Part shown: positions 1-64,000 of the stretch, one piece after another
Layout of the letters: the number at the start of each line of letters is the position of its first letter
Numbering within the stretch: position 1 is the stretch's first letter
NCBI RefSeq assembly: GCF_023699475.1
Contig: NZ_JALXFV010000002.1
Location: forward strand, 667,393-731,392
Length of the DNA: 64,000 nucleotides
Origin: Halomarina rubra
GTDB taxonomy: Archaea > Halobacteriota > Halobacteria > Halobacteriales > Haloarculaceae
Direction: 5' to 3'
Notes under the pieces: generated by a model
What the model saw: the letters and a program-made list of their open reading frames with translations, nothing else
Database searches by the model: none
Told to the model about the DNA's origin: nothing
Made by a program: the position numbers and the translations under genes

Positions 1-1
1 G

Positions 2-1735
2 ACGCGCTCGGTGACGCGCTACCTCCACCCGACACGCTCGGAACTCGGCGAGATAGACGACGCCGCGCTCGAAGAGAGCCGCGTCGACCGCGCGTTCGAG
101 TACCTCGCGTTCGACACGACCTGTCTCGTCGAGGAGGACGACGAACCGCCCCACCGCATCGACGACGAAGCGCTCGAAGTCGTCCAGGAGATAGCCGCCC
201 TGCTCGACGCGACGTCCGTCGACCAGGGGCAGGTGATGCGTAAACTCGTCGTCGACGGGTCGAACACCTCCGGGTTCCAGCGCTCGATGCTCGTCGGCAC
301 CGACGGCGAGATCCAGACCGACGACGGTCCCGTGGGCGTCGCCGACCTCCTGCTCGAAGAGGAGTCCGCCGGCCGCGTCGAAGAACGCGACGACGGCGTC
401 ACCTACGCGCTCGACCGGCTCGGCATCCCGCTCGTCGAGATCGGCACGAAACCCGACATCCGCTCGCCCGAGCAGGCCCAGGAGGCCGCCGCCCAGATCG
501 GGATGTTGCTCCGCTCGACCGGCCAGGTCAAACGCGGGCTGGGAACCATCCGCCAGGACGTCAACATCTCCATCGCGGAGGGCGCGCGCGTCGAGTTGAA
601 GGGCGTCCAGAGTCTCGCCGACATCGCCGACATCGTCCGGAACGAGGTGGGTCGGCAGGTCGAACTCGTCGCCATCCGCGACGAACTCGCCGACCGCGAC
701 GCCAGCGTCGGCGACCCACGGGACGTGAGCGACACGTTCGCCGACACCGACAGCGGCGTCATCGCGGGCGCGGCGAAGGTGATGGCCGTGCCCCTCTACG
801 GGTTCGACGGTCTGGTCGGCCGGGAGATCCAGCCCGACCGCCGCCTCGGGACGGAGTTCTCCGACCACGTCAAACGCTCGGGGGCGGGCGGTATCTTCCA
901 CACCGACGAACTGCCCGCCTACGGCGTCACGGCGGAGGAGGTCGCGTCTCTCCGAGAGGCCGTCGACGCGAGCGACGACGACGCCGTCGCGCTCGTCGCG
1001 GCCAGTGCGTCGGTCGCAGAGAGCGCCATCGACGCCGTCGCGGAGCGCGCCGAGGTCGCCGTCGAGGGCGTCCCCGAGGAGACCCGCGGCGCGAACGACG
1101 ACGGCACCTCCCGGTACCTGCGCCCACTGCCCGGCGCGGCCCGGATGTACCCCGAGACGGACGTCCCGCCTGTCGACCTCGACCTCGGTGCGGTCGAGAC
1201 GCCCGAACTGCTCACCGAGCGCGTCGACCGTTACGTCGCGGAGTACGGCCTCGGCGAGGGGCTCGCAGAGCAGGTCGCCTTCGGGCGACGGATGCCCGTC
1301 TTCGAGACGGCGGTCGAGCAGGGTGTCGACCCGACGCTCGCCGCCGGGACGCTGGAGTCGACCGTCACCAAACTCCGCCGTGACGACGTGTCCGTGGAGA
1401 ACCTCCGCGACGACCACTTCCTCGCCGTGTTCGAAGCCGTCGAGTCCGACGAGTTGGCGAAGGAGGGCGTCGACCCCGTCCTCCGGGCGCTCGCCGAGGA
1501 CCCCGAGATGAGCGTCGAAGAGGCCTCGGAGGAGGCCGGCGTCGCCGGCGTCGACGAGAGCGAGGTCCGCGAGACCATCGCCGAGGTCGTCGAGCGCAAC
1601 GGCGACCAGGTCGAAGAGGAGGGGATGGGCGCGTTCTCCGGGCTGATGGGCGAGGCGATGGGCGCGCTCCGCGGGAAGGCAGACGGCGAACTCGTCAGCG
1701 CCGTCCTGCGCGAGGAGATTCAGAAACGCGCCTGA
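2..1735 (+). CDS. gatE: Glu-tRNA(Gln) amidotransferase subunit E, 5'-truncated
   Basis: GatE works with GatD to convert Glu-tRNA(Gln) to Gln-tRNA(Gln), the archaeal route to glutaminyl-tRNA. The frame is open to the window's left edge. The GTG at 11 is only the first start-like codon inside a longer gene, so the N-terminal few dozen residues are missing. The GatB/GatE family signature IRQDVNIS is at about residues 178-185 of the visible protein, followed by the ELKGVQ stretch. A GAD-type insert that marks GatE rather than GatB follows (about 250-390), and the end is a helical YqeY-like tail that binds tRNA. Family length is about 620 residues and 578 are visible. The next gene is convergent and starts its stop codon 27 bases on. 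Confidence 0.95.
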   Translation, partial: TRSVTRYLHPTRSELGEIDDAALEESRVDRAFEYLAFDTTCLVEEDDEPPHRIDDEALEVVQEIAALLDATSVDQGQVMRKLVVDGSNTSGFQRSMLVGTDGEIQTDDGPVGVADLLLEEESAGRVEERDDGVTYALDRLGIPLVEIGTKPDIRSPEQAQEAAAQIGMLLRSTGQVKRGLGTIRQDVNISIAEGARVELKGVQSLADIADIVRNEVGRQVELVAIRDELADRDASVGDPRDVSDTFADTDSGVIAGAAKVMAVPLYGFDGLVGREIQPDRRLGTEFSDHVKRSGAGGIFHTDELPAYGVTAEEVASLREAVDASDDDAVALVAASASVAESAIDAVAERAEVAVEGVPEETRGANDDGTSRYLRPLPGAARMYPETDVPPVDLDLGAVETPELLTERVDRYVAEYGLGEGLAEQVAFGRRMPVFETAVEQGVDPTLAAGTLESTVTKLRRDDVSVENLRDDHFLAVFEAVESDELAKEGVDPVLRALAEDPEMSVEEASEEAGVAGVDESEVRETIAEVVERNGDQVEEEGMGAFSGLMGEAMGALRGKADGELVSAVLREEIQKRA

Positions 1736-1762
1736 GACCGGGCGCCGACCCGTCTTCTGCCG

Positions 1763-4336
1763 TCAGCGTCCCAGTAGCCCCCGCAGCCGCGGCAGTCTCC
1801 CCGGCGGTTCGGCGTCGAGGGTGGTCCGGCGCTCGGCGCGCTCCTCGACCCGACGCCGGGCGACGGGGAACGGCTTGTAGTCGAACTCCTCGTACAGCGA
1901 CAGTTGGTCTTCGAGTCGCTCGGGAACCGACCCCCGGACCGCACCCGCGAGGTCTCGCGCCGAGAGGTGGCCGACGTTCGAGGGTGCGAGTACCCCTCGC
2001 CCTCGGTCCTCGGCCGGCGAGACGACCTGGTTCCACGACCCGCGGTTGACCATCGGAATCTCACAGACCGGCAGACCACCCATCGGCGAGAACCCGGTCG
2101 TTCGGAGGTCGCGTCGCCAGTCGGCGGGGTCGTCGCTGTCGAACTCCTCGGTGAGCGTCTCGGCGGCGGCCCCCATCGCGTCCAGGACGACGCTGTCTCG
2201 GTCCCCACCACCGGACCGTTCCGCGTCCCGGTTCGCTCGCGAATCGTCGGCCGATTCGGGAGTTTCGAACCAGTCGTGTGCGGTCTCGCCTTCGAGTGCC
2301 GCCACGAGCGCCACGTCGCGGTCGGTGCGAGCGTGGTCGCCCGCGTGAGGGTCCTCGTTCTCCTCGGGGTGGACGTCCAGCGGCGGGTCGAAGACGAGTT
2401 CGGGCGTCAGGTCGCCGAGCACGGGACCGAACACGCGTGCCTGTAGCTCCTGTCGCGTCTCCTCCCAGATCGCCATCGCCGCGAAGTCGTAACGGCCGTC
2501 GCCGTCCGCATCGAACCCGCCGTCCCGTTCGGGGTCGTCGGGGTCGGCCGCCCCCTCCGCCCACGTGTAGCCCGCTTCGTGCCACGCGTCGAGTTCGTCG
2601 GCCATCGCTCGCACCTGTGGGTCCTCGCTCTCGCGAGCCACGTCGGCGAGAATCGGCGCGGAGTGACGAGCCACCGGGTCACGCGTGGCGGCCTCCTTCA
2701 GGATGGCCTCGACGGAGCCGAGCGACAACGGCCCGTCGGCGAGGTGTTCCTGGACGACGTCGTCGAGCAGGTCGACGCGGTGGATGGAGCCCCAACGTCC
2801 CTCGGCGTCGCCCGCTCGCCACCCCGTCGCGGGGGCGTTGTTCCACTGGCAGAAGTAGCCCCGTTCGGGGTCGGTCCCCGAGAGTTCGAGACCCGCCCCG
2901 ACGCGCGTGCCGTGCCAGCGGAACGCGTCGGCGGGCACCGGCAGGCGGGGGTCGACGTCGTCCGGTCGTCCGGGGACGCGCCCGGTGTGGAGGTGTCGCA
3001 CCTCCTCGTCGTCGGCGAACAGGAAGTTGAAGCTGAACGGGAACTCCGCGAGGTGGGCTTCGGCCTCGGCGGGCGAGTCGAGCGCGCCGAGTTCCGCCCA
3101 CGAGAGCGCGGCTTCGAGTTCCTGCCCGCGGGTCGTCGTCCGCTGCGCCCACGCGACGCGCTCGGTCGGGTTCCACGCGACGACGGGCATCGTCGCCCCG
3201 CCCGCCTCGATCCACGCCAACTGCTGAGTCTCGCTGCCGGCCGGTCGCTGGCCGTCGGCGAGTGCTCCGAGTCGCGACGGCGAGTGGGTCACCTCCTCGG
3301 TTCGGAACTCGCGCCAGCGGCCACGCCAGTAGTAGCGGTCGTCGTCGGTCGGGTGGAGTCGGACGGCGACGGTGTCGCGCATGTCGTCGTAGCCGCTGGT
3401 CACCGACCACGCGAACTCGGGCGTGCGACCGATGACGACGCCGGGCGTGCCGACGACGGCGATTCCGGCACAGTCGAACCCCGCACCGTGGAGACCGACC
3501 TCGTGGATGACCGGCGGGCGGAAGTAGCCCATCTGGGGGCCGCCGAACATGAGCGGCGACCCGGTCTCCGTCTGCTCGCCCGCGACGACGAGCGCGTTCG
3601 ACCCCCACTCGAAGCCCGCGAGTTCGCCGCGCGCCCGCTGGAGGCCGAAGACGCTCCCCTCCTGCTCGCCCCACGGCACCGCGCCGAGCGCCGCGCTCGC
3701 GAGGTCGAGTTGCTCGTCGGGGACCGCCTCGAACGGGAGCAGGTCCTCGCCGCCGTCGTGAGCATCGTCGAGCGTCGCGGTGTGGTCGTCGGGCACCCGC
3801 AGCCAGTTGAGGTCGCCGTACGCCTCGTACGCCGTCTCGCGGTCGCCCAGGGTCTCTTCGAGCCGAGCGAACCGCGCGGCGTTACCGATCTCGTGGCCGC
3901 CGAAGGTGCCGAAGAAGCCGATCATGTACGCGAGGATGGCGACGGTGTCGAGCGGTTCCCACGGCTCGGGGAGGTGGCCGAGCGTGAGGAACTCCGCGGG
4001 TAGGTCGCGCATCGCCTCCGCGCGTCGCCGGTTGACCCCCGCGGCGAACCCCTCCAGCACCGCCCTCGCCTCGGGCGGGACGCGCTCGTACTGCCGTTCG
4101 AGCTCCGCGCGCGTGTAGAGGTCACGGCGGACCTGCCGGTCGGAGGCGACCTGCGAGGGGCCGAGCACGCTCGCGCTGTCGCCGTAGCCGACGTGTCGCA
4201 ACACGTCCATCTGGAACAGGCGGTCGCGAGCCTGTGCGTACCCCTGGCCGTACCCCAGCGCGTACCGCGAGTCGGCGTAGACGTGGCTCACGCCGTACTC
4301 GTCGGTCAACAGCTCGACGTCCGTCTCGTCGTTCAT
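1763..4336 (-). CDS. Penicillin acylase family Ntn-hydrolase
   Basis: This 857-residue protein belongs to the penicillin acylase (S45) group of N-terminal nucleophile amidases, made as a precursor that cuts itself. The likely new N-terminal serine is Ser246 in the motif WGSNALVV, where family members start the beta chain. A WNNAPATGW segment near residue 520 matches the family's conserved Asn region. The alpha part begins at once with the typical DEYGVSHVYA and QGYAQARDRLFQMD motifs. I chose ATG at 4336 over a GTG at 4354 because the family motif begins directly after it. No signal peptide or Tat motif is visible, so unlike many bacterial relatives it may act in the cytoplasm. The substrate is unknown; acyl-homoserine lactones, aculeacin-like amides and N-acyl amino acids are family possibilities. 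Confidence 0.9.
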   Translation of the reverse strand: MNDETDVELLTDEYGVSHVYADSRYALGYGQGYAQARDRLFQMDVLRHVGYGDSASVLGPSQVASDRQVRRDLYTRAELERQYERVPPEARAVLEGFAAGVNRRRAEAMRDLPAEFLTLGHLPEPWEPLDTVAILAYMIGFFGTFGGHEIGNAARFARLEETLGDRETAYEAYGDLNWLRVPDDHTATLDDAHDGGEDLLPFEAVPDEQLDLASAALGAVPWGEQEGSVFGLQRARGELAGFEWGSNALVVAGEQTETGSPLMFGGPQMGYFRPPVIHEVGLHGAGFDCAGIAVVGTPGVVIGRTPEFAWSVTSGYDDMRDTVAVRLHPTDDDRYYWRGRWREFRTEEVTHSPSRLGALADGQRPAGSETQQLAWIEAGGATMPVVAWNPTERVAWAQRTTTRGQELEAALSWAELGALDSPAEAEAHLAEFPFSFNFLFADDEEVRHLHTGRVPGRPDDVDPRLPVPADAFRWHGTRVGAGLELSGTDPERGYFCQWNNAPATGWRAGDAEGRWGSIHRVDLLDDVVQEHLADGPLSLGSVEAILKEAATRDPVARHSAPILADVARESEDPQVRAMADELDAWHEAGYTWAEGAADPDDPERDGGFDADGDGRYDFAAMAIWEETRQELQARVFGPVLGDLTPELVFDPPLDVHPEENEDPHAGDHARTDRDVALVAALEGETAHDWFETPESADDSRANRDAERSGGGDRDSVVLDAMGAAAETLTEEFDSDDPADWRRDLRTTGFSPMGGLPVCEIPMVNRGSWNQVVSPAEDRGRGVLAPSNVGHLSARDLAGAVRGSVPERLEDQLSLYEEFDYKPFPVARRRVEERAERRTTLDAEPPGRLPRLRGLLGR

Positions 4337-4428
4337 TGTTGTCGAGTGACACACTCGCGGACCAAGAAGCTATGCGCCGGTGACGGTCACGGCAGAAGGC
4401 TCACCCCGGTCGGGTCGGACGGTAGGGT

Positions 4429-4614
4429 ATGGTCTCCGGTCTCCTCGACGCGACCCTCACGCTCGGCCTGCTGGCTGCCTGTTCGCTCGCGCTCGTCGGG
4501 ACGACCTACCGGAGTCTCGACCGTCTCGGCGTCCCGAACCACTACCTCCGGTCGCTGGTGACGTCGGTCGTCGCCACCGTCGGCGGCTACCTGCTGCTCG
4601 GTCTCCTGCTCTGA
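4429..4614 (+). CDS. Small two-helix membrane protein
   Basis: A 61-residue protein with two hydrophobic helices (about residues 4-24 and 44-61) joined by a short polar loop carrying Arg, Asp and Tyr. It is divergent from the penicillin acylase gene and convergent with the TrmJ-like gene. Codon use matches the neighbours, which argues that it is a real gene. I do not recognise a named family and no function can be assigned. Confidence 0.65.
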   Translation: MVSGLLDATLTLGLLAACSLALVGTTYRSLDRLGVPNHYLRSLVTSVVATVGGYLLLGLLL

Positions 4615-4636
4615 CCGTCCCGCCGGGGCGAACCGC

Positions 4637-5365
4637 CTACTCGTAGCGCTCTGGGTCCTCGATGCGGTTCTCGGCCCGGCGCAGGATACCCCGGAGCGTA
4701 CTCACCTCGCGGGTCGTCGGGTGGGCGCGACCGACGAGGCGACGGAACATGCGACGGGTCTGCTGGCGGCGCTCCTCGACGATACCCGCGGTCTCGACGA
4801 ACGTGGCCCACTGGTCGTGGAGACCGACGACGTCCTCCTGTGGCGCGCGGTCGACCTCCGTGGGGTGCTGGTACTCCTCCAGCGTGAGCGTCCGCAGTTC
4901 GTACAGCACGATGGTCGCCGCCTGCCCGAGGTTGAGGACGGGGTAGTCGGCGCTGGCGGGGATGGTACACACCTCGTCCATCCGTTCGAGTTCGGTGTTG
5001 TGCAGGCCGACGCGCTCGCGACCGAACACGACGCAGACGTCGGTCTCGACGCCTTCGAGCGACTCGGCGAGTTCGCGCGGCGTCCGGAACGGGTAACGGA
5101 CGTGCCGACGCTCGTCGTCGTTCGTGACGGCGGTCGTCCCGACGGTGTGGTAGTTCTCGACGACGTGGTCGAGACTCACCTCGCGGGCGTCCGGGAGGAC
5201 GTCCTCGCGGGCCTGTCCGGCGAAGCCGTAGGCCTCGCCGTCCTCGTCGAGTTCCGGCGGGTCGACGAGGAGGAGTTCGGAGAGGCCGAAGTTCTTCATC
5301 GCCCGTGCGATGGTCCCGACGTTGCCGGGGGTCTGGGCGTCCACGACGGCGACCGCGACGTTCAT
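4637..5365 (-). CDS. trmJ: SPOUT tRNA 2'-O-methyltransferase, TrmJ-like
   Basis: A 242-residue SPOUT (SpoU/TrmH) methyltransferase. The N-terminus has the family's NVGTIARAMKNFG motif (about 15-27). The trefoil-knot SAM-binding motifs are FGRERVGL (about 113) and ADYPVLNLGQA (about 135). TrmJ methylates the ribose of residue 32 in tRNA anticodon loops, and the C-terminal helical region (about 165-242) fits the dimeric TrmJ layout. The start is the ATG at 5365; a longer open frame upstream encodes only Arg-rich noise. It lies 71 bases downstream of a conserved hypothetical gene on the same strand, possibly in one transcript. The fold is certain; the exact tRNA position is inferred. Confidence 0.88.
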   Translation of the reverse strand: MNVAVAVVDAQTPGNVGTIARAMKNFGLSELLLVDPPELDEDGEAYGFAGQAREDVLPDAREVSLDHVVENYHTVGTTAVTNDDERRHVRYPFRTPRELAESLEGVETDVCVVFGRERVGLHNTELERMDEVCTIPASADYPVLNLGQAATIVLYELRTLTLEEYQHPTEVDRAPQEDVVGLHDQWATFVETAGIVEERRQQTRRMFRRLVGRAHPTTREVSTLRGILRRAENRIEDPERYE

Positions 5366-5436
5366 TGGACGGAGTTGCCGGCCGTTAGTGAAAAACGGCG
5401 CGTCTCGGCGGTCCCGCCGGCAGTGCCTCGCCGACC

Positions 5437-5961
5437 TCAGAGGTCGAGGTCCGAGAAGTCGATTCCGAGTGCGTCCCGTTCCTCCTCGCTCATCTCGGCG
5501 AGTTCGGTCTCCAGGTCGTCGAGCTGTGGGTTCGGTTCGGGCTGGACGAGTTCGTCGGGGTCGGTGTCGACGTGCTCCATCCCTCCGTAGTCGTCGGGCA
5601 CCTCGCCCTCGGCGACGAACCACTGGTGGAAGGCGTTCTGCATGAGACGGTCGCCCGCGAGGTCCGCGCCGCCGACCTCGCGGAACCAGTAGAGGAACTC
5701 CCGCTCGTGGTCGTCGCAGAGCAACACCTCGCCCAGCGGTTCCCCGTACACCACCTTCGCCTGCTTGCAACGTCGTTTCTCCTCCTCGCCGTGAATCAGC
5801 CAGCAGACGTCACACGGCTGGTCGACGAGCGTCGCCAGACGGGCGATGCGCTCGCGTGGCTCGGGCGGAATCTGCGCGAGCGGCTTGAGCGTTCCGTCCT
5901 CGCCGAGTATCTCCTGCTCGTCGAATCGCCAACCCCGGAGCCCGATGCTCACTTTGCTCAT
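5437..5961 (-). CDS. Conserved haloarchaeal protein with a Cys-rich zinc-finger-like motif
   Basis: A 174-residue acidic protein. The middle carries CDVC (about 50-53), a further Cys about 14 residues on and a CDDH motif about 14 residues after that, an arrangement that could bind one zinc ion. The last 50 residues are highly acidic and end in DFSDLDL. The start is the ATG at 5961, because further upstream the frame is Arg/Ser-rich noise. A TATA-like element at 5983-5992 sits about 27 bases before the ATG, so the message is probably leaderless. It is followed on the same strand by the TrmJ-like gene, which hints at an RNA-related role, but I cannot assign one. Confidence 0.8.
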   Translation of the reverse strand: MSKVSIGLRGWRFDEQEILGEDGTLKPLAQIPPEPRERIARLATLVDQPCDVCWLIHGEEEKRRCKQAKVVYGEPLGEVLLCDDHEREFLYWFREVGGADLAGDRLMQNAFHQWFVAEGEVPDDYGGMEHVDTDPDELVQPEPNPQLDDLETELAEMSEEERDALGIDFSDLDL

Positions 5962-5982
5962 ACTCGTCGTACCCGACGCGGC

Positions 5983-5992
5983 GAGAAAAGGG
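5983..5992 (-). promoter_or_regulatory. TATA-box promoter of the zinc-finger-like gene
   Basis: On the minus strand this reads CCCTTTTCTC, a T-rich element centred 27 bases before the ATG at 5961. That is the haloarchaeal distance for a leaderless transcript. It mirrors the CCCTTTTCC element on the other strand at 6021-6029. Confidence 0.5.
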
Positions 5993-6004
5993 ACGTGTTT
6001 CGTC

Positions 6005-6023
6005 GGGTGTGCAACGCACACCC
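6005..6023. promoter_or_regulatory. Perfect inverted repeat, candidate operator
   Basis: GGGTGTGC, a three-base spacer AAC, then GCACACCC form a perfect 8-bp inverted repeat. It lies between two divergent promoters: the minus-strand TATA at 5983-5992, and a plus-strand CCCTTTTCC element at 6021-6029 that begins inside the right arm. The position fits a binding site for a dimeric regulator acting on the zinc-finger-like gene, the Bat-like gene, or both. Confidence 0.5.
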
Positions 6024-6068
6024 TTTTCCTCGGCCCTTCCATAAGTCGTTCAAGTCGGACCGACCGGC

Positions 6069-7739
6069 GTGAGGAGAAGTGTGAGCAACTTCGGAAACAA
6101 CATTGAGTCGGATTCGGCCGAGGGCGCGCCCACGACGCGCTCGGTCTTTCGGTCCCATCCGCTCGCAAGCGCGAGTTTCGACACCCTCCCGACACAGGTC
6201 GCCATCCTCGACGGTCACGGTGAGATCGTCTACACCAACGAGGCGTGGCGCGAGTTCGGGGAGGCGAACGACATCGAGGGCGACCCCCACACCATCGGGT
6301 CCAACTACCTCTCGGTCACCGAGACGGCGAACGACGAGTCCGCGACGACCGCCGCCGAGGGGTTGAAGGCCGTGCTCGCGGGCGAGCGCGAGGAGTTCGC
6401 GTTCGACTACCCGTGTCACGCCCCCGACGAGAAGCGGTGGTTCACGATGCGTGCCGTCGGGTTCGTCCACGAGGGCGAGCGGTTCGTGCTCGTCCTCCAC
6501 CTGAACGTCACCGACCAGAAGCTCGCCGAGCAGCGCGCTCGGCAGCACAACCAGGAGTTGGAGACGAGCAACCGCGTCGGCGAACTCATCCGCGGGCTGA
6601 CACAGCGACTGTTCGACGCCGACAGTCGCGAACAGCTCGAACAGGGCCTCTGTGACGGACTAGTCGTCGAGGACGACCTCTACTCGTTCGCCTGGACGAC
6701 CCAACGGGACGTCAACGACGACGGCATCAGACCCCGCACGTTCGCGGGCGACGACGACGGCTTCCTCGACGCGGCCGGCGACCTCTCCCACCAGACGCGT
6801 GCGGAGAGCGCCGTCGGCATCGCGACGAGCGAGCGCTGTGTCCACCACGAGTTGGCCGACACGGCCCCCGAAGACCCCCTCTCGCAGGCGGTCTTCGAGT
6901 CCGGTGCCTCCGGCTACGTCGTCGTCCCGATGGCGTACAACGAGACGACCCACGGGTCGCTCATCGTACACACGACCCGAAACACGCCGTTCACCGAGTC
7001 CGAGCGGACCGCACTCGGCTTGCTCGGCGAGACGGTCGGCTACGCAATCACCGCCCTGGAGAACCGCCGACTGCTCAACGCCGACAGCGTCGTCGAACTC
7101 GAACTCGCCGTCGACACGTCGGCGATCGTCGACCTCTCGGCGCGGGTCGACTGCCCGGTCCGCCTCGACGGGTTCGTCCCGCTCGCCTCCGGCACCGCCA
7201 TCCTCTACCTGGTGTTCTCGGGGTGTGACGGGGACCGGGTCCGCGAGGAGGCCGCCGCCATCCCCGCCATCGACCGGGTGAAGGCGGTCGCCGAACGCGA
7301 CGGGAAGCAGGTGTTCGAGGCCATCGTCTCGGAGGACTCGGCGGTCGCCACCCTCGCCGACGCCGGTGCGAACGTCACCGAAGCCGTCGTCGAGGAGGGA
7401 ACCGGCCGCGTCGTCGTCGAGGTCTCCCCGGAGACGGACGTTCGAGAGTTCATCGCGACCGTCCGCGGGTCGTACCCCACGGCGGAGCTACTGGCGAAAC
7501 GGACCGTCGAACACCCGGTCGACGCCCGCCCCGACGTGAGTCCGCTCGCCGGCCTCACCGACCGCCAGCGCTCCATCGTCGAGGCGTCGTACCACGCGGG
7601 CTACTTCGAGTGGCCGCGTGACTCCTCGGGGACGGACATCGCTGCGTCGTTCGACATCTCGCCGCCGACGTTCCACCAGCACCTCCAGGTGGGCCTCGGC
7701 AAACTGCTCTCGTCGGTCGTCGAGGACCAGTCGGCCTGA
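6069..7739 (+). CDS. Bat-like PAS/GAF sensor with bacterio-opsin-activator HTH
   Basis: A 556-residue one-component regulator of the haloarchaeal bacterioopsin-activator type. An N-terminal PAS domain (about 35-150, with the stretch VYTNEAWREFGE) is followed by a GAF-like domain (about 170-325) and a Bat-specific domain (about 335-485). The C-terminal HTH_10 begins LTDRQRSIVEASYHAGYFEWPR and includes DIAASFDISPPTFHQHL. GTG at 6069 opens the frame. A second GTG at 6081 is preceded by GGAG at 6073-6076 and is the more likely start. The promoter element at 6021-6029 then leaves a short leader, consistent with ribosome-binding-site use. No heme or flavin ligand is obvious, so the input signal is unknown. 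Confidence 0.9.
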   Translation: MRRSVSNFGNNIESDSAEGAPTTRSVFRSHPLASASFDTLPTQVAILDGHGEIVYTNEAWREFGEANDIEGDPHTIGSNYLSVTETANDESATTAAEGLKAVLAGEREEFAFDYPCHAPDEKRWFTMRAVGFVHEGERFVLVLHLNVTDQKLAEQRARQHNQELETSNRVGELIRGLTQRLFDADSREQLEQGLCDGLVVEDDLYSFAWTTQRDVNDDGIRPRTFAGDDDGFLDAAGDLSHQTRAESAVGIATSERCVHHELADTAPEDPLSQAVFESGASGYVVVPMAYNETTHGSLIVHTTRNTPFTESERTALGLLGETVGYAITALENRRLLNADSVVELELAVDTSAIVDLSARVDCPVRLDGFVPLASGTAILYLVFSGCDGDRVREEAAAIPAIDRVKAVAERDGKQVFEAIVSEDSAVATLADAGANVTEAVVEEGTGRVVVEVSPETDVREFIATVRGSYPTAELLAKRTVEHPVDARPDVSPLAGLTDRQRSIVEASYHAGYFEWPRDSSGTDIAASFDISPPTFHQHLQVGLGKLLSSVVEDQSA

Positions 7740-7792
7740 GCGTCGACGAGAAAGGGATGCACTCGGCTGCGGGGGACCTCGGAGGCGCTGAC

Positions 7793-8191
7793 TCAGTTCT
7801 CGCGGACGTACGCGCGCTCTTCTTGCACGGCGAACAGACACGCCGCCGTCTCCTCGAAGTGCGGCCCCGGTGCGACGCGGCCACGCTCGGGGTCGTAGTC
7901 GACGACACCGTAGTCCGCGAGTTTCGGGAGGTGGACGTGGTGGAACTCGACGCGGACGGTCGAGAGGTCGGCGTCGGACTGCGGGTGGTGGGCTACCAGC
8001 GCGCCGACGAAGCCGTCGACGTCCTCCTCGGCGGACTCGTCGGCGAGACGGCGGACTGCACGGCGTCGCCAGCGGTGGTCGAGCGCGGCGAACAGGTGGT
8101 CCATCGCGATACCGCCGGTGGACGCCGAGGGCGAACCGACCGGCGTCTCGGTGGAGGGTTGTGGGTGTGCCATCCTTGTACTGGCCGACAT
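7793..8191 (-). CDS. Small winged-helix (DUF7344-like) protein
   Basis: A 132-residue protein whose core resembles the short haloarchaeal winged-helix regulators. A FAALDHRWRRRAVRRL helix is followed by a predicted recognition region ending HLPKLADYGVVDYDPERGRV, the usual wing of these proteins. ATG at 8191 opens the frame. ATG at 8173 (MAHPQPS) is better placed for a leaderless message from the TTAA-containing element near 8200-8207. It converges with the Bat-like gene. A DNA-binding role is inferred from the fold and the target is unknown. Confidence 0.75.
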   Translation of the reverse strand: MSASTRMAHPQPSTETPVGSPSASTGGIAMDHLFAALDHRWRRRAVRRLADESAEEDVDGFVGALVAHHPQSDADLSTVRVEFHHVHLPKLADYGVVDYDPERGRVAPGPHFEETAACLFAVQEERAYVREN

Positions 8192-8250
8192 CAGCCAGTG
8201 GTTAAGTGAGGCTACCTAATGGGTTAGGGAAAAACTGTCAATTCGGTCGA

Positions 8251-9297
8251 TTAGTCCGAATCTGTGATTGTTGTAGTCTCCTGACGGCGTTCGAGGTGTC
8301 GGAGTCGCTCGGTTCTGGCGCTCGTCGGGGGGTGGCTCGCGAGCATTCGTCGTCCGAGTCGCCACACCGGCCCGAGCACCGTCGAGCCTGCGGGCGGCGA
8401 CCGGCCGACGATCGACAGCGACGCCACGACCGGACTCCGGCGGTCGGGAGCGTCGTGCTCGGCGAGGCGCTCCTCGACGCTCCGCAGCGCGCTCGCCAGG
8501 GCGGCCGGGTCCCCGGTGATGGCGGCGGCCCCTCTGTCGGCGGCGAACTCGCGGGCTCTGGAGAGCGACGCGCCGAGCACGCGACCCACCGCCCAGACCG
8601 GCGCGGCGAACAGCAACCCGACGGTGACGACGGCGTCGGCGTACGATGCCCGACTGACTCGGCCGTGTTCGACACCGGCCGTCGGTCCACGGAGCAGTTC
8701 GAACACCCGCGAGGCAGCCATGGTGAGCAGCCCCGTCGTGGTCATGACGGTGGCGTCGCGGTTCTTGACGTGGGCGAGTTCGTGGGCGAGCACTGCTTCG
8801 AGTTCGCGCTCGTCGAGCGCGTCGAGCAGGCCCGTCGAGACGACCAGGTGGGTGTTCGACTCGGCGTAGCCGGTCACCAGCGACAGCGGCGTCTCCGTCG
8901 GGGCGAGGTAGACGTCGGGGACCGGCGTGTCGGCCTGCTGGGCGACCGACCGGACCGTGTCGAGGAGGGCCGGTGCGTCCGAGCGGTCGACGCGCCGTGC
9001 ACCGGTCGTCGCGACGGCGTAGTCCGGGGCGGTTCGTTGTCTGTGTGCGACGTACCCGACCAGTCCGATGGTGAGGAGCGCGCTGCTGGCGACCCAGAGG
9101 GACACGAGGGAGTCGACACCGACCGCGCGGAGGAGCCCCTCGCGTTCGAGCACGCCACCGACGACGGCCCCCGCGACGGCGGTCATCGCCAGGACGATTC
9201 CCCAGACGGCGAGCGTCGCGACGACGACGGTCAGTACGAGCGCGAACAGCGTCGCCGCCATCCGTAGCTGGAGATGACGGTCCGGAGACCAATCCAT
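8251..9297 (-). CDS. M48-family (HtpX-like) membrane zinc metalloprotease, copy 3
   Basis: A 348-residue membrane protease. Two N-terminal transmembrane helices (about 13-50 and 62-85) precede the catalytic domain. The zinc site is HELAH (His172, Glu173, His176) and the third ligand is probably Glu250 in SRAREFAADRG. A further hydrophobic stretch (about 222-242) lies between them, as in HtpX. HtpX-type enzymes degrade misfolded membrane proteins. It is the last of three tandem paralogues, 54 bases after the previous one, and ends with LASHPPTSARTERL, a tail all three share. Confidence 0.92.
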   Translation of the reverse strand: MDWSPDRHLQLRMAATLFALVLTVVVATLAVWGIVLAMTAVAGAVVGGVLEREGLLRAVGVDSLVSLWVASSALLTIGLVGYVAHRQRTAPDYAVATTGARRVDRSDAPALLDTVRSVAQQADTPVPDVYLAPTETPLSLVTGYAESNTHLVVSTGLLDALDERELEAVLAHELAHVKNRDATVMTTTGLLTMAASRVFELLRGPTAGVEHGRVSRASYADAVVTVGLLFAAPVWAVGRVLGASLSRAREFAADRGAAAITGDPAALASALRSVEERLAEHDAPDRRSPVVASLSIVGRSPPAGSTVLGPVWRLGRRMLASHPPTSARTERLRHLERRQETTTITDSD

Positions 9298-9351
9298 ACG
9301 GGCCGTTCGGGGCCGACGACAAAAACACTCGGTCGAGGGGCGGACGCGTGT

Positions 9352-10491
9352 TCAGGTGCGTTCGGCGGTTCGTTCGAGACTCCGTAGCCGCTCGATGCGG
9401 TCGCTGGTCGGTGGGTGCGTCGAGTACGCCCGTCGGTAGCCCAGGACGAACGCGCGTCTGACCGGCCTGCGGAGGCCCCAGAGAACCGGGCGACGACGCT
9501 CCCACGAGAGCTTGGACTCGACGGACTCGCGTGGCGGTGGGACGATGGAGAGCGCCACGAGCTCCTCGTGGCGGAGGTCCTCGGCTGGTGGACTGTCGAG
9601 CGTCGTGTCGAGCGTGTCGAGCGCGCTCGCCAGCCCTGCCGGGTCGCCGGTGAGCGCGACCGCGCCCCGGTCGGCCGCCCGCTCTCGGACGCGGGCGACG
9701 AGGGCGACGACCGCCCGCGCGAGGAACACGATGGGGAGCAACACGACGGAGACGTACGGGGCGAACCCGTCGATGCCGTCGTGACTCCGGTCGGTCCCCC
9801 AGACGAAGCCGAAGAGGAGGGTCGCGCCAGCGACGACGGACGACACCAGCGTCATCACCACCGCGTCGCGGTTCTTGACGTGGGCGAGTTCGTGGGCGAC
9901 CACCGCTTCGAGTTCGCGGTCGCCGACCGTCTCCAGGAGACCGTCCGTGACGACCACCGTCGTCGTCGAGGGCCGGTAGCCGACGGTGAGCGCCTCGGGC
10001 GTCTCGGTCTCGGCGACGACGAGGTCGGGTGTCGGGAGGTCGGCCTGCTGGGCGAGCGCGGTGGTCGTCGCGACGAGTCGTTCGTCGGTCACCGGACGGG
10101 TCGGCGTCTCCGGGAACAGCGCGTCGACCGTGTCGGTCAGCGAGCGGACCCACTCGGCGACTCCACCGAGCCACGAGCGTACCTGATGCGCGGTGAACCG
10201 CACGAGCAACAGGACGAACACGAGCAGCCAGCCCCCCGTCACCCCCCACTCGACGGTCCCCCACGCGTCGACGTCGGTCGCGCCGGTCGCCACCGCGCCG
10301 ACCGCCACCGGTCCGATGCCGAACATGTACAGTCCGATAGTCGCCACAGCTCCGAACAGGATCAGGACGAACGCGGCGACGCCGAGGGTCGCGAGACCGA
10401 GGAGTACCAGAACGGGCAGCGCGACGACGAGTCGGAGGTAGAGCGACCACGCACGCGGCCACTGCACGCTCCGGTTCGGGTCGTAACTCAT
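9352..10491 (-). CDS. M48-family (HtpX-like) membrane zinc metalloprotease, copy 2
   Basis: The longest of the three paralogues at 379 residues. It has two or three N-terminal hydrophobic segments (about 18-70 and 84-100), HELAH at His200-Glu201-His204, and the third zinc ligand at about Glu270 in RVRERAADRG. The shared motif STHPPTSDRIERLRSLER closes the protein. The gene follows copy 1 by 13 bases, which suggests one transcript. The extra N-terminal length and a more hydrophobic region before Glu270 set it apart from its sisters, which suggests divergence rather than a recent duplication. Confidence 0.92.
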   Translation of the reverse strand: MSYDPNRSVQWPRAWSLYLRLVVALPVLVLLGLATLGVAAFVLILFGAVATIGLYMFGIGPVAVGAVATGATDVDAWGTVEWGVTGGWLLVFVLLLVRFTAHQVRSWLGGVAEWVRSLTDTVDALFPETPTRPVTDERLVATTTALAQQADLPTPDLVVAETETPEALTVGYRPSTTTVVVTDGLLETVGDRELEAVVAHELAHVKNRDAVVMTLVSSVVAGATLLFGFVWGTDRSHDGIDGFAPYVSVVLLPIVFLARAVVALVARVRERAADRGAVALTGDPAGLASALDTLDTTLDSPPAEDLRHEELVALSIVPPPRESVESKLSWERRRPVLWGLRRPVRRAFVLGYRRAYSTHPPTSDRIERLRSLERTAERT

Positions 10492-10504
10492 CCGGCCGCT
10501 GGAC

Positions 10505-11515
10505 TCACCGGGTTAGCTGCTCGCGTTCGAGCGCGCGCAGTCGGTCGACGCGGTCGGCGGTGGCGGGGTGGGTCGCCAGTGCGGGGCGGACGTACCGGAC
10601 GTTCACCGCCCGGCGGGCGCGTCGGACCGGCAGTCGCAGGCCCCAGAGTATCGGCCGACGCTTCTCGTAGGTGAGTTTCGGCCCCGGTTCGCCGCGGTCG
10701 GCCGGGACGACCGACAGCGCCGCGAGTGCGTTCTCGCGGGCGTCGGTCTCGGGGGTCGTTCGACCGTCGGCGGCGAGCGTGTCCAGCGCGCTCGCGAGCG
10801 GCGCAGCGTCCCCGAGCAACGCGGTCGCGCCACGGTCGGCGGCGAGTTCGCGGCTCCGGGAGAGCGAGGCGACGAGCGTCCGCCCCACTCCCCAGAAGGC
10901 GTAGGAGGCGGCCGCGACGGCGAGCAGGACGAAGTGGACACCACCGCTGTGCTGGAGGCCCTTCGCGAGACCACGCGCGCTCGACAGCGGCAACTCGACC
11001 AGCGTCATGACGGTGGCGTCGCGGTTCTTGACGTGGGCGAGTTCGTGGGCGACCACCGCCTCCAGTTCGCGCTCGTCGAGCGCGTCGAGCAGACCCGTCG
11101 AGACGACGAGTCGCGCGTCGGCCGTCGAGAGCCCCGTCGTCATCGCGAACGGGCGCTCCCGGTCCGCGACGTGGATGCTCGGCGTCGGGAGGTCCGCCGC
11201 CTGTGCCATCCGGGTGACCGCCGCGTGGAGGGTCGGGTACGCGTCGGGACCGACCGCCTCGGCGTCGAACGTCTCGGCCGCGTCGCGCTGGAGCGCCCGG
11301 TAGACGAGGACGACGCCACCGACGACCGTCGCCAGCGCGCCGAGACCGAACGCCGCGAGCGGCGACAGCGGGTGGCCGACCACGCCGGCGAGCCACGTCG
11401 CCCCCCAAGCGAGCACGAACGCGAGTCCCACGCCGAACACGAGCGTCGCCAGCGCGAGGGCGAGGAGCGTCAGCACCATCCACCGTCGGAGGTCGCGGTC
11501 GAGGGACCAGTTCAT
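10505..11515 (-). CDS. M48-family (HtpX-like) membrane zinc metalloprotease, copy 1
   Basis: A 336-residue membrane protease and the first gene of the three-copy cluster. Helices at about 12-47 and 52-74 lead to HELAH (His157, Glu158, His161). The third ligand is about Glu223 in SRSRELAADRG, and the terminal motif is ATHPATADRVDRLRALER. The start is the ATG at 11515. A TATA-like element at about 11538-11546 on this strand lies 27 bases upstream, flanked by inverted repeats, so this promoter probably drives all three genes. Copies 1 and 3 look closer to each other in the GLLDALDERELEAV region than to copy 2. Confidence 0.92.
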   Translation of the reverse strand: MNWSLDRDLRRWMVLTLLALALATLVFGVGLAFVLAWGATWLAGVVGHPLSPLAAFGLGALATVVGGVVLVYRALQRDAAETFDAEAVGPDAYPTLHAAVTRMAQAADLPTPSIHVADRERPFAMTTGLSTADARLVVSTGLLDALDERELEAVVAHELAHVKNRDATVMTLVELPLSSARGLAKGLQHSGGVHFVLLAVAAASYAFWGVGRTLVASLSRSRELAADRGATALLGDAAPLASALDTLAADGRTTPETDARENALAALSVVPADRGEPGPKLTYEKRRPILWGLRLPVRRARRAVNVRYVRPALATHPATADRVDRLRALEREQLTR

Positions 11516-11533
11516 GTCCCCGGGTTGGTCGTT

Positions 11534-11582
11534 CTCGGTGATAAGTTCCGAGGGGTGTTCTCGCGACGGGAGAACCGCCCCT
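11534..11582. promoter_or_regulatory. Promoter and candidate operator of the M48 cluster
   Basis: CTCGG (11534-11538) and CCGAG (11548-11552) flank the TATA-like GATAAGTT, which lies about 27 bases before the ATG at 11515. Next to it is a second imperfect dyad: AGGGG and GTTCTC on the left (11551-11562), GAGAAC and CCCCT on the right (11570-11582). Both suit binding of a dimeric regulator at the promoter of the protease cluster. Confidence 0.4.
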
Positions 11583-11677
11583 CGTTGTCACCGTTCACCG
11601 ACCGTTACGGGCCGTCTCTGAGTCGCTTCCGGGCAGCGTCTGACGCCCGTCGTCCGGTCAGCCGACAGCTAAGAGAA

Positions 11678-11687
11678 AACTTATACC
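11678..11687 (+). promoter_or_regulatory. TATA box upstream of mptE
   Basis: AACTTATACC is a good haloarchaeal TATA box. Transcription should begin near 11708, which is exactly an ATG that opens an eight-codon frame ending in TAG at 11732-11734. The mptE start at 11780 would then lie about 72 bases into the message. Confidence 0.5.
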
Positions 11688-11779
11688 TCCTCCGTAAATA
11701 TCGACGGATGCGAGTCGGTCGGCCACGCGGGTAGGGGTACTTGGTGGCCGCCCGACCTACGGTTTATCACACACTGAGC

Positions 11780-12472
11780 ATGCGCTACAGCGACTGGAGC
11801 CCCGTCTACGATGCCATCCTCCGCGACTTCGGCTACGACAGAACCGGCGACGAACGGGTCCGTGACCGCCTCGCGACGCTGACGACGTCGTTCGACCACG
11901 ACCGACTCCCCCTGTTCGAGGGGGCAGCCGTCGCAGTCTGCGGCGCGGCCCCCTCGCTGGCCGACGACCTGGACCTCGCTCGCCGCGCCGACGTGGTCGT
12001 GGCCGCCTCGACGGCCGTCGACACCTGTCGGGACGCGGGCGTCGCCGTCGACTGCATGGTGACCGACCTCGACAAGAACCCCGAGACGGCCGTCGAACTG
12101 ACCCGCGAGGGGACGCCCGTCGCGGTCCACGCCCACGGGGACAACCGACCGCTCGTCGAGGCGTACGTCCCCGAACTGGTCGACGAGTGGACGCTCCCGA
12201 CGACGCAAGCCGAACCGGTCGGTCCCGTCGAGAACGTCGGCGGGTTCACCGACGGCGACCGGGCGGCGTTCCTCGCCGACCACTTCGGAGCGGGGTCGCT
12301 CGTGTTTCCGGGCTGGACGTTCGACGACCCGACCGTCGACGCCGAGAAACGCCGGAAACTCGCGTGGGCCGAACGCCTGCTCTACTGGCTGGAGCGGCGA
12401 CGCGACGAGCGGTTCGTCGTGCTGGACGGTCGCCGTGACGCCATCGACACGAGCGCGCTACCGGTCGAGTGA
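11780..12472 (+). CDS. mptE: 6-hydroxymethyl-7,8-dihydropterin pyrophosphokinase, MptE-like
   Basis: A 230-residue DUF115/MptE protein. The enzyme transfers pyrophosphate from ATP to 6-hydroxymethyl-dihydropterin in the archaeal folate/methanopterin pathway. The family features are AVCGAAPSLADDL (about 58-70), the metal-binding MVTDLDKNPE (about 93-102) and HAHGDN (about 118). It ends with the usual KRRKLAWAERLL helix. The ATG at 11780 is chosen because the upstream extension lacks homologous character. The message is predicted to carry a leader of about 72 bases. Confidence 0.88.
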   Translation: MRYSDWSPVYDAILRDFGYDRTGDERVRDRLATLTTSFDHDRLPLFEGAAVAVCGAAPSLADDLDLARRADVVVAASTAVDTCRDAGVAVDCMVTDLDKNPETAVELTREGTPVAVHAHGDNRPLVEAYVPELVDEWTLPTTQAEPVGPVENVGGFTDGDRAAFLADHFGAGSLVFPGWTFDDPTVDAEKRRKLAWAERLLYWLERRRDERFVVLDGRRDAIDTSALPVE

Positions 12473-12509
12473 GGCGGCCGTCGCCCCGGTGGGTGGCGAC
12501 CGAAGCGAG

Positions 12510-12707
12510 TCACGCTTCGCCCTCGACGCTCCCCGCCGAGAACACCGCGAGCAGAACGAGAAACAAGACGAGTGCGACGCCCCCTCCAAGAGTGACGGCG
12601 AGGCCCGTCGGTCGGCCGGCCGTCTCGACGGCCACACCCAGTCCCGCACCGACGGGGACCGCGAACAGCAGGGCGTAGCCGACGACGGTACGGGTCGGAC
12701 GGAACAC
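12510..12707 (-). CDS. Small two-helix membrane protein
   Basis: A 65-residue protein starting with GTG at 12707. The hydrophobic helices are at about 7-29 and 35-57, with a short acidic tail. It begins four bases after the quinone oxidoreductase gene stops on the same strand, so the two are probably co-transcribed. This could anchor electron transfer to the membrane, but that is only inference from position. I recognise no named family. Confidence 0.65.
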   Translation of the reverse strand: MFRPTRTVVGYALLFAVPVGAGLGVAVETAGRPTGLAVTLGGGVALVLFLVLLAVFSAGSVEGEA

Positions 12708-12711
12708 CGGG

Positions 12712-13683
12712 CTACGGGACGAGGAGGACCTTGCCGCTGGACTGGCGGTCCTCGATGTACTCGTGGGCCTCGACGGCGTCTTCGAGCGCGAACGTCTCGC
12801 CGACCTGTACCTCGAGCGTGCCCGTCGAGAGCATCTCCGTCAGCGGTGGCACCGCGCTCATCACCTTCCCCGGCGCGCGGTACATCGCCTGCCCGAGGTG
12901 GTAGCCGATGACGCGCTGGTTCGCGAACAGGAGCGAGGCGGTGTCGGGCCGTCCCGGTTCGCCGCTGGCCGCGCCGTAGCTGACCATCCGGCCGAAGTGC
13001 GCGAGGCAGTCGAGACTCTCCTCGGTCGTCTCGCTCCCGATACCGTCGAGCACGAGGTCGACGCCCTCGCCGTCGGTCAGGTCGTTCACTTCGTCGGCGA
13101 AGTCGGTCTCGGTGTAGTTTATCGGGTGGTCGAGACCGAGGTCGCTCGCGAGGTCGAGTTTCTCCTGCGTGCTCGCGGTGCCGAACGTCTCCGCGCCCGC
13201 CTCGCTGGCGATCTGGACCGCGGCGGTGCCGACGCCACCGGCCGCGGCGTGGATAAGCACCTTCTCCCCTTCTTCGAGGCCGCCCCACTCGTGGAGGCAG
13301 TTGTGCGCCGTGAGGAACTGGACGGGGAAGCCCGCGGCCTCCTCGAAGCTCATACCGTCGGGGATGTCGAACAGGCCGCTGGCGTCGGCGGTCACGTACT
13401 CGGCGTAGCCCCCGCCGTCGACCATCCCGACGACCTCGTCACCTTCCGAGCGGCCCACGCCCTCGCCGACGGCGTCGACGACACCCGCGACCTCCATCCC
13501 GGGGACGTACGTCGGCTGTGGCCCACCCTGGTAGTGCCCACGGCGCTGCATGATGTCCGCGAAGTTGATGCCCGCCGCGCGGACCTCGATGCGGACCTCG
13601 CCCTCGCCGGGGTCGGGGACGTCGCGTTCGCTCACCTGCATCCCGCTCGTGTCGCCGAACTCGGTCACCTCGATGACCTGCAT
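12712..13683 (-). CDS. NADPH:quinone oxidoreductase, zinc-independent MDR family
   Basis: A 323-residue medium-chain dehydrogenase/reductase of the quinone oxidoreductase (Qor) type. The N-terminal GroES-like part carries AAGINFADIMQRRGHY (about 40-55). The Rossmann motif is AAAGGVGTAAVQIA (about 147-160) and the end is the usual GKVLLVP. No structural-zinc Cys cluster is seen. It reduces quinones or enones with NADPH. The start is the ATG at 13683, exactly 27 bases from a TATA element inside an inverted repeat. A membrane micro-protein follows in the same operon. Confidence 0.9.
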   Translation of the reverse strand: MQVIEVTEFGDTSGMQVSERDVPDPGEGEVRIEVRAAGINFADIMQRRGHYQGGPQPTYVPGMEVAGVVDAVGEGVGRSEGDEVVGMVDGGGYAEYVTADASGLFDIPDGMSFEEAAGFPVQFLTAHNCLHEWGGLEEGEKVLIHAAAGGVGTAAVQIASEAGAETFGTASTQEKLDLASDLGLDHPINYTETDFADEVNDLTDGEGVDLVLDGIGSETTEESLDCLAHFGRMVSYGAASGEPGRPDTASLLFANQRVIGYHLGQAMYRAPGKVMSAVPPLTEMLSTGTLEVQVGETFALEDAVEAHEYIEDRQSSGKVLLVP

Positions 13684-13700
13684 GGTCGGCCTCCGGCCGG

Positions 13701-13719
13701 GACCGGCATAAAGCCGGTC
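13701..13719. promoter_or_regulatory. TATA box inside a perfect inverted repeat
   Basis: GACCGGC, ATAAA, GCCGGTC form a perfect 7-bp inverted repeat whose spacer is the TATA element (TTTAT on the minus strand). It is centred 27 bases before the quinone oxidoreductase ATG. A protein bound here would block TBP, so a repressor operator is likely. A second perfect repeat, CGGGGAG and CTCCCCG at 13738-13757, lies 20 bases upstream. Confidence 0.55.
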
Positions 13720-13824
13720 GGAACTGCGAACGCACCGCGGGGAGTTTCCGCTCCCCGGCGAGGGGGTCCGACCCGGCACACGGGTCGCCTAGAGTTATCA
13801 CTGCGCGAACGCACCTGTCAGCAC

Positions 13825-15237
13825 ATGCCATACGACTGTTCGTTCCTCTCGGACCTCGAAGTCGCCGTCTCGTTCGAGGAGGGCGACCTGGAGAGTCACG
13901 CCGCCGACTGGGGGACCCAGGAGACCGACAAGAAGACTCGCCCCGACGCGGTGGTCCGCCCCGAGTCGACCGACGAGGTGTCGACGGTGCTCGCGGCCGC
14001 CGACGACCGCGGTGTCCCCGTCACGCCCTACGCCGCGGGGACGAGTCTGGAGGGTAATGCGGTCCCCGCGTTCGCGGGTATCAGCATGGACCTGATGGGG
14101 ATGAACGAGGTCGTCGACGTGCGTCCCGACGACTTCCAGATCGACGTCCAACCGGGCGTGATGGGGACCGCCGTCGACGACGCCGTCGCGGAGTACGGCC
14201 TGTTCTTCCCGCCGCTACCCTCCTCGGGGAACCTCTCGACCATCGGCGGGATGATAGCCAACAGCGCCAGTGGAATGCAGACCGTCAAGTACGGCGAAGT
14301 GGGCGACTGGGTGCTCGAACTCGAAGCCGTCCTCGCCGACGGCAGCGTCGTCCGCTCGGGGTCGCGTGCGGTCAAGACCTCCAGCGGCTACGACCTGAAG
14401 TCGCTGCTCGTCGGCAGCGAAGGGACGCTCGCGGTCGTCACCGAGGCGACGCTCGCCCTCCAGGGCCGTCCCGAGCAGATTCGCGGCGGCCGGGCTATCT
14501 TCCCGACGCTCGACGACGCCGCCGAGGCCGTCTTCGACGCCGTCCGCTCGGGCGTGGACGTCGCGAAGATAGAACTCATCGACGGCCTGAGCGCGACGAT
14601 GGCGAACGACTACCTCGGCAGCGACCTCCCCGACGCGCCGATGACGTTCCTGGAGTTCCACGCCAACCACGGCGTCGAGGAGGAGGTCGCGTTCTGCGAG
14701 AGCGTGTTCGAGGAACACGGCGTCGAACGCTTCGAGATGGCCGAGGAGGAGGAGATGGACGAACTGTGGGCGGCCCGGCGGGAACTCGCGTTCGCCGCCC
14801 GCGCCTGGGACCCCGAACAACAGCCCCTCCACCCCGGCGACATCACGGTCCCTATCAGCGAGTACCCGGGCATCATCCGCTACGCGAAGGAGCTAGAGGA
14901 GGAGTACGGCCTGCCCGTGCCCTGCTTCGGCCACGCTGGCGACGGGAACCTCCACTACTCGGTGCTCGTCCCGGACGACCCCGAGGTCCGCGAGGTCGGG
15001 GAGCAGGTGTACCGGGACATCGTCGAACGCGCCATCGAGGTCGGCGGCACCTGCACCGGCGAACACGGCATCGGCATGGGCAAACGCGAGTACCTACTCC
15101 TCGAACACGGCGACGCGAGCGTCGACGCGATGCGCCGGGTCAAACGCGCGCTCGACCCCAACGACACGCTCAACCCCGGAAAGATGTTCCCCGAGACGCT
15201 GGAGGGCGGGCGCGTGCGACTGGACGCCGACGACTGA
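13825..15237 (+). CDS. FAD-linked oxidase, GlcD / D-lactate dehydrogenase type
   Basis: A 470-residue flavoprotein of the glycolate oxidase GlcD / D-lactate dehydrogenase family. The PCMH FAD-binding domain (about 45-220) holds VTPYAAGTSLEGNAVP and the stretch PPLPSSGNLSTIGGMIANSASGMQTVKYG. The C-terminal cap ends with GEHGIGMGKREYL and PNDTLNPGKMFP, both family hallmarks. It oxidises D-2-hydroxy acids and passes electrons to the respiratory chain. No Fe-S subunit follows, so it fits the single-subunit form. The ATG at 13825 is supported by a TATA-like GAGTTATCA 28 bases before it. It is divergent from the quinone oxidoreductase, which suggests shared redox control. Confidence 0.9.
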   Translation: MPYDCSFLSDLEVAVSFEEGDLESHAADWGTQETDKKTRPDAVVRPESTDEVSTVLAAADDRGVPVTPYAAGTSLEGNAVPAFAGISMDLMGMNEVVDVRPDDFQIDVQPGVMGTAVDDAVAEYGLFFPPLPSSGNLSTIGGMIANSASGMQTVKYGEVGDWVLELEAVLADGSVVRSGSRAVKTSSGYDLKSLLVGSEGTLAVVTEATLALQGRPEQIRGGRAIFPTLDDAAEAVFDAVRSGVDVAKIELIDGLSATMANDYLGSDLPDAPMTFLEFHANHGVEEEVAFCESVFEEHGVERFEMAEEEEMDELWAARRELAFAARAWDPEQQPLHPGDITVPISEYPGIIRYAKELEEEYGLPVPCFGHAGDGNLHYSVLVPDDPEVREVGEQVYRDIVERAIEVGGTCTGEHGIGMGKREYLLLEHGDASVDAMRRVKRALDPNDTLNPGKMFPETLEGGRVRLDADD

Positions 15238-15362
15238 CGGACCAGTCGGCCTTTGGACCGTGACGAGAGCGAAGTGAGGCAAAACGTCATCCGGTTGCAC
15301 CGCGGTCGTTCGTACACGTGTTCGTATGCGTGAATTTCGTGGCACTCTATGAGGCCGGGTGA

Positions 15363-15842
15363 ATGCGACGCGGTGTCAGGTACGTGTTGGTTGCAGCAGC
15401 CGTCACGCTACTCGTGACAACTACCGTCGCGGCACTCGTGATGACCAGTCTGTTCCTCTTCACGGAAGGCGATGGAGACGATCAGGTCGGATTCAGTGGG
15501 AGGTTCTCGGTCGAGAACGGGTTCGAGATGACTGGTGTCGTCACCAACGACAAGATCCAATCGAACCCGCCGACGTATCGAAACGTCACCGTCCTCCTGT
15601 ACGACGAGCAAGGACGCCTGTATCAATCGGAGCGGGTCGGAACCGTCGAATACAGAACGAACGTCACCGTCACCTCGGGGACGGTCCCGAAGTACGTCGT
15701 CATCGACTCGCCCGACCTTTGGAACGATTCCACGATCGTCGTCGATTACTACGAACGAGAAGACTCGGGTCTGTTCAGACAACGCCTCGCGACCTCACGA
15801 GCCAACCTTCCAGTGACGCTTCCCTCGACAGAATCGAACTGA
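15363..15842 (+). CDS. Unrecognised membrane-anchored extracellular protein
   Basis: A 159-residue protein with one N-terminal hydrophobic helix (about 7-33) and a soluble, probably extracellular beta-rich part. That part has several N-x-S/T sites (for example NVTV and NDST) that could be glycosylated. It starts with an ATG about 26 bases after an AATTT-containing promoter element. Codon use is visibly less G/C-biased at third positions than the neighbours, with many TTG, GCA, GAA and AGA codons, which suggests recent acquisition or weak expression. Two TTCGTA boxes 12 bases apart (15309-15314 and 15321-15326) precede the promoter. No family recognised. Confidence 0.7.
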   Translation: MRRGVRYVLVAAAVTLLVTTTVAALVMTSLFLFTEGDGDDQVGFSGRFSVENGFEMTGVVTNDKIQSNPPTYRNVTVLLYDEQGRLYQSERVGTVEYRTNVTVTSGTVPKYVVIDSPDLWNDSTIVVDYYEREDSGLFRQRLATSRANLPVTLPSTESN

Positions 15843-15889
15843 AAGCGTCACAGTGCCGAGTCTGTTCGTCCCTTCGGAGCGCTTTGGGT

Positions 15890-17257
15890 TCAGCGGTAGC
15901 CGAGCGCCTTCAGGCGGTCCCCCACGTCGTCGGGGACGGCTCGCGGCCCCTCGTCGTCACCGTCGCCACCGAGCGTCGCGGCGTGCTCCGCGGCGATACG
16001 CTCGAAGCGTTCCTGGACGTCCGCGTAGCGCTCCTCGCCGCTCACGTCGGCCTGTTCGCCGTCGTCCGACGAGCGGTCGTAGAACTCGGTCACACTGGCG
16101 TCGACGTGGACGATGGCGGTGAACCGCTCGTCGCGGACGCTGACGAGCACCTCCCCGTCGTCGAGTCGTCGGGGAATCGGCTGGCTCGTCACCGAGGGGC
16201 CCCGAACCGCGACGGAGACGACGGGGTCGCCGCCGACCTGCTCGCCGCCGCGGACCATCGGGAGTAGACTGTCGCCCTCGGTGTCGGCGGTCGGCAGGTC
16301 GAACGCGTCGAGCACCGTCGCCGGGACGGCGTCGAGTCCGACCGGGGCCGTGGCGGTTCGCGACTCGCCCACGCCGTCCGCCCGGCCGACCACGAGCGGG
16401 ACGTGGACGAGTTCGCGGTACAGCTTCGGGTAGTGTGCGAGGTGGCCGTGTTCCTGGAACTCCTCGCCGTGGTCGCCCGCGACGACGACGGTGGCGTCGC
16501 CCCGGCCGGCCTCGCGGAGCGACTCCAGCACGCGCCCGATGCTCGCGTCGACCTGGTGGGCCGCGCCGTGGTACAGCGTCCGGAGGTCGTCGAGCGCCCG
16601 GTCGCCCACCTCGCGACCGAGACCGGCGTTGACGTGCGCTCGGAGCATCGTCCCGCTCCCGGTGCCGCCCGACACCGCCCGGATGTGGCGGGGCGCGGGG
16701 AGGTACGGCGTGTGCGTGTCCATGTAGTGGAGCCAGCAGAACAGCGGGCCGTCGGCGTCCTCGATGGTCGCGGTCGCGTAGTCCTCCAGCGCCTTGAGGT
16801 GGGAGGTGTCGACGGCGATGCGGTCGTCGTCGCCGGTGAGTTTCGCGCGCAGTCGTCGTCCCGGTGCGGCGGCGAGTTGGACCCACCCCTGGACGGTCGG
16901 GTGGGCGGCCAGCCACCGGGACCCGCCGAGGAACGTCTCGAACGTGTCGAAGCCGCGTTCGTAGCCCCAGTGCTCGGTGAGGAAGCCGTTGGCGGCGTTC
17001 AGCCCGACGGTCTCGACGCCCGCCCGTTGCAGGGACTCGGCGAGCGTCTCGCGCGCGGAGGGGCCGACCCGCGGACCGTCGGCGAAGACGGGGTCCGCGC
17101 CGAGGAGACTCGGGAACGAGAACGGCGTCCAGTTGCCTCGGGCGTACGCGCGGGTGAAGCGCGTCCCGTCGTCGGCGAGTCGTTGCAGGGTCGGCATCGC
17201 GTGCTGCGCGTCCGCCCGAAGCGAGTCAACCGTTATCAGCACGACAGTCGCTGCCAC
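15890..17257 (-). CDS. Sulfatase-like / alkaline-phosphatase-superfamily hydrolase
   Basis: A 455-residue enzyme. The first metal site is TVDSLRAD (about 8-15). The nucleophile region NWTPFSFPSLL (about 42-52) has Thr/Ser where true sulfatases have the Cys-x-Pro-x-Arg motif that becomes formylglycine. GDHGEEFQEHGHLAHY (near 257) supplies further metal ligands. It is therefore a superfamily hydrolase, possibly a phosphodiesterase, phosphatase or phosphoethanolamine-transferase relative, rather than a standard sulfatase. It starts with GTG at 17257, with a strong TATA box about 30 bases upstream. No signal peptide is seen, suggesting cytoplasmic action. Confidence 0.85.
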   Translation of the reverse strand: MAATVVLITVDSLRADAQHAMPTLQRLADDGTRFTRAYARGNWTPFSFPSLLGADPVFADGPRVGPSARETLAESLQRAGVETVGLNAANGFLTEHWGYERGFDTFETFLGGSRWLAAHPTVQGWVQLAAAPGRRLRAKLTGDDDRIAVDTSHLKALEDYATATIEDADGPLFCWLHYMDTHTPYLPAPRHIRAVSGGTGSGTMLRAHVNAGLGREVGDRALDDLRTLYHGAAHQVDASIGRVLESLREAGRGDATVVVAGDHGEEFQEHGHLAHYPKLYRELVHVPLVVGRADGVGESRTATAPVGLDAVPATVLDAFDLPTADTEGDSLLPMVRGGEQVGGDPVVSVAVRGPSVTSQPIPRRLDDGEVLVSVRDERFTAIVHVDASVTEFYDRSSDDGEQADVSGEERYADVQERFERIAAEHAATLGGDGDDEGPRAVPDDVGDRLKALGYR

Positions 17258-17282
17258 TGCCTAGCCAGACGAGTGGGTCGTT

Positions 17283-17291
17283 CTTATATTT
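17283..17291 (-). promoter_or_regulatory. TATA box of the sulfatase-like gene
   Basis: On the minus strand this reads AAATATAAG, centred 30 bases before the GTG start at 17257. It predicts a leaderless or nearly leaderless message. Confidence 0.55.
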
Positions 17292-17423
17292 GCTATGCGA
17301 CCTCGATAGCTCCGACGAGGTCTCACGAGCGGTCGGGAATCGAGAGTGTTCGCGGCCACTGCGCGCTGTCCGCCGCCGCCACTGTCTCCGAGCGTGCCCG
17401 ACCTGTCGGCACGGAGCGGACTC

Positions 17424-17430
17424 TTTATTA
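17424..17430 (+). promoter_or_regulatory. TATA box of the lipoprotein gene
   Basis: TTTATTA centred 27 bases before the ATG at 17454. It supports that start and a leaderless message. Confidence 0.55.
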
Positions 17431-17453
17431 CGAAAACGTTCTCTGTGACGAGC

Positions 17454-18341
17454 ATGAACAGGAGCGCACTCCTCTCGACACTGCTCGTCGTCTGCGTCGT
17501 GCTCGCCGGCTGTGGCGGGGCACCGGCGGAGTCGACCGACACTCCCGCTACGGGGGAGCCACAGACCAGTACCGTCCCGTCCACGCAGGCCACCACGACC
17601 ACTGACGCCACGACGGGTGACAGCTCGGCGACGACCGAGGAGGCGTCGACCGGTACCCAGTCGGCGCTCGCGGACGGCTCCGTCGTCGCCGACCACAGCG
17701 ACGGCCTGCGCGACACGTCCTACGAGTACACGTTCGCCGCCACGGCGGACCTCCCGAACGGGACGGTCACGCTCGACGAGCGAGGCGTCGTCGACCGGGA
17801 GAACGGCATCGCGCTCACCAACCAGACGACGGAACTCGTCCAGGGTAACGAGACGATAGACGTCGCGACCGCTCGACTGACGTTCGTCGACAACGGGACG
17901 ACCTACGAACGCACCTCGAGTGGGAACTACCCGACGCAGTACGCCTCCAGCGAGGACGAGACGACGGGCGTCACACCGATCAACACGAGCGACGTCGGTG
18001 CGTCCATCCTGAGCACGACCGAGAACGTCACCTGGCGAGCGGTCGGCACCGAGACCGTCGACGGCGTCGAGGTGACCCGCTACGAGGCGAGCGGCGTCGA
18101 GAACTTCCCGACGCTGACCGAACAGACCGAGACGGGGGCCAGCGAACTCGACTCCGTCCAGTCCGCGAGTGCGACGCTACTCGTCGGCGAGGACGGTGTC
18201 GTCCGTCAGTACACCTACGACATCGAGGGGACGAGCGCCGGGGAGGAGTCGACTATCTCCGTCAACGTCCGGTTCTCGAACGTCGGGTCCGCGACGGCCG
18301 ACCTGCCGGCGTGGCTCGACGAGGCGAAACAGAACTCGTAG
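17454..18341 (+). CDS. Secreted lipoprotein of unknown function
   Basis: A 295-residue protein with a lipoprotein signal peptide. A hydrophobic stretch ends in the lipobox LAGC, with Cys at residue 20. A Thr/Ser/Pro-rich linker to about residue 70 is typical of haloarchaeal surface lipoproteins and probably O-glycosylated. The mature domain (about 80-295) looks like the DUF7537-type haloarchaeal lipoproteins, with a beta-rich fold and repeated 'tYeyt' and 'vTrYeasgv' strands, as in LolA/LppX-like lipid carriers; this likeness is from memory. A longer upstream frame is rejected because the promoter lies inside it. Confidence 0.85.
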   Translation: MNRSALLSTLLVVCVVLAGCGGAPAESTDTPATGEPQTSTVPSTQATTTTDATTGDSSATTEEASTGTQSALADGSVVADHSDGLRDTSYEYTFAATADLPNGTVTLDERGVVDRENGIALTNQTTELVQGNETIDVATARLTFVDNGTTYERTSSGNYPTQYASSEDETTGVTPINTSDVGASILSTTENVTWRAVGTETVDGVEVTRYEASGVENFPTLTEQTETGASELDSVQSASATLLVGEDGVVRQYTYDIEGTSAGEESTISVNVRFSNVGSATADLPAWLDEAKQNS

Positions 18342-18418
18342 ACGACCTCCTCCTTCGCGGGGTTCGATGGCTCGTGCAGCAGCGAGCGGTGTCGCCGGAG
18401 ACCGACCCCGGACCGAAC

Positions 18419-20125
18419 TCAGTCGTGGACGAGCACGTCGAGCACGTACGGACCGGGCGTCGAGAACGCCTCCTCGATCGCGCCGGGCAGTTCCTCGGGG
18501 CGCTCGACCTGCCCGGCCTGCGCGCCGTGTGAGCGGGCGTTGGCGGGGATGTCGACCGGCGGGTCGAAGTCCATCCCGACGAACGCGTGGTCGTCGTCGT
18601 CGCCGCCGAAGATGGTGTTCGTGTTGTCCTTCAGGATGCGGTAGTTGCGGTTGTCCGGAATCACGACCGTCAGGTCGAGGTCGTGGCGCGCCGCGGTGTA
18701 CATCGCGTTCGGGTAGTAGAGGTACGACCCGTCGCCGATGTAGCCCATCACCTCGCGCTGGTCGCCACCCTCCTCGCCACGCTCGCGTTCGGCGAACGCC
18801 GCGCCGATGCTCGCGGGGAGACCGTAGCCGAGGCCGCCGCCCTTGTTCGAGAGCATGCCCTCGGCGTCCATCTCCCAGCGCGTGAGCAGCGGGTACTTCG
18901 CGGTGATACCCTCGTCGACGACGAACGCGTCGGGCACCGTCTCGCGCAGCGCGTCGACGAGGGCGGCCTTCGACGGGCGGGTCTCGCCCTCGGGCGTCTC
19001 GTCGACACCCATCGACTCGACGGTCGAGGCGAGCGACTGCTTCGTCCCGCGCACCTTCTCCAGGCGACGGTCGCGCTCCTCGTCGTCGAGTCGGTCGGCC
19101 ACCAGACCGGCGAGTTCGGCCAGCACCGCACTGGGATCCCCGAGGACCGCGGCGTCGGCGTGCTGGTGTTTCGCCAGTTCGGTCGGGTCGTCGCTGACGT
19201 GGAGGCAGGTCGCGTCCTCCCGGACGAGCGGGTTCTCGTGGCGCAACAGCGTCGTGTTGGTCGAACAGCCCACGAACAGCAGCGTGTCGGTGTTCATCAG
19301 CATCGACGCGAACCCCTCGTTGGGCGGGATGTACGAGAGGAACTGGTCGTGGCCGGTCGGGAAGTTCACCTCGCTGGCGAGTATCTCGCCGTGGACGCGC
19401 GCACCGGTCGCCTCCGCGAGGTCGACGGCCGCACTCACGGCCTCGTGGCCCGAGCGTGCGACGCCGTCGCCCAGGACGAACACCGGGTCGTCGGCCTCGA
19501 CGAGCGCTTCGGCGACCGCGTCGACCTGCGCGGCGTCCCCCCGACCGGCGGTCGGAATCGGCCCGAGCGGTTCGGGGTCGCTGTCGGTCGCTTCGAGCAT
19601 CACGTCCTGGGGGAGCGCGAGAAACACGGGACCGGTCGGCGGCGTCAGCGCGATGCGGAACGCACGCCGGAGGAGTCCCGGCAGCGCGTCGACGTCCGTC
19701 ACCTCGGCGTCGAACTTCGTGAACTGCTTCACCATCGCCTGCAGGTCGCCGGTCAACAGCGGTTCCTCGTGGCGGAAGTCGAGTTCGTGGTTCCCCGCAG
19801 TGAGCACGAGCGGCGCGTCGGTCCACTTCGAGCCGTAGAGGTTCCCCAGACCGTGGGCGAGTCCGGGAGTGATGTGGAGGTTGACGACGCCGACGGGCAG
19901 CACCGACTCGTCGTGGTGTGAGTGGTACCGTCGCGTCTGGGCGTAGCCCGCGGCCGCTCCCACCGCGACGTCCTCGTGGAGACCCAGCACGTACTCCAGC
20001 GAGGAGTCCGCGAGCGCCTCCATCACCGCCAGTTCGGTCGTCCCCGGGTTGCCGAACAGGTGCGTGACACCGTACTGTTCGAGCGCGTCGACGAACAGGT
20101 CGGCCCCCGTGTACTGGTCGCTCAT
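18419..20125 (-). CDS. Thiamine-diphosphate enzyme, acetolactate-synthase / benzoylformate-decarboxylase like
   Basis: A 568-residue three-domain ThDP enzyme. The N-terminal Pyr domain has HLFGNPGTTELAVMEAL and the catalytic Glu in LGLHEDVAVGAAAGYA (about residue 53). The middle domain (about 190-330) is the FAD/ADP-type fold. The C-terminal PP domain has the metal motif GDGSYLYYPNAMYTA, followed later by NRNYRILKDN. No regulatory ilvN-like subunit lies nearby and the branched-chain genes are absent. A decarboxylase or carboligase of 2-oxo acids (benzoylformate, oxalyl-CoA or sulfopyruvate type) is therefore as likely as acetolactate synthesis. Confidence 0.85.
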   Translation of the reverse strand: MSDQYTGADLFVDALEQYGVTHLFGNPGTTELAVMEALADSSLEYVLGLHEDVAVGAAAGYAQTRRYHSHHDESVLPVGVVNLHITPGLAHGLGNLYGSKWTDAPLVLTAGNHELDFRHEEPLLTGDLQAMVKQFTKFDAEVTDVDALPGLLRRAFRIALTPPTGPVFLALPQDVMLEATDSDPEPLGPIPTAGRGDAAQVDAVAEALVEADDPVFVLGDGVARSGHEAVSAAVDLAEATGARVHGEILASEVNFPTGHDQFLSYIPPNEGFASMLMNTDTLLFVGCSTNTTLLRHENPLVREDATCLHVSDDPTELAKHQHADAAVLGDPSAVLAELAGLVADRLDDEERDRRLEKVRGTKQSLASTVESMGVDETPEGETRPSKAALVDALRETVPDAFVVDEGITAKYPLLTRWEMDAEGMLSNKGGGLGYGLPASIGAAFAERERGEEGGDQREVMGYIGDGSYLYYPNAMYTAARHDLDLTVVIPDNRNYRILKDNTNTIFGGDDDDHAFVGMDFDPPVDIPANARSHGAQAGQVERPEELPGAIEEAFSTPGPYVLDVLVHD

Positions 20126-20249
20126 ACCACGAGTGTGAGTGGCGGGGTGAAATACCTACGTGCGAGGGGTGACGGGCCTCCCGTCTGCGCGTTCACGTCG
20201 AGGTAGCGACAGGTAGAACCGCGTCCCCGGCGTAGTCGACGGTCGCTCT

Positions 20250-21188
20250 ATGGGAGCAGACGACGGACCGGCGCGGAGTCGAATCGAGGTGAGCACGGGG
20301 TCGGGCGACCTCCCCCGCTCGCTCGACCCCGACGCGGCGTTCAAAGCCATCGGCAACGAGACACGCCTCGCCATCCTCGACACCCTCTGGGGGGCGCACG
20401 AGGCGGAGCCGATGGGGTTCGCGGCGCTGCGGAAGGCGGTCGGCATCCGCGACGGCTCGAAGTTCAACTACCACCTCCAGAGACTGCTCGAAGCGGGGTT
20501 CATCGAGAAGGTCGACGGCGAGTACGGGGTCCGCCACGCCGGCGCGGAGGTCGTCTGGGCGGTCCGCAGCGGGTCGTTCACCGAGCACCCGGAACTCGAC
20601 CCGTTCGAGACGACGGGCCACTGTCTCGGCTGTGAGCGACCGCTGTCCGCACGCTACGCCGACGAGATGTTCTTCGTCGAGTGCACCGACTGTGACCGGC
20701 TCTACGGGTTGGGCTGGTTCCCGCCGGGTGCGCTCCGCGACCGAACGCCCGAGGAGGCCGTCCTCGTCTGGGAACGGGTGATGCGGGCCGACGTGGCGAC
20801 CATCGGGGCCGGCATCTGCCCGAAGTGCAACGGCGTGATGGACCAGACGCTCGCTCGCGAGTGGAGTGACGTCCCGGTCGCCTCGCCGTACCTCGACACG
20901 GACTCCTCGGCGTTCGGCCTCTGGTTCGTCTGTCGGCGCTGTTCGGTCTGGGCGCACCAGACTCCCGGCGAGTTCGTCGTCGACCACCCGCTGGTCGTCG
21001 ACCTCTACTACCGCCACGGGGTCGACCTGCGTTCGACGCCCCGCTGGGAGCTTCCGTGGGTCGTCGACGAGTCGTTCACGACGGTGGTCTCGGAGGACCC
21101 GTTCAGGGTCAGACTGGCCGTCGCCGTCGCCGACGAGGAACTGCGACTCACGCTCGACGAGTCGTTCGACGTCCTCGCCGTCGAGTGA
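20250..21188 (+). CDS. ArsR-like winged-helix regulator with zinc-ribbon effector domain
   Basis: A 312-residue protein. An ArsR-type winged helix (about 25-100) begins AFKAIGNETRLAILDTLW and contains DGSKFNYHLQRLLEAGFIEK. It is followed by Cys-pair ribbons: CLGCERPL and CTDCDRLYGLGWF (about 128-150), then CPKCNGVMDQ and CRRCSVWAH (about 190-240). The layout matches the haloarchaeal DUF7351-type regulators. The Cys pairs may bind zinc or sense metal or redox state. It is divergent from the ThDP enzyme, 124 bases apart, and may regulate it. Confidence 0.85.
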   Translation: MGADDGPARSRIEVSTGSGDLPRSLDPDAAFKAIGNETRLAILDTLWGAHEAEPMGFAALRKAVGIRDGSKFNYHLQRLLEAGFIEKVDGEYGVRHAGAEVVWAVRSGSFTEHPELDPFETTGHCLGCERPLSARYADEMFFVECTDCDRLYGLGWFPPGALRDRTPEEAVLVWERVMRADVATIGAGICPKCNGVMDQTLAREWSDVPVASPYLDTDSSAFGLWFVCRRCSVWAHQTPGEFVVDHPLVVDLYYRHGVDLRSTPRWELPWVVDESFTTVVSEDPFRVRLAVAVADEELRLTLDESFDVLAVE

Positions 21189-21241
21189 CAGCGAGCCGTG
21201 CGGTCGGTGACGCGAGAGAGAGCGCAGCGAGCGGGGGTGGT

Positions 21242-21472
21242 TCACCGGGGTCGTGGCCGCTCCACGCCGAAGTCCGGTGGGCCGTCCTCGGAGTCGTCGG
21301 TCGTCTCTCCCAGCCGTAGCGCGTAGGACTCGACGTGGGTCGCGCGCCAGTCGGCGTCGAGTGACCCGTTCAGTGCCCCGCCGACGCCACGCACCACCAG
21401 CAGCGGTACCACGACGAGGAGCGCGACGACCAGGGCGTACGTCGTCACGACCAGGAGCGTCTCGGCGAGCAT
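21242..21472 (-). CDS. Small single-helix membrane protein
   Basis: A 76-residue protein with a long hydrophobic N-terminal helix (about 3-30) and an acidic cytoplasmic-type tail. ATG at 21472 is preferred over GTG at 21475. The sequence GGAGTG directly before it is a ribosome-binding site that also lies right after the stop of the 27-residue gene upstream, so the two are translationally coupled. The family is unknown. Confidence 0.6.
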   Translation of the reverse strand: MLAETLLVVTTYALVVALLVVVPLLVVRGVGGALNGSLDADWRATHVESYALRLGETTDDSEDGPPDFGVERPRPR

Positions 21473-21479
21473 CACTCCG

Positions 21480-21563
21480 TCAGACGAAGTTCGGCCACGC
21501 CGCGGCGACGAGGAAGGTCGTTGCGAGTGCGAACAGCTCGAGTTTCAGTTCGGTAGTGCTCAT
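21480..21563 (-). CDS. 27-residue hydrophobic micro-protein
   Basis: ATG at 21561-21563 to TGA at 21480-21482 gives MSTTELKLELFALATTFLV and a short end, AAAWPNFV. It is a short polar start followed by one hydrophobic helix. Its stop is eight bases from the next start, with the next gene's ribosome-binding site in between. The tight coupling and haloarchaeal codon choice favour a real gene over chance. It may be a small subunit or partner of the following 76-residue membrane protein. Confidence 0.5.
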   Translation of the reverse strand: MSTTELKLELFALATTFLVAAAWPNFV

Positions 21564-21697
21564 TGCTAACACCGAACAGATGTAGACGCTCAGGCACGAT
21601 AACCGGGCGCTGAACTTTCCTTAAGCACGAATTCGGAGAGGAGCCCGCGTCGTCACGACGCGGCGGTCCGTCAAATCGACGGACGGTGCGTCGCCGG

Positions 21698-22705
21698 TCA
21701 GGGCGGGGCGAGCGCGTCGATGGTCGTCGCGATCTCCTCGGTCGTCGCCGCTCGGGGGAACGAGACGGAGACGGCGTCGACACCGTCGAGTGCCGCGAAC
21801 GCGTCGAGACGCTCGCGTGCCTCCTCGGGCGTCCCCGCGACGGCCAGTTCGTCGAGCAGGTCGTCGGAGATGGCGTCGAGCGCCACCTGTCGGTCGCCGC
21901 CGTTCCACTCGTCGTACACCGTGTTGGCGACCTCCTCGTAGCCCTGCCGGGCGAGGTTGTCGCGGTAGAACGTCCCCATCCCGCCGACGTAGAACGCGGT
22001 GTGCTGACGGACGATGTCGCGGGCACGGTCGCGGTCGTCGAGTGCCGCACACGTCAGCGACAGGGTGACGCGGACGTCGTCGGGGTCACGGTCGCCCAAC
22101 TCGGCCCCGCGTTCGAGGTCCGCGATTCGGTCGTCGAGTCCGTCGGGCGTCAGCATCAGGGCGTGCCAGCCGTCGGCGAACCGGCCCGCGAGTTCGACGG
22201 ACTTCGGCCCCATCCCCGCCACGTCGATGGCCGGCGCGGGGTCGGGGGCCGCACACCGGAGTCGGAACCCGTCGAGGTCGAAGTACTCGCCGTCGTACTC
22301 GACCTCCTCGCCGGAGACGACCTGTCTGACGACCTCGACGGTCTCGCGGGTGCGCCTGAGCGGGTTGCCGTACTCCACGCCGTGCCAGTTCTGGATGACG
22401 ATGGGGCCGCTCGGTCCGAGTCCGAGGCGGAACCGCCCGTCGCTGACCTCCTGGAGCGTGCTCGCGGTCTGTCCGATGAGCGCCGGCGACCGAGAGTACA
22501 GCGGCATGATGCTCGTCCCGATGCCGATGTCGTCGGTCTCGCGAGCGATGCTGGTGAGGACGGTCACCGCGTCTCGACCCCACGTCTCGGGGAGCCACGC
22601 CCGGTCGTAGCCCAGCGACTCCGCGCGCTGGGCCTGCTCGACCAGCGCCTCGACGCTCGGCTGGGCGGCGACGGGCAGGAACACGTCCCGTGCGGCGTCG
22701 CTCAT
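21698..22705 (-). CDS. LLM-class F420-dependent oxidoreductase
   Basis: A 335-residue luciferase-like TIM-barrel oxidoreductase of the haloarchaeal F420-dependent subgroup. Visible motifs are AESLGYDRAWLPETWGRD (about 29-46), GIGTSIMPLYSRSPALIGQTA (about 61-81) and GRFRLGLGPSG (about 90-100). Substrates in this class include flavins, alcohols, aldehydes and enones. The start codon overlaps the stop of the upstream SDR gene (ATGA), so they are translated together and probably act on the same substrate. A paralogue lies at 32946. Confidence 0.9.
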   Translation of the reverse strand: MSDAARDVFLPVAAQPSVEALVEQAQRAESLGYDRAWLPETWGRDAVTVLTSIARETDDIGIGTSIMPLYSRSPALIGQTASTLQEVSDGRFRLGLGPSGPIVIQNWHGVEYGNPLRRTRETVEVVRQVVSGEEVEYDGEYFDLDGFRLRCAAPDPAPAIDVAGMGPKSVELAGRFADGWHALMLTPDGLDDRIADLERGAELGDRDPDDVRVTLSLTCAALDDRDRARDIVRQHTAFYVGGMGTFYRDNLARQGYEEVANTVYDEWNGGDRQVALDAISDDLLDELAVAGTPEEARERLDAFAALDGVDAVSVSFPRAATTEEIATTIDALAPP

Positions 22706-23487
22706 GACTGGGGCGTCTCCTCCATGATGTCGGGGACGCCCGCCGCGGTGAGCGTCTCGCCGACGATGTACGACGACGCCGGCGTCGCGAGGAACTGGAC
22801 GATGTCGCTAATCTCCTCGCTCAGCCCGATGTTGCGCTCGACGCTGTCGCGGTCGATGTCACCCGCGCTGACGCCCATCTGGGTCTCGACGCCCGGCGTG
22901 GCGACGAACCCCGGCGCGATGCAGTTGACCCGGATGTCGTGGGGCGCGTACTCGTAGGCCAGTGTCTTCGTGAGGTTGACGACGGCGGCCTTCGCCGACC
23001 CGTAGTGGCTCATGTACGGCGACCCCTTCTGCCCGGCGACGCTCGCGAAGTTGACGATGGCCCCGCCGTCCTCCTGGTCTTGCATCTGTTCCCCGGCGAC
23101 CTGACAGCAGTGGTAGGTGCCGTGGAGGTTGATGTCGACGATGGTCTTCCAGCCGTTCTCCGAGATGTCGTCGAAGCCCGCCATGAACGACGCACCGGCG
23201 TTGTTGACCATCGTGTCGAGGCTCCCGAACTCCTCGACGGTCGCCTCGACGAGCGCCTCGACGGCGTCGCGTTCACGCACGTCACAGGCGACGGCGTACG
23301 CCCGACCCGCTGGGTCGGCGTCGTTGATGGACTCCGCGACGGCGTCGACCTTCTCCTGGTCGCGCGAGGAGACGACGACGTTCGCGCCGTCCTCGGCGAA
23401 CCGGCGAGCGGTGACCTCACCGATACCCTGTGAGGACCCCGTGACGATGACGGTCTGGCCGGCGACGCTGAACTGCTCGGTACTCAC
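22702..23487 (-). CDS. SDR-family NAD(P)-dependent oxidoreductase
   Basis: A 261-residue classical short-chain dehydrogenase. The dinucleotide motif is TGSSQGIGEVTA (about 15-26), followed by NNAG (about 90). The catalytic Ser is in NFASVAGQKG and Tyr-x-x-x-Lys in MSHYGSAKAAVVNLTK. I chose the GTG start at 23487 because the N-terminal beta strand begins right after it; upstream is noise. It reduces a ketone or oxidises an alcohol, most like 3-oxoacyl-ACP reductases. It forms an ATGA-overlapping operon with the F420-dependent oxidoreductase. Confidence 0.88.
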   Translation of the reverse strand: MSTEQFSVAGQTVIVTGSSQGIGEVTARRFAEDGANVVVSSRDQEKVDAVAESINDADPAGRAYAVACDVRERDAVEALVEATVEEFGSLDTMVNNAGASFMAGFDDISENGWKTIVDINLHGTYHCCQVAGEQMQDQEDGGAIVNFASVAGQKGSPYMSHYGSAKAAVVNLTKTLAYEYAPHDIRVNCIAPGFVATPGVETQMGVSAGDIDRDSVERNIGLSEEISDIVQFLATPASSYIVGETLTAAGVPDIMEETPQS

Positions 23488-23626
23488 GACGAGACACCTC
23501 GTGGCATGTGTGGCCGTCACAACCGCCGGCGGGGACTTTACTCCGACGGTCGGCCGTGCGGGAGGCGTCGCTCGGCGGGTGGTCGAACCGAAGAAGCGAG
23601 CCGTGACGGCGAGGGTGTCGCCGGCG

Positions 23627-25234
23627 TTACTGCCAGGAGATCTCGGTCGTCCGGAGGTTGAAGTCCTCCTTGTAGGTGACCGTCGGGTTCGACGCGCTGG
23701 CGGGCACGACGAACACGAGCGTCCCCTTGGACTTGTCGCCCTTCTTGCCACCGTTGGCACCGGAGTAGAACGACACGTCCGGGTCGGTCGGCGTCGGACC
23801 GGTGAACGGTTTGGCGGTCGACCCGCCGGCCTCCGCGACGAACGTCGAGGGCATCGGGACCTGCCCGCCCTCGGTGCCGACGGTCGCCTCGACGTCGACG
23901 AACAGGAAGCGCTTGCCCTGTCCGGCCTCGCGACGCTTCGTCACCTGCTGGCTCGTCCCCGAGTTCGAGGAGTCGGTCGCGGTGTAGCCGTAGCTGTTCA
24001 TCAGCCGCGGGTTCGACAGGCGAATCTGCGACCCGTCGATGCCGAGCGTCTGGTCGCCGTAGCTGAGACTCTGCGGGCCACCTTCGACGATCTGGCGCTT
24101 GCCCTCGAACGGCTGGACGCGCCACTCGGTCTGCTGGACGTACGGCCAGGCGTACTCGAAGCTGAACGTCTTGGTCGCGCCAGGCGCGATGGTGCCGGTC
24201 GGGTACGCACCCGGCTCCCAGCCGATGCCCTTGTAGTGGAACTCGGCGAGGCCGTAGAACGTCCCCTCGACCTGCCCCTGGTTGCGGATGGTGACCTCGC
24301 CGGAGAGCATGCCGTCGCTGGACTTCTCCGAGAGGCGGAACTCCAACTGCTGCCAGTCGGGCAGGGCGCGTGGCGGGAACGACCAGAGCCGGTCGGGCGA
24401 GTCGCTGTTCTTGTTGAGCGCCCACCCGATGTCGACCCCGTTCTTGTTGACGTTCTCCACGGGAATGCTCGCGAGCACCCACCCGTCGATGGTCTCGCCG
24501 GACTTGATGGGCGACCCGAGCAGCGGTTTGCCGTCGAGGCCCTCGACGGTCGTCAGCGGCTTGCCGTCGATGGTGGCGTGGACGGTCCCGCCGTCGATCT
24601 TGAACTGGTCGGGGAGGATGAGGGTCTCCTGAGACCCGGCGTTCTTCATCTTCGCGCGGAACACGCCGAGGATGTACTTGTTACCCTGCTGTCCGGTGAA
24701 CATGTCGGTCGTGTAGCCGACGTTGTCGACGTAGCGGTAGTAGACGCCGTTCTGGAACGACGCGTCGGTGAACGTCAACTGGAGGTTGTTGCCGACGTCG
24801 ACCATCTTCCCGAGTTCGACGGCCTCCGCGGTGACCTGCACCGTCGTGAACACCTCGGCCTCTTCGAGCTTGAAGCGGTAGTCGCCCGCGCTGTTGACCT
24901 TCGCCTTCACCGTCGTCTCGCCGGTCTGGCCGGCTGGGACGTCGCCGATGGAGACGTCCTGGGCGAAGTCGGTGTCACCGTCGACGGTGACGATACGGTC
25001 CGTGTAACTCCCGGTCTCGCCGCCGAAGTTGCGGGCCGTGATGGTCATCTCGACTTCGCTCCCGATGGCCGCCTGCTGGGGCGCGTTGATGAGGACGTTG
25101 TTGAACTGGGCCGGGCCTTCGACCGTCCCCTGCTGGTTCGCCGAGTCGGAGTTACCACCCGGGCCTTCGTTACAGCCTGCGAGGAGGCCTGCTGCTGCGG
25201 TGCCACACAGTGCGAGGTACCGTCGCCGTTGCAT
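23627..25234 (-). CDS. Tat-exported lipoprotein, two repeated beta domains
   Basis: A 535-residue surface protein. The N-terminus MQRRRYLALCGTAAAGLLAGC has a twin-arginine motif and a lipobox with Cys at residue 21. After a short Ser/Gly/Asn linker come an Ig-like region (about 35-150) and two related beta domains (about 150-310 and 335-535). Both domains hold a telling (I/V)(A/S)PGxTK or 'LxxDQFKIDGG' style of strand pattern, like DUF4352-type telokin domains. The substrate is unknown. Some DUF4352 proteins are surface or antigen proteins. The start at 25234 fits a TATA-like element 27 bases upstream. Confidence 0.8.
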   Translation of the reverse strand: MQRRRYLALCGTAAAGLLAGCNEGPGGNSDSANQQGTVEGPAQFNNVLINAPQQAAIGSEVEMTITARNFGGETGSYTDRIVTVDGDTDFAQDVSIGDVPAGQTGETTVKAKVNSAGDYRFKLEEAEVFTTVQVTAEAVELGKMVDVGNNLQLTFTDASFQNGVYYRYVDNVGYTTDMFTGQQGNKYILGVFRAKMKNAGSQETLILPDQFKIDGGTVHATIDGKPLTTVEGLDGKPLLGSPIKSGETIDGWVLASIPVENVNKNGVDIGWALNKNSDSPDRLWSFPPRALPDWQQLEFRLSEKSSDGMLSGEVTIRNQGQVEGTFYGLAEFHYKGIGWEPGAYPTGTIAPGATKTFSFEYAWPYVQQTEWRVQPFEGKRQIVEGGPQSLSYGDQTLGIDGSQIRLSNPRLMNSYGYTATDSSNSGTSQQVTKRREAGQGKRFLFVDVEATVGTEGGQVPMPSTFVAEAGGSTAKPFTGPTPTDPDVSFYSGANGGKKGDKSKGTLVFVVPASASNPTVTYKEDFNLRTTEISWQ

Positions 25235-25315
25235 ACCCCGTTCATCTTCCCTTCTGCCAATAGTTAGTCGCACACAACCGTCGGAGTAGCAGGTGATTTC
25301 TATCCGGAACCGTCC

Positions 25316-25341
25316 CGCATCACGGACTTTTTCGCGATGCG
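25316..25341. promoter_or_regulatory. TATA element within an imperfect dyad, candidate operator
   Basis: The left arm CGCATCACG (25316-25324) and right arm CGCGATGCG (25333-25341) match at 8 of 9 positions as inverted repeats. The T-rich promoter element lies in and around the spacer, centred 29 bases before the ATG at 25359. Binding here would block transcription of the MBL-fold gene. Confidence 0.45.
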
Positions 25342-25358
25342 TGACGAGGGGTGAGTCG

Positions 25359-26327
25359 ATGACAGACGGGCGCGTCCACCGAATCGAAGCACCGGTCGAC
25401 TGGCCGCCAGGGCACGTCGCGGCCTATCTCGTGGAGTTAGGCACTCCCCACCACCGGGAACTCGCCCTCGTCGACGCCGCGATGCCCGACCCCGACAGCG
25501 AGGTCGCACTCCGCGAGACGCTCGCCGACCGCGACGCGACGCTCGCGGACGTCGACCACCTCCTGCTCACCCACCCGCACGTCGACCACGTCGGTCAGGT
25601 CACGACGGTGCTGGAGGCGGCCGACCCCGACGTGTACGCGCCCGCGGGCGTTCGTGACCGCTTCGCCCGCGACCCCGACGACCTCGCGGCGACGGTCCGT
25701 ACGACCGCGACCGCGGCCGGACTCGACGAGGAGGGCGTCGAACGTGCCGTCGAGATGGCCGTCGGGTCGCTCCGGCGCAATCGCGAGTTGCTCCCCGTAG
25801 AGTCGGTCGGCACCTGGTTCGCCGACGGCGACACCTTCGACCTCGCGGGAACGACCGTCGAGGTGGTCCACACGCCCGGCCATCAGGCCGACCACTGCTG
25901 TCTGTTCGCGCCCGAATCCGGGACGCTGCTGGCCGGCGACATGGTCATCGACCCGTTCCGCCCGGTCGTGCTCCACGCGGGTCTCGACCGGGAGGTCGGA
26001 GACGCCATCGGCGCGTTCTACGACGCGCTCGACCGCCTCGCCGACCTCGACGTCGACCGTGTCTACCCGGGACACGGCCCCGTCCACGAGTCGTTCGCCG
26101 ACACCGTCGCGCGCGACCGCGCGTCGCTCGACCGGATGCTCGACCGGACCGTCGAGGCGGTCGCCGACGGGGCGGAGACGGCCGCCGCCGTCGCCGAGCG
26201 CCGGGCCAGGACTCGCGGGACGGAGTACATCGTCGCGGAGGTCGTCGCCGCGCTGTGGCACCTCGAGGCGACCGGTCGGCTCGACGTCCACCGAGACGGC
26301 GACATTCGCCGGTTCTCGACGGTGTGA
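25359..26327 (+). CDS. MBL-fold metallo-hydrolase
   Basis: A 322-residue metallo-beta-lactamase-fold hydrolase. The metal ligands are in LLTHPHVDHVG (about 69-78), with later His in HTPGHQADH (about 165-173), Asp in LLAGDMVID and His in VYPGHGP (about 235). A C-terminal helical domain (about 250-322) resembles the winged-helix-like tail of LACTB2/glyoxalase-II-type members. It probably cleaves a thioester or other ester. The ATG at 25359 is chosen; its promoter is embedded in an inverted repeat. Confidence 0.88.
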   Translation: MTDGRVHRIEAPVDWPPGHVAAYLVELGTPHHRELALVDAAMPDPDSEVALRETLADRDATLADVDHLLLTHPHVDHVGQVTTVLEAADPDVYAPAGVRDRFARDPDDLAATVRTTATAAGLDEEGVERAVEMAVGSLRRNRELLPVESVGTWFADGDTFDLAGTTVEVVHTPGHQADHCCLFAPESGTLLAGDMVIDPFRPVVLHAGLDREVGDAIGAFYDALDRLADLDVDRVYPGHGPVHESFADTVARDRASLDRMLDRTVEAVADGAETAAAVAERRARTRGTEYIVAEVVAALWHLEATGRLDVHRDGDIRRFSTV

Positions 26328-26367
26328 GCCCCCGGTACTTTCGGTCCCGGCGCTCGTCCGACATCGT

Positions 26368-27528
26368 ATGTCACGGCTGACTCGCCGGGGGTTCCTCGGC
26401 GTCGCCGGCGCGGCGGTCCTCGCCGGCTGCAACGGTGGCGGAGACGAAGGGGACCCGACGACCGGCGGCACCTCCACGACGGCGTCGTCCCCGACGCCGT
26501 CCGGGACCGACGGGACGGCGACCGAACTGGCCGCCCAGGAGGCGACGCCGGCCGGCGAAGGGAGCGTCTACACGCAGGTGTACCAACAGGTCGAGCCCTC
26601 GGTCGCCCAGATTCGGGTCCAGACGGCCCAGGGGACCGGGCAGGGCTCCGGGTTCGTCGTCGACACCGGCGGCGGGACCGTCGTCACGAACCACCACGTC
26701 GTCGCCGACGCCGAACGCGTCACCCTCCGGTTTCGCGACGGCGAGCAGTTGTCCGCGGAGGTGCTCGGGAGCGACGTCTACTCGGACCTCGCGGCTCTCC
26801 GCGTCGATTCGTTGCCCGAGGACGCCGTACCGCTGGCGTGGCTCGGCCGGTCGCCCGCCATCGGACGCGAGGTGGTCGCTATCGGCAACCCCTACGGCCT
26901 CACCGGGTCGGTGTCGGCGGGTATCGTCAGCGGCGTCGACCGCCTCATCCCGTCGCCGGGTGGCGTACCGATTCCCAACGGCATCCAGACCGACGCGGCG
27001 GTCAACCCCGGCAACTCCGGCGGACCGCTCGTCACCCTCGACGGCGACGTCGTCGGCGTCGTCTCCTCGGGTGGCGGCGACAACATCGCGTTCGCCGTCA
27101 GCGCGCTGCTCGCCCAGCAGGTGATTCCGGAACTCGTCGAGACCGGCGCGTACCAGCACGCCTACCTCGGCGTCTCGCTGGCCCCGGTGACGCCGCTGGT
27201 CGCCCGCGCGAACGACCTGGACGAGGCGCGAGGACTCATCGTCCAGCAGGTCGTCTCCGGCGGCCCCGCCGACGGCGTCCTGCAGGGGAGTTCGGCCCGG
27301 ACCGTCGATGGGTCGCGAGTGCCCGTCGGCGGCGACGTGATGGTCGGCTTCGACGGCGTCGAGGTGAACTCCATCGAGGGGTTCGCCAGTCGACTCGCCC
27401 TGGAGACCGACCCGGGAGATTCGGTGCCGGTCACGGTCCTGCGCGACGGGAGTCGACGGACGGTCGACGTCACCCTCGGCGAGCGCCCGCCACCGAGCAC
27501 CGGTAGCGGTATCGGCACCGCACCGTAG
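26368..27528 (+). CDS. HtrA/DegP-like Tat lipoprotein serine protease with PDZ domain
   Basis: A 386-residue cell-surface protease. The Tat motif is in MSRLTRRGFLGVAGAAVLAGC (lipid Cys21), followed by a Thr/Ser linker. The trypsin-like domain carries the full triad: His110 in TNHHVV, Asp140 in SDLAAL and Ser217 in GNSGGP. A PDZ domain (about 280-380) ends it, typical of DegP/HtrA proteins that remove misfolded exported proteins. The anchor places it outside the membrane. It follows the MBL gene by 40 bases, with its own TACTTT element about 28 bases before the ATG. Confidence 0.93.
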   Translation: MSRLTRRGFLGVAGAAVLAGCNGGGDEGDPTTGGTSTTASSPTPSGTDGTATELAAQEATPAGEGSVYTQVYQQVEPSVAQIRVQTAQGTGQGSGFVVDTGGGTVVTNHHVVADAERVTLRFRDGEQLSAEVLGSDVYSDLAALRVDSLPEDAVPLAWLGRSPAIGREVVAIGNPYGLTGSVSAGIVSGVDRLIPSPGGVPIPNGIQTDAAVNPGNSGGPLVTLDGDVVGVVSSGGGDNIAFAVSALLAQQVIPELVETGAYQHAYLGVSLAPVTPLVARANDLDEARGLIVQQVVSGGPADGVLQGSSARTVDGSRVPVGGDVMVGFDGVEVNSIEGFASRLALETDPGDSVPVTVLRDGSRRTVDVTLGERPPPSTGSGIGTAP

Positions 27529-27570
27529 CGCGACCAGCAGACTCAACCGCTCCGCCGCCGCGCTCGGGGT

Positions 27571-28341
27571 ATGGACGACCTGCGCTACGAGGGCGTGTTC
27601 TTCGACATCGGCGGCGTGTTGCTCGACCTCGCGTCGGTCCGGCGGAGCCACGAGGCGTTCCTCCGTCGGTTCGCCGAGCGCGAGGGGTACGACGACGTCG
27701 AGGCGCTCGTCTCGGACTGGCGGGCCGCGCTCGGCCACCACTTCTCCAGTCGCGAGGCGACCCGGTTTCGGTCGGCACTCGACGGTTATCGACTGGCTAT
27801 CGACGTCGCCGCGACGCTTCGGGAATCGGACTCCACGACCCGTCAGGAGCTCCTCAGCGGCCAGAAGGACGTGCTTACCACCGTCCCCGACGAGTCCTGG
27901 CGGCCGCTGTTCGAGCAGGCGTCCGACGAGCACGTCCGGCCCACGTCGGGGGCCGTCGAGACGGTCCGGGCACTCGACGACGCGGGCTGTTATCTCGGCG
28001 TGATCTCGGACATCGACACCGCGGAGGCCGACCGGATGCTCGACCGGTTCGGTCTCACTGACCGCTTCGACCGCGTGACGACCAGCGAGGCCGTCGGGCG
28101 GACGAAACCCCACTCCGCGATGTTCGAGGCGGCGCTCGCTGACGTTCCCGTCTCTCCCGAGCGCTCGCTGTACGTCGGCGACCGCTACGACCACGACATG
28201 CGCGGTGGGTCCCGGGCGGGGTTGACGACCGTCGCCCACGGTGGCACCGCCGCTGAAAACGCGGCCGACGACCCCGACGACGTCGTCGACTTCGCCGTCT
28301 CGGACCTGCGCGAACTGCTCGACATCGTCGGCGTGGTGTGA
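27571..28341 (+). CDS. HAD-superfamily hydrolase
   Basis: A 256-residue HAD-IA phosphatase-like enzyme. Motif I is FFDIGGVLLD (about 11-20), motif II lies at ISDIDTA, motif III Lys is in GRTKPHSAMF and motif IV is VGDRYDHDM. The second motif-I Asp is replaced by Gly, as in YihX/sugar-phosphatase-like and dehalogenase-like relatives, so the nucleophile is Asp13. The substrate is unknown. It starts 42 bases after the protease gene and may share its transcript. Confidence 0.88.
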   Translation: MDDLRYEGVFFDIGGVLLDLASVRRSHEAFLRRFAEREGYDDVEALVSDWRAALGHHFSSREATRFRSALDGYRLAIDVAATLRESDSTTRQELLSGQKDVLTTVPDESWRPLFEQASDEHVRPTSGAVETVRALDDAGCYLGVISDIDTAEADRMLDRFGLTDRFDRVTTSEAVGRTKPHSAMFEAALADVPVSPERSLYVGDRYDHDMRGGSRAGLTTVAHGGTAAENAADDPDDVVDFAVSDLRELLDIVGVV

Positions 28342-28368
28342 GGCCCACGCGGTCCGCGACTCGGCGCG

Positions 28369-28908
28369 TCAGTAGTCGACGCGTTCGCCGGCCTCGACAC
28401 GCGTGTCCAGGCGGTTCTCGAACGGCACCAGCGGGCACTCGTAGGCGTCGGAGTAGACGCAGAAGGGGTTGTACGCCGCGTTGAAGTCGAGGGTCCAGCG
28501 GCCGTCCTCGTGGTGGGCGTCCGATTCGAGGTCGAGGTAACGCCCGCCCCCGTACGTCGTCTCGCCGTTGGTCGCGTCCTTGAACGGCACCCAGAGGCGG
28601 TCGTCGGTCGGGTCGGCCTTGTACGCCGTCAGCGTCCGCTCCTCGCCGTGGAGGTCGAAGCGGAACTCGCCCCACCGAAGGTACTCGCGTTCGCCGTCCG
28701 TCGTCGTCGCGACGGTCAGCGTCTCGTGGTCGTCGAACTCCGCGAGCGGGAGTTCGAAGCGGTAGGCGGCGTCGGGGTCGTAGTACGACAGGCCGTCGAA
28801 GTCGTCGCGTTCGGTCTGCGGAATCGGCGAGTGAGGGTGTTCGCCGAAGTACTCGTCTTTCCGGGCACGCTGCTGGGACAGGTTCTCGCGCCAAGTGTGC
28901 TCGCTCAT
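28369..28908 (-). CDS. DUF1684-family protein
   Basis: A 179-residue protein of the DUF1684 family. Marks include SPIPQTERDDFDGLSYYDPD (about 27-46), LWVPFKDATNG, YGGGRYLDLE and the C-terminal FNAAYNPFCVYSDAYECPL. The family's biochemistry is not established. The conserved Phe/Tyr/Asn/Pro stretch with nearby His and Cys suggests an enzyme pocket. The ATG at 28908 is chosen because the longer upstream frame lacks homologous character. It converges with the HAD gene. Confidence 0.88.
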   Translation of the reverse strand: MSEHTWRENLSQQRARKDEYFGEHPHSPIPQTERDDFDGLSYYDPDAAYRFELPLAEFDDHETLTVATTTDGEREYLRWGEFRFDLHGEERTLTAYKADPTDDRLWVPFKDATNGETTYGGGRYLDLESDAHHEDGRWTLDFNAAYNPFCVYSDAYECPLVPFENRLDTRVEAGERVDY

Positions 28909-29065
28909 GGGTGCGTCGTACGCCGAGCACCCGGAAACCGCTGACGGGGAGTGTACCGACGACGCAGAACCGCGGCAGTCCTCCACGTGCCGGGACCGAC
29001 CGACGGTGGCCGCGACACCCGCGGCGCGTAGCTATTTGTGACCCCTCCCCATTGTGAGGGCTGTC

Positions 29066-29842
29066 ATGGATTTCGGGTTAGACGACAAGACGGCGCTCGT
29101 CACGGGCGGCGGCGGGCGCATCGGCAGCGAGGACTGTGAAGTGCTGGGCGCGGAGGGGGCGACGGTCGTCGCCCTCGACGTGAAGCTGGAGGCGGCCCAG
29201 ACCGCCATCGACACGGTCGAAGAGCAGGGTGGCGAGGGGTTCGCCGTCGAGTGCGACCTCACCGACCGCGAGGACGTGGCGGCGACCGTCGAGGCCATCC
29301 GCGAGGAGACGGGCGGAGTGGACGTGCTGGTGAACAACGCGGGGATGGTCGACGCCCGTTCGCGGATGCAGGACTACGACGACGACGTCTGGGACCGCGA
29401 CGTCGCTATCAACCTCACCGGGACGTACAACGTCACCCGGCAGGTGTTTCCCGGGATGTGCGACCGCGGCTGGGGCCGGGTCATCAACATGTCCTCGATG
29501 GCGGGGTGGCAGGGCGGGTTCGGCCAGGCGTCGTACTCCGCGACGAAAGCCGCCCTCATCGGCTTCGGCAAGACCCTCGCGCTGGAGGGCGCACAGAAGG
29601 GTGTCACCTCGAACGTCATCGCGCCCAACATCGTCGTCGAGCAGTTCGCCGACATGAGCATCGAGGAACTCGAACAGTTCGACGAGCACTTCGCCCGTAT
29701 CGCGAAAGCCACCCCGATGCGGAAACTCGGCCGCGAACGCGACGTGGCGAACATGGTCGCGTACCTCGCCAGCGAGCAGTCGAGCTACGTCACCGGCCAG
29801 GTCGTCGGCGTCACCGGTGGTATCGACCTGTTCAGCTTCTGA
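29066..29842 (+). CDS. SDR-family oxidoreductase, 3-oxoacyl-ACP-reductase like
   Basis: A 258-residue classical short-chain dehydrogenase. It has TGGGGRIGSEDC near residue 12, NNAG near 93, catalytic Ser in NMSSMAGWQGG and Tyr-x-x-x-Lys in QASYSATKAALIG, and ends YVTGQVVGVTGG. The first Gly motif is GGGGRIG rather than the common TGxxxGIG. The ATG at 29066 is favoured over 29054 by a TATTTG-containing promoter about 30 bases before it. It stands alone between divergent and convergent neighbours. Confidence 0.88.
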   Translation: MDFGLDDKTALVTGGGGRIGSEDCEVLGAEGATVVALDVKLEAAQTAIDTVEEQGGEGFAVECDLTDREDVAATVEAIREETGGVDVLVNNAGMVDARSRMQDYDDDVWDRDVAINLTGTYNVTRQVFPGMCDRGWGRVINMSSMAGWQGGFGQASYSATKAALIGFGKTLALEGAQKGVTSNVIAPNIVVEQFADMSIEELEQFDEHFARIAKATPMRKLGRERDVANMVAYLASEQSSYVTGQVVGVTGGIDLFSF

Positions 29843-29885
29843 GCCGCGACCGCTGAACGACTCGAGACTTCGTCACGGACTCGAC

Positions 29886-30617
29886 TCAGGCGGGAGCGCT
29901 CCCCCACACGAGGTCGCCCTCCGGTGCGAGGACGACGACACCGACCGGCGTCTCCGGCCCACCGTCGGCGGTGACGGCCCACCGCGTCGAGAACGTCGCG
30001 ACGGTGTCCTCGACGATGGCGACGTCGTACGCGTCGGCGTCGGCCACGCGGAGGCCGGTCGTCGTCGCGCCGGCGGCCGGGTCGAGACGGTACTGGTACG
30101 TCGCCGACCCGTTGGTCCGCTCGCCCGCCGGCGTGACGGTGACGCCGAGCGAGCGTGAGGTGGCGTCGAAGTTGTAGAGTCGGAGTCGGAGCGCCGTCTC
30201 GCCGCCGTCGTCGAGCGTCGAGACCTGCTCGATGCGGGCGTCCCCGCTCGTGTTCACGCGGTAGGCTGTCGTGGTCGAGACGCTCTCGACGACCCCTCCG
30301 GTCGTGACTGTGCCGGCGCAGTCGACGAGGGCGTACCCGGCGTCGCCCGCGAACCCGAGCGTCGTCGCCGTGCACGCGACGCTGCTCGCGGTCGCGCCGT
30401 CGGCGACCGCCGTCCGGTAGCTTCGGTGACTCTCGCTCGCGTTCGCGTAGGCGGCGACCGACGCGGCGGTCACTCGGTCGGGGTAGCCCGGCATCGGCGG
30501 GACGGCGAGGCCGTCGGCCGCCGTAGTCGGTGTCGGCGTCTCGACGGGACCGGTGCTCCCGAGACACCCCGTAGAGAGGACCAACAGCACGACGAGCAGC
30601 GAGTGACGGGAACGCAC
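29886..30617 (-). CDS. Secreted lipoprotein of unknown function
   Basis: A 243-residue protein with a lipoprotein signal (lipobox LSTGC, Cys18), a short Pro/Thr linker and a beta-rich mature domain containing two Cys. It begins with GTG at 30617. A TATA box, CTTATACTTT on this strand at 30637-30647, lies about 25 bases away, so the message is leaderless and the unusual start is supported. It has the same general layout as the lipoprotein at 17454 (linker plus a domain with 'sYRtavad' strands), but I cannot name a family. Confidence 0.8.
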   Translation of the reverse strand: MRSRHSLLVVLLVLSTGCLGSTGPVETPTPTTAADGLAVPPMPGYPDRVTAASVAAYANASESHRSYRTAVADGATASSVACTATTLGFAGDAGYALVDCAGTVTTGGVVESVSTTTAYRVNTSGDARIEQVSTLDDGGETALRLRLYNFDATSRSLGVTVTPAGERTNGSATYQYRLDPAAGATTTGLRVADADAYDVAIVEDTVATFSTRWAVTADGGPETPVGVVVLAPEGDLVWGSAPA

Positions 30618-30636
30618 GGGGACGATGGGTCAGCAG

Positions 30637-30647
30637 AAAGTATAAGC
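30637..30647 (-). promoter_or_regulatory. TATA box of the lipoprotein gene at 29886
   Basis: On the minus strand this is GCTTATACTTT, centred 25 bases before the GTG start at 30617. Confidence 0.5.
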
Positions 30648-30734
30648 GTGTTTGTAACTCGTGGCAGCGAGGAGACCGTTCCGCGCCCGTCGGGAGAACG
30701 CGACGGTTTTGGTACCGGACGACGAGACTCCGAC

Positions 30735-31655
30735 GTGTCACGTCTCCGTGCGGTCGGGTTGTTCGTCGGGTTGGCGTCGCTGTGGGGACTGTCGTTCCCC
30801 GCCATCAGCGTCGGCCTGAACTCGCTCGACCCGTTGTTGTTCGCCGCCATCCGCTACGACATCGCGGCGGCCCTCCTGTTGACGCTCGCGCTGGTGACGC
30901 TCGGTCCCGAGCGCTGGATTCCCCAGACGCGCGACGACGTCGCCGCCATCGTCTCGGGGGGACTGTTCCTCGTCGCGGGCAACAGCATGCTGTTCGTCGC
31001 CCAGCAGACCGTCGCCAGCGGCGTGGCGGCCATCCTCTACAGCCTCATCCCGCTGCTCACGACCGGGTTCGCGTTCGTCGTGCTCCGCGAGCGGATGGGG
31101 GCCGTCCAACTGCTGGGCATCGCCGTCGGCCTCGTCGGCGTCGCCATCGTCGCGCGACCCGACCCGAACGCGCTGTTGAGCGCCGACGTGGTCGCGAAGG
31201 GGTTCGTCGTCGTCGCGGCGGCGAGCGTCGCCCTCGGCGGCGTCCTCGTCCAGCGGTTCGGCCCGACGCTCCACGACGTCGGGTTCACCGGGTGGGCGAT
31301 GGGGGCGGGGGCGCTCGTCCTCCACGCCGGGAGCCTCGCGACGGGAGAGACCGTTCCCACGACGCTCCCCGACCAGGAGGTGCTGCTCGCGGTGGGCTAC
31401 CTCAGCGTACTGGCGACGGCGCTCGCGTTCGTCCTCTACTTCACGCTGCTCGGTGACTACGGGCCGCTGCGGACGAACCTCGTCTCGTACCTCGTGCCCG
31501 TCGTCGCCACCGTCGCGGGCGTCGTCCTGCTCGACGAGCGCATCACCGCGCTCACCCTGCTCGGCTTCCTCGTCATCTTCGCCGGGTTCCTCCTCGTCCA
31601 GTCCGACACCATCCGGGCGCTCGCTCGCGAACGGGCGACCGGCGGCGAGGCGTAG
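30735..31655 (+). CDS. EamA-family (DMT) membrane transporter
   Basis: A 306-residue protein with ten predicted transmembrane helices in two EamA repeats (about 5-140 and 150-295). The signature FVGLASLWGLSFPAISVGL is at the N-terminus and the end of the second repeat is FLVIFAGFLLVQ. The family exports small metabolites such as amino acids. The GTG at 30735 is chosen because the first helix starts right there, and a GGTTTTGG promoter-like element is 25 bases upstream. Confidence 0.9.
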   Translation: MSRLRAVGLFVGLASLWGLSFPAISVGLNSLDPLLFAAIRYDIAAALLLTLALVTLGPERWIPQTRDDVAAIVSGGLFLVAGNSMLFVAQQTVASGVAAILYSLIPLLTTGFAFVVLRERMGAVQLLGIAVGLVGVAIVARPDPNALLSADVVAKGFVVVAAASVALGGVLVQRFGPTLHDVGFTGWAMGAGALVLHAGSLATGETVPTTLPDQEVLLAVGYLSVLATALAFVLYFTLLGDYGPLRTNLVSYLVPVVATVAGVVLLDERITALTLLGFLVIFAGFLLVQSDTIRALARERATGGEA

Positions 31656-31726
31656 TTCCGGCCGGCCGACCCGCGGGTGGCCCGTGTCCACACACCGCTT
31701 ATGTGTCGGCGCGACGACCGCTCGCC

Positions 31727-32908
31727 ATGGCTCCATCAGACCCCTACGGACAGGACCGACAGCGCGACATCTACGCGATGGGGATGCTCGCCGACCAGTC
31801 GCCGTCGCTCCCGGTGCGCTACGAGGACGTAGAACGCGTCGCGCTCGACGCGATGGAGGACCGCGCGGCGAACTACCTCGCGGGCGGGGCCGGCGGCGAA
31901 CGGACGATGCGCGAGAACGTCGACGCGTTCGCGAACTGGAAACTGCTCCCCCGGATGCTACGCGACGTGAGCGAACGCGACCTCTCGGTCGAGATTCTGG
32001 GCGACACCTGGGACGTGCCGTTCTGTCTCGCGCCCGTCGGTATCCAGACCATCATGCACGAGGACGGCGAACTCGCGTCGGCGAGAGCCGCCAACGACCT
32101 CGGCGTCCCGATGGTGCTCAGTTCGGTCGCCTCCTACACGATGGAGGAGGTGGCCGAGGAACTCGGCGACACCACGAAGTGGTTCCAGTTGTACGCCTCC
32201 GGCGACCCCGCCATCACCCAGAGCTTCGTCGAACGGGCCGAAGAAGCGGGCTTCGACGCCATCGTCCTCACCGCCGACGTGCCCATCCTCGGCTGGCGCG
32301 AGCGCGACCTGCAGAGCGGCTACCTCCCACAGCTCGACGGCGAGGGGATGGCGAACTACTTCGCGGACCCCGTGTTCCGCGAGCGCCTCGACGTCACTCC
32401 CGAGGAGAACCCCGACATGGCGATGCAGGAGTTCCTCGACGTGTTCGGCGACCCGTCGATGGACTGGGACGACTTCGAGGACCTCGTCGCGACCACCGAC
32501 CTCCCGGTCGTGGTCAAGGGCATCCTCCACCCCGAGGACGCAGAAGAGGCCATCCGCCGCGGGGCTGCTGCCATCTCGGTGTCGAACCACGGCGGCCGGC
32601 AGGTCGACAACGCCGTCGGCGCGCTCGACGCACTCCCGGCGGTCGTCGAGGCGACGATGGGCCGCGTCCCGGTCACCTTCGACTCCGGGGTTCGACGCGG
32701 CGCGGACGTACTGACGGCGCTCGCGCTCGGCGCGGACGCGGTGATGGTCGGTCGGCCCTACGTCTGTGGGCTGGCTATCGACGGCCGCGACGGCGTCCGG
32801 GAGGTGCTCTCGAACCTGCGCGCGGACGTCGACATCACGCTCTCGAACCTCGGGCAGACGAGCGTGCGGGACCTCGACGAGTCGGTGCTGGTCCCCGCAG
32901 AGGAGTAG
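31727..32908 (+). CDS. FMN-dependent alpha-hydroxy-acid oxidase, lactate 2-monooxygenase like
   Basis: A 393-residue TIM-barrel flavoenzyme. The FMN/substrate motif is SVSNHGGRQVDNAVGAL (about 285-301), with the catalytic His in NHGGRQ. The phosphate-binding region TFDSGVRRGADVLTALALGADAVMVGRP is family standard. An N-terminal segment, RYEDVERVALDAMEDRAANYLAGGAGGE, resembles lactate 2-monooxygenases, which turn L-lactate into acetate, CO2 and water. Substrate chain length cannot be read from sequence. The TATA-like CTTATG 26 bases upstream supports the ATG at 31727. Confidence 0.88.
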   Translation: MAPSDPYGQDRQRDIYAMGMLADQSPSLPVRYEDVERVALDAMEDRAANYLAGGAGGERTMRENVDAFANWKLLPRMLRDVSERDLSVEILGDTWDVPFCLAPVGIQTIMHEDGELASARAANDLGVPMVLSSVASYTMEEVAEELGDTTKWFQLYASGDPAITQSFVERAEEAGFDAIVLTADVPILGWRERDLQSGYLPQLDGEGMANYFADPVFRERLDVTPEENPDMAMQEFLDVFGDPSMDWDDFEDLVATTDLPVVVKGILHPEDAEEAIRRGAAAISVSNHGGRQVDNAVGALDALPAVVEATMGRVPVTFDSGVRRGADVLTALALGADAVMVGRPYVCGLAIDGRDGVREVLSNLRADVDITLSNLGQTSVRDLDESVLVPAEE

Positions 32909-32945
32909 GCCCACGAGCGCGGACAAGGACCGCCCTCGCGCCCGC

Positions 32946-33974
32946 TCAGAGCTTCTCGGGGGCCAGTTCTTCGAGCGTCTGGTCGGCGCGCGCCTCGGCG
33001 CCGTTCGGGATGACGACGAGCGGCCGGTCGATGGCGTCGATGGCCGCGACGTCGCGCAACTGCTGGCGGGCCTCCTCGGGCGTGCCCGCGACGCCGAGCG
33101 TCGCGACCATCTCGTCGGTGACGGCCGCCGCGGCGTCGGGGCGGTCGCCCGCCCGCCACTTCTCGGCCACCTCGTCGGCCCCCTCGGGGAACCGCTGGGC
33201 GACGGCCTTCCGGTAGCCCTCGCCGTTGCCGACGTAGTACGCGACGTGTTCGCGGAGGTGCTGGCGGGCGGTGTCGGCGTCGTCGGCGACACAGCAGGGG
33301 ACGTACGGCGCGACGGTGATGTCGTCGGGGTCGCGGCCCGCCTCCTCGGCGTGCTCGGCGATGTAGTCGAAGGCGTCGCCGAGGTCCGGGAACGGCACGT
33401 TGTGGGGTATCCAGCCGTCACAGAGGCGGGCGACGACCCGGCGGTTGGCCGGGCCGAGCGCCGCGTGGTAGATGGGGACGTCCTGTCCGAGCGCCGGGAA
33501 GTCCGCCACCTCGAACGTCTCGCCGTCGTACTCGACGCGGCCGCTCCCGCTCAGGAACTCCTTGGTGAGTTCGATGGTCTCGTGGGCGCGCCGGACGGGG
33601 TTCGGGTCGTCCCACGTCATCCCGTGGAGGTCTTCGATGGCCTTCTGCGTCGAGGTGCCGACGCCGAGCGTGAACCGGCCGTCGGAGAGGCGGTCGACGC
33701 TCGCGGCCGTCATGGCGAGGACCGCGGGCGACCGGGAGTAGACGTTGAGGATGGCCGTCCCGAGGTCGATACTCGTGGTGTTCGCCGCGATGTCGGTGAC
33801 GCGGACGACGCCCGACTCGTACCACAGTTCGTTCGTCCACGCCGAGTCGTAACCCAACTGCTCGGCGCGCACCGCGAACCCGGTCGGGTCCTCCAGCGAC
33901 GGGGAGACGAGGATACCGACGCGGTCGAGGGTCGACCCCTCGTCCTGCGAGTCGTCCGCGGAGTCGGCGCTCAT
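32946..33974 (-). CDS. LLM-class F420-dependent oxidoreductase
   Basis: A 342-residue paralogue of the oxidoreductase at 21698. It has the same motif order: AEQLGYDSAWTNELWYES (about 38-55), LGTAILNVYSRSPAVLAMTAAS and GRFTLGVGTS. Sequence identity between the two looks moderate, so they probably have different substrates. Its start overlaps the stop of the upstream CoA-transferase gene (ATGA), so the pair is co-translated and probably works on one acyl-CoA or related substrate. Confidence 0.9.
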   Translation of the reverse strand: MSADSADDSQDEGSTLDRVGILVSPSLEDPTGFAVRAEQLGYDSAWTNELWYESGVVRVTDIAANTTSIDLGTAILNVYSRSPAVLAMTAASVDRLSDGRFTLGVGTSTQKAIEDLHGMTWDDPNPVRRAHETIELTKEFLSGSGRVEYDGETFEVADFPALGQDVPIYHAALGPANRRVVARLCDGWIPHNVPFPDLGDAFDYIAEHAEEAGRDPDDITVAPYVPCCVADDADTARQHLREHVAYYVGNGEGYRKAVAQRFPEGADEVAEKWRAGDRPDAAAAVTDEMVATLGVAGTPEEARQQLRDVAAIDAIDRPLVVIPNGAEARADQTLEELAPEKL

Positions 33975-35131
33975 CGGACCACCCCCATCTCGCGGAGGTC
34001 GGCGAGGTCGGCGGCGTCGTACCCCACCGCGCCGAGGAGAGCGTCGGTGTGCTCGCCGTGGCCGGGCGCGGACTCGTCGGTCTCCGGGCGGTCACACACC
34101 GCGGGGAAGCCGAGGCGGGGGCGGGCGTCCTCGGAGTCGACGACGACACGCTCGCGGAAGCTCTCGTCGTCGACGGCCTCGCCGATGGTGAGCACGGGTT
34201 CGACGGTCGTCTGCGGGCCGAGGTCGGCCCACTCGTCGCGAGTTCGCTCGGCGAAGATACCCTCGAGTTCCTCGCGGAGTGCGGCGCGCTCGGCCCCGTC
34301 GTCGGTCATGTGGTACTTCACGAGGTCCTCGCGGTCGACCGCCTCGCAGAACGCCGCCCAGAACTGCGGTTCGAGCGCCGCGAGCGTGACGTAGCCGTCG
34401 GCGGCCTCGTAGACGTCGTACCACGGGTACGCCCCCGTCAGCGCGGTCTCGCCGGGGCGAGGCCCGGCCTCCCCGCCGACCGCACCGTCGAACGCTTCGG
34501 CGGCGTGGGCCTGCCCGAACGTGAGCGCGACGTCGGCCATCGAGACGTCGACGTAGCTCCCGCCGTTGCCGAACTCGCGTGAGAGCAGACCCGAGGCGAC
34601 CGCGAACGCGGTGAACAGGCCGCCGCCGAGGTCGCCGACCTGGTAGCCCGGGACCCGAGGAGTCTCGTCCTCGTCCTCGCGGGTCAGGTCGAGCAGTCCG
34701 GCGCGACCGACGTAGTTGAGGTCGTGGCCCGCGCGGTCCGCGAGCGGCCCGGTCTGGCCGTAGCCGGTCAGCGAGACGTAGACGAGAGCTTCGTTGTGCT
34801 CACGGAGCGTCTCGTAGTCGACGCCGAGGCGCTCGACGACGCCGGGGCGGAACGACTCGACGACGACGTCGGCGGCCTCGACGAGCGCGTAGAACGCCTC
34901 GCGGCCGGCGTCGCGTTTGAGGTCGAGTGCGACGCTGCGCTTTCCGCGGTTGACGCCGTCGAACACCGCCCCGACGCCGTCGACCATCGGCGGCATGTGG
35001 CGGGCGTAGTCGCCGGCCTCGGTGTCCTCGACCTTCACCACGTCCGCGCCGAGGTCAGCGAGCAGTTGCGTCGCGTACGGCCCCGGCAACAGACGGGTGA
35101 GGTCGAGCACTCGTACGTCAGTGAGTTGCAT
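33971..35131 (-). CDS. CaiB/BaiF-family CoA-transferase
   Basis: A 386-residue class III CoA-transferase or alpha-methylacyl-CoA racemase-type protein. The N-terminus is VRVLDLTRLLPGPYATQLLADLGADVVKVED (about 6-36), the family's hallmark. NRGKRSVALDLK and the Asp/Tyr-rich GYGQTGPLADRAGHDLNY motif follow, and the catalytic Asp is probably in that last motif. The 386-residue length and the PGYQVGDLGGGLFTAF motif lean toward alpha-methylacyl-CoA racemase. It is overlapped by the F420 oxidoreductase in one operon and divergent from the acyl-CoA ligase. Confidence 0.9.
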   Translation of the reverse strand: MQLTDVRVLDLTRLLPGPYATQLLADLGADVVKVEDTEAGDYARHMPPMVDGVGAVFDGVNRGKRSVALDLKRDAGREAFYALVEAADVVVESFRPGVVERLGVDYETLREHNEALVYVSLTGYGQTGPLADRAGHDLNYVGRAGLLDLTREDEDETPRVPGYQVGDLGGGLFTAFAVASGLLSREFGNGGSYVDVSMADVALTFGQAHAAEAFDGAVGGEAGPRPGETALTGAYPWYDVYEAADGYVTLAALEPQFWAAFCEAVDREDLVKYHMTDDGAERAALREELEGIFAERTRDEWADLGPQTTVEPVLTIGEAVDDESFRERVVVDSEDARPRLGFPAVCDRPETDESAPGHGEHTDALLGAVGYDAADLADLREMGVVR

Positions 35132-35281
35132 ACCGCCGCGTGGTGGGGGTGAGGCATAAACGTCGGTGCCGGCGTTCCCACGCGACCACACGGCCTCCGT
35201 GCGGCCGGTGTGAGCCACCGGAGACCGAATCCGTCCCCCGAACGCATATGACCGAGTGCGTGTCATCTGTTGTCATCGACC

Positions 35282-36901
35282 ATGATGGACGTTCAGCTGA
35301 CCCTCGACCAGTTGCTCGCGCGGGCCGTCGACCTGTTTCCCGAGCGCGAGATCGTGACGAAGACGCCCGGCGGTGACCTGCACCGGTACACCTACGCCGA
35401 GATGGCCAGCCGGGTCGCGCAACTGGCCCACGCGCTCGACGACCTCGGTCTCGAAGCGGGCGACCGCGTGGCGACGGTGGCGGCGAACAACTACCGCCAC
35501 CTCGAACTGTACTTCGCGCCGGCGTGTTCGGGCCGCTCGATGCACATGTGCAACATGCGCCTGCCCGACGACCACTTCCAGTACATCGTCGCGGACGCCG
35601 ACGACCGGGTGCTGTTCGTCGACCCGGCGTTCGTCGAGACGGTGGAGGCGAACGCCGACGAACTCGACAGCGTCGAGCAGTACGTCGTGCTGGCCGACGA
35701 GGTGCCCGAGACCTCGCTGGAGCCGGTCGTCGCCTACGAGGACCTGCTCGACGGCCACCCGACGAGCTACGACTGGCCGGACCTCGACGAGGAGGCCGAG
35801 TGCGGGATGTGCTACACCTCGGGAACCACTGGAAAACCGAAGGGCGTCGCCTACAGCCACCGCGGCATCTACCTCCACAGCCTCATGTCGGGGCACACCG
35901 ACGCAAACGGTATCGGCGAGTCCGACGTGGTGTTACCGGTCGTCCCGATGTTCCACGCCAACGGCTGGGGCATCCCCTACGCGGCGACGTTCGTGGGCGC
36001 GAAACAGGTGTTGCCGGGCGTCCACACCGACCCCGGCTCCGTCGCGGATCTCATCGACGCCGAGGGGGTGACGATGTCCGCTGCCGTCCCGACGATCTGG
36101 CTGGAGATGGCGAACTACCTCGACGAGAATCCCGACGTCGACATCTCGAACATCGACCGACTGACCGTCGGGGGGAGCGCGCCACCGGAGTCGCTCATCC
36201 GTCGGTACGACGAGGAGTTCGACGCCCCCATCCTCCAGGGGTGGGGGATGACCGAGACGTCGCCACTGGGGACGCTGAGCGTCCTCCGCGAGGAACTCCG
36301 GGACGCCGACCCCGAGACGCAGTATCGCTACCGCGCGAAGGCCGGCATGCCCGTGCCGGGCGTCCAGATTCGCGTCCGCGACGAGGACGGCGGCGAGGTC
36401 CCTCGTGACGGCGAGACGATGGGCGAACTCCAGATTCGTGCCCCGTGGGTCGTCGACGAGTACCACCAGCGTCCCGAGGCGAACCGCGAGTCGTTCACCG
36501 CCGACGGGTTCCTCCGAACGGGCGACATCGCCACGATGGACGAGCAGGGGTACGTCGACGTCGTCGACCGCACGAAGGACGTCATCAAGTCCGGCGGGGA
36601 GTGGATATCGAGCGTCGACCTGGAGAACGAGTTGATGGCTCACGAGAGCGTCGCCGAGGCGACGGTCATCGCCATCGACCACGAGAAGTGGCAGGAGCGT
36701 CCGATGGCGTGTCTCGTCGTTCGGGAGGGCCACGAGGTGTCGAGCGAGGACCTCAACGACCACCTCGCGGAACGGTTCCCGAGTTGGTGGCTCCCGGACG
36801 CCTACGAGATTCGCGAGGCCATCCCGCGGACCTCCACCGGGAAGTTCGACAAGATGGCGCTCCGGCAGGAGTACGACGACGTCCGCCTCGGGCCGGAGTG
36901 A
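35282..36901 (+). CDS. AMP-forming acyl-CoA ligase
   Basis: A 539-residue acyl-CoA synthetase of the AMP-binding (ANL) family. The P-loop motif is YTSGTTGKPKGV (about 180-191). VGGSAPPESLI and GWGMTETSPLGTL (about 310-330), the hinge RTGDIATMDEQGYVDVVDRTKDVIKSGGEW (about 415-444) and the catalytic Lys in STGKFDKMALRQEY near 525 complete it. It activates a medium- or long-chain carboxylic acid for the enzymes encoded around it. ATG codons at 35282 and 35285 both fit. It lies 150 bases from, and divergent to, the CoA-transferase. Confidence 0.94.
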   Translation: MMDVQLTLDQLLARAVDLFPEREIVTKTPGGDLHRYTYAEMASRVAQLAHALDDLGLEAGDRVATVAANNYRHLELYFAPACSGRSMHMCNMRLPDDHFQYIVADADDRVLFVDPAFVETVEANADELDSVEQYVVLADEVPETSLEPVVAYEDLLDGHPTSYDWPDLDEEAECGMCYTSGTTGKPKGVAYSHRGIYLHSLMSGHTDANGIGESDVVLPVVPMFHANGWGIPYAATFVGAKQVLPGVHTDPGSVADLIDAEGVTMSAAVPTIWLEMANYLDENPDVDISNIDRLTVGGSAPPESLIRRYDEEFDAPILQGWGMTETSPLGTLSVLREELRDADPETQYRYRAKAGMPVPGVQIRVRDEDGGEVPRDGETMGELQIRAPWVVDEYHQRPEANRESFTADGFLRTGDIATMDEQGYVDVVDRTKDVIKSGGEWISSVDLENELMAHESVAEATVIAIDHEKWQERPMACLVVREGHEVSSEDLNDHLAERFPSWWLPDAYEIREAIPRTSTGKFDKMALRQEYDDVRLGPE

Positions 36902-37008
36902 CGGCCTCGCGCTCGTCACTCCCGACCTCGACGTGCCCCGATTCGGCACCCCACCACCACGCCGAGGCAAGCCCAAAGACGGTACTGTCTCGTCGTGTTG
37001 AACGTCGT

Positions 37009-37365
37009 ATGTCGCTGAGGTCCGAACCGTTCGACCCCGACGCGGCCCTCGACCGCTTCCAGAGCGCGTGGTCCGCCGAGACCAGCACGCGGTACTCGCC
37101 GGCGACCCCAGCTCGCGGGCAGTGTGGCGTCACCGCCCTCGTCGTCCAGTTGATACACGGCGGGACCATCGAACAGACCGTCGTCGGCGACGAGGCGCAC
37201 TTCTACAACCGCATCGACGGCGAGCGCTACGACCTCACCGCCGGTCAGTTCGACGACGCACCCGAGTACCGCGACGTCCCCGTCACGCGGGAGGCGGCAC
37301 TGACCGACACCACGACCGAACAGTACGCGACGCTCCTCCGGCGCTACCGAGCGCTTCTCGACTGA
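37009..37365 (+). CDS. YunG-like small protein
   Basis: A 118-residue protein with the YunG-like core: a first helix containing ALDRFQSAWSAETSTRYSP, GQCGVTALVVQLIHGGTI (about 42-59), HFYNRIDGERYDLTAGQF (about 68-85) and a C-terminal RYRALLD helix. This resembles a papain-fold (NlpC/transglutaminase-like) unit with Cys in GQCG and His in AHFYNR, so an amidase-like or binding role is possible. This is inference; YunG itself is uncharacterised. It sits between the acyl-CoA ligase and acyl-CoA dehydrogenase genes. Confidence 0.75.
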   Translation: MSLRSEPFDPDAALDRFQSAWSAETSTRYSPATPARGQCGVTALVVQLIHGGTIEQTVVGDEAHFYNRIDGERYDLTAGQFDDAPEYRDVPVTREAALTDTTTEQYATLLRRYRALLD

Positions 37366-37398
37366 GATTCGTCCGAGGGGCCGGCCGTCGGACCCAGC

Positions 37399-37406
37399 GG
37401 TTAAGC
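37399..37406 (+). promoter_or_regulatory. TATA-like box of the acyl-CoA dehydrogenase gene
   Basis: GGTTAAGC centred 27 bases before the ATG at 37429, consistent with a separate leaderless message for this gene. Confidence 0.4.
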
Positions 37407-37428
37407 CGGTTCGTGTGCAGGGTCCGAC

Positions 37429-38652
37429 ATGGCAACACAGGACACGCCCACCGACGGCGTCTCGTTCGCGGAACCCGAGGAGTGGCGACTGATTCGCACC
37501 TCGCTCGACGAGTTCGTCGAACGCGAGGTCGAACCCCTCGAAGAGGAACTGGGTGAGACGTGGTCGAACCCACGGCTGCGCCACGACGCCGACGGCCGCT
37601 GGGTCGACGAGGCCATCGAGGCCGTCGAGACCGTTCGCCAGAAGAGCGCCGAGGCGGGCTTCTACGCGATGAACATCGCCGAGGAGTACGGCGGCGAGGG
37701 CGTCTCGAACGTGACGTGGTATCGCGCGAAGCGCCACGTCGCCAGCCACGGGACGGGGCTGGTCTCGCACGTGCTCGCCGGTCCGGAGGGGCCGAAACCG
37801 TTGCTCGCGAACGCCGAAGGCGAGCAGGTCGAGCGGTATCTCGAACCGGTCGTCCGCGGCGAACGGTCGACGGGGTTCGGCCAGACCGAACCCGGAGCGG
37901 GGTCGGACTCGCCGAACATGCAGACTCGCGCGGAGAGAGACGGCGACGAGTGGGTGTTGAACGGGACGAAACAGTGGATCACGAACGCCCCCTACGCCGA
38001 CTTCCTGCAGGTGTTCGCCCGGACGACGCCCCAGGAGGAGGCGGGCCGCTACGGCGGCATCACCTGCTTCCTCGTCGAACGCGACGAGTACGAGGTGGGC
38101 AGCCTGAACAACGCCGTCGGCTCGGTCGGGATGCAGTCGGAGGTCCACTTCGACGACGTCCGACTGGGCGAAGAGCGCGTGCTCGGGACCGTCGACGGCG
38201 CGTTCTACGAGGCGATGGGGTTCCTCTCGCTCGGACGGATGGAACTCGGTGCGGAGGCGGTGGGACACGCCGACCACCTGCTCGACCTGGGCACCGAGTA
38301 CGCCAACAGTCGCGAGGCGTTCGGTCGCTCCATCGGGACGTTCCAGGGTATCTCGCACAAACTCGCCGACGGTCGGGCGACCGTCGACGCCGCCGACGCG
38401 CTCGGCCTCCGCCTCGCCTGGAAGATGGACGCCGGCGAACAGGCTATCCGGGACGCCTCCTCGTTCAAGTACGTCGCGACGAACGCCTACTTCGACGTCG
38501 CAGACGACGTGGTCCAGGTCCACGGCGGGAACGGCCTCTCGGAGGACAACCCGTTCATGGACCACCTCCAGCTGGCGCGTCTGCTCCGCATCGTCGAGGG
38601 AACCGACGAGATTCAGCTCAACACCGTCGCGAAGCAGATGGGCGTCGAGTAA
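37429..38652 (+). CDS. Acyl-CoA dehydrogenase
   Basis: A 407-residue FAD-dependent acyl-CoA dehydrogenase. FGQTEPGAGSDSPNMQTRAERD (about 148-170) carries the FAD-interaction motif. NGTKQWITNAPYADF and FGRSIGTFQGISHKLADG are standard. The catalytic Glu lies in RIVEGTDEIQLNTVAKQM at the end. It introduces the alpha-beta double bond in an acyl-CoA, so together with the neighbouring ligase, CoA-transferase and hydroxyacid oxidase it fits a carboxylic-acid breakdown route. Confidence 0.94.
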   Translation: MATQDTPTDGVSFAEPEEWRLIRTSLDEFVEREVEPLEEELGETWSNPRLRHDADGRWVDEAIEAVETVRQKSAEAGFYAMNIAEEYGGEGVSNVTWYRAKRHVASHGTGLVSHVLAGPEGPKPLLANAEGEQVERYLEPVVRGERSTGFGQTEPGAGSDSPNMQTRAERDGDEWVLNGTKQWITNAPYADFLQVFARTTPQEEAGRYGGITCFLVERDEYEVGSLNNAVGSVGMQSEVHFDDVRLGEERVLGTVDGAFYEAMGFLSLGRMELGAEAVGHADHLLDLGTEYANSREAFGRSIGTFQGISHKLADGRATVDAADALGLRLAWKMDAGEQAIRDASSFKYVATNAYFDVADDVVQVHGGNGLSEDNPFMDHLQLARLLRIVEGTDEIQLNTVAKQMGVE

Positions 38653-38701
38653 CCGAGCGACGACCCGAAACAGCTTCCTGGGTCGGTCCACCGCGTCACC
38701 C

Positions 38702-39235
38702 ATGGACGACGCGGACCGACCGACGGAACCGGGAGAGTCCGGTGAACCGAGCGAGGCTCCCTCCGAGGAGACACTGACCGAGGAGACACCGGAGCGCATC
38801 GAGCCAGCGGCGAACGCGCTCGCGCCCGAGGCCCTCCAGTACCCCACGTTCGAGTTCGACGACGGCGAGGTCGGCGAGTACGGCGGCTTCGACATCTCGC
38901 AGGCGGCCGACCGGGACCGCGTGAGCGCGTGGCTCCGCGACCTCGCCGGCGGCCTGTCGAGTCACGACGTGGCCGTCGAGACGCCCGACGGGCACGTCCG
39001 CTTCGGTGTCGGGCCGAAGGCCGTCGAGATGTCCTTCGACCCCGACGAGGACTGCCGTGGCGACCTCGAAGTGACGTTCCGGTTCAGCGCGAAGGCGATG
39101 TTCGTCGCCGACGACCCCGACGCGGCCGCGGCCGGCGCTCGGGGTGGTCGGGGGTTCGTCCCCATCGAGGCGCTGACGACCGACCGCGAGACGTTCCACT
39201 GCTACAACTGGATTCGAGACCCGACCGACCCGTGA
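38702..39235 (+). CDS. Amphi-Trp-like domain protein
   Basis: A 177-residue protein with an acidic, disordered N-terminal 50 residues rich in Glu, Thr and Pro. A domain resembling the haloarchaeal 'amphi-Trp' fold (about 60-135) follows: FDISQAADRDRVSAWLRDLAGGL, VAVETPDGHVRFGV and LEVTFRFSAKAMFV. It ends with a C-terminal segment containing Trp and Cys. This family is small and its function unknown. The domain call rests on motif pattern, not exact identity, and is moderately sure. Confidence 0.6.
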   Translation: MDDADRPTEPGESGEPSEAPSEETLTEETPERIEPAANALAPEALQYPTFEFDDGEVGEYGGFDISQAADRDRVSAWLRDLAGGLSSHDVAVETPDGHVRFGVGPKAVEMSFDPDEDCRGDLEVTFRFSAKAMFVADDPDAAAAGARGGRGFVPIEALTTDRETFHCYNWIRDPTDP

Positions 39236-39334
39236 CCCGAGTTCTGTCGGAGAACCGATTGCTCTAGACCCACTACAGCGCCACTTACGGGTAGCGATAG
39301 GGAGATATACTCGGAAAGCCATTAGATGCTTGTT

Positions 39335-40096
39335 ATGTCGATTCCAGTACTCAACACTGCAGAGCGCGGCATCCGTCGGGCGGTCACCCGGAACGGGCTC
39401 GCGTTCATGGGCATCCTGTTCGTCATCGGTCTCCTGAGCGCGCTGCTCGACGTCGGTATCGCGAGCCTCGTGACGTTCGACCCTGCGGACCCGACCTCGA
39501 TAGAGGTCGCCGCCCCGGCGTTCGGGCTGGGGGTGCTGTCGTTCCTCCTCGGGGTGCTCAGTCTCGTCGTCATCATCGCGGCGACGCGCGTGTTCGTGAG
39601 TGACGACACCGAGACCGTCCCCCGCGAGGCGTTCACCCGACGGATGGGCTGGGCGTGGCTCAACGTGTTCGTCGGAACCATCGTGTACGCGTTCGTCGTC
39701 GCGCTGGGGTTCGTCGCGTTCGTGATTCCCGGGTTCTTCCTGCTCGTGGCGCTCGCGTTCTGGACCGTGTTCGTCGCAGTCGAGGACGAGAACCTGTTGA
39801 CCGCGATGCGCCGGAGCTGGGGGTTGACCCGCGGGAACCGCCTCAGCCTGTTCGCACTGGGCGTCGTCGCCGTGCTCGTCAGCATCGGCGTGGGCATCGC
39901 GTTCGGCCTCGTCAGCATCGTCGGCGGGCCGGTCGAACTCGTCCTCACGCAGGCGTCCTCGGCCATCACGACGGTCCTCGGCCTCGCCATCCTCACCACG
40001 GCCTACCGGACCCTGACCACCGAGGACGAGGAGCCTCCCGAGGCACCCACGGCCGACCCCGACGTGCCCGGCGCGGGTGCGAGCGGCGGCCTCTGA
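39335..40096 (+). CDS. Multi-helix membrane protein
   Basis: A 253-residue membrane protein with about six hydrophobic segments between residues 20 and 225, resembling the haloarchaeal DUF7847-type (glycerophosphodiesterase-membrane-domain-like) proteins. It has a short ERGIRRAVTRNG amphipathic start and a Pro/Glu-rich tail. ATG at 39335 is preferred over 39326 because the GATATACTC box at 39304-39312 lies 27 bases before it. Transport, signalling or lipid-related functions cannot be separated from sequence. Confidence 0.75.
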   Translation: MSIPVLNTAERGIRRAVTRNGLAFMGILFVIGLLSALLDVGIASLVTFDPADPTSIEVAAPAFGLGVLSFLLGVLSLVVIIAATRVFVSDDTETVPREAFTRRMGWAWLNVFVGTIVYAFVVALGFVAFVIPGFFLLVALAFWTVFVAVEDENLLTAMRRSWGLTRGNRLSLFALGVVAVLVSIGVGIAFGLVSIVGGPVELVLTQASSAITTVLGLAILTTAYRTLTTEDEEPPEAPTADPDVPGAGASGGL

Positions 40097-40181
40097 GCCG
40101 TCTCTCGTCCTCTTCTGCTGTTTTCGACGTTCCACTGTCGGACGTCGTCTCTCGTCCCCCGCTCGACGACGGCCGGTCCCC

Positions 40182-40670
40182 TCACTCCTCCAGACCGGCG
40201 ACGGCGTCGGCGACCTCGTCGCGAGGGGCGGGCGATATCCAGTCGTCGGCCACCCAGCGATAGCGTACCTCGCGGTCGGCGTCGACGACGAACGTCGAGC
40301 GCATCGGCGTGGAGACACCGGCCATCCCGTGGCGCTCGGTCATCAGGTCGTAGGCCTCGCCGGCGACGGCGTCGGTGTCGGCGTAGAGGCGGAACGGACT
40401 GTCGAGGTACCGCAGAAACGCGTTCTGGGCGTAGGGGCCGTCACGGCTGACGCCGACGACGGGCACGTCGAACTCGTCCCACCCCGCCCGTTCGTAGCGC
40501 TTCCACCAGTTCTCGGCGATGGCCGAGAAGGAGTGCGCCGAGAACACGAGCACCGCACCGCCGGTGTCGGTCTCGGCACACACCTCGGCGAACGGGGTCG
40601 AACGGAACGTCTCGCCGTCACACAGCAGCGTCCGGAAGTCGGGGGCGACGTCGCCCACCTCGGGTGGCAT
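40182..40670 (-). CDS. Peroxiredoxin-like thioredoxin-fold protein lacking the peroxidatic Cys
   Basis: A 162-residue protein of the AhpC/TSA-Redoxin fold: a start of VGDVAPDFRTLLCDGE, a core of VLVFSAHSFSAIAENWWKRYER and the stretch PVVGVSRDGPYAQNAFL. In active peroxiredoxins the motif F-T-x-V-C holds the peroxidatic Cys. Here it reads F-S-A-I-A, so Ala52 replaces that Cys, and the only Cys residues are 17 and 31. The protein is probably not a standard peroxidase. It may be a sensor, a chaperone or a partner of the divergent glutaredoxin, which shares its promoter region. Confidence 0.75.
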   Translation of the reverse strand: MPPEVGDVAPDFRTLLCDGETFRSTPFAEVCAETDTGGAVLVFSAHSFSAIAENWWKRYERAGWDEFDVPVVGVSRDGPYAQNAFLRYLDSPFRLYADTDAVAGEAYDLMTERHGMAGVSTPMRSTFVVDADREVRYRWVADDWISPAPRDEVADAVAGLEE

Positions 40671-40689
40671 GGACTCCCCTCGCTCGGCC

Positions 40690-40726
40690 GGGAGAAAAAA
40701 CCCGGTGCGCGTGGGTTTTTGCTCCC
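40690..40726. promoter_or_regulatory. Mirrored 14-bp inverted repeat over two divergent promoters
   Basis: The left arm GGGAGAAAAAACCC (40690-40703) and right arm GGGTTTTTGCTCCC (40713-40726) match at 13 of 14 positions as inverted repeats around a 9-base spacer. The A/T-rich cores centre at about 40697 and 40718. These are 27 bases from the two divergent start codons (40670 and 40745), so each arm doubles as a TATA-like element of a leaderless promoter. Confidence 0.6.
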
Positions 40727-40744
40727 GCGCTCCGTGGGTGGGGT

Positions 40745-40987
40745 ATGAGCCTCACCCTGTACCGACTCGAGGGCTGTCCGTACTGCGAACTCGTCGTCGA
40801 CCGTATGGAGGACCTCGACCTCGACTTCGAGAGCGTCTGGGTGGAGGGCCTCCACTCCAAGCGCGACGAGGTCAAACGCGTCTCCGGGCAGCGCGGCGTC
40901 CCAGTCCTCGTCGACGACTCGCGGGGGCTGACCATGGCCGAATCGGAAAAGATCGTCGAGTACCTCGACACCTCCTACGCCAACTGA
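40745..40987 (+). CDS. Glutaredoxin-like protein
   Basis: An 80-residue thioredoxin-fold protein with the dithiol active site CPYC at residues 11-14, the cis-Pro in GVPVLVDDS and a C-terminal ESEKIVEYLDTSY helix, as in glutaredoxin/GST-N-type proteins. Haloarchaea lack glutathione, so it likely works with gamma-glutamylcysteine or protein thiols (established knowledge). It is divergent from the Cys-less peroxiredoxin-like protein and shares a symmetric promoter with it. Confidence 0.85.
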   Translation: MSLTLYRLEGCPYCELVVDRMEDLDLDFESVWVEGLHSKRDEVKRVSGQRGVPVLVDDSRGLTMAESEKIVEYLDTSYAN

Positions 40988-41046
40988 GCGGCGCTCTCCA
41001 CCAGATCTGGCCACCGAGGGGTGTTGTTTCAAATCGAGTGACACAG

Positions 41047-41054
41047 CTATTTAC
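41047..41054 (+). promoter_or_regulatory. TATA box of the CxxC micro-protein
   Basis: CTATTTAC centred 27 bases before the ATG at 41077, a standard leaderless promoter. Confidence 0.5.
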
Positions 41055-41076
41055 GTGCCTACTCGAAAGTCGGGAT

Positions 41077-41235
41077 ATGGCCCGGTGCCAAAACTGCAGT
41101 TCGTTCGTCACGGAGGCGTACGTTCGGGTGTTCGCGCCGGACGGCATGGAGTCCGTCCGCGTCTGCCCGAACTGTGAAGACAAGCTCCGCGACGGCGCGG
41201 AGATCCGCGAGGCGCGGTCCTCTCGCGGCAACTGA
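41077..41235 (+). CDS. CxxC zinc-ribbon micro-protein, DUF7563 type
   Basis: A 52-residue protein with two CxxC pairs (CQNC at 4-7 and CPNC at 30-33), spaced as in a zinc ribbon. The layout CQNCSSFVT, YVRVFAPDGMESVRVC and CPNC is recalled as the haloarchaeal DUF7563 family, which is widespread and of unknown function. Small zinc-finger micro-proteins of this kind affect growth and gene expression in haloarchaea (general knowledge). The ATG is supported by a TATA box 27 bases before it. Confidence 0.82.
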   Translation: MARCQNCSSFVTEAYVRVFAPDGMESVRVCPNCEDKLRDGAEIREARSSRGN

Positions 41236-41282
41236 TTACTCCTGGCGCGGCGTCGCCGCGCCGATTCGTCCGTCCCGAGCAG

Positions 41283-41684
41283 TTACTCGTCGAGGCTGTG
41301 CGGGTCCAGTCCGGGGTCCTCGACGGCGGGCGCACCGACGGCGAGGACGACACCGCGCTCGTCGCCGACGTTGCGATACCCGTGGCCGACCATCGGCCCC
41401 GCGCGGAAGAACGTCCCCGGACCGACCTCCCGAACCTCCTCCTCGCCCGACCGGCCGATCTTCACCGAGAACGTCCCCTCCATGACGTAGTACAGCTCCT
41501 CTTGTTCGCTGTGGGCGTGGTAGCCTATCTGTTCACCAGGCTCGATGTACCAGAGCTTGAGACGGGTGTTCTCCGCACCGAGCGCGTCGTCGATGGGGCG
41601 GATGTCGTGGTCGGGCGGAATCTCCTCGACGGTCGAGAGGTCGACGACGTCGACGTCGTCGGTGTGGACGATGCTGTAGTCCAT
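41283..41684 (-). CDS. Cupin-domain protein
   Basis: A 133-residue single-domain cupin. The metal-binding motif 1 has His-x-His and Glu in GYHAHSEQEELYYVMEGTF (about 54-72), and motif 2 holds PGTFFRAGPMVGHGY (about 90-104) with the fourth His. Small cupins like this serve as isomerases, dioxygenases or sensors. TATA-like AGTTATACG at 41707-41715 (minus strand) lies 27 bases before the ATG at 41684. Confidence 0.85.
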   Translation of the reverse strand: MDYSIVHTDDVDVVDLSTVEEIPPDHDIRPIDDALGAENTRLKLWYIEPGEQIGYHAHSEQEELYYVMEGTFSVKIGRSGEEEVREVGPGTFFRAGPMVGHGYRNVGDERGVVLAVGAPAVEDPGLDPHSLDE

Positions 41685-41754
41685 GCGAGATGCTCACGCA
41701 ACTCGTACGTATAACTCAACCGGCCAGTCGGTCGTCCTCGCCGGGGTGGCCACG

Positions 41755-42510
41755 TCACCCAACGACGCGCTTCGCCACAGGGGGGAGCACGTCGGTCACG
41801 TCCGCGCGGAGGTCGTACTCCGCGCGCTCGGACAGCGCGGTCCGGTCGAGGTTGACGATGGCGAGCGTCCCGCCGCGGGTGGCCGCGGTCCGGGGGAGTC
41901 CCGCCGCGGGTTCGACCGACAGCGAGGAGCCGACGGCGAGGAACACGTCCGCCTCGCGGGCGAGCGAGCGCGCCCGGAGCATCGCCGCCTCGGGCAACTG
42001 TTCGCCGAACAGCACCACGTCGGGTTTCAGCAGGCCGCCACAGTCACACGTCGGCGGGCGTTCGCCACCTCGGACGCGCTCGCGGACGGCTTCGGCGTCG
42101 CTGCGCTCCCCGCAGTCGACGCAGACGACCCGCGAGCCGTTGCCGTGGAGTTCGACCACCTCCTCGCTCCCGGCCGCGCGGTGCAGCCCGTCGACGTTCT
42201 GTGTGACGACGGCGTCGAGGTGGCCCGTCCGTTCGAGACGGGCGAGCGCGTCGTGGGCGGCGTTCGGCCCCGCGTCGGCGTACAGCTCCTCGGCGAGGTC
42301 GAGGCGGTCGGTCCAGAACCCCGCCGGGTCCGCCCGGAACCGCCGGACGTGGAAGTCCTCCATATCGTAGCGGTTCCAGAGGCCGCCCTCGCCGCGGAAG
42401 TCGGGGATGCCCGAGGCCGTCGAGACGCCCGCGCCGGTGAAAGCGACGACGGTGTCGGCGGCGCGAATCTCGGCAGCGAGCGAGTCGACGGTCCCTGACT
42501 CGTCGGTCAT
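41755..42510 (-). CDS. NAD-dependent protein deacetylase, Sir2 family
   Basis: A 251-residue sirtuin. NAD binding is shown by FTGAGVSTASGIPDFRG (about 24-40) and TQNVDGLH (103-110). The catalytic His122 is in ELHGN. Zinc is probably bound by Cys130, Cys133, Cys155 and Cys157. GSSLSVEPAAGLP and NLDRTAL complete the NAD pocket. It removes acetyl groups from protein lysine; archaeal targets include chromatin proteins such as Alba in other lineages (established knowledge). The ATG at 42510 is used because the longer frame is noise. Confidence 0.93.
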   Translation of the reverse strand: MTDESGTVDSLAAEIRAADTVVAFTGAGVSTASGIPDFRGEGGLWNRYDMEDFHVRRFRADPAGFWTDRLDLAEELYADAGPNAAHDALARLERTGHLDAVVTQNVDGLHRAAGSEEVVELHGNGSRVVCVDCGERSDAEAVRERVRGGERPPTCDCGGLLKPDVVLFGEQLPEAAMLRARSLAREADVFLAVGSSLSVEPAAGLPRTAATRGGTLAIVNLDRTALSERAEYDLRADVTDVLPPVAKRVVG

Positions 42511-42545
42511 GGGTGGTCGTTGGGGCGTCCGAGAGAAAAGCTCGG

Positions 42546-42761
42546 CTACGCGTCCCGCGCCACCCAGTTGCCCGCCGACTCCGTCACGGCGAGCGTGAAC
42601 TGCTGGGTCTCGCCGGTCCTGACGAGCGTCACCGACACCTCGTGGTCTCCCTCCGTCGGGCCACCCGGGTCGACGCCGTCGACCGAGTGCCGCTCGGCGA
42701 AGCGCTGGGACGCCCACTGCTGTACCGCCTCCTCGACCGTCTCGCCGGTTCCGGTTGCCAT
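42546..42761 (-). CDS. Conserved small haloarchaeal protein
   Basis: A 71-residue soluble protein, MATGTGETVEEAVQQW and on, with a helix-then-beta pattern and a Trp-rich terminus (NWVARDA). Codon use is normal and the start is the ATG at 42761. It lies on the same strand as, and just upstream of, the sirtuin gene, which begins 36 bases after its stop. I recognise no named family. Confidence 0.65.
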   Translation of the reverse strand: MATGTGETVEEAVQQWASQRFAERHSVDGVDPGGPTEGDHEVSVTLVRTGETQQFTLAVTESAGNWVARDA

Positions 42762-42832
42762 GACCCGTCCGATGTCACCCGAGGAGAAAAACACGATGGC
42801 CGTATCGAGCGGGGGCGGCGCGGTGGGACTGC

Positions 42833-44065
42833 TCAGGCCCCACCCGCAGGGCGCTCGCCCTCCTCGACGCGCGCACGACGACGCGTGACCTGTCCCGCGA
42901 GCAGCGCCAGGAGGGCCGCGAGCAGCGCGACGACGCCACCCGCCAGCAACAGTGGTCCGTAGCCCATCGTCGCCGCGAGGCCCGCGAACAGCACCGGTCC
43001 GGTGGCGCGGCCGAGGAACGTCGCGCTGTTGCGGACGCTGAGCGCGCCCGCTCGGTGCTCGGTCGTGACGAGGCCGCTCACGGCGGCGTCGATGGCCGGC
43101 ATCGACAGGCCCAGCCCCGCCCCGAAGACGGCGGCACCCAGCGCGACGACGAGCACCGACGGCGCGGCCCACAGGACGAACAGGCCGGCCGCGAAACAGC
43201 CGAACCCGCCCGCGATGAGCAGTTCGTTCGTGGTCCGTTCGGCGAACCGACCGTTGAGCATCGACACCGGAATCGAGGCGAGTTCCGTCGAGAGCAGGAC
43301 GACGCCGACGACGACCGGGAGGACGCCCTCGCTGGCGAGCAAGAACGGGACGGCCGTCACGATGGAGCCGAACAACAGCAGTTCGAGACCGAACGCCGCC
43401 CCGTACAGCGCGACGGCGTCGACGACCGGCAGCGACGAGAGCGCGTCGCGGACGTACGCGAGCCCACGTGCCCCGTCGACCACTGCGGACTCCTCCAGCG
43501 TGACCCACGCGAGGAGCGCCATCGGCAGTGCGACGAGGTAGAGCACGAACGGCGCGTTCCACGACAGCGCGACGAGCGCACCACCGACGACGGGGAACAC
43601 CGCCGCACCGAGCGAGAGGACGGCGATGTTCGCCCCGAGGACTGCGTTGCGCTGGGCCCCCTCGTAGGCGTCGGCGATGAGCGTCACCGTCGTGACGAAG
43701 ATACCCGCCGCGGCCGTCCCCTGGACGATTCGGAGGCCGACGACGACGTCGAAGGTGGGAGCGACGGCGATAGCACCGCCGGTGACGCCGAAGAGGACCA
43801 GACTCCCGACGAGAACGCGCCGACGGCCGATGCGGTCGGTGAGCGCGCCGATGAAGGGCGACAGCAGGATGCCCGTCAGGAAGTACGCCGAGACGAGCAG
43901 GCTCGCCTGGGCGTCGCCGACGCCGAAGGCGTCTCTGACGACCGGGAGCGCGGGGCTGATGAGCGGCACGCCCAGCGGCGCGAGGAACGTACTCGCCAGT
44001 ACGACCCGGACCATCGGCGAGTCCCACGGGATGCGGGCGGTCCGTTCGGCGACGGTCGAACTCAT
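42833..44065 (-). CDS. MFS-family transporter
   Basis: A 410-residue major facilitator with twelve predicted transmembrane helices in two six-helix halves. The loop motif GALTDRIGRRRVLVGSLVLF (about 58-77) is the MFS signature between helices 2 and 3. The pattern (SPALPVVRDAFGVGDAQASLLVSAYFLTGI) is drug/proton antiporter-like (DHA). Its start overlaps the stop of the methyltransferase gene (ATGA), so they are translated together. Perhaps the transporter exports, or imports, the product of that methyltransferase. Confidence 0.9.
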   Translation of the reverse strand: MSSTVAERTARIPWDSPMVRVVLASTFLAPLGVPLISPALPVVRDAFGVGDAQASLLVSAYFLTGILLSPFIGALTDRIGRRRVLVGSLVLFGVTGGAIAVAPTFDVVVGLRIVQGTAAAGIFVTTVTLIADAYEGAQRNAVLGANIAVLSLGAAVFPVVGGALVALSWNAPFVLYLVALPMALLAWVTLEESAVVDGARGLAYVRDALSSLPVVDAVALYGAAFGLELLLFGSIVTAVPFLLASEGVLPVVVGVVLLSTELASIPVSMLNGRFAERTTNELLIAGGFGCFAAGLFVLWAAPSVLVVALGAAVFGAGLGLSMPAIDAAVSGLVTTEHRAGALSVRNSATFLGRATGPVLFAGLAATMGYGPLLLAGGVVALLAALLALLAGQVTRRRARVEEGERPAGGA

Positions 44066-45201
44066 CGCGGCATCCCCGGTTCGCGGCGTCGGTCCCGCGT
44101 CTCTGGCGCGCCGGGGTCAAGCCGGTAGAACTGGAAGAAGTCGCTCTCGATGGGGAGCACCTCGACCTCGTCGACTCCCGCCGCGGCGGCGTACTCGCGG
44201 AACGTGTCCGCGCGCATCACCGTCCCCGTCGCCGTGGAGTGGTCGTCCTCGCGACCCACCGGGAGACAGTGGACGATGGACCAACCGTACATCATCGCTT
44301 CGACGTCCGTCGGGTCGCCGAACGTCTCGCCGACACGTTCGTCGACGACGAGGAGGGTACCGTCCTCGCCCGCGAGGTCGGCCATCGTCGCCAGCGCGCC
44401 GACCGGGTCGGCCATGTCGTGGACGCACTCGAACGCCGTCACGAGGTCGTAGTCGCCGTCGAGCGCGTCGCTCGCGTCGGCGTGGTGGACGGAGATACGG
44501 TCGTCCAGCCCCGCCTCGCGGACGTTCTCGCGGGCCATCTCGACCGACGCCGCGTCGAGGTCGTAGCCGTCGACCCGAATCTCGGGGTACGCCCGGGCCA
44601 TCCCGATGCACGACCACGCACCGCCACAGCCGACGTCCGCGACGCGTGCGGGTTCGGGGTCGGTCGAGCGCAGTCGCTCGTCGACGTCCGGGAGAGCCGG
44701 GAGCCACTCCTCGCCCAGCAGCGTGAGGAACGCCGGCCGATTGATACGCGACTGCCCCTCGCGCAACGGCCGACCGTACGCCTCGAACGGGACGCCCGCG
44801 CCCGTCCGGTAGGCGTCGAGGATGGCTTCGCGCGGTGCCATCGCTCCGACGACGAGTTGCCCGAACGGGGCGACGAACGAAAGGCTCTCCTCGTCGACGA
44901 GCGCCTCGATGTACGCCGACGGGAGTTCGTAGTGCCGCTCGTCGGCGTCGTCGGTGTCGTCGGTCCACTCGGTTCGGAGTACACCGGTCGTCACCTGCTG
45001 TTCGCACCACTCCCGGGTGTAGCGCTCGTCGGTCCCCGTCCGCGCCGCGAGGTCGGCGACGGTCAGCGGGCCGTCGGCGAGCGCGCGATAGTACCCGAGT
45101 TCGTCGCCGAGGTAGACGCCGTAGAGGTCCAGTGCCCCGACGGCGGCCTCGTACAGTCGCTCCGCGAACGCGTCGGTGGCCGTCTCGTCAGTGGTCGCCA
45201 T
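44062..45201 (-). CDS. Class I SAM-dependent methyltransferase with N-terminal dimerisation domain
   Basis: A 379-residue protein. A winged-helix-like dimerisation region (about 20-90, YRALADGPLTVADLAARTGT) resembles that of O-methyltransferases and Rv2258c-like proteins. The SAM-binding motif is VADVGCGGAWSCIGMARAYP near 192, with a following DGYDLDAASVEMARENV and TAFECVHDM at motif IV. It likely methylates a small molecule. It is first in a two-gene operon with an MFS transporter and divergent, 190 bases away, from a FilR1-like regulator. Start ATG at 45201. Confidence 0.87.
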   Translation of the reverse strand: MATTDETATDAFAERLYEAAVGALDLYGVYLGDELGYYRALADGPLTVADLAARTGTDERYTREWCEQQVTTGVLRTEWTDDTDDADERHYELPSAYIEALVDEESLSFVAPFGQLVVGAMAPREAILDAYRTGAGVPFEAYGRPLREGQSRINRPAFLTLLGEEWLPALPDVDERLRSTDPEPARVADVGCGGAWSCIGMARAYPEIRVDGYDLDAASVEMARENVREAGLDDRISVHHADASDALDGDYDLVTAFECVHDMADPVGALATMADLAGEDGTLLVVDERVGETFGDPTDVEAMMYGWSIVHCLPVGREDDHSTATGTVMRADTFREYAAAAGVDEVEVLPIESDFFQFYRLDPGAPETRDRRREPGMPR

Positions 45202-45391
45202 GAGCGCTCGTAAGCGACCTCTCAGGTTGTAGTCACCTACCGTGCGGACGGTCGCGGGCGGTTCGAGCGTCCCCAGCGTGAGACGACTCTCTCCGCGTGA
45301 GACCGGTATCGAGCCGTGAGATAGGGTTATCCGCACGCTCGCACAACGACTCACACGGAGGGGTGGCCCGAGCGGTCGGGCTACCACACGC

Positions 45392-46279
45392 ATGACATCC
45401 CGACTGTTCGACGAGTTCTTCGAGGAGGTGGTGGCGCGGCGGAACATCGGTTATCGACTGGCCGAGCGCGGCGAGCGCCTCTCGACCGACGACCTGGTCG
45501 AGGTGGTCCGCCACGGGCCGATTCTCGAAGCTCTGGTCCTCGACGGCCCCCTCGACCACCGCGACATCGAGGCCCGACTGGACGTCTCGCGGGCGACGAG
45601 CCACCGGTTCACCCGCTGGCTCGACGAGGAGGGCTACCTCCGGCGCGTGGCGGGCGGGTTCGAACTCACGGGTCCCGGCCAGGTCGTCGCCGAGGAGGTG
45701 CTCAGGCTGGAGTACAACGTCTCGGCCGCCCACCGCCTCGCGCCGTTGCTCGAACACGTCTGTGCGGACCACCAGGAGTTCGTCGTCGAACCGTTCGCGG
45801 AGGCGACCGTCACCGTCGCCGACCCCGGCGACCCGTTCCGGCCGATGCGGCGCATCCTCGACCTCGTCGCCGACTCGACGACGCTCCGGGGGTTCAATGC
45901 GACGGCGATGGTCCCGCCGGGCGTCCCGGAGTTCTACGACCGCCTGTTCGACGCGAACGCCGAACTCGTCGGTCTGCCCGCGTCCATCGACACGCTGGCG
46001 GCGGCGTACCCCGACCGTATCGACGACCTGCGCGACTCGGGCCGACTCGCGCTGTACGCTCGCGACGCGCTCCCGTACGGGCTTCTCGTCCTCGACGACT
46101 GCGTCGGCATCGGCGGGTACGACGAGGACACGGGCACGCTCCGCGTGTTCGTCGACTCCGAGGACCGCACCGCTCGGGAGTGGGCCGAGCGGGCCTTCGA
46201 GGCGTACAAGAGCGACTCGACGCCGCTCGACGACCGCTCGACGTCGCCGACCGAACTGGACCTCGACACCGTCGGGTGA
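45392..46279 (+). CDS. HTH regulator with FilR1-like (DUF1724) domain
   Basis: A 295-residue transcription regulator. The N-terminal winged helix is at about 35-90 (ILEALVLDGPLDHRDIEARLDVSRATSHRFTRWLDEEGYLRRV). A C-terminal sensor domain (about 115-275) has a sequence like the middle domain of FilR1 methanogenesis regulators and many haloarchaeal homologues, ending with FRVFVDSED-like strands. It is divergent from the methyltransferase/MFS operon and a likely regulator of it. The start ATG at 45392 is clear. Confidence 0.88.
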   Translation: MTSRLFDEFFEEVVARRNIGYRLAERGERLSTDDLVEVVRHGPILEALVLDGPLDHRDIEARLDVSRATSHRFTRWLDEEGYLRRVAGGFELTGPGQVVAEEVLRLEYNVSAAHRLAPLLEHVCADHQEFVVEPFAEATVTVADPGDPFRPMRRILDLVADSTTLRGFNATAMVPPGVPEFYDRLFDANAELVGLPASIDTLAAAYPDRIDDLRDSGRLALYARDALPYGLLVLDDCVGIGGYDEDTGTLRVFVDSEDRTAREWAERAFEAYKSDSTPLDDRSTSPTELDLDTVG

Positions 46280-46382
46280 GCGCGGTCGCTCCGTCGGTCC
46301 TCCCCGCCGGTCGTGTCGCTGACGGCAGTTCCCACCACCGGCCCGGCACCGATACCCCCCACCGTTTGCGTGCATGGCCCGG

Positions 46383-46390
46383 CTTTTTAC
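46383..46390 (+). promoter_or_regulatory. TATA-like box of the aldo/keto reductase gene
   Basis: CTTTTTAC centred 26 bases before the ATG at 46413. It argues for that ATG rather than the one at 46374, which lies before the box. Confidence 0.5.
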
Positions 46391-46412
46391 TCGTCTCGCG
46401 AGTGGCGTCCGT

Positions 46413-47210
46413 ATGGACCACCTGCCACGACCCGGCCTCGGCACGTCGGGCTACGACGGCCACGACGAGTGCGTCGAGAGCGTGCAGACCGCCCTCGACG
46501 TCGGCTACCGACACGTCGACACCGCCCAGATGTACGACACCGAGGCGGCAGTCGGCGAGGCGCTCGACGCCAGCGACGTCGCCCGCGAGGAGGTGTTCGT
46601 CGCGACGAAGGTGCTCCCCGAGAACCTCGGCCACGACGACGTGCTGGAGACCGCTCGCGAGAGCGCCGACCGACTCGGCGTCGACACCATAGACCTGCTG
46701 TACGTCCACTGGCCGACGAAGGCCTACGAGGCCGAGGAGACCCTCCCCGCGTTCGACCAGTTGGTCGACGAGGGTCTCGTCGAGCAGGTCGGTCTCTCGA
46801 ACTTCACGCCCGACCTGCTCGACGAAGCGCGCGACGTGCTGGACGCGCCCATCTTCGCCCACCAGGTCGAGTGTCACCCTCTCCTCCCCCAAGAGGAACT
46901 GCGCGAGTACGCTCGCGACGACGACCACTGGCTGGTCGCGTACGGGCCGTTCGCTCGCGGTGCGGTCACCGACGACGAGACCGTCGTCGCCGTCGCCGAG
47001 GAACACGACGTGAGCGTCTACGAACTCCTGCTGGCGTGGTCGCTCTCGAAAGAGCAGGTCGTCCCCATCCCGAAGGCGACCGGTGAGGACCACCTGCGCG
47101 CGAACTTCGAGGCGAAGGACCTCGACCTCCCGCAGTCGGCGCTCGGCCGACTGGACGCCATCGACGAGCGGACTCGACGGTTCGACCCCGACCGCGCCCC
47201 CTGGAACTGA
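46413..47210 (+). CDS. Aldo/keto reductase
   Basis: A 265-residue TIM-barrel reductase. The catalytic set is visible: Asp and Tyr in DTAQMYDTEAAVGEAL (about 34-49), Lys in FVATKV (about 67) and His in LLYVHWP (about 97). The NADPH site is IPKATGEDHLRAN. It reduces small aldehydes or ketones with NADPH. I chose the ATG at 46413, not 46374, because a TATA-like box lies between the two. Confidence 0.92.
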   Translation: MDHLPRPGLGTSGYDGHDECVESVQTALDVGYRHVDTAQMYDTEAAVGEALDASDVAREEVFVATKVLPENLGHDDVLETARESADRLGVDTIDLLYVHWPTKAYEAEETLPAFDQLVDEGLVEQVGLSNFTPDLLDEARDVLDAPIFAHQVECHPLLPQEELREYARDDDHWLVAYGPFARGAVTDDETVVAVAEEHDVSVYELLLAWSLSKEQVVPIPKATGEDHLRANFEAKDLDLPQSALGRLDAIDERTRRFDPDRAPWN

Positions 47211-47290
47211 CGCCGCGTGGACGCGTTCGGAGTCGAACCCCGCCGACCGCGCCGGAAGCTATTCGTCGTTCGGTTCCGACTCGTGTGCTA

Positions 47291-48355
47291 ATGAGCGACG
47301 GGGAGTACTTCGACCGAATCGTCGACGTGGACCGCCTCGCCGAGTTCCTCGAAGGAGAACTCGGTTCGGCCGAGGAGTACCACGTCGAACACCACCAGGA
47401 GGGCCACTCCAACGAGACGCTGTTCGTCACCTGGGGCGCTCGCGACCTCGTGATTCGCCGGCCGCCGCCGGGCGAGATCGCCGACAACGCCCACGACGTG
47501 CTCCGGGAGTACGAGGTGATGAACGCGCTCCAGCACACCGGCATCCCCCTCCCGACGACGGTGGCCGCCAGCGAGGACCACGACATCATCGGGAGCGACT
47601 TCTACGTCATGGACCGTGTCGACGGCGACGTCCTCCGCGAGGGCATCCCCGAGCGCTTCGAGACCCCCGAGGCGAAGGCGGCTATCGGCCGTGAACTCGT
47701 CGACGGCCTCGTCGAGATTCACGACGTCGACTACGAAGCGGCCGGCCTGGAGGAGTTCGGCTACCCGCCGGGGTTCACCCAGCGGCAGGTCGACACCTGG
47801 ACCAAGCAGTTGATGTGGGCGTTCGAGGTCACCGTCGAGGAGCGGGAGGTGCCGAAGCTGTACGACGTGATGGAGTGGCTCTCGGACAACGTCCCCGAGG
47901 AGACTCCCAGCACGCTCGTCCACGGCGACTACAAACTGGACAACGTGATGTACGGGCCGAGCGACGACCCGGACCTCGTCGCCGTCTTCGACTGGGAGAT
48001 GAGCACGCTCGGCGACCCGTTCACCGACCTCGGGTGGATGCTGTCGTACTGGCGCGACGCGAAAGACCCCGACCCGTCGGTCCCGGAACTCACGGCGCAG
48101 TTCATGGAGGGCGAGGAGTACCTCACCCGCGAGGACCTCGTCGCACGCTACGAGGAACGCACCGGCTTCGAGTTCGAGCACGAGCGGTTCTACCGAGCGC
48201 TCGCGGTGTACAAACTCGCCGGCCTCGGCGAGATGTTCTTCCGGCGGTTCCTGGAGGGCAACTCCGACGACCCGATGTACCCGACGATGCGCGAACGCGT
48301 CCCGGCGCTCGCCGACCGCGCGACGCGCATCATCGAGGGCGACGAACCGCTCTGA
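47291..48355 (+). CDS. Phosphotransferase (APH-type, ACAD10/11 kinase-like)
   Basis: A 354-residue kinase-fold protein. The catalytic loop is LVHGDYKLDNVMY (about 210-222) and the metal-binding motif is DWEMSTLGDPFTDLGWML (about 233-250). Such proteins, related to the kinase domain of ACAD10/11, phosphorylate 4-hydroxyacyl-CoA or similar substrates in fatty-acid breakdown (family knowledge). That would fit the acyl-CoA genes 10-15 kb away. The ATG at 47291 follows a GAAGCTATTCG element by about 31 bases. Confidence 0.87.
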   Translation: MSDGEYFDRIVDVDRLAEFLEGELGSAEEYHVEHHQEGHSNETLFVTWGARDLVIRRPPPGEIADNAHDVLREYEVMNALQHTGIPLPTTVAASEDHDIIGSDFYVMDRVDGDVLREGIPERFETPEAKAAIGRELVDGLVEIHDVDYEAAGLEEFGYPPGFTQRQVDTWTKQLMWAFEVTVEEREVPKLYDVMEWLSDNVPEETPSTLVHGDYKLDNVMYGPSDDPDLVAVFDWEMSTLGDPFTDLGWMLSYWRDAKDPDPSVPELTAQFMEGEEYLTREDLVARYEERTGFEFEHERFYRALAVYKLAGLGEMFFRRFLEGNSDDPMYPTMRERVPALADRATRIIEGDEPL

Positions 48356-48380
48356 GGGTCCAGACGGTTCTCCCGACGAC

Positions 48381-48611
48381 TCAGCGCAGGAAGCCGGCGA
48401 CGGTGAACAGCGCACCGACCAGCACCAGCACGACGCCGAGCGCCCGGTGACCGTGGACCTTCCACTCGGCGGGGGCGACGGGTCCGTCTCGGGCACTGCC
48501 GACGGCGTCCAGTCGTTCTTCGAACCGCGCGACGGTCTCGGCGTTGGTCGCCAGCGCGAGTCCCGCGAGACCCGCGAGCGAACCGAACACGACGGTGGAG
48601 GGTTCGACCAT
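48381..48611 (-). CDS. Small two-helix membrane protein
   Basis: A 76-residue protein with two hydrophobic helices (about 7-24 and 55-73) and a polar middle with charged residues. It converges with the phosphotransferase gene and is divergent from the rhomboid gene. Codon usage is consistent with a real gene. No family is recognised. Confidence 0.65.
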   Translation of the reverse strand: MVEPSTVVFGSLAGLAGLALATNAETVARFEERLDAVGSARDGPVAPAEWKVHGHRALGVVLVLVGALFTVAGFLR

Positions 48612-48703
48612 ACCGCCCGTTCGTCCGGACGGCCCTAAGCGTTCGGTCGACGGGAGACGAAACCGACGGCGGAGACGCCGACCACGCCACTGAAGGCACT
48701 CGG

Positions 48704-50353
48704 ATGCAGAGGAGTGCCATGGTCGCGGTCCCCGGGACGGAGACGCTCCACACGCTCGGTCTCCTCGGCGCGATGCTGGCGTCGCTGGCCGTCGTCCACG
48801 CCCTCTCGGAGGGCGGGGTCGGCGCGACGCTCCGACGCCGACTCCTGCTGGGCGTCCCCTGGGGGACGCTGCTGGTCACCGGGTTCGTGCTGGCGGTGTA
48901 CTTCGTCGTCCAGGGTGGGTGGGAGCGCCCGAACGCCCCGATGGTCATCCCGTTCCGCGCGTGGTCGTACTTCTATCCGCAAGGCATCCTCACCGCTCCG
49001 TTCTCTCACGCCAGCCTGGGCCACCTGACGGGGAACCTGTTCGCGACGCTCACGCTGGCCTCCGTCGCGGAGTACGCGTGGGGCCACTACCCCCGCGAAC
49101 GCGGCATCCAGACGTTCACCTCGCTGCTGACCAACCCGTTCGGCCGTATCGCGGTGTTCGTCGTCGGCACGCTCGCCGTCGGCGTGCTGACGGGCGTGTT
49201 CGCGCTCGGCCCCGCCATCGGCTTCTCCGGGGTCGTCTTCGCGTTCGCCGGGTTCGCGCTGATGCGCTACCCACTCTCGACGGTCGTCGCGCTCTCGGCC
49301 AGCGGCGTCGTCTCGCTGCTGTACTCCGCCGTCCAGAACCCCATCCTCACGCAGGGTGGTCGGTCGGCGTTCATCACGCCGTGGTGGGCGAGTATCGCAA
49401 TCCAGGGGCACGCGCTGGGGCTGTTCCTCGGTGCCGTGCTCGGCATCCTCTACGTCCGGCACGTCGACGAGCGGCCGCCCGCGCTCCGCCTGTTCGCCGG
49501 CGCGTTGCTGTTCTCGGTCGCCCAGGGGATGTGGGCGGTGTACGCCCCGCTCGACGGCGGCCGCTACGAACTGTACCGTGCGGCCGGGGCGGCGCTCGTG
49601 TTCGTCCTCGCGGCGCTGGTGACCAGCGCGGTCCGGGCGGCCGACCGCTCGTTCGTCGGTCGACTCGACCTGAGCTACCGCGAGACGGCCATCGGACTGG
49701 TGCTCGCGGTGACCGTCGCGCTCGCGGTCGTCGCCGTCCCGTACAACCTGTTCACGGTCGCGAACCCCGACGCGGGCGTCACAGAGACGAACAGCGTCGA
49801 GGTAGGCGACTACACCGTCTTCTACGCCCACGACGTCCCCAACCAGTACATCTCGTCGGTCGCCATCGACTCCTCTGCGGTCAGTTCGAACGTCAACGCC
49901 AGCGGCGTCATCGTCGTCAGCGACGACCGCGAGATATGGTGGCCCGTCACCTCGACGAACCGACTGGCGAACAGCGGTCGGGCGCTCGTCCGCGTCGGCG
50001 GCGTCGGCTGGCGCGAGTCGATCACCGCCGACTACGTCTCGTGGGCCCCCGTCGGCAACCGCTCGGCGTACGTCGTCTACCTCCACCACGAGGAGGCGAC
50101 CCGACTCGCGTACGTCTCCGAACCGTCCCGCGCGGACCCGACCATCACCGGGCGGAACGTCACCGTCGTCCCCGGCCGGCAGTTCTCGTTGCGGGTCACC
50201 CGCGGCGACGAGGTCATCGGCGAGGCCCCCGTGCCGGTCGGGAACAACTCCACCAGCGCCGGTGGGTTGACGTTCGTCCGCGAGGACCGCCGCGTGGTGG
50301 CGACCACCGACGACGGCACGCGCGTGACGGTGGCGGTCCGCCCGCGGAACTGA
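48704..50353 (+). CDS. Rhomboid-family intramembrane serine protease with C-terminal exterior domain
   Basis: A 549-residue protein. HLTGN near residue 107-111, the catalytic Ser175 in GFSG and the catalytic His236 in [10 protein letters not shown] define a rhomboid active site; hydrophobic segments span about 15-320. A last helix near 332-352 leads to a C-terminal domain (about 355-549) of beta strands with many N-x-S/T sites, probably outside the cell and glycosylated. Rhomboids cut membrane protein segments. ATG at 48704 opens the frame, while ATG at 48719 has a GGAG box just before it and may be the real start. Confidence 0.9.
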
Positions 50354-50444
50354 GCCCGGCGACCCGAGGGCCACCCGACGGCTACCCGCCGTACACCCAC
50401 TACGAGGCCCAGCACTCTTTACGACGGCCGATGAGCACCGACCG

Positions 50445-51011
50445 ATGGACCCCGCGCCGCTCTTCGACGAACTCCGAACGCTCGCACAGAACGGCCGCCG
50501 ATACGCCGAGGACCCGTGGGAGGAAGAACGCTGGGAGCGCGTCCTCACACTGACCAGCGAGTACTACGGCGAGGCGTTCGACCTCCCCGCGGACGAGGTC
50601 CGCGACCGGTTCGCCGACGAGGTCGGCCACGTCACGACGAAGGTCGGTGCCATCGCCGTGGTCACGGACGACGACGGTCGCCTCCTGCTCCAGCACCGCG
50701 CCGACGACGGGACGTGGGGCATCCCCGGCGGTTGGGTCGACCCCGGCGAGTCACCCACCGAAGCCGTCGTCCGCGAGGCCAGAGAGGAGACCGGCCTGGT
50801 CGTCGAGGCCGTCGAGTCCCTCGGCGTGTTCACGCGCCGCCCCGGCGCGCACGGTCCGCACGGACAGCTTCAGTTGCCGTATCGGTGTCGGGTCGTCGGG
50901 GGCGACGTCGACCCGTCCCACGAGTCGCTGGCGGTCGCGTACCGCGACCCCGAGACCGTCGAGGACTGGCACGCCGACCACGAGCAGTTCCGGTCGGTGC
51001 TGGAGGGCTGA
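50445..51011 (+). CDS. NUDIX hydrolase
   Basis: A 188-residue NUDIX protein. An N-terminal helical region (about 1-60, with [16 protein letters not shown]) is like the NUDIX_N domain, and the NUDIX box [20 protein letters not shown] (about 94-113) is complete. Likely substrates are ADP-ribose, NAD(H) or nucleotide sugars. The start ATG lies just after a TTTACG promoter-like element. A METTL5-like gene converges downstream. Confidence 0.9.
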
Positions 51012-51047
51012 GTGGTCTCCATCAGGGTCGTCCGTCCGCCTCGGAGC

Positions 51048-51665
51048 TCACCACTCGATTCGGAACACTTCGGTGTCGAGCGTCCGCCGGTCGTCGGTGT
51101 GGAACGCGAACTGTCGGTCGACGTCGAACGCGGCGGCGAACGCGTGGGTCACCTCGCCGCCGCGGTCGGCGACGAACGACTCGACGAACCCGCGTGACCC
51201 CGCGTTGTGAATCGTGTACGAGACGGTCGCGAGGTCGGCGGTCGCGGCGAGGAAGGCGCGGTCGGCGTGTTCGTTCCCCCGCTGAGCACCGAACGGCGGG
51301 TTCGAGACGACGGTCACAGCCGAGGGGCAGAGCGGCGGGCGCGTCGCGTCGCCGCGAACCCACGTGACGGCGGAGTCGGCCGGGAGTTCGAGTCGCGCGG
51401 CGTTCTCGCGGGCGGTCGCGATGGCGTCGGCGTCGCGTTCGACGCCCACGACCGAGGGCGCGCCCGCGAGCGCGGCCCCGAGCGCGAGGACGCCCGTGCC
51501 GCTCCCGAGGTCGACGACCGGGCGTGCGAGGTCGCCCTGGAGCGCCGCGAGGTGGACGAGGTGAGCGGCGATGTCCGGTGGCGTCGGGTACTGCTCGAAC
51601 TCGACGCGCGGGTCGGCGAACCCGTCGAGTCGTTGGAGTCGTCGTTCGAGCGTCCCGCGGTCCAT
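51048..51665 (-). CDS. METTL5-like N6-adenine rRNA methyltransferase
   Basis: A 205-residue class I methyltransferase. The SAM motif is VDLGSGTGVLALGAALAGA (about 48-66) and the adenine-methylation motif NPPFG (about 125-129) marks N6-adenine specificity. The start, with EQYPTPPDIAAHLVHLA (about 24-40), matches METTL5, which methylates A1832 of 18S rRNA in eukaryotes; archaea have homologues. The start is the ATG at 51665; an ACCCTTTCG promoter element on this strand lies 27 bases before it. Divergent from a zinc-ribbon micro-protein. Confidence 0.88.
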   Translation of the reverse strand: MDRGTLERRLQRLDGFADPRVEFEQYPTPPDIAAHLVHLAALQGDLARPVVDLGSGTGVLALGAALAGAPSVVGVERDADAIATARENAARLELPADSAVTWVRGDATRPPLCPSAVTVVSNPPFGAQRGNEHADRAFLAATADLATVSYTIHNAGSRGFVESFVADRGGEVTHAFAAAFDVDRQFAFHTDDRRTLDTEVFRIEW

Positions 51666-51800
51666 AGCCGGGGTTCGCCGCCGTGGTGCGAAAGGGTTCC
51701 GGGACGTGCCGTGACGGCGGCGTGGGGCGGGGAACGACCCTCGATTCGTGACGCCGGGCTCACAAGTTAGATTCATACCCCCTCACTCGAACGGGCGCGT

Positions 51801-51968
51801 ATGGACTGTCCGCGCTGTGAGTCACCGCTGGAATCCTACACGTTGGCCGGCAAGCGAGCGGTGACGTGCGAACGCTGTGGGTATCTGGGGGTTTCCGTCG
51901 AACACCGGAGCGAGCCGAAAGAGATCGAATCGTGGCAGGCGGCGCTCGACCGCTTCAACGACACCTGA
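51801..51968 (+). CDS. CxxC zinc-ribbon micro-protein
   Basis: A 55-residue protein reading MDCPRCESPLESYTLAGKRA and on. CPRC at residues 3-6 and CERC at 23-26 form a compact zinc ribbon, followed by an acidic-amphipathic helix to the end. An ATTCATACC promoter element is centred 26 bases before the ATG. It lies between the METTL5-like gene and the salactin gene. Many such zinc-finger micro-proteins exist in haloarchaea; no function is assigned. Confidence 0.75.
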   Translation: MDCPRCESPLESYTLAGKRAVTCERCGYLGVSVEHRSEPKEIESWQAALDRFNDT

Positions 51969-52016
51969 ACCGTACTCCGCCGAAAAAGTCGTTCGTAGAC
52001 CGTCGCTCGAAACCGC

Positions 52017-53153
52017 TTACTGGCTCTGCTTCTTCGAGGACTTGCTCTTCTTCGAGTTCTTGTCCTTCGAGGACTTCGCGGACTTCGACTTGCCCTTCGA
52101 GGAGTTACCGTTGCTCGACGGGTTGCCGTTGGAGTTCGAGGACTTCACGGGCTGGCTCTTCTGGGGCTTCTCGCGCTCCTCCTCGGAGCGGGCGGCGACG
52201 AGCGAGCCACGGGCGACGCTGTAGAGCGGTTCGTCGGCGCGCTTGACACCGCTGACCGAGAACGGCAGGTGCGCGTCGTCGAGGTGGTCCTCGAACAGCT
52301 TCTCGAAGCCGTCGGGCGACGCCGTGCCGCCGGTGACGACCACGGGAACGTCGAGACCTTCCTCGACGTCCTCGTCGTCGACCTCGCGGGCGATGTTCTC
52401 GATGACGTAGTCGAGCAGGTTCTCGTAGTAGATGGCGAGCGCGCCCTCCACACCGCCGACGTCCGTCTTGAAGTCGAGTTCGAAGCCGTCCTCCTTGATG
52501 GAGGTGACCTTGTCGACGGGCTTGCCCGTCGCGCGGGCGGCCTGCTCGTCGATCCAGTCCCCACCGCGGGCGATGGAGAACGTCATGACGGGCACCGCGT
52601 AGTACGCGAGGCAGATGTTCGTCATCCCCGCACCGAAGCTCACGCCGAGACCGGTGAAGTTGTTGTCCGCGAGTTCGCTGTAGATGACGGCCATCCCCTC
52701 GTTGATGGGTTCGGGCTCGTAGCCCATGTCCGACAGGAACGACTCACACGTCTTCTGGTGGTACAGCGTCGAGAGGTCCGAGTCGATGGGGTCCGCGGGC
52801 GTCGAGAAGTGGATGCGCTCGCCGGGGTAGTCCGGCTCACCGGCGACCTGCTCGATGATGAGCTTGATCATCGGGATGGCGCTCTTCTCGTCCGAGGAGA
52901 GGATACCGCGCTGCATCGGACGGCGCGTCTCCTGTTTGAAGATGTTCGCGAAGTTGAGTGCGTCGTCACCGACGACGTACACGTTGTCGTCCTTGCGGAT
53001 GTGCAGGACGTCCGAGCGAGAGAGCATCTGCTCGGCCATATCGGAGTGTTCGATCTCCACGAAGGAGTTGCGCTGCTGGACGAACACGGTGTCGCTGTCG
53101 TCCTGTTTCCCGGAGATGATGTTCATCGTACCAACGTCGAGGCCTTTCGCCAT
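52017..53153 (-). CDS. Actin/MreB-like cytoskeletal protein (salactin type)
   Basis: A 378-residue protein of the actin/Hsp70 fold with archaeal MreB-like features: [11 protein letters not shown] (phosphate 1 loop) at the N-terminus, [14 protein letters not shown] (about 165, phosphate 2) and [16 protein letters not shown] near 275 (adenosine loop). Overall it resembles salactin, the dynamically unstable haloarchaeal filament protein (established, by memory). From about residue 324 a Ser/Lys/Asn-rich tail with about twelve Lys and few acidic residues in its last 45 positions is unusually basic for a halophile. The promoter TTTATATT lies 27 bases before the ATG at 53153. Confidence 0.87.
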
Positions 53154-53176
53154 GTTCGGTGCTATGAGTAAACCAA

Positions 53177-53183
53177 TATAAAG
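53177..53183 (-). promoter_or_regulatory. TATA box of the salactin-like gene
   Basis: CTTTATA on the minus strand, in a strongly AT-rich stretch centred 27 bases before the ATG at 53153. It is one of the clearest promoters in the window, suggesting high expression and a leaderless message. Confidence 0.6.
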
Positions 53184-53296
53184 TTTCTCTCTACTCGTAT
53201 AGACTCGCATTCAACAATCTCGTCTGCCGTTGCTCAAACGAGCGAAACGTTCGAAAAGTAGCGCGAAGGCGGCTCGTGACTGCGGTTCTCGTCGGG

Positions 53297-54211
53297 CTAG
53301 CCGAGGTTCAATAGCGACTTCAGGCGACCGAACACGCCGCCGCTGTTGAGTTTCTCCATCTTCTCCTCGCGCTCCTCGTCCTGGCGTTTCTGCTCCTGGA
53401 GTTGGGCGAGCGCGGCGGCCTGGTCGTCGGTGCTCGACCCGCGGGCGGTCTTGCGCGCGGAGTCCCCGCCGCGCATCCCCTGGAGACCGGCGACGGCGGC
53501 GTCGACGGCGTTCCCCCCCGAGCGGTGGGACTTCGCTTCGACACCGTCGAACCCGGACGTGTCCAGGCCCTCGGTGTCGGCTTCGAGGCTGATGCGGCGG
53601 GTGTTATCCTTCGGGACGCCGCCCCACGTCATCTCGGTGTTCTTCATCGCCTCGTCGATGTCGCGTCGGACGTCCTCGTCGGTCACGTCGGGACCGGTCT
53701 CCTCCTCGGTCGCCTGTGCGACGACCTCGTCGGGGGCGGCACGTTCGACGTGGTAGCTCACCAGCGCCGCGAACGTTGCGGCGACGACCACGACGACGCC
53801 CAGCGCGTAGAGACCGACCCCTTCCACGCTGTAGTCGGTTCCCGTGTCCGCGTTCCACTGCGACGGGTGCGCCCAGACGAACAGCGCGATGGCGACGAGA
53901 CTGAACGCCTCGCCCGCGAGCGCGCCGATGCGCGCCCGCTTGTCCAGCGGGAGGAGGACGGTGACCCCGAGGAACAGCGTCGGGAGCCCCGAGGCCCCGA
54001 CCGCGAACGCGATTTCGCGGAGCCAGAACGTCTTCTCGGCCCCGAACGCCACCCGCTCGGCGACGAACAGTGTCAAGCCGACGAGCCCGAGCGCCAACCC
54101 GCCGAAGAAGAGCGCGAACCCGGCGTAGACGTCTATCTGCCGCTCGGGTTCCCCGATGAAGCGTCGATACCACTCGACCAGTGTCGTCTCGATACCGCCT
54201 TCGTCACTCAT
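53297..54211 (-). CDS. Four-helix membrane protein with acidic/coiled cytoplasmic tail (DUF7139 type)
   Basis: A 304-residue protein with four predicted transmembrane helices (about 26-52, 64-89, 95-114 and 130-155), then a long cytoplasmic tail. The tail has an acidic segment and a coiled-coil-like stretch at about 265-292 (LAQLQEQKRQDEEREEKMEKL). It ends in a short amphipathic helix, FGRLKSLLNLG. It lies directly upstream of, and on the same strand as, the salactin-like gene, 143 bases away. I recall it as DUF7139 family. A link to membrane attachment of the filament is possible but is inference. Confidence 0.78.
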   Translation of the reverse strand: MSDEGGIETTLVEWYRRFIGEPERQIDVYAGFALFFGGLALGLVGLTLFVAERVAFGAEKTFWLREIAFAVGASGLPTLFLGVTVLLPLDKRARIGALAGEAFSLVAIALFVWAHPSQWNADTGTDYSVEGVGLYALGVVVVVAATFAALVSYHVERAAPDEVVAQATEEETGPDVTDEDVRRDIDEAMKNTEMTWGGVPKDNTRRISLEADTEGLDTSGFDGVEAKSHRSGGNAVDAAVAGLQGMRGGDSARKTARGSSTDDQAAALAQLQEQKRQDEEREEKMEKLNSGGVFGRLKSLLNLG

Positions 54212-54286
54212 TACAGGCCCTTACGAGTTGGAGTATATGATTGTTGGGCCTATGGGAATTGACACGCGACTGGTCCCGAGGCGTGG

Positions 54287-54910
54287 CTACTGCTCGTCGA
54301 GGAACTCGCGCTCCGCGGCGCTGTAGGCGAGTGCCGTCTGCCCGGCGTAGACCCGGTCGCCCATCTCGACGGCCAGGTCCTCTTCGGTGTACTCGGACGG
54401 GAGCAGGACGTCCGCACGACTCCCGAAGGAGATGTGGCCGATGCGGTCGCCCTTCTCCACCCGGTCGCCGACCCCGACGTACGGGTGGATGCGCCGGGCG
54501 AACCACCCGGCGATGAGGACGACGCTGAACGCCTCGAAGTCGACCTGCAACTGCTCGTTGTTGTCCGATTCCTTCGAGAACGCGGGCTTGTACGCACCGG
54601 GCCGGTGGGTGACCCCCTGGACGGTGCCGGCCAGCGGCGCGCGGTTGACGTGGACGTCGGTCGCGCTCATGTAGATGCCCACGCGCAGGCAGTCGTCCTC
54701 CTCGCGAATCACCGAGACGCGGCCGTCGGCGGGCGAGGCGACGCCCACCGGCGCGGTCTGTCGGTCCGGGTCGCGGTAGAACTGGAGGACGAACCCGGCC
54801 AGCGCGACGCCGAGAACGCCAGCGACACGCGAGCGGAGTGCTCCGAGCAGTCCCGCCACCAGCGCGAGTGTAGCGTACTTCGCCCCGTCGGGGGCGTAGT
54901 CGTCGAACAT
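54287..54910 (-). CDS. asd: Archaetidylserine decarboxylase proenzyme
   Basis: A 207-residue phosphatidylserine-decarboxylase-type enzyme that makes archaetidylethanolamine. The N-terminal hydrophobic stretch (about 13-44) leads to YRDPDRQTAP, SPADGRVSVI and VHVNRAPLAGTVQG. The self-cleavage site FGSR at 162-165 makes Ser164 the pyruvoyl residue in HISFGSRADVLLP. The size is that of the short archaeal/Psd-B type. ATG at 54910 is chosen. It is upstream of the membrane and salactin genes on the same strand. Confidence 0.9.
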   Translation of the reverse strand: MFDDYAPDGAKYATLALVAGLLGALRSRVAGVLGVALAGFVLQFYRDPDRQTAPVGVASPADGRVSVIREEDDCLRVGIYMSATDVHVNRAPLAGTVQGVTHRPGAYKPAFSKESDNNEQLQVDFEAFSVVLIAGWFARRIHPYVGVGDRVEKGDRIGHISFGSRADVLLPSEYTEEDLAVEMGDRVYAGQTALAYSAAEREFLDEQ

Positions 54911-54971
54911 ACGCCGACTCGGTCCGTGTACCGTATCAACCCTACTGACTCGCTCCGGAACCGCGCCTTGG

Positions 54972-55103
54972 CAGTCACGGGCCGTCATCGACCCCGTCGC
55001 CGTCGGCCGACCACAGACGGACGCGCTCACGGCCGAGGACGCCCGGATAGTGGAGTCGTTCTTCGCCGACGACGTCGTGGCGGACCTCTCGGCGTCGATT
55101 TGA
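54972..55103 (+). pseudogene. Possible gene remnant (C-terminal fragment)
   Basis: The frame ending in TGA at 55101-55103 reads AVIDPVAVGRPQTDALTAED onward, then ARIVESFFADDVVADLSASI. Almost every third codon position is G or C and the protein is acidic and helical, like real haloarchaeal coding sequence. There is no suitable start codon; the upstream part is non-coding in character. It is probably the tail of a degraded gene whose start was replaced when the present neighbours came in. I cannot identify its family. Confidence 0.35.
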
Positions 55104-55144
55104 GCCACGGGAAGACACTTATCGGAACGACAGGTCGTCCCCGT

Positions 55145-56164
55145 ATGCGACGTCGACAGGTCCTCGCGCTCGCGGCGGTCGGTCTGACTGGGTGTCTCTC
55201 CGACTCCTCGCCAGGCGACGCCACGGAGAATGGGACGACAGACGATGCGACGGGCACGCCCCGGACGACGACCGGCCCGACGAACACGTCTGAACGGCCC
55301 GAGGCGACCGAACCCACCGACCCACCGGCGACCGACGACACCGCCCCGCCGAATCTGGAGTCGTACCCCGGCGACTGCCCCACCTACGACGCGTCACGAG
55401 TCGTCTGTACGGCCGCCGCACCGGACGGCGTCCCGTTGCGGATGGCCGCATCGCAGTCGTCGGTCGAACTCCCGGCCGACGTCGAGTTCACGCTCCACAA
55501 CGATACGGACGCCGAGTACCAGTTCAACCACTTCGCGGGGAGGCTTCACAAACGAGTCGACGGCGAGTGGTTCCACGTCGCACCGAACGGCTGGCCCGAA
55601 CCGCTCATGGTCATGCCCGGTGGCGAGAGCTACACGTGGTCCGTCTCGCTCGCACACTCCGAAGACCCCGGGGGGACCGGCGGTGGTGCAGACGAGGTGA
55701 CTGTCGGCGGACTCGGTGGCGGTCGCTACGCGTTCGGGAACGTGGGTTGGTTCTCGAACGATGACCACGAGGGGCAGACTGCCACGGTCGCGACGGTCGA
55801 CATCGATGCACCGCCTGCGGAACTGACCACCACCGGGGACGTGAACGACGCGTCGGTCGACGGCGAGACGCTCTCCGCCCGGTGGACCGGTGGGCACGAT
55901 GGCGAGTACTCCTCGGAGGCGACGTTCGTTCTCACGCGGGTCGACGAGAACGCCGACCACCGACTCATCACCGAGCAGGTGCTCCAACCGAACGTCCACC
56001 CACGCCCGCTCCGCGACGCGCTCGCCCTGTCGACCGAGTACGGCGTCGAGTCGGTACGCTTGACGGGGACGACCGGCTCTACACCTCCGTTCGGGGTGCG
56101 TTCGACGGGCCGGTTCGAGTACGACGGTCGGAGCTACGAGATGAGCGCAGAAGAGAACGAGTAG
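55145..56164 (+). CDS. Tat-like lipoprotein of unknown function
   Basis: A 339-residue protein. MRRRQVLALAAVGLTGC has a Tat-like Arg cluster and a lipobox with Cys17. A long Thr/Pro/Asp linker to about residue 75 is probably glycosylated. The globular part (about 78-339) includes a beta domain with CPTYDASRVVCTAAAPDG and LRMAASQSSVELPADVEFTLHND, strands like the immunoglobulin-like DUF in surface proteins. The ATG at 55145 is chosen because the lipobox follows at once. Function unknown. Confidence 0.78.
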   Translation: MRRRQVLALAAVGLTGCLSDSSPGDATENGTTDDATGTPRTTTGPTNTSERPEATEPTDPPATDDTAPPNLESYPGDCPTYDASRVVCTAAAPDGVPLRMAASQSSVELPADVEFTLHNDTDAEYQFNHFAGRLHKRVDGEWFHVAPNGWPEPLMVMPGGESYTWSVSLAHSEDPGGTGGGADEVTVGGLGGGRYAFGNVGWFSNDDHEGQTATVATVDIDAPPAELTTTGDVNDASVDGETLSARWTGGHDGEYSSEATFVLTRVDENADHRLITEQVLQPNVHPRPLRDALALSTEYGVESVRLTGTTGSTPPFGVRSTGRFEYDGRSYEMSAEENE

Positions 56165-56180
56165 ACCGCAGCACTACCGT

Positions 56181-57236
56181 CTACCAGGTGCCGTGGAACG
56201 TGTCGAACGACAGCGAGTCGAGCGGCTCCTCGCCGACGGCGATCTGGTACTCGCCGGGGGTGAGCATCGGCTGTTTGAACTGCGGGCCGTCGTCGGTCGT
56301 GATACGCGGACAGCCGGTGTTGACGTAGGCGTCGAAGCCGAACTGCGTCAGGCGGTCGGGCGTCACCTCGTCCATCGTCAGCAGGTAGGCGTTCTCGTTG
56401 TTCTCGACGATGTCGTTGGCGACGTCCCAGCGCCCTTGGCCGATTTTCGTGCAGAAGACGACGCCCCACGTCTCGGCGTCCATCGCGCGGTGGACCGCGC
56501 CGTAGCGCTGCTTGAGGAACTTCTCCGTGTCCGCGATGGTGACGACGTTGTTGACGGGGTCGGCGATGACGACGTTCTTCTCGGGGTGTTCCATCGCCAG
56601 CCCGAGCGGGTGGAACTTCCCGCCGCCGACGTACAGCACCTGGTCGGCGTCGATGTCCGCGGAGGCGTAGTTACAGCCGAGCACCTGCCCCTCGTGGGTC
56701 AGTCGGTCGTCGCCCCGCCGGGTGTGGACCTCGTAGCCGCGCTCGTCGAGCCACGCCTTCATCTCCTCGAACTTGTTCATGTGCTGGGCCGTCGTGACGA
56801 GACCGACGTGGGGGTCCTCCTCGGGGTCCGACAGCTCGTCGAGGGACTCCTCCATGATGGGTTCGACCTCGACGTTCGAGAACAGCGGGACGTAGATGAT
56901 CTTGTCCGACTCCTTCATCGGCGAGTGGCCGAAGTGGACGAACACGTCCGTCCGGCGCATCATGTAGGTGTCGAGGTCACACGCGCCGTAACACGGCTGG
57001 CCGGAGATGAGGACCCGGGTGTCCTCGGGGAGCAGTTCGCGCAGGTCGTCGGCGACGTGTGGCGCGCGACGTTTCAGTCCCTCGGGGAACTGGAGTCCGA
57101 CCTTCTCCGCGCCGCGTTCCTCGACTGCCTCGACGATTCGGTCGAGTTCGTAGTCCCACGTCCGCTCGTGCTTGAGGGCCATCCCGGTCTTGCGCAGGTC
57201 GCCCTCGGAGTACTCGCTCCGCGATTCCTGACTCAT
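56181..57236 (-). CDS. dph2: Diphthamide synthesis enzyme Dph2
   Basis: A 351-residue Dph1/Dph2-type enzyme that transfers the 3-amino-3-carboxypropyl group of SAM to a His of elongation factor 2 by a 4Fe-4S radical reaction. Candidate cluster ligands are Cys82 or Cys86 (GQPCYGAC), Cys188 (LGCNYAS) and Cys309 (NTGCPR), one per domain as in the archaeal enzyme. The start is ATG at 57236 and lies in a normal haloarchaeal context. It converges with the lipoprotein gene by 16 bases. Confidence 0.93.
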   Translation of the reverse strand: MSQESRSEYSEGDLRKTGMALKHERTWDYELDRIVEAVEERGAEKVGLQFPEGLKRRAPHVADDLRELLPEDTRVLISGQPCYGACDLDTYMMRRTDVFVHFGHSPMKESDKIIYVPLFSNVEVEPIMEESLDELSDPEEDPHVGLVTTAQHMNKFEEMKAWLDERGYEVHTRRGDDRLTHEGQVLGCNYASADIDADQVLYVGGGKFHPLGLAMEHPEKNVVIADPVNNVVTIADTEKFLKQRYGAVHRAMDAETWGVVFCTKIGQGRWDVANDIVENNENAYLLTMDEVTPDRLTQFGFDAYVNTGCPRITTDDGPQFKQPMLTPGEYQIAVGEEPLDSLSFDTFHGTW

Positions 57237-57347
57237 TGCCGGAGACAACGGTTGGACGCTGAAAACGTGTGCGGTCGGCAGTGACCGTGCGGGTTCGAGG
57301 CACGCCGACCGCAGGCGCGCCGGTCGAGAGTCGCTCTCGTCGGCCGC

Positions 57348-57644
57348 TCAGTCCTCCAGCCAGGCGTAGATGTCGCGTTTCGGCGTCCCGCAGTTCGGAC
57401 ACTCCTCGGGGTAGCCGCCGTCGAGTCGTCCCATCTCCCCGCACTCCGAACAGCGCCACATCAGGTAGCCTTCGCCGAACTCGTGGCCGGGGTCGGTCTC
57501 CAGTTCGATGTGTTCGACCGTCTCGTCGATGCGCACCTGGAAGCCGCGTTCGGTCAATCCGTGGATGATGCCGAGTTCGTTGCCCGCCTCGTCGAACACC
57601 TGCTGACCGGGTTTCACCGTCGTGTGTCTGATATCGTTTGCCAT
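57348..57644 (-). CDS. Rubredoxin-like zinc-ribbon protein (DUF7130 type)
   Basis: A 98-residue protein. An N-terminal beta region (about 1-60, with KPGQQVFDEAGNELGIIHGL) is followed by a rubredoxin-like unit with CSEC (about 70-73) and CPNC (about 87-90), which would bind one metal. The haloarchaeal DUF7130 family has this layout (by memory). Rubredoxin-type iron would give an electron carrier, but zinc is equally possible. Start ATG at 57644. It is divergent from a flavodoxin gene, which may be a functional partner. Confidence 0.8.
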   Translation of the reverse strand: MANDIRHTTVKPGQQVFDEAGNELGIIHGLTERGFQVRIDETVEHIELETDPGHEFGEGYLMWRCSECGEMGRLDGGYPEECPNCGTPKRDIYAWLED

Positions 57645-57776
57645 ACACGTTCGAACCGTCTCCGTCGGCATCAAGCTACTGCCGATACGAGTCTTCAGAC
57701 TCCTGTTTCCGAGTCTTTCAGCAGCTCGTGGTGGTCCGACGGCAACGGTTTGCCCGCCGGGATGTGACACGAACAC

Positions 57777-58331
57777 ATGGCCTCGATACTCCTCGTGTAC
57801 GGCACGTCCGAGGGACAGACCGAGCGGGTCGCACACCACCTCGCTGGCGTGTTCACGGGACACGGTCACACCGTCGACCTCGTCCACGGCGAGCGGCTCC
57901 CGGAGGGCCTCGACACCGCCGAGTACGACGCCGTGGTCGTCGGCGACCCCATCCACCTGGGTCGTCACCACGGCTACGTCCGCGCGTTCGTCGAGCGCCA
58001 CCGCGAGACGTTGAACGACGGGTACTCGGCGTTCTTCCAGCTCAGCCTCTCCGCGGCCAGCGACGACCCCGAGCACGTCGCGGCGGCCGAGGCACTCGCC
58101 ACGGAGTTCCTCGACGCGACCGGCTGGCACCCGGACCACGTCGCCAGCTTCGCCGGCGCGCTCGCGTACTCACAGTACGGCCTCCTCAAGCGCGTGTTGA
58201 TGCGCCGCATCGCGCGCAAGGAGGGCGGCGACACCGACACCTCGCGGGACTACGAGTACACCGACTGGGACGCGGTGACGGCGTTCGCGGAGGCCATCGC
58301 CGCCGACCTCCCGAAGCTTCGGCAAACCTAA
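57777..58331 (+). CDS. Flavodoxin-domain protein, HemG/menaquinone-dependent oxidase like
   Basis: A 184-residue flavodoxin. The FMN phosphate loop is VYGTSEGQTERVA (about 8-20). AEYDAVVVGDPIHLGRHHGYVR (about 50-70) and SFAGALAYSQYGLLKRVLMRRIARKEGG (about 122-150) match the HemG-type flavodoxin that oxidises protoporphyrinogen with quinone in bacteria. The protein is probably an FMN electron carrier or oxidase. A CGGTTTGCC promoter-like element lies 26 bases before the ATG. Confidence 0.87.
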   Translation: MASILLVYGTSEGQTERVAHHLAGVFTGHGHTVDLVHGERLPEGLDTAEYDAVVVGDPIHLGRHHGYVRAFVERHRETLNDGYSAFFQLSLSAASDDPEHVAAAEALATEFLDATGWHPDHVASFAGALAYSQYGLLKRVLMRRIARKEGGDTDTSRDYEYTDWDAVTAFAEAIAADLPKLRQT

Positions 58332-58355
58332 ACCCGGCGAGTCCCAACCCGGTGT

Positions 58356-58760
58356 ATGAGCATCGAGACCACGCCGGAGTCCGACGACCTGCCCCCCGCC
58401 GCCCGCGTCACGGAACTCGCGAGCGACCTCGGCGACGCCATCGCCGAACTCCCCGCCTACCGGGAGTTCGCCGAGGCGAAGCAGGCCGTCGAGGACAGCG
58501 AGGAGGCCCAGGAGAAGATCAAGACCTTCGAGCAGAAGCGCGAGGAGTTCATGCTCGCGCGCCAGACCGGCAACGCCTCGAACGACGACCTCCGCGAGCT
58601 ACAGGCCGCCCAGGAGGAGCTCCACGACATCGACGTCATGAGCGACTACCTCCGCACGCAGTCGGATCTCGAACTCCAGCTCCAGGAGCTCAACGAGATG
58701 ATCTCCGCACCGCTGTCGGTCGACTTCGGCGAGAAGGCCGGCGGCTGCTGTCAGGACTGA
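58356..58760 (+). CDS. YlbF-like helical protein with Cys-Cys tail
   Basis: A 134-residue, almost entirely helical and acidic protein of YlbF/YmcA type (about 20-120), with LGDAIAELPAYREFAEAKQAVED and the helical ELQAAQEELHDIDVMSDYLRTQS. It ends KAGGCCQD, giving two adjacent Cys in a Gly-rich tail that could bind a cluster, a metal or form a disulfide. In bacteria, YlbF relatives act with a partner in RNA processing and carry Fe-S clusters (established for Bacillus). Starts 24 bases after the flavodoxin, probably in one transcript. Confidence 0.82.
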   Translation: MSIETTPESDDLPPAARVTELASDLGDAIAELPAYREFAEAKQAVEDSEEAQEKIKTFEQKREEFMLARQTGNASNDDLRELQAAQEELHDIDVMSDYLRTQSDLELQLQELNEMISAPLSVDFGEKAGGCCQD

Positions 58761-58764
58761 ACCG

Positions 58765-59160
58765 TCACTCGGTACCGTCGGGTCGGCGCAGCGCTCGGAA
58801 CGCCAGGACGAGGAGGAACGCTCCGAGTACCCTCAATCCCGGTAAGTAGTTCTTCTTCCACTCGAACGGGTCCGACCCGTCGTACCCCACTCTGTTTCCG
58901 AACTCGACGTACTGCCGCGGGAAGCAGAGCAAGACGGCACCCACGCTGCCGATGAACTTCATGAACGCTTCGTACGGCCTCCCGCCGACCAGACAGACGA
59001 GCGTGATGAGGACACCCTCCGCACGGACGTACGGCGTGAGCCACCGCCGCTCGGTGAACGAGTCGGGGTTCTCGATGGCGAGTTCCTGCATCAGGACCGT
59101 GAGCTTCGCCGGGAACAGCACCATCGCGACACCCACGAGACCACCCAGTACTCTCGACAT
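58765..59160 (-). CDS. Small multi-helix membrane protein
   Basis: A 131-residue protein with three or four hydrophobic helices (about 3-20, 46-60, 67-80 and 107-122). Starts at ATG 59160; a GTTGATATCTC promoter-like element lies 26 bases before it. It converges with the YlbF-like gene with only four bases between the stops. No family recognised; an unassigned membrane protein. Confidence 0.7.
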   Translation of the reverse strand: MSRVLGGLVGVAMVLFPAKLTVLMQELAIENPDSFTERRWLTPYVRAEGVLITLVCLVGGRPYEAFMKFIGSVGAVLLCFPRQYVEFGNRVGYDGSDPFEWKKNYLPGLRVLGAFLLVLAFRALRRPDGTE

Positions 59161-59289
59161 ACCGTCCCGGACGAGGGGGAGAGATATCAACACCACGTCG
59201 CCGTCGGTGTGCGAGACGAGCGAGACGACCCCGTCGACGCCGTGTGCCGAAGGTGGTGGAGTTACGTGGCTGGCGTGGGTTCGACGGAT

Positions 59290-60126
59290 ATGGACGACGT
59301 CCACTCAGACTGGGGCGACTGGCTCCTCCGAGCGGTCGAGGGGAGCGCCCCCGAGGGACTGGCGGTCTGGTATCTCGGCTGTAACGGCTTCGTCGTGAAG
59401 GCGAGCGACGGGACGACGCTGTTCGTCGACCCGTACCTCGGGACGGGCGACCCGCCGCGGACGGTCCGGATGGTTCCGGTGCCGTTCGACTCGGCGGACG
59501 TCCGGGAGGCCGACGCCGTCCTCGCCACGCACGAACACTCCGACCACGTCGACGGGCCGAGTCAGGCCCCCATCCTCGCGAACACCGACGCGCCGTACTT
59601 CGCGCCGGACGCCTCGCTCGCCGAAGTCGAGGCACAGGGATGGCGCGAGGCGTACGACCTCGACGACGACCGGTTCGTCGAGGTCTCGGAGGGCGACAGC
59701 GTCGAGGTCGGGGAGGTGACCGTCCACGTCGAACCGGCCCACGACCCGGACGCCGAACACCCCGTCTCGTACGTCGTCGAACACGCGGGTCGGACGTTCT
59801 TCCACGGCGGGGACGCCCGCCCGAGCGAGCAGTTCGCGGATATCGGCGAGCGCTACGACATCGACCTCGGTGCGCTCGCGTTCGGGAGCGCGGGCCGAAT
59901 CCCGGACAAGGAGACCGGCGACCCCAAGGACACCCAGTGGTACGCCGACGAGAACGACGTCGTCGAGGCGGCCCGGCAACTGCGACTCGACCGGTTCCTC
60001 CCGACCCACTGGGACATGTGGAAGGGTCTCACCGCCGACCCGACGGCGCTCGGTCCCCACGTGAGGGGCTTCGAGTACCCGCGACGACTCGAACTGCTCG
60101 AAATCGGTGACAGCACCGTCGTCTGA
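59290..60126 (+). CDS. MBL-fold hydrolase, UlaG-like
   Basis: A 278-residue metallo-beta-lactamase-fold enzyme of the UlaG (ascorbate-6-phosphate lactonase) type. The first metal site is ATHEHSDHVDG (about 75-85), with His in HVEPAHDPD, Asp in HGGDARPSE and His in LPTHWDMWKG near 240. Family members cut lactones or phosphoesters. Haloarchaea lack the ascorbate pathway, so the real substrate is unknown. The start is ATG at 59290. Lies upstream of the coiled-coil gene on the same strand. Confidence 0.87.
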   Translation: MDDVHSDWGDWLLRAVEGSAPEGLAVWYLGCNGFVVKASDGTTLFVDPYLGTGDPPRTVRMVPVPFDSADVREADAVLATHEHSDHVDGPSQAPILANTDAPYFAPDASLAEVEAQGWREAYDLDDDRFVEVSEGDSVEVGEVTVHVEPAHDPDAEHPVSYVVEHAGRTFFHGGDARPSEQFADIGERYDIDLGALAFGSAGRIPDKETGDPKDTQWYADENDVVEAARQLRLDRFLPTHWDMWKGLTADPTALGPHVRGFEYPRRLELLEIGDSTVV

Positions 60127-60175
60127 CGGTTCTCTCGTCTCGGACACGTCGGGGGCTATACAGTTCACGAACACA

Positions 60176-60183
60176 TTTATTAT
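60176..60183 (+). promoter_or_regulatory. TATA box of the coiled-coil protein gene
   Basis: TTTATTAT centred 26 bases before the ATG at 60206, in an AT-rich stretch. It predicts a strong leaderless promoter and confirms the start codon. Confidence 0.6.
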
Positions 60184-60205
60184 CGGAAAGCAGTACAGTC
60201 GAACA

Positions 60206-61966
60206 ATGAGTGAGCTTGCTGCGGGTGTCGTCGCGACCGAGGGCGTCACCGTCGAGAAGACCTTCGAACCGGAGGAGTACCCCGTTCCGGCCATCGCGTT
60301 CGTCGTCGCGTCCGAGCGCGAGGAACGGGTGACGGTGCGAATCGTGGACGAGTTACCCGAGGACGTCGCCGCCGACGACGTGGGGTTCCACCCCGAGTTC
60401 GGTGAGGAGTTCTGGTCCGTCGAGGAGGGCGACCTCGTGTTCGAACGGGACCTCCCGGCGGGCGAGACCGTGACGACCGTCTACGCGCTTAGAGACCAGG
60501 ACCTCGACGCCGCCGAGGAGTTCCTGAGCGACCCGGCGGTCGAGGTCGACGACAGCGCGGCCGATGTGCTCGGGTCGAACAGCGGCGACGTGGTTCGAGA
60601 CGTCATCGCCGGCGACGCCGACACCGTCCCGGGGCTCGAAGAGGAGGCCGAAGCCGTCGACATCGCCGACGCGGACGACGAGGAGGATATCGAGCCGATC
60701 GAACTCAGCGACCCTAACGAGGGCCAGGAGGACGACGCTTCGTCGCCGGGCGGCGAACCGGCCGCTACGTCGACCGCACCACCCGCAGAACCCGAACCGG
60801 CCGACGGTGCGCCGGCAGCGAGCGGCGTCGCCGCCGCGCTTGCACGCGAACTCCACGAGGGGACCGTCGAGCCTCGCGTCGAGAACGCGCTCCGTGCCGC
60901 GCTCGGTGCGGACGGCCCCTCCGGGAGCGACCAGGCACAGCTGGCGACCATCCGCGAGGACGTGACCAAACTCCGCGCGTACGTCAACGCGCTGGAGGCG
61001 TTCCTCGACGAGAACGGCGACGCCCAGACCCTCCTCCGGGACCTGCGTGGCGAACTCGGCTCCATCGAGTCGCGCGTCGAGACCGTCGCCGGGCGGACCG
61101 AGTCGCTCGATGGCCGCCTCGACGAGACGACCGGTCGAGTCGAAGCGACGGAGACCGACGTCGAGTCGCTGGACGACCGCCTCGGCTCGACCGACGAGAC
61201 GGTCGCCGACGTCGAGCACCAGGTCGAGGGCGTCGAAGAGCAGGTCGACACCGTCGGCGAGGAGGTCACGGAAGTCGACGCGCGTGTCGGGGAGGTGGCC
61301 GAACAGGTGGCGGCGTTCGACGCCGACGTCGACGAGTTGGCAGACCACGCCGACGAGACCGACGAGCGATTCGACGCCGTCACCGACCGTGTCGACGCCG
61401 TCGACGACCACGCGGAGACGGTCGAACGGGAACTCGATGCAGTCCGCGAGGAGGTCGACGACCTCTACGAGCGGACCGACGAGGCGGCCGCCGACCTCGC
61501 GGCACTCGACGACTCGACGACCGACCTCGAAGACGGCCTGGTCGACGTCGAGACCAGCGTCGAGGGGGTGCGCTCGGACCTCGTGACGCTCCGCGACCAC
61601 CTCGACACGTTCCGCGGGGAGGCCGCGAGCACCGAGGACGTCGACGCGGTCGCCGACCGACTGGAGACGACCATCGACGGCCTCGGCGAGGCCGTCGAGC
61701 GTCTCGAAGCGACCGAAGAGCGGGTCGAGACCGTCGACACGACCCTGGAGGAGGCGGGCGACGTCGCCGACCGTCTGGAGGACCTCGAAGCCTCGCTCGA
61801 CGACCTCGACGACCTGAACGGACGGGTTGACGACCTGGAGGCGACGCTGGAACGGCTCGACGCGCTCGACGAGCGTATGGACGACGCCGAAGACGAACTC
61901 GAGGACTTCCACGCGTTCCAAGAGCGGATGGCCGGCGTGTTCGGCGGCAACGCGCCCGAAGAGTGA
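60206..61966 (+). CDS. Large acidic coiled-coil protein
   Basis: A 586-residue protein. An N-terminal globular part (about 1-115, with a VVASEREERVTVRIVDELPED strand pattern) is followed by an acidic Pro/Ala-rich linker (about 120-205), then about 370 residues of nearly continuous heptads. The heptads have Leu, Val, Ala and Ile at a/d positions and Glu, Asp and Arg elsewhere, for example RVETVAGRTESLDGRLDE. No membrane helix or signal is present. The pattern resembles SMC arms, tropomyosin or t-SNARE-like rods, so it could organise DNA, membrane or filaments. No homologous family can be named. Confidence 0.8.
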   Translation: MSELAAGVVATEGVTVEKTFEPEEYPVPAIAFVVASEREERVTVRIVDELPEDVAADDVGFHPEFGEEFWSVEEGDLVFERDLPAGETVTTVYALRDQDLDAAEEFLSDPAVEVDDSAADVLGSNSGDVVRDVIAGDADTVPGLEEEAEAVDIADADDEEDIEPIELSDPNEGQEDDASSPGGEPAATSTAPPAEPEPADGAPAASGVAAALARELHEGTVEPRVENALRAALGADGPSGSDQAQLATIREDVTKLRAYVNALEAFLDENGDAQTLLRDLRGELGSIESRVETVAGRTESLDGRLDETTGRVEATETDVESLDDRLGSTDETVADVEHQVEGVEEQVDTVGEEVTEVDARVGEVAEQVAAFDADVDELADHADETDERFDAVTDRVDAVDDHAETVERELDAVREEVDDLYERTDEAAADLAALDDSTTDLEDGLVDVETSVEGVRSDLVTLRDHLDTFRGEAASTEDVDAVADRLETTIDGLGEAVERLEATEERVETVDTTLEEAGDVADRLEDLEASLDDLDDLNGRVDDLEATLERLDALDERMDDAEDELEDFHAFQERMAGVFGGNAPEE

Positions 61967-62046
61967 ACGGGCTGGCCTGCCGGTCGTGAACAGGTGACAC
62001 AACGGTAATCGGACGCGTTTTACCGACGGAGCGACTCCAACTGGTA

Positions 62047-62919
62047 ATGGCAGCCATCAGCGTCGCCGTCCCGCGGAAGGGTCGTCCGCTCGAAGCCGTC
62101 CTCGACCGGCTGGCGACCCACACGGGAGCGACCGACCTCGCCGACGAGGTGGTCTCGACGCTCCGCTACGAGAAGGCCGTCACGAAGGGCAGTCAGTCGG
62201 TCGAGCAGTCGGTGTACGACCGCCTCGCCGAGTACAGCACGGGCAACGCCGAGTACACGCTGTACCGCGACAGTCGGGCCGGCTTCCCCCGGCGAATCGT
62301 CTTCGACTCGATGACGTGGGACCTCGGCGACCACGAGGTCCACCTCGTCGGCCGCGAGGAACCGTTTCGCGCGCTCCGGAAACACGAGTTCGCGCTGGGG
62401 TTCGACAGCGCCGACCTCGTGTTGGAGGAGGTCGTCGGCCTCGAACCCGACCCGCTCCGCGACATCGCCGACGTCAACGACCGTATCGACCCGCTGGACA
62501 CTGACGTCCGGGTCGTGAGCGGTCTCGGCGACACGGTGTACCACACACTGCTCGCCGCCCCGTCTGTCGCCGACGGTAGCCTCGACCGCGAGTTCGTGGC
62601 CGACTACACCGGCCCGGTCTGTATCTCGCCGCGCTACGAGCGACTCGTCGAGGCCGTCGTCGGGACCGACGCGCTCGACGGTGTCACGTTCACCTACCCC
62701 GGCGAGGCCGTCGAGGAGGAGGCGGCCATCGCCGACGCGGGACTCGGCGTCTACGTCACCGTCAGCGGGTCGACCGCCCGCGACCACGGACTCGTCCTCG
62801 GCGAGCGGCTGTTCCCCTCCGAGACCGTGTTGCTGGAGAACCGCCACGAGTCGGGTCCGGTCGACGACCGTCTCAAACGCGTGCTCGACCCGGTAGAGAC
62901 GGCACTGCCCGTCCAGTGA
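62047..62919 (+). CDS. HisG-like (ATP phosphoribosyltransferase fold) protein
   Basis: A 290-residue protein whose start, ISVAVPRKGRPLEAVLDRL, resembles the opening of ATP-phosphoribosyltransferase (HisG, typically IAVPNKGRL). The rest shows two alpha/beta halves of the periplasmic-binding fold: LGDHEVHLVGREEPFRALRK and VCISPRYERLVEAVVG. The classic HisG catalytic motif near position 150-160 is not seen, so a non-catalytic or new ligand-binding role is plausible. Downstream of the coiled-coil gene (80 bases), possibly in one transcript. Confidence 0.65.
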   Translation: MAAISVAVPRKGRPLEAVLDRLATHTGATDLADEVVSTLRYEKAVTKGSQSVEQSVYDRLAEYSTGNAEYTLYRDSRAGFPRRIVFDSMTWDLGDHEVHLVGREEPFRALRKHEFALGFDSADLVLEEVVGLEPDPLRDIADVNDRIDPLDTDVRVVSGLGDTVYHTLLAAPSVADGSLDREFVADYTGPVCISPRYERLVEAVVGTDALDGVTFTYPGEAVEEEAAIADAGLGVYVTVSGSTARDHGLVLGERLFPSETVLLENRHESGPVDDRLKRVLDPVETALPVQ

Positions 62920-62922
62920 CGA

Positions 62923-62936
62923 GGGGCTAAGGCCCC
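62923..62936 (+). terminator. Possible hairpin terminator
   Basis: GGGGC-TAAG-GCCCC forms a 5-bp hairpin four bases after the stop of the HisG-like gene. A run of seven T at 63118-63124 lies about 180 bases further on. Archaeal termination depends mainly on T-runs, so the hairpin itself is weak evidence. Confidence 0.25.
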
Positions 62937-63161
62937 CGCCTCTCCGACGAGTCGCTCACGTCGGTCTGTTCCGGTCACCGTCACCACTCATTCGGCTCGA
63001 ATCGGTCCGCTCGACGGCTCTTGCTCTCCCTCCCGGTCACACCGGTCCGTCCCGCACGCCGAACCGTCGGTCCCGTCGTACTCTCCCGACTGGTTATTGT
63101 TCTATACGAAATGGTGGTTTTTTTAGACAGTCTAGTCTAGAATTTATTAAGATAGGTTCAA

Positions 63162-63169
63162 TTATATAT
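63162..63169 (+). promoter_or_regulatory. TATA box of the 44-residue micro-protein
   Basis: TTATATAT lies 24-28 bases before the ATG at 63190, within an unusually AT-rich stretch from about 63095 to 63170. A leaderless, probably strong promoter. TCTAGTCTAG with a partial TCTAGA palindrome lies at 63131-63141. Confidence 0.6.
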
Positions 63170-63189
63170 GCGGAGTGCTCTGAGACGTG

Positions 63190-63324
63190 ATGTCTCGGAC
63201 CACAATCGCGGACCGCGTGTCGAAGCACCCGAAACTGACCGGCGTCCTGTTCGCGGCGTTGCTCGCCCTCTCACAGGTGGGGGCGGCGGCCGCCGCCACC
63301 GGGTCGACCCTCGGCGGTCCCTGA
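63190..63324 (+). CDS. 44-residue hydrophobic micro-protein, DUF7503 type
   Basis: A 44-residue protein starting MSRTTIADRVSKHPKLTGVL. A short basic start is followed by one hydrophobic helix (about 17-36, ALLALSQVGAAAAA) and a polar STLGGP end. I recall this layout, including the HPKLTG-LF-LL-SQ motif and the final GST-x-GGP, as the haloarchaeal DUF7503 family. It may be a single-pass membrane or exported peptide. It is convergent with the CHAT gene, with 44 bases between the stops. ATG at 63190 is confirmed by TATATAT 24 bases before it. Confidence 0.75.
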   Translation: MSRTTIADRVSKHPKLTGVLFAALLALSQVGAAAAATGSTLGGP

Positions 63325-63368
63325 CCGACGCGTCCGCCCGCCCGACACCCCCCTTCTCGACCGTTCGT

Positions 63369-64000
63369 TCACCCCAGCCTCGATTCGTCCTCCCGACCGA
63401 TCTCCTCGGCAGACAGCAGGTCGCTCCAGCGGAGCGCACCGTCGAGGAACACCGGAAACCGGTCGAGGTCGAGGAACGCTCGCAACTCCTCGTCGTCGAC
63501 CGTGAAATCCCCGACGTGGCCCGCGTTGAGGTATCGACGCCCGTCGTCGGGGACGTTCGGCGAGTACACCGACCCCGGACCCATCCGGCCCGTCGGGTGG
63601 CCGTACAGACCGAGTCGATAGCGGTCGTCGCCGAGCGCCGTCAGTTCCGCGCTGACCGGGGTCGCGGCGCGACACGTCGCGAGCGTGAGGTTCTGGTCGC
63701 CGACGATGCCGTAGTGTTTCGCGAACAGGTCGGCGTCGCCGAGGACGTCGAGCGCACCGCCGAGGGAGAAGCCGGCGTTGAGCAGTCGCGCCAACGTCCG
63801 CCCGATGCGCGTCGCCGAGTCGTTGCCGATCATGACGAACGTGACGACGCCCGCGATGGCCCCGGCGTCGACGAGGTGCTGGCCCTGTCGGTACGACTGA
63901 CACGCGTTGAGGACGAACGCGCGGGTGCCGACGTGTTCCAGTGATGCGGCGTCGAGGTAGCCGTCGGCGCACTGCATCCCGCGTTCGTCGACGTGCCCGA
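63369..64000 (-). CDS. CHAT-domain (caspase-like) protein, N-terminally truncated by window edge
   Basis: The C-terminal part of a caspase-fold protein. The likely catalytic His is in GHVDERG (codon at 63993-63995) and the catalytic Cys is in LNACQSYRQG (codon at 63900-63902), the standard CHAT His-Cys dyad. After this, about 160 residues of unrecognised beta-rich sequence, ending AEEIGREDESRLG, close the protein. The frame continues off the right edge, so N-terminal repeats or sensor domains are lost. CHAT proteases are associated in bacteria with programmed cell death and anti-phage systems (established). Convergent with the DUF7503-type gene. Confidence 0.85.
   Translation of the reverse strand, partial: GHVDERGMQCADGYLDAASLEHVGTRAFVLNACQSYRQGQHLVDAGAIAGVVTFVMIGNDSATRIGRTLARLLNAGFSLGGALDVLGDADLFAKHYGIVGDQNLTLATCRAATPVSAELTALGDDRYRLGLYGHPTGRMGPGSVYSPNVPDDGRRYLNAGHVGDFTVDDEELRAFLDLDRFPVFLDGALRWSDLLSAEEIGREDESRLG

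Follow-up and report, generated by a model that had tools for sequence, protein, structure and literature searches.

The actin gene analyzed here encodes a volactin, and the membrane protein encoded directly upstream of it, a DUF7139 protein with a particular tail, is in all probability its dedicated functional partner. We base this on the synteny of the two genes and on their concordant phylogenetic profiles, which are the opposite of the two outcomes, lost adjacency and independent profiles, that speak against a partnership. This would provide one strong candidate for a volactin membrane factor, with its specific tail, that occurs in haloarchaea as well as in further classes of their phylum. 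It would also provide a lead to the function of DUF7139, since our search, limited to open-licence literature, found no paper that names either this family or HVO_2016.

The window, a stretch of 64,000 nucleotides from Halomarina rubra, contains the following features of the pair:

52017..53153, minus strand: volactin-family actin (PF25216), 378 aa, Pfam Volactin E 1.7e-135
53175..53182, minus strand: TATA-like box TTTATATT, located 22-29 bases upstream of the volactin start codon, between the ATGs at 53210 and 53153
53297..54211, minus strand: four-TM membrane protein of the DUF7139 family (PF23600), 304 aa, proposed membrane partner of volactin, Pfam E 5e-43
53738..54139, minus strand: four-helix membrane domain, residues 25-158, from AlphaFold2 helices, hydropathy and K/R distribution
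53300..53737, minus strand: acidic tail, predicted to be cytosolic, residues 159-304, whose profile is found together with volactin
53609..53683, minus strand: tail block 1 TDEDVRRDIDEAMKNTEMTWGGVPK, consensus SDEEVxxDIDEAMxxVELSWGGVEK
53387..53509, minus strand: tail block 2 VDAAVAGLQGMRGGD...TDDQAAALAQLQEQ, consensus GVDxxVxGLxxLKGGE...STVDDQTAALxELRxQ
53303..53341, minus strand: short basic C-terminal helix GGVFGRLKSLLNL, helix 293-300 in the AlphaFold2 model

The gene directly upstream of the DUF7139 gene encodes a phosphatidylserine-decarboxylase-type enzyme (window 54287-55108).

The first-pass annotation had described the actin as salactin-like, which is wrong at the family level. The protein matches Pfam Volactin (PF25216) with 452.1 bits over profile positions 1-321 of 321 (cut-off 35 bits), but it gave no match to Pfam Salactin (PF25229) at E<=1e-3, which rules out a salactin identity. 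For comparison, a salactin-family gene elsewhere matches PF25229 at E 5e-181 (601 bits). Weak volactin matches in other genomes resemble salactins (the one scanned against Pfam gave E 5e-181). The window actin also falls outside MreB/Mbl (PF06723), scoring 22.1 bits against a cut-off of 27 bits, and a sequence search of solved structures returned weak matches to FtsA and actin-family proteins and nothing stronger. Its C-terminal tail (residues ~325-378) is variable and rich in Lys, Ser and Asn. The AlphaFold2 model of volactin reached a pLDDT of 45, probably as a result of low alignment diversity.

Two minus-strand open reading frames, 52017-53210 and 53297-54211, confirmed the annotated arrangement of a membrane protein gene upstream of the actin on the same strand. 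The listed start of the actin at 53210 is superseded, however, by 53153 (MAKGLDVG...), which is almost certainly the true start because the homologues share it. In haloarchaea, 42-173 bp (median 97) separate the stop codon of DUF7139 from the start of volactin. A TATA-like element, often CACATAGATTTATAATCC, precedes the volactin ATG by a similar distance in many haloarchaeal homologues of the locus. The conservation of this element indicates that volactin probably has its own, leaderless promoter, and its position between the genes suggests that volactin and DUF7139 need not share one transcription unit.

The upstream protein matches PF23600 with 146.7 bits over positions 1-149 of 150 (cut-off 30 bits). 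AlphaFold2, run with a 61-sequence alignment, placed transmembrane helices at residues 25-55, 62-86, 91-114 and 128-158, mostly with pLDDT >90. The hydropathy peaks agree with them, in support of the four helices annotated earlier. As the positive charges (K/R) are located N-terminally and in the central loop, both ends of the protein are predicted to lie in the cytosol. Neither a Foldseek search of the model against the PDB (no match at E<=0.001) nor a sequence search of solved structures (nothing significant) returned a relative.

The tail of this protein had been annotated as acidic and coiled, with an amphipathic end (FGRLKSLLNLG). Its acidity holds, with a net charge of -12 over 146 residues. 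The coiled character applies to one segment, a confidently modeled helix at residues 261-291. The model also has short helices at residues 178-190 and 236-247, and otherwise shows the tail mostly as a low-confidence linker between short conserved blocks. Within block 1 (DEDVRRDIDEAMKNTEMTWGGVPK), A188, W196, G197 and G198 are invariant in the 61 sequences, and D184, I185, M189 and V199 are each conserved in at least 90% of them. In block 2, L243 and L268 are invariant, and V236, D237, V240, G248, Q264 and L271 reach at least 90% in the same set. The amphipathic end held up only weakly. Its hydrophobic moment of 0.28 was matched by half of the shuffles, and across the family the C-terminal helix has a mean z of ~0.6 and a mean net charge of +1.8. 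The block 1 helix exceeds it in mean amphipathicity (z 1.26 family-wide). Thus, we discarded the C-terminal helix as a strong feature, while GGVFGRLKSLLNL stays a possible membrane-touching end.

We define here DUF7139 type V (DUF7139-V, V for volactin) by tail profile A1, which comprises blocks 1 and 2 and replaces a Cys ribbon. The window protein belongs to this type, with a tail profile match of E 2.9e-43 in its own genome, where the other DUF7139 copy ends in YCGSC...YCGAHEE. Of the 194 haloarchaeal genomes, 190 contain the DUF7139 domain itself, frequently more than once; genomes that lack volactin are among them. Copies located away from volactin, where their tails were inspected, mostly carry the Cys-rich ribbon end (YCGNCxHFEYVR...YC). 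Paralogues with such an end (YCGNCxHFEYVR...YCGxH...MDACEEW; for example G000:C1:203187-203636, L002 and L149) are found in many haloarchaea, also in the absence of volactin. Since the inspected copies lacking the type V tail are of the Cys-ribbon type, and the domain is present in genomes without volactin, it is the tail and not the transmembrane domain that tracks volactin.

This tracking is close to complete. In a sample of 194 haloarchaeal genomes, one per species, tail profile A1 and volactin were each detected in 117 genomes, 116 of them common to both; one genome has the tail only, one has volactin only, and 76 have neither. The phylogenetic profiles are therefore not independent, independence being the outcome that the first-pass annotation had set against its proposal. 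Because the genomes are related, we attach no probability to the co-occurrence; the number of independent changes is a better measure. Eight genera contain both genomes with the two genes and genomes with neither, and the splits are always concordant. Genera are monophyletic by design in GTDB, so these eight genera imply at least eight independent concordant changes. Both exceptions are explicable. The volactin-only genome (G060) carries an in-frame relic in which residues 1-~37 of DUF7139 are joined to the last ~84 of the volactin domain (L195:1366-1827 / L201 near 8914), a deletion that would have removed both functions together. The tail-only genome (G186) is a fragmented assembly of 180 contigs, 95% complete.

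The gene order is likewise conserved. In 96 of the 116 haloarchaeal genomes with both genes, DUF7139 immediately precedes volactin in the same orientation, and a separate named set, which includes Haloferax, Haloarcula, Halorientalis and Natrinema species, gave 70 adjacent loci out of 80 under a strict rule. In the Haloferax genomes sampled, where VolA (HVO_2015) of Haloferax volcanii belongs to the same actin family (PF25216) as the window volactin, the arrangement is that of the window pair; two Haloferax species (G078, G113) have neither gene.

We also surveyed 148 genomes of the phylum, ~124 of them outside the haloarchaeal class. Full-length volactin was present in 19 non-haloarchaeal genomes, DUF7139 exceeded its cut-off in exactly the same 19, and in all 19 it is the immediate upstream neighbor of volactin on the same strand, with a gap of 1-168 bp that is often 3 bp. 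All eight non-haloarchaeal volactin neighbors that we tested pass the Pfam DUF7139 cut-off. One further genome (G295) has a decayed volactin only. HHalign aligned the haloarchaeal and non-haloarchaeal DUF7139 proteins at E 3e-21 over most of their length and the tails alone at E 6e-5. The tail is little conserved in sequence across this boundary, and several of the non-haloarchaeal proteins have an acidic segment resembling EEIERDIEEA, a counterpart of block 1. As both the pair and the homology extend outside the class, the association would either predate the haloarchaea or have moved as a unit between classes.

What might such a partner do? In the passages on volactin in the Haloferax work, its filaments meet the membrane by their tips, and the binding factors are given as unknown (PMC10869688); we found no discussion of the neighboring DUF7139 protein in these passages. 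In view of the published tip contacts, DUF7139-V is the simplest candidate, being a membrane protein dedicated to volactin whose predicted cytosolic arm is flexible and conserved. The first-pass annotation had proposed an anchor or regulator of the filament, both of them putative roles. Judging from sequence and models, we hypothesize that DUF7139-V is probably the protein that attaches volactin filaments to the membrane, and we moderately favor a direct action through its tail, as a tether or nucleator of volactin tips. In our model, the pair is a conserved module whose upstream member encodes a polytopic membrane protein. The four-TM domain would fix DUF7139-V in the membrane, and its flexible cytosolic tail would present the motifs DIDEAM..ELSWGG (block 1) and VDxxVxGLxxLKGG...DDQ (block 2) for volactin binding. 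Through this binding, the tail would keep the end of the filament at the membrane, where it might also nucleate or cap it, and the basic C-terminal helix might give a second membrane contact. With a conserved promoter-like element of its own in haloarchaea, volactin, the filament subunit, could be made in a different amount from the anchor. Here, tip binding, the role of each tail block, nucleation and any tension sensing are what we infer. A wider version, in which a membrane-embedded nucleator or tip-holder belongs to a system older than the haloarchaea, grips the filament ends with disordered motifs and possibly couples tension to assembly, is offered tentatively and may well not hold in full.

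Among the alternatives, the most durable, which we still judge unlikely, places the two proteins in the same pathway with no direct contact: DUF7139 would sense or change the tension, curvature, lipid or ion state of the membrane, to which volactin would respond via other proteins. It is compatible with all the genomic evidence, as the co-occurrence fits a partner that never touches the filament, and a four-TM domain of unmatched fold could be a sensor. The portions of the Haloferax studies on volactin link it to changes in shape and to the mechanics of tissues: Haloferax volcanii needs volactin to form disks on time, and compression-induced tissue formation is affected too (PMC10869688, PMC7617734). 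Moreover, a phosphatidylserine-decarboxylase-type gene lies upstream in the window, and PssD depletion is described in part of the same work as changing Haloferax cell shape (PMC10869688). However, the part that tracks volactin is a cytosolic tail with short linear motifs, as expected of a protein-binding arm and not of a sensor output, and no other protein accompanies the pair as widely.

It is also doubtful, and considerably less probable, that DUF7139-V acts as a direct regulator and not as an anchor, its tail severing, capping or sequestering volactin at the membrane as a dynamic-instability switch while something else does the anchoring. The same data would fit, the two short blocks conserved in the tail could bind either the monomer or the filament end, and the filaments disassemble quickly according to the published passages on their dynamics (PMC10869688). 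A tip-bound membrane protein is nevertheless the simplest fit to the published tip contacts, and regulation and anchoring are compatible rather than exclusive.

Finally, the pair could be inherited together for reasons of linkage. Twenty of the 116 haloarchaeal genomes with both genes do not have them adjacent, namely 17 of the Halorubrum-type genus g16, G049, G129 and G076 (contig end). In g16 the genes are found on different contigs or ~80 kb to >1 Mb apart on one contig, and a tree of the rpoB region places the g16 genomes that lack both genes in two positions, the clade G193/G065/G097 and G133. Two lineages without both genes thus arose where the genes are unlinked, so simple linkage is insufficient. 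We also clustered the genes found up to four positions from volactin in both directions, a rough check with crude gene calling from which 18 loci dropped out: the DUF7139 cluster was the largest (50 loci, seven families), stood at position -1 on the same strand in 49 of the 50 loci, and was the sole neighbor conserved across seven families, the next-largest clusters being mostly limited to one family. Consequently, although the genes are adjacent in most genomes and one deletion is enough to remove the two, as happened in G060, a linked pair with no functional tie is very improbable and largely refuted by the g16 losses, given that co-occurrence and joint loss persist where the genes are unlinked and that the pair is kept outside the haloarchaea while other neighbors are clade-limited.

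A volactin anchor of this kind would resemble known actin partners in function only, and we found no homology of the DUF7139 protein to RodZ or ParR. RodZ is a single-pass membrane partner of MreB that binds it through a cytosolic helix-turn-helix domain. If our hypothesis is right, both would be membrane proteins whose cytosolic part holds an actin filament. The window protein differs, having four TM helices instead of one, no cytosolic helix-turn-helix, a largely disordered tail and no recognizable domain but DUF7139. ParR is a DNA-bound plasmid protein of ribbon-helix-helix fold that binds the ends of ParM filaments; the possible likeness lies in short peptide motifs that grip an actin-like filament with dynamic instability by its tip. 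The salactin of Halobacterium salinarum (PF25229) is a haloarchaeal actin too, but of a separate Pfam family. The sections of the literature that deal with salactin describe dynamically unstable filaments anchored at the cell poles (PMC10746226; PMC10869688), together with poor synteny and a role in DNA partitioning at low phosphate (PMC10746226).

Several individual loci are worth recording. On a Halorubrum ezzemoulense contig (L274) the pair is adjacent, unlike at the other Halorubrum loci seen; transfer or contamination is possible. In G129, an ORF that includes a PQQ beta-propeller ends in the volactin-associated tail (L145:8501-9919). It lies close to volactin but on the other strand and is probably a rearrangement relic; another tail-bearing ORF lies elsewhere in this genome. 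A second volactin-type protein of ~650-1360 aa is encoded in G118 (L150:5698-9390), in at least 20 other Natrialbaceae (f3) genomes and also in G136. The one examined (L150) carries its actin domain close to the N-terminus and, behind it, a predicted coiled coil of ~800 residues; the fusion of an actin to so long a coiled-coil tail looks unusual.

What the first reader, a model, noticed from the sequence alone, without database searches (positions are those of the whole stretch)
63095..64000. CHAT (caspase-like) protein convergent with a leaderless hydrophobic micro-protein
A CHAT-domain protein with an intact His-Cys dyad ends 44 bases from a 44-residue single-helix peptide that has its own AT-rich promoter. 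A protease beside a small membrane peptide is an arrangement seen in toxin or cell-death modules. The CHAT protein is cut off at the edge, so its sensing part is unseen. It could be an abortive-infection or self-cleaving surveillance module, or the micro-protein could be an unrelated housekeeping peptide.
Basis: partly seen in the sequence, partly recalled or inferred. Interest (0 to 1): 0.6.

Follow-up and report, generated by a model that had tools for sequence, protein, structure and literature searches.

The report
Caspase-like protease with dedicated tail peptide
Nearly every salt-loving archaeon examined carries a caspase-like protease gene, usually tail-to-tail with a tiny gene whose last ten amino acids, ending in glycine-proline, appear to be the part that matters, which suggests a previously unnoticed protease-plus-peptide switch.

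Summary
The window end carries a 44-aa DUF7503 microprotein (63190-63324, +) convergent, 44 nt away, with the 3' part of a 724-aa CHAT-like protease (from 63369, -; intact His517/Cys548). Of 105 DUF7503 hits in 96 genomes, 97 are convergent within 250 bp of such a protease gene; in 391 class genomes all 335 with DUF7503 also have the protease. The predicted structure shows a clan CD (gingipain/SAVED-CHAT/separase/caspase) domain behind an N-terminal part without a confident match.

The membrane-toxin reading is weakened: the hydrophobic helix is dispensable. In Haloplanus it is replaced by 2-14 tandem copies of the C-terminal tail (no amino-acid change in the core, many silent ones). In Natrialbaceae 28 of 30 loci have a helix-less convergent ORF whose last ten codons alone are constrained. 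The constant is a C-terminal tail of about ten residues ending Gly-Pro (146 of 150 distinct peptides).

Best reading: a two-gene module whose tail is the protease's dedicated ligand or substrate; the direction is not shown. It also gives candidate genes for the unassigned caspase-like activity of Haloferax.

The parts
63096..63169 (+). AT-rich promoter region of the microprotein gene, TATA-like TTATATAT at 63162-63169, starting 28 nt before the ATG (leaderless transcript inferred)
   Evidence: similar A+T profile before 157 related peptide genes
63190..63324 (+). DUF7503 microprotein, 44 aa, stop included
   Evidence: PF24335, 56.5 bits, cut-off 27
63226..63291 (+). His-Pro-Lys motif and hydrophobic helix (residues 13-34); dispensable in relatives
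63292..63321 (+). C-terminal ten-residue tail ending Gly-Gly-Pro, the element kept in all forms
63325..63368 (.). 44-nt gap between the two stop codons; no terminator-like site found by the simple scan of 63000-64000
63369..64000 (-). 3' part of the CHAT-like clan CD protease gene, stop included; the gene runs on to the equivalent of window position 65543, 724 aa in all
63900..63902 (-). codon of catalytic Cys548
   Evidence: invariant
63993..63995 (-). codon of catalytic His517
   Evidence: invariant

Best explanation
It is a two-gene protease-peptide module of haloarchaea. The larger gene encodes a caspase-like (clan CD, CHAT-like) cysteine protease with a beta-rich N-terminal part and a small C-terminal beta domain. 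The tiny convergent gene encodes the protease's dedicated peptide partner, whose working part is its C-terminal ten or so residues ending in Gly-Pro. The rest of the microprotein only presents that tail: as a membrane helix in most species, as a tandem array in Haloplanus, and behind a barely conserved leader in Natrialbaceae. I think the tail binds the protease and gates its activity, clustering at the membrane or on an array bringing protease molecules together, as caspase scaffolds do. Shown: the pairing, the predicted fold and the dyad, protein-level selection on the tail, and the dispensability of the helix. Inferred: direct binding, gating and its sign, and any link to stress or cell death.
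For: Pairing: 97 of 105 DUF7503 hits in 96 genomes of the family are convergent within 250 bp of the protease gene (95 of 102 without G073, which shares a chromosome with G019), with two rescued. In the own genome all 5 protease genes listed (of 6 matches counted) have a convergent Gly-Pro peptide. In 391 class genomes 335 have DUF7503 and 365 the protease; the 30 with protease only were listed by reading the two tables, so all 335 also have the protease; of the 30, 6 are Haloplanus array types and 2 have diverged peptides. Tail: 146 of 150 distinct peptides end in GP (a handful were picked because they do). Haloplanus: 12 of 12 genomes have the peptide, 3 with the helix, 9 with arrays; pN 0 with pS 0.19-0.56 in 8 of the 9 arrays, the ninth having two identical units. 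Natrialbaceae type: 28 of 30 loci have a GP-ended convergent ORF, against 0 of 30 in each of three control windows; last ten codons pN 0.06-0.08 with pS 0.52-0.59, preceding 20 codons pN 0.49-0.65 with pS 0.55-0.66. Protease fold: AF2 mean pLDDT 90.3; gingipain R Z 20.0, SAVED-CHAT 17.2, separase 17.0, Craspase TPR-CHAT 14.2, caspase-7 11.6. Tail distances track the protease's C-terminal domain best (partial r 0.18; windows 641-704 z 5.5-5.8).
Against: No binding, cleavage or phenotype was measured. The correlation of tail and C-terminal domain is small and is confounded because these are the two gene ends that touch in the DNA; some other windows reach z of about 4. By the positive-inside rule (recalled) the helix form would put the tail outside the cell, the basic residue lying before the helix and 113 of 142 tails being uncharged, where a protease without a recognised export signal would not meet it. 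32 of 187 full-length protease genes held had no convergent peptide by my criteria, so the protease can act alone or with something else.
Confidence: 0.42

Rival explanations
1. Substrate or effector: the protease, once triggered, cuts the microprotein and releases an active part, as caspase-like proteases release gasdermin pores or Craspase cuts Csx30 (both recalled). The tail is the recognition or released part.
For: A protease beside a conserved small partner; in helix-less forms an Asp-Gly pair often stands just before the tail (Asp at -10 in all 8 examples checked; the DGGSSPYTGP group; TDGHTIGGP in L183), and a caspase-like enzyme could cut after Asp. In Haloplanus the first array unit can still have Ala there.
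Against: In most Natrialbaceae peptides -10 is Ala, not Asp (17 of 28). Acidic residues are common in halophile proteins anyway (recalled). The conserved Lys/Arg before the helix is lost in the arrays. No cleavage data; the protease's specificity is not known.
Confidence: 0.22
2. Peptide signal: the helix form is a secretion signal, a signal peptidase cuts after the Ala-x-Ala, and an eight- to nine-residue peptide leaves the cell, to be read by the protease in the same or other cells, as with small-peptide pheromones of Gram-positive bacteria.
For: [AVST]xA followed by an 8- or 9-residue tail in 101 of 142 helix-type peptides; tails differ between paralogues of one genome; arrays resemble precursors that hold many copies of one peptide.
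Against: The helix region is conserved in sequence (pN/pS about 0.1 in three of four genus groups, 0.35 in the fourth), more than a signal peptide need be. Arrays and the Natrialbaceae type have no clear hydrophobic segment (19-residue hydropathy maxima below 0 for the eight helix-less examples and at most 1.3). No importer was looked for.
Confidence: 0.14
3. Toxin-antitoxin-like or antisense pair: tail-to-tail overlap of the transcripts, or the microprotein as inhibitor, keeps the protease in check; loss of the small gene frees it.
For: 96 of 157 modules have at most 10 nt between the stop codons, 30 of them overlapping, so convergent transcripts probably overlap.
Against: Gaps reach 231 nt, and at L161 and L164 a Gly-Pro peptide sits divergently upstream instead. 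Synonymous sites in the tail are free, so selection is on protein. No deletion data.
Confidence: 0.12
4. No functional link: the genes merely travel together.
For: Some protease genes of the same family lack the peptide.
Against: Pairing across families and genera, three dissimilar N-terminal forms with one kind of tail at the same spot, control windows empty or nearly so.
Confidence: 0.04

Closest known systems
CHAT / clan CD cysteine proteases (gingipain, separase, SAVED-CHAT, Craspase TPR-CHAT)
   Same: Predicted fold of residues 330-610 (Z 11.6 to 20.0 with the named members) and invariant His-Cys dyad.
   Different: Different N-terminal part (no TPR or SAVED recognised); below Pfam's CHAT cut-off; dedicated convergent microprotein.
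Pfam DUF7503 (PF24335)
   Same: The window microprotein is a member.
   Different: Pfam gives no function. Array and helix-less forms that occupy the same slot are outside the family model.
Craspase with its substrate Csx30; bacterial gasdermins with caspase-like proteases (recalled; Craspase papers seen as listings)
   Same: A caspase-like protease encoded beside its dedicated protein partner.
   Different: Those partners are much larger (recalled), and no CRISPR effector was looked for at the flanks. The partner here works through a tail of about ten residues.
Rgg-SHP and arbitrium peptide-receptor pairs (recalled; of PMC3150281 only passages were seen, which do not describe gene orientation)
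   Same: A small gene next to its putative receptor, with a short C-terminal peptide as the specific part.
   Different: The partner is a protease, not a transcription factor; helix-less forms show no export signal.
Caspase-like activity of Haloferax volcanii (PMC3615174)
   Same: Ten Haloferax loci carry the protease with the peptide, and DUF7503 is found in H. volcanii (control); the paper says the proteins behind the activity are unidentified.
   Different: No evidence that this gene is the source; the authors also discuss proteasomes.

Membership tests
Clan CD (caspase/gingipain/separase/CHAT) cysteine proteases | caspase-like fold of the catalytic domain | tested here: met
   AF2 model pLDDT 90.3; gingipain R Z 20.0, rmsd 2.9 over 238; SAVED-CHAT Z 17.2, rmsd 2.4 over 168. 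The model is of the Halomarina halobia relative (51% identical), not of the window protein itself
Clan CD (caspase/gingipain/separase/CHAT) cysteine proteases | His-Cys catalytic dyad | tested here: met
   invariant in 61 of 61 and 82 of 82 aligned proteins
Clan CD (caspase/gingipain/separase/CHAT) cysteine proteases | proteolytic activity | not testable with these tools
   needs purified protein
Pfam CHAT domain (PF12770) | score above the curated cut-off of 24 bits | tested here: not met
   window protein 12.7 bits; 15 of 61 relatives match at E up to 0.1, best 4e-4
DUF7503 (PF24335) | score above the curated cut-off of 27 bits | tested here: met
   56.5 bits
Known anti-phage defence proteins (PADLOC) | match to a PADLOC model | tested here: not met
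   0 families for four proteins of the locus
Toxin-antitoxin module | one gene toxic, the other neutralising | not testable with these tools
   needs deletion and expression tests
Secreted peptide signal | export signal in the precursor | tested here: inconclusive
   signal-like pattern in 101 of 142 helix-type peptides; no hydrophobic segment in eight helix-less examples nor clearly in the Natrialbaceae type
Sensor-fused CHAT proteins (TPR, WD40, GAF) | recognisable N-terminal sensor domain | tested here: inconclusive
   no Pfam match of that kind; best structural match of residues 1-335 Z 7.7, YidC periplasmic domain

The most novel reading that the evidence does not exclude
A peptide-gated protease: a class-wide archaeal system in which a caspase-like enzyme is itself the receptor for a genetically paired peptide of about ten residues ending in Gly-Pro, with paralogous pairs insulated by tail sequence, and with precursors that switched from a membrane helix to tandem arrays of the peptide, the residue before the tail changing from Ala to Asp as the release route changed.
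Probability: 0.25. Interest if true: 0.92.

Novelty: new variant of a known kind. Interest (0 to 1): 0.72.

Why it matters
The searches of the open literature held here found no paper naming DUF7503, DUF7504, their Pfam numbers or a haloarchaeal CHAT or caspase, and a 2012 survey found caspase homologues in only 5 of 114 archaeal genomes (PMC3501461, passages); here a gene of this caspase-fold protease family is in 365 of 391 haloarchaeal genomes. That gives candidate genes for the strong caspase-like activity of Haloferax, unassigned in the 2012 paper read here. The paired tail gives a concrete and short molecule with which to find what turns such a protease on or off.

Tried and rejected
Hydrophobic-toxin reading: weakened by the helix-less forms. 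DUF7504 as obligatory third partner: it was the same-strand upstream gene in only 58 of 156 peptide-bearing protease loci by a home-made profile; another upstream family (like P0008) recurs there but was not counted. DNA- or RNA-level signal at the joint: no Rfam match, no terminator-like site, and free synonymous sites in the tail speak for protein. 'Orphan' DUF7503 hits: the two far ones proved to face protease genes missing from a truncated list; the other exceptions look displaced. Viral copies: no protease found in viral contigs; peptide scans there were not possible. Processing at Ala-x-Ala or Asp-Gly: kept only as a rival, since Ala at -10 also occurs without a helix. No solved structure matched the protease profile by sequence. 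YidC-like N-terminal part: Z 7.7, too weak to claim.

Caveats on counts: the GP criterion picked some of the 157 modules; the repeat units were found with a pattern that only fits such units, though the full reading frames show no others; the Natrialbaceae frames were taken stop-to-stop, right-aligned without gaps, from 30 loci, the best matches in 101 genomes; the comparison of the two class tables was by eye; a few rows were dropped as truncated or duplicate before counts, and 113 of 150 listed protease places were planned for fetching but only 100 of these were fetched.

Full report
What is there. The last kilobase of the window holds two convergent genes. On the + strand, 63190-63324 encodes MSRTTIADRVSKHPKLTGVLFAALLALSQVGAAAAATGSTLGGP, a clear DUF7503 member (56.5 bits, cut-off 27). 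On the - strand a protease gene ends at 63369; the window shows only its last 210 or so codons. The window lies at G000:C9:667393-731392, and the continuing contig gives the full 724-aa protein, a DUF7504 gene just upstream on the same strand, and a divergent paralogue of 756 aa, which has its own convergent microprotein.

The protease. Pfam sees CHAT only below its cut-off (15 of 61 relatives at E up to 0.1). An AF2 model of the Halomarina halobia relative, with 82 sequences, has mean pLDDT 90.3. Residues 330-610 match clan CD proteases: gingipain R Z 20.0, SAVED-CHAT 17.2, separase 17.0, Craspase TPR-CHAT 14.2, caspase-7 11.6. His and Cys of the dyad are invariant in every aligned protein (61 of 61; 82 of 82). 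Residues 1-335 modelled alone (pLDDT 92.3) have no Foldseek match at E 0.001 or better and a best Z of 7.7. So no TPR, WD40 or GAF was seen, and the fold of the N-terminal part is undecided.

The pairing. In the own genome five protease genes are listed of six matches counted; each of the five has a convergent Gly-Pro peptide at its 3' end, two of them too diverged for the Pfam cut-off. In 96 genomes of the family, 95 of 105 DUF7503 hits were convergent within 250 bp of a listed protease gene; two more faced unlisted ones, making 97, and the other eight lie within about 5.5 kb of one. G073 repeats the chromosome of G019; without it the count is 95 of 102. In 80 named loci from GTDB genomes, reaching Haloferax, Halobacterium salinarum, Haloarcula, Halorussus and others, most have the peptide too. 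In 391 class genomes, 365 have the protease and 335 have DUF7503, and reading the tables shows no genome with DUF7503 alone. The 30 with protease only comprise 6 Haloplanus array types, 2 with diverged peptides and 22 with only distant proteases. Over 157 modules, 96 have at most 10 nt between the stops, 30 of them overlapping.

What matters in the peptide. The usual form is a short N-terminus, [HN]P[KR], a hydrophobic helix and a variable tail ending GP. Within genera, helix and tail are both under purifying selection, with the tail changing faster at amino-acid level. Haloplanus shows which part is essential: 3 of 12 genomes have the ordinary form, while 9 have lost the helix and carry 2-14 copies of a 13-residue unit such as YTADGNGGGISGP, in the same slot and overlapping the protease stop by 4 nt in all 12. 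The tail of the helix form in the same genus (SNGGGISGP, GNSGAISGP) is the unit of the arrays. Among unit cores of one array pN is 0 and pS 0.19-0.56 in 8 of the 9 arrays; the ninth has two identical units. A second, Natrialbaceae-wide protease type has a convergent, non-hydrophobic ORF ending in AKRVSTYGGP, ASGVSTYSGP or DGGSSPYTGP (and close variants) at 28 of 30 loci, where three control windows have 0 of 30 each; in three groups its last ten codons have pN/pS of about 0.1-0.16, and the 20 codons before them about 0.9-1.1. In the main set 133 of 166 loci have a GP-ended ORF in the joint, and 2, 3 and 5 of 166 in the control windows.

Where it fails. Of 187 full-length proteases held, 32 lack a convergent peptide by my criteria; 18 of these fall together in the tree (weakly supported as a unit), and two of them (L161, L164) have a Gly-Pro peptide divergently upstream. 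The tree of 84 rows needs 11 gains or losses, so the partnership is clustered but not absolute.

How it may work. Since helix, leader and array are interchangeable and the tail is not, the tail is most simply a ligand or substrate of the protease, and the remainder presents it. Tail distances follow the C-terminal domain of the protease better than its other parts (partial r 0.18), a hint that is confounded by physical linkage. Gating by clustering is my preferred mechanism, a protease substrate next, a secreted signal third; none is shown.

Context. The proteins appear in public plasmid records under names such as 'caspase family protein', 'CHAT domain-containing protein' or 'hypothetical protein'; 26 plasmid records hold a match. 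A 2012 paper on Haloferax volcanii reports dominant caspase-like activity and calls for identifying the proteins (PMC3615174; abstract, introduction and one discussion section read). DUF7503 occurs in H. volcanii (control), and ten other Haloferax loci show the full pair, so the link can be tested directly.

Noticed in passing
L009:7971-10241 (+), beyond the window's end: A second protease paralogue, divergent from the window's one and about 50% identical, with its own convergent DUF7503 gene: two complete modules back to back.
   Followed up: yes
L009:6921-7676 (-) and L010:2865-3563 (+): DUF7504 proteins encoded directly upstream of the protease on the same strand; found at 58 of 156 peptide-bearing loci. 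Function unknown.
   Followed up: partly
L011:7753-8493 (-): A different upstream neighbour without Pfam match; similar proteins recur upstream of many other protease genes in the listing.
   Followed up: no
L253:8049-8615 (-): Haloplanus ruber 188-aa protein made of 13 near-identical 13-residue units; copy number differs between Haloplanus species from 2 to 14.
   Followed up: yes
L300:2348-2663 (-): Two DUF7503 genes in tandem with identical ends, about 2 kb from a protease gene, an apparent local duplication.
   Followed up: no
genomes G019 and G073: Both hold a contig of 3,915,224 bases with identical match places: a duplicated or mixed assembly in the collection.
   Followed up: no
window 60107-61966 (+): 619-aa protein with a long coiled-coil-like C-terminal half, matching many coiled-coil models.
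   Followed up: no
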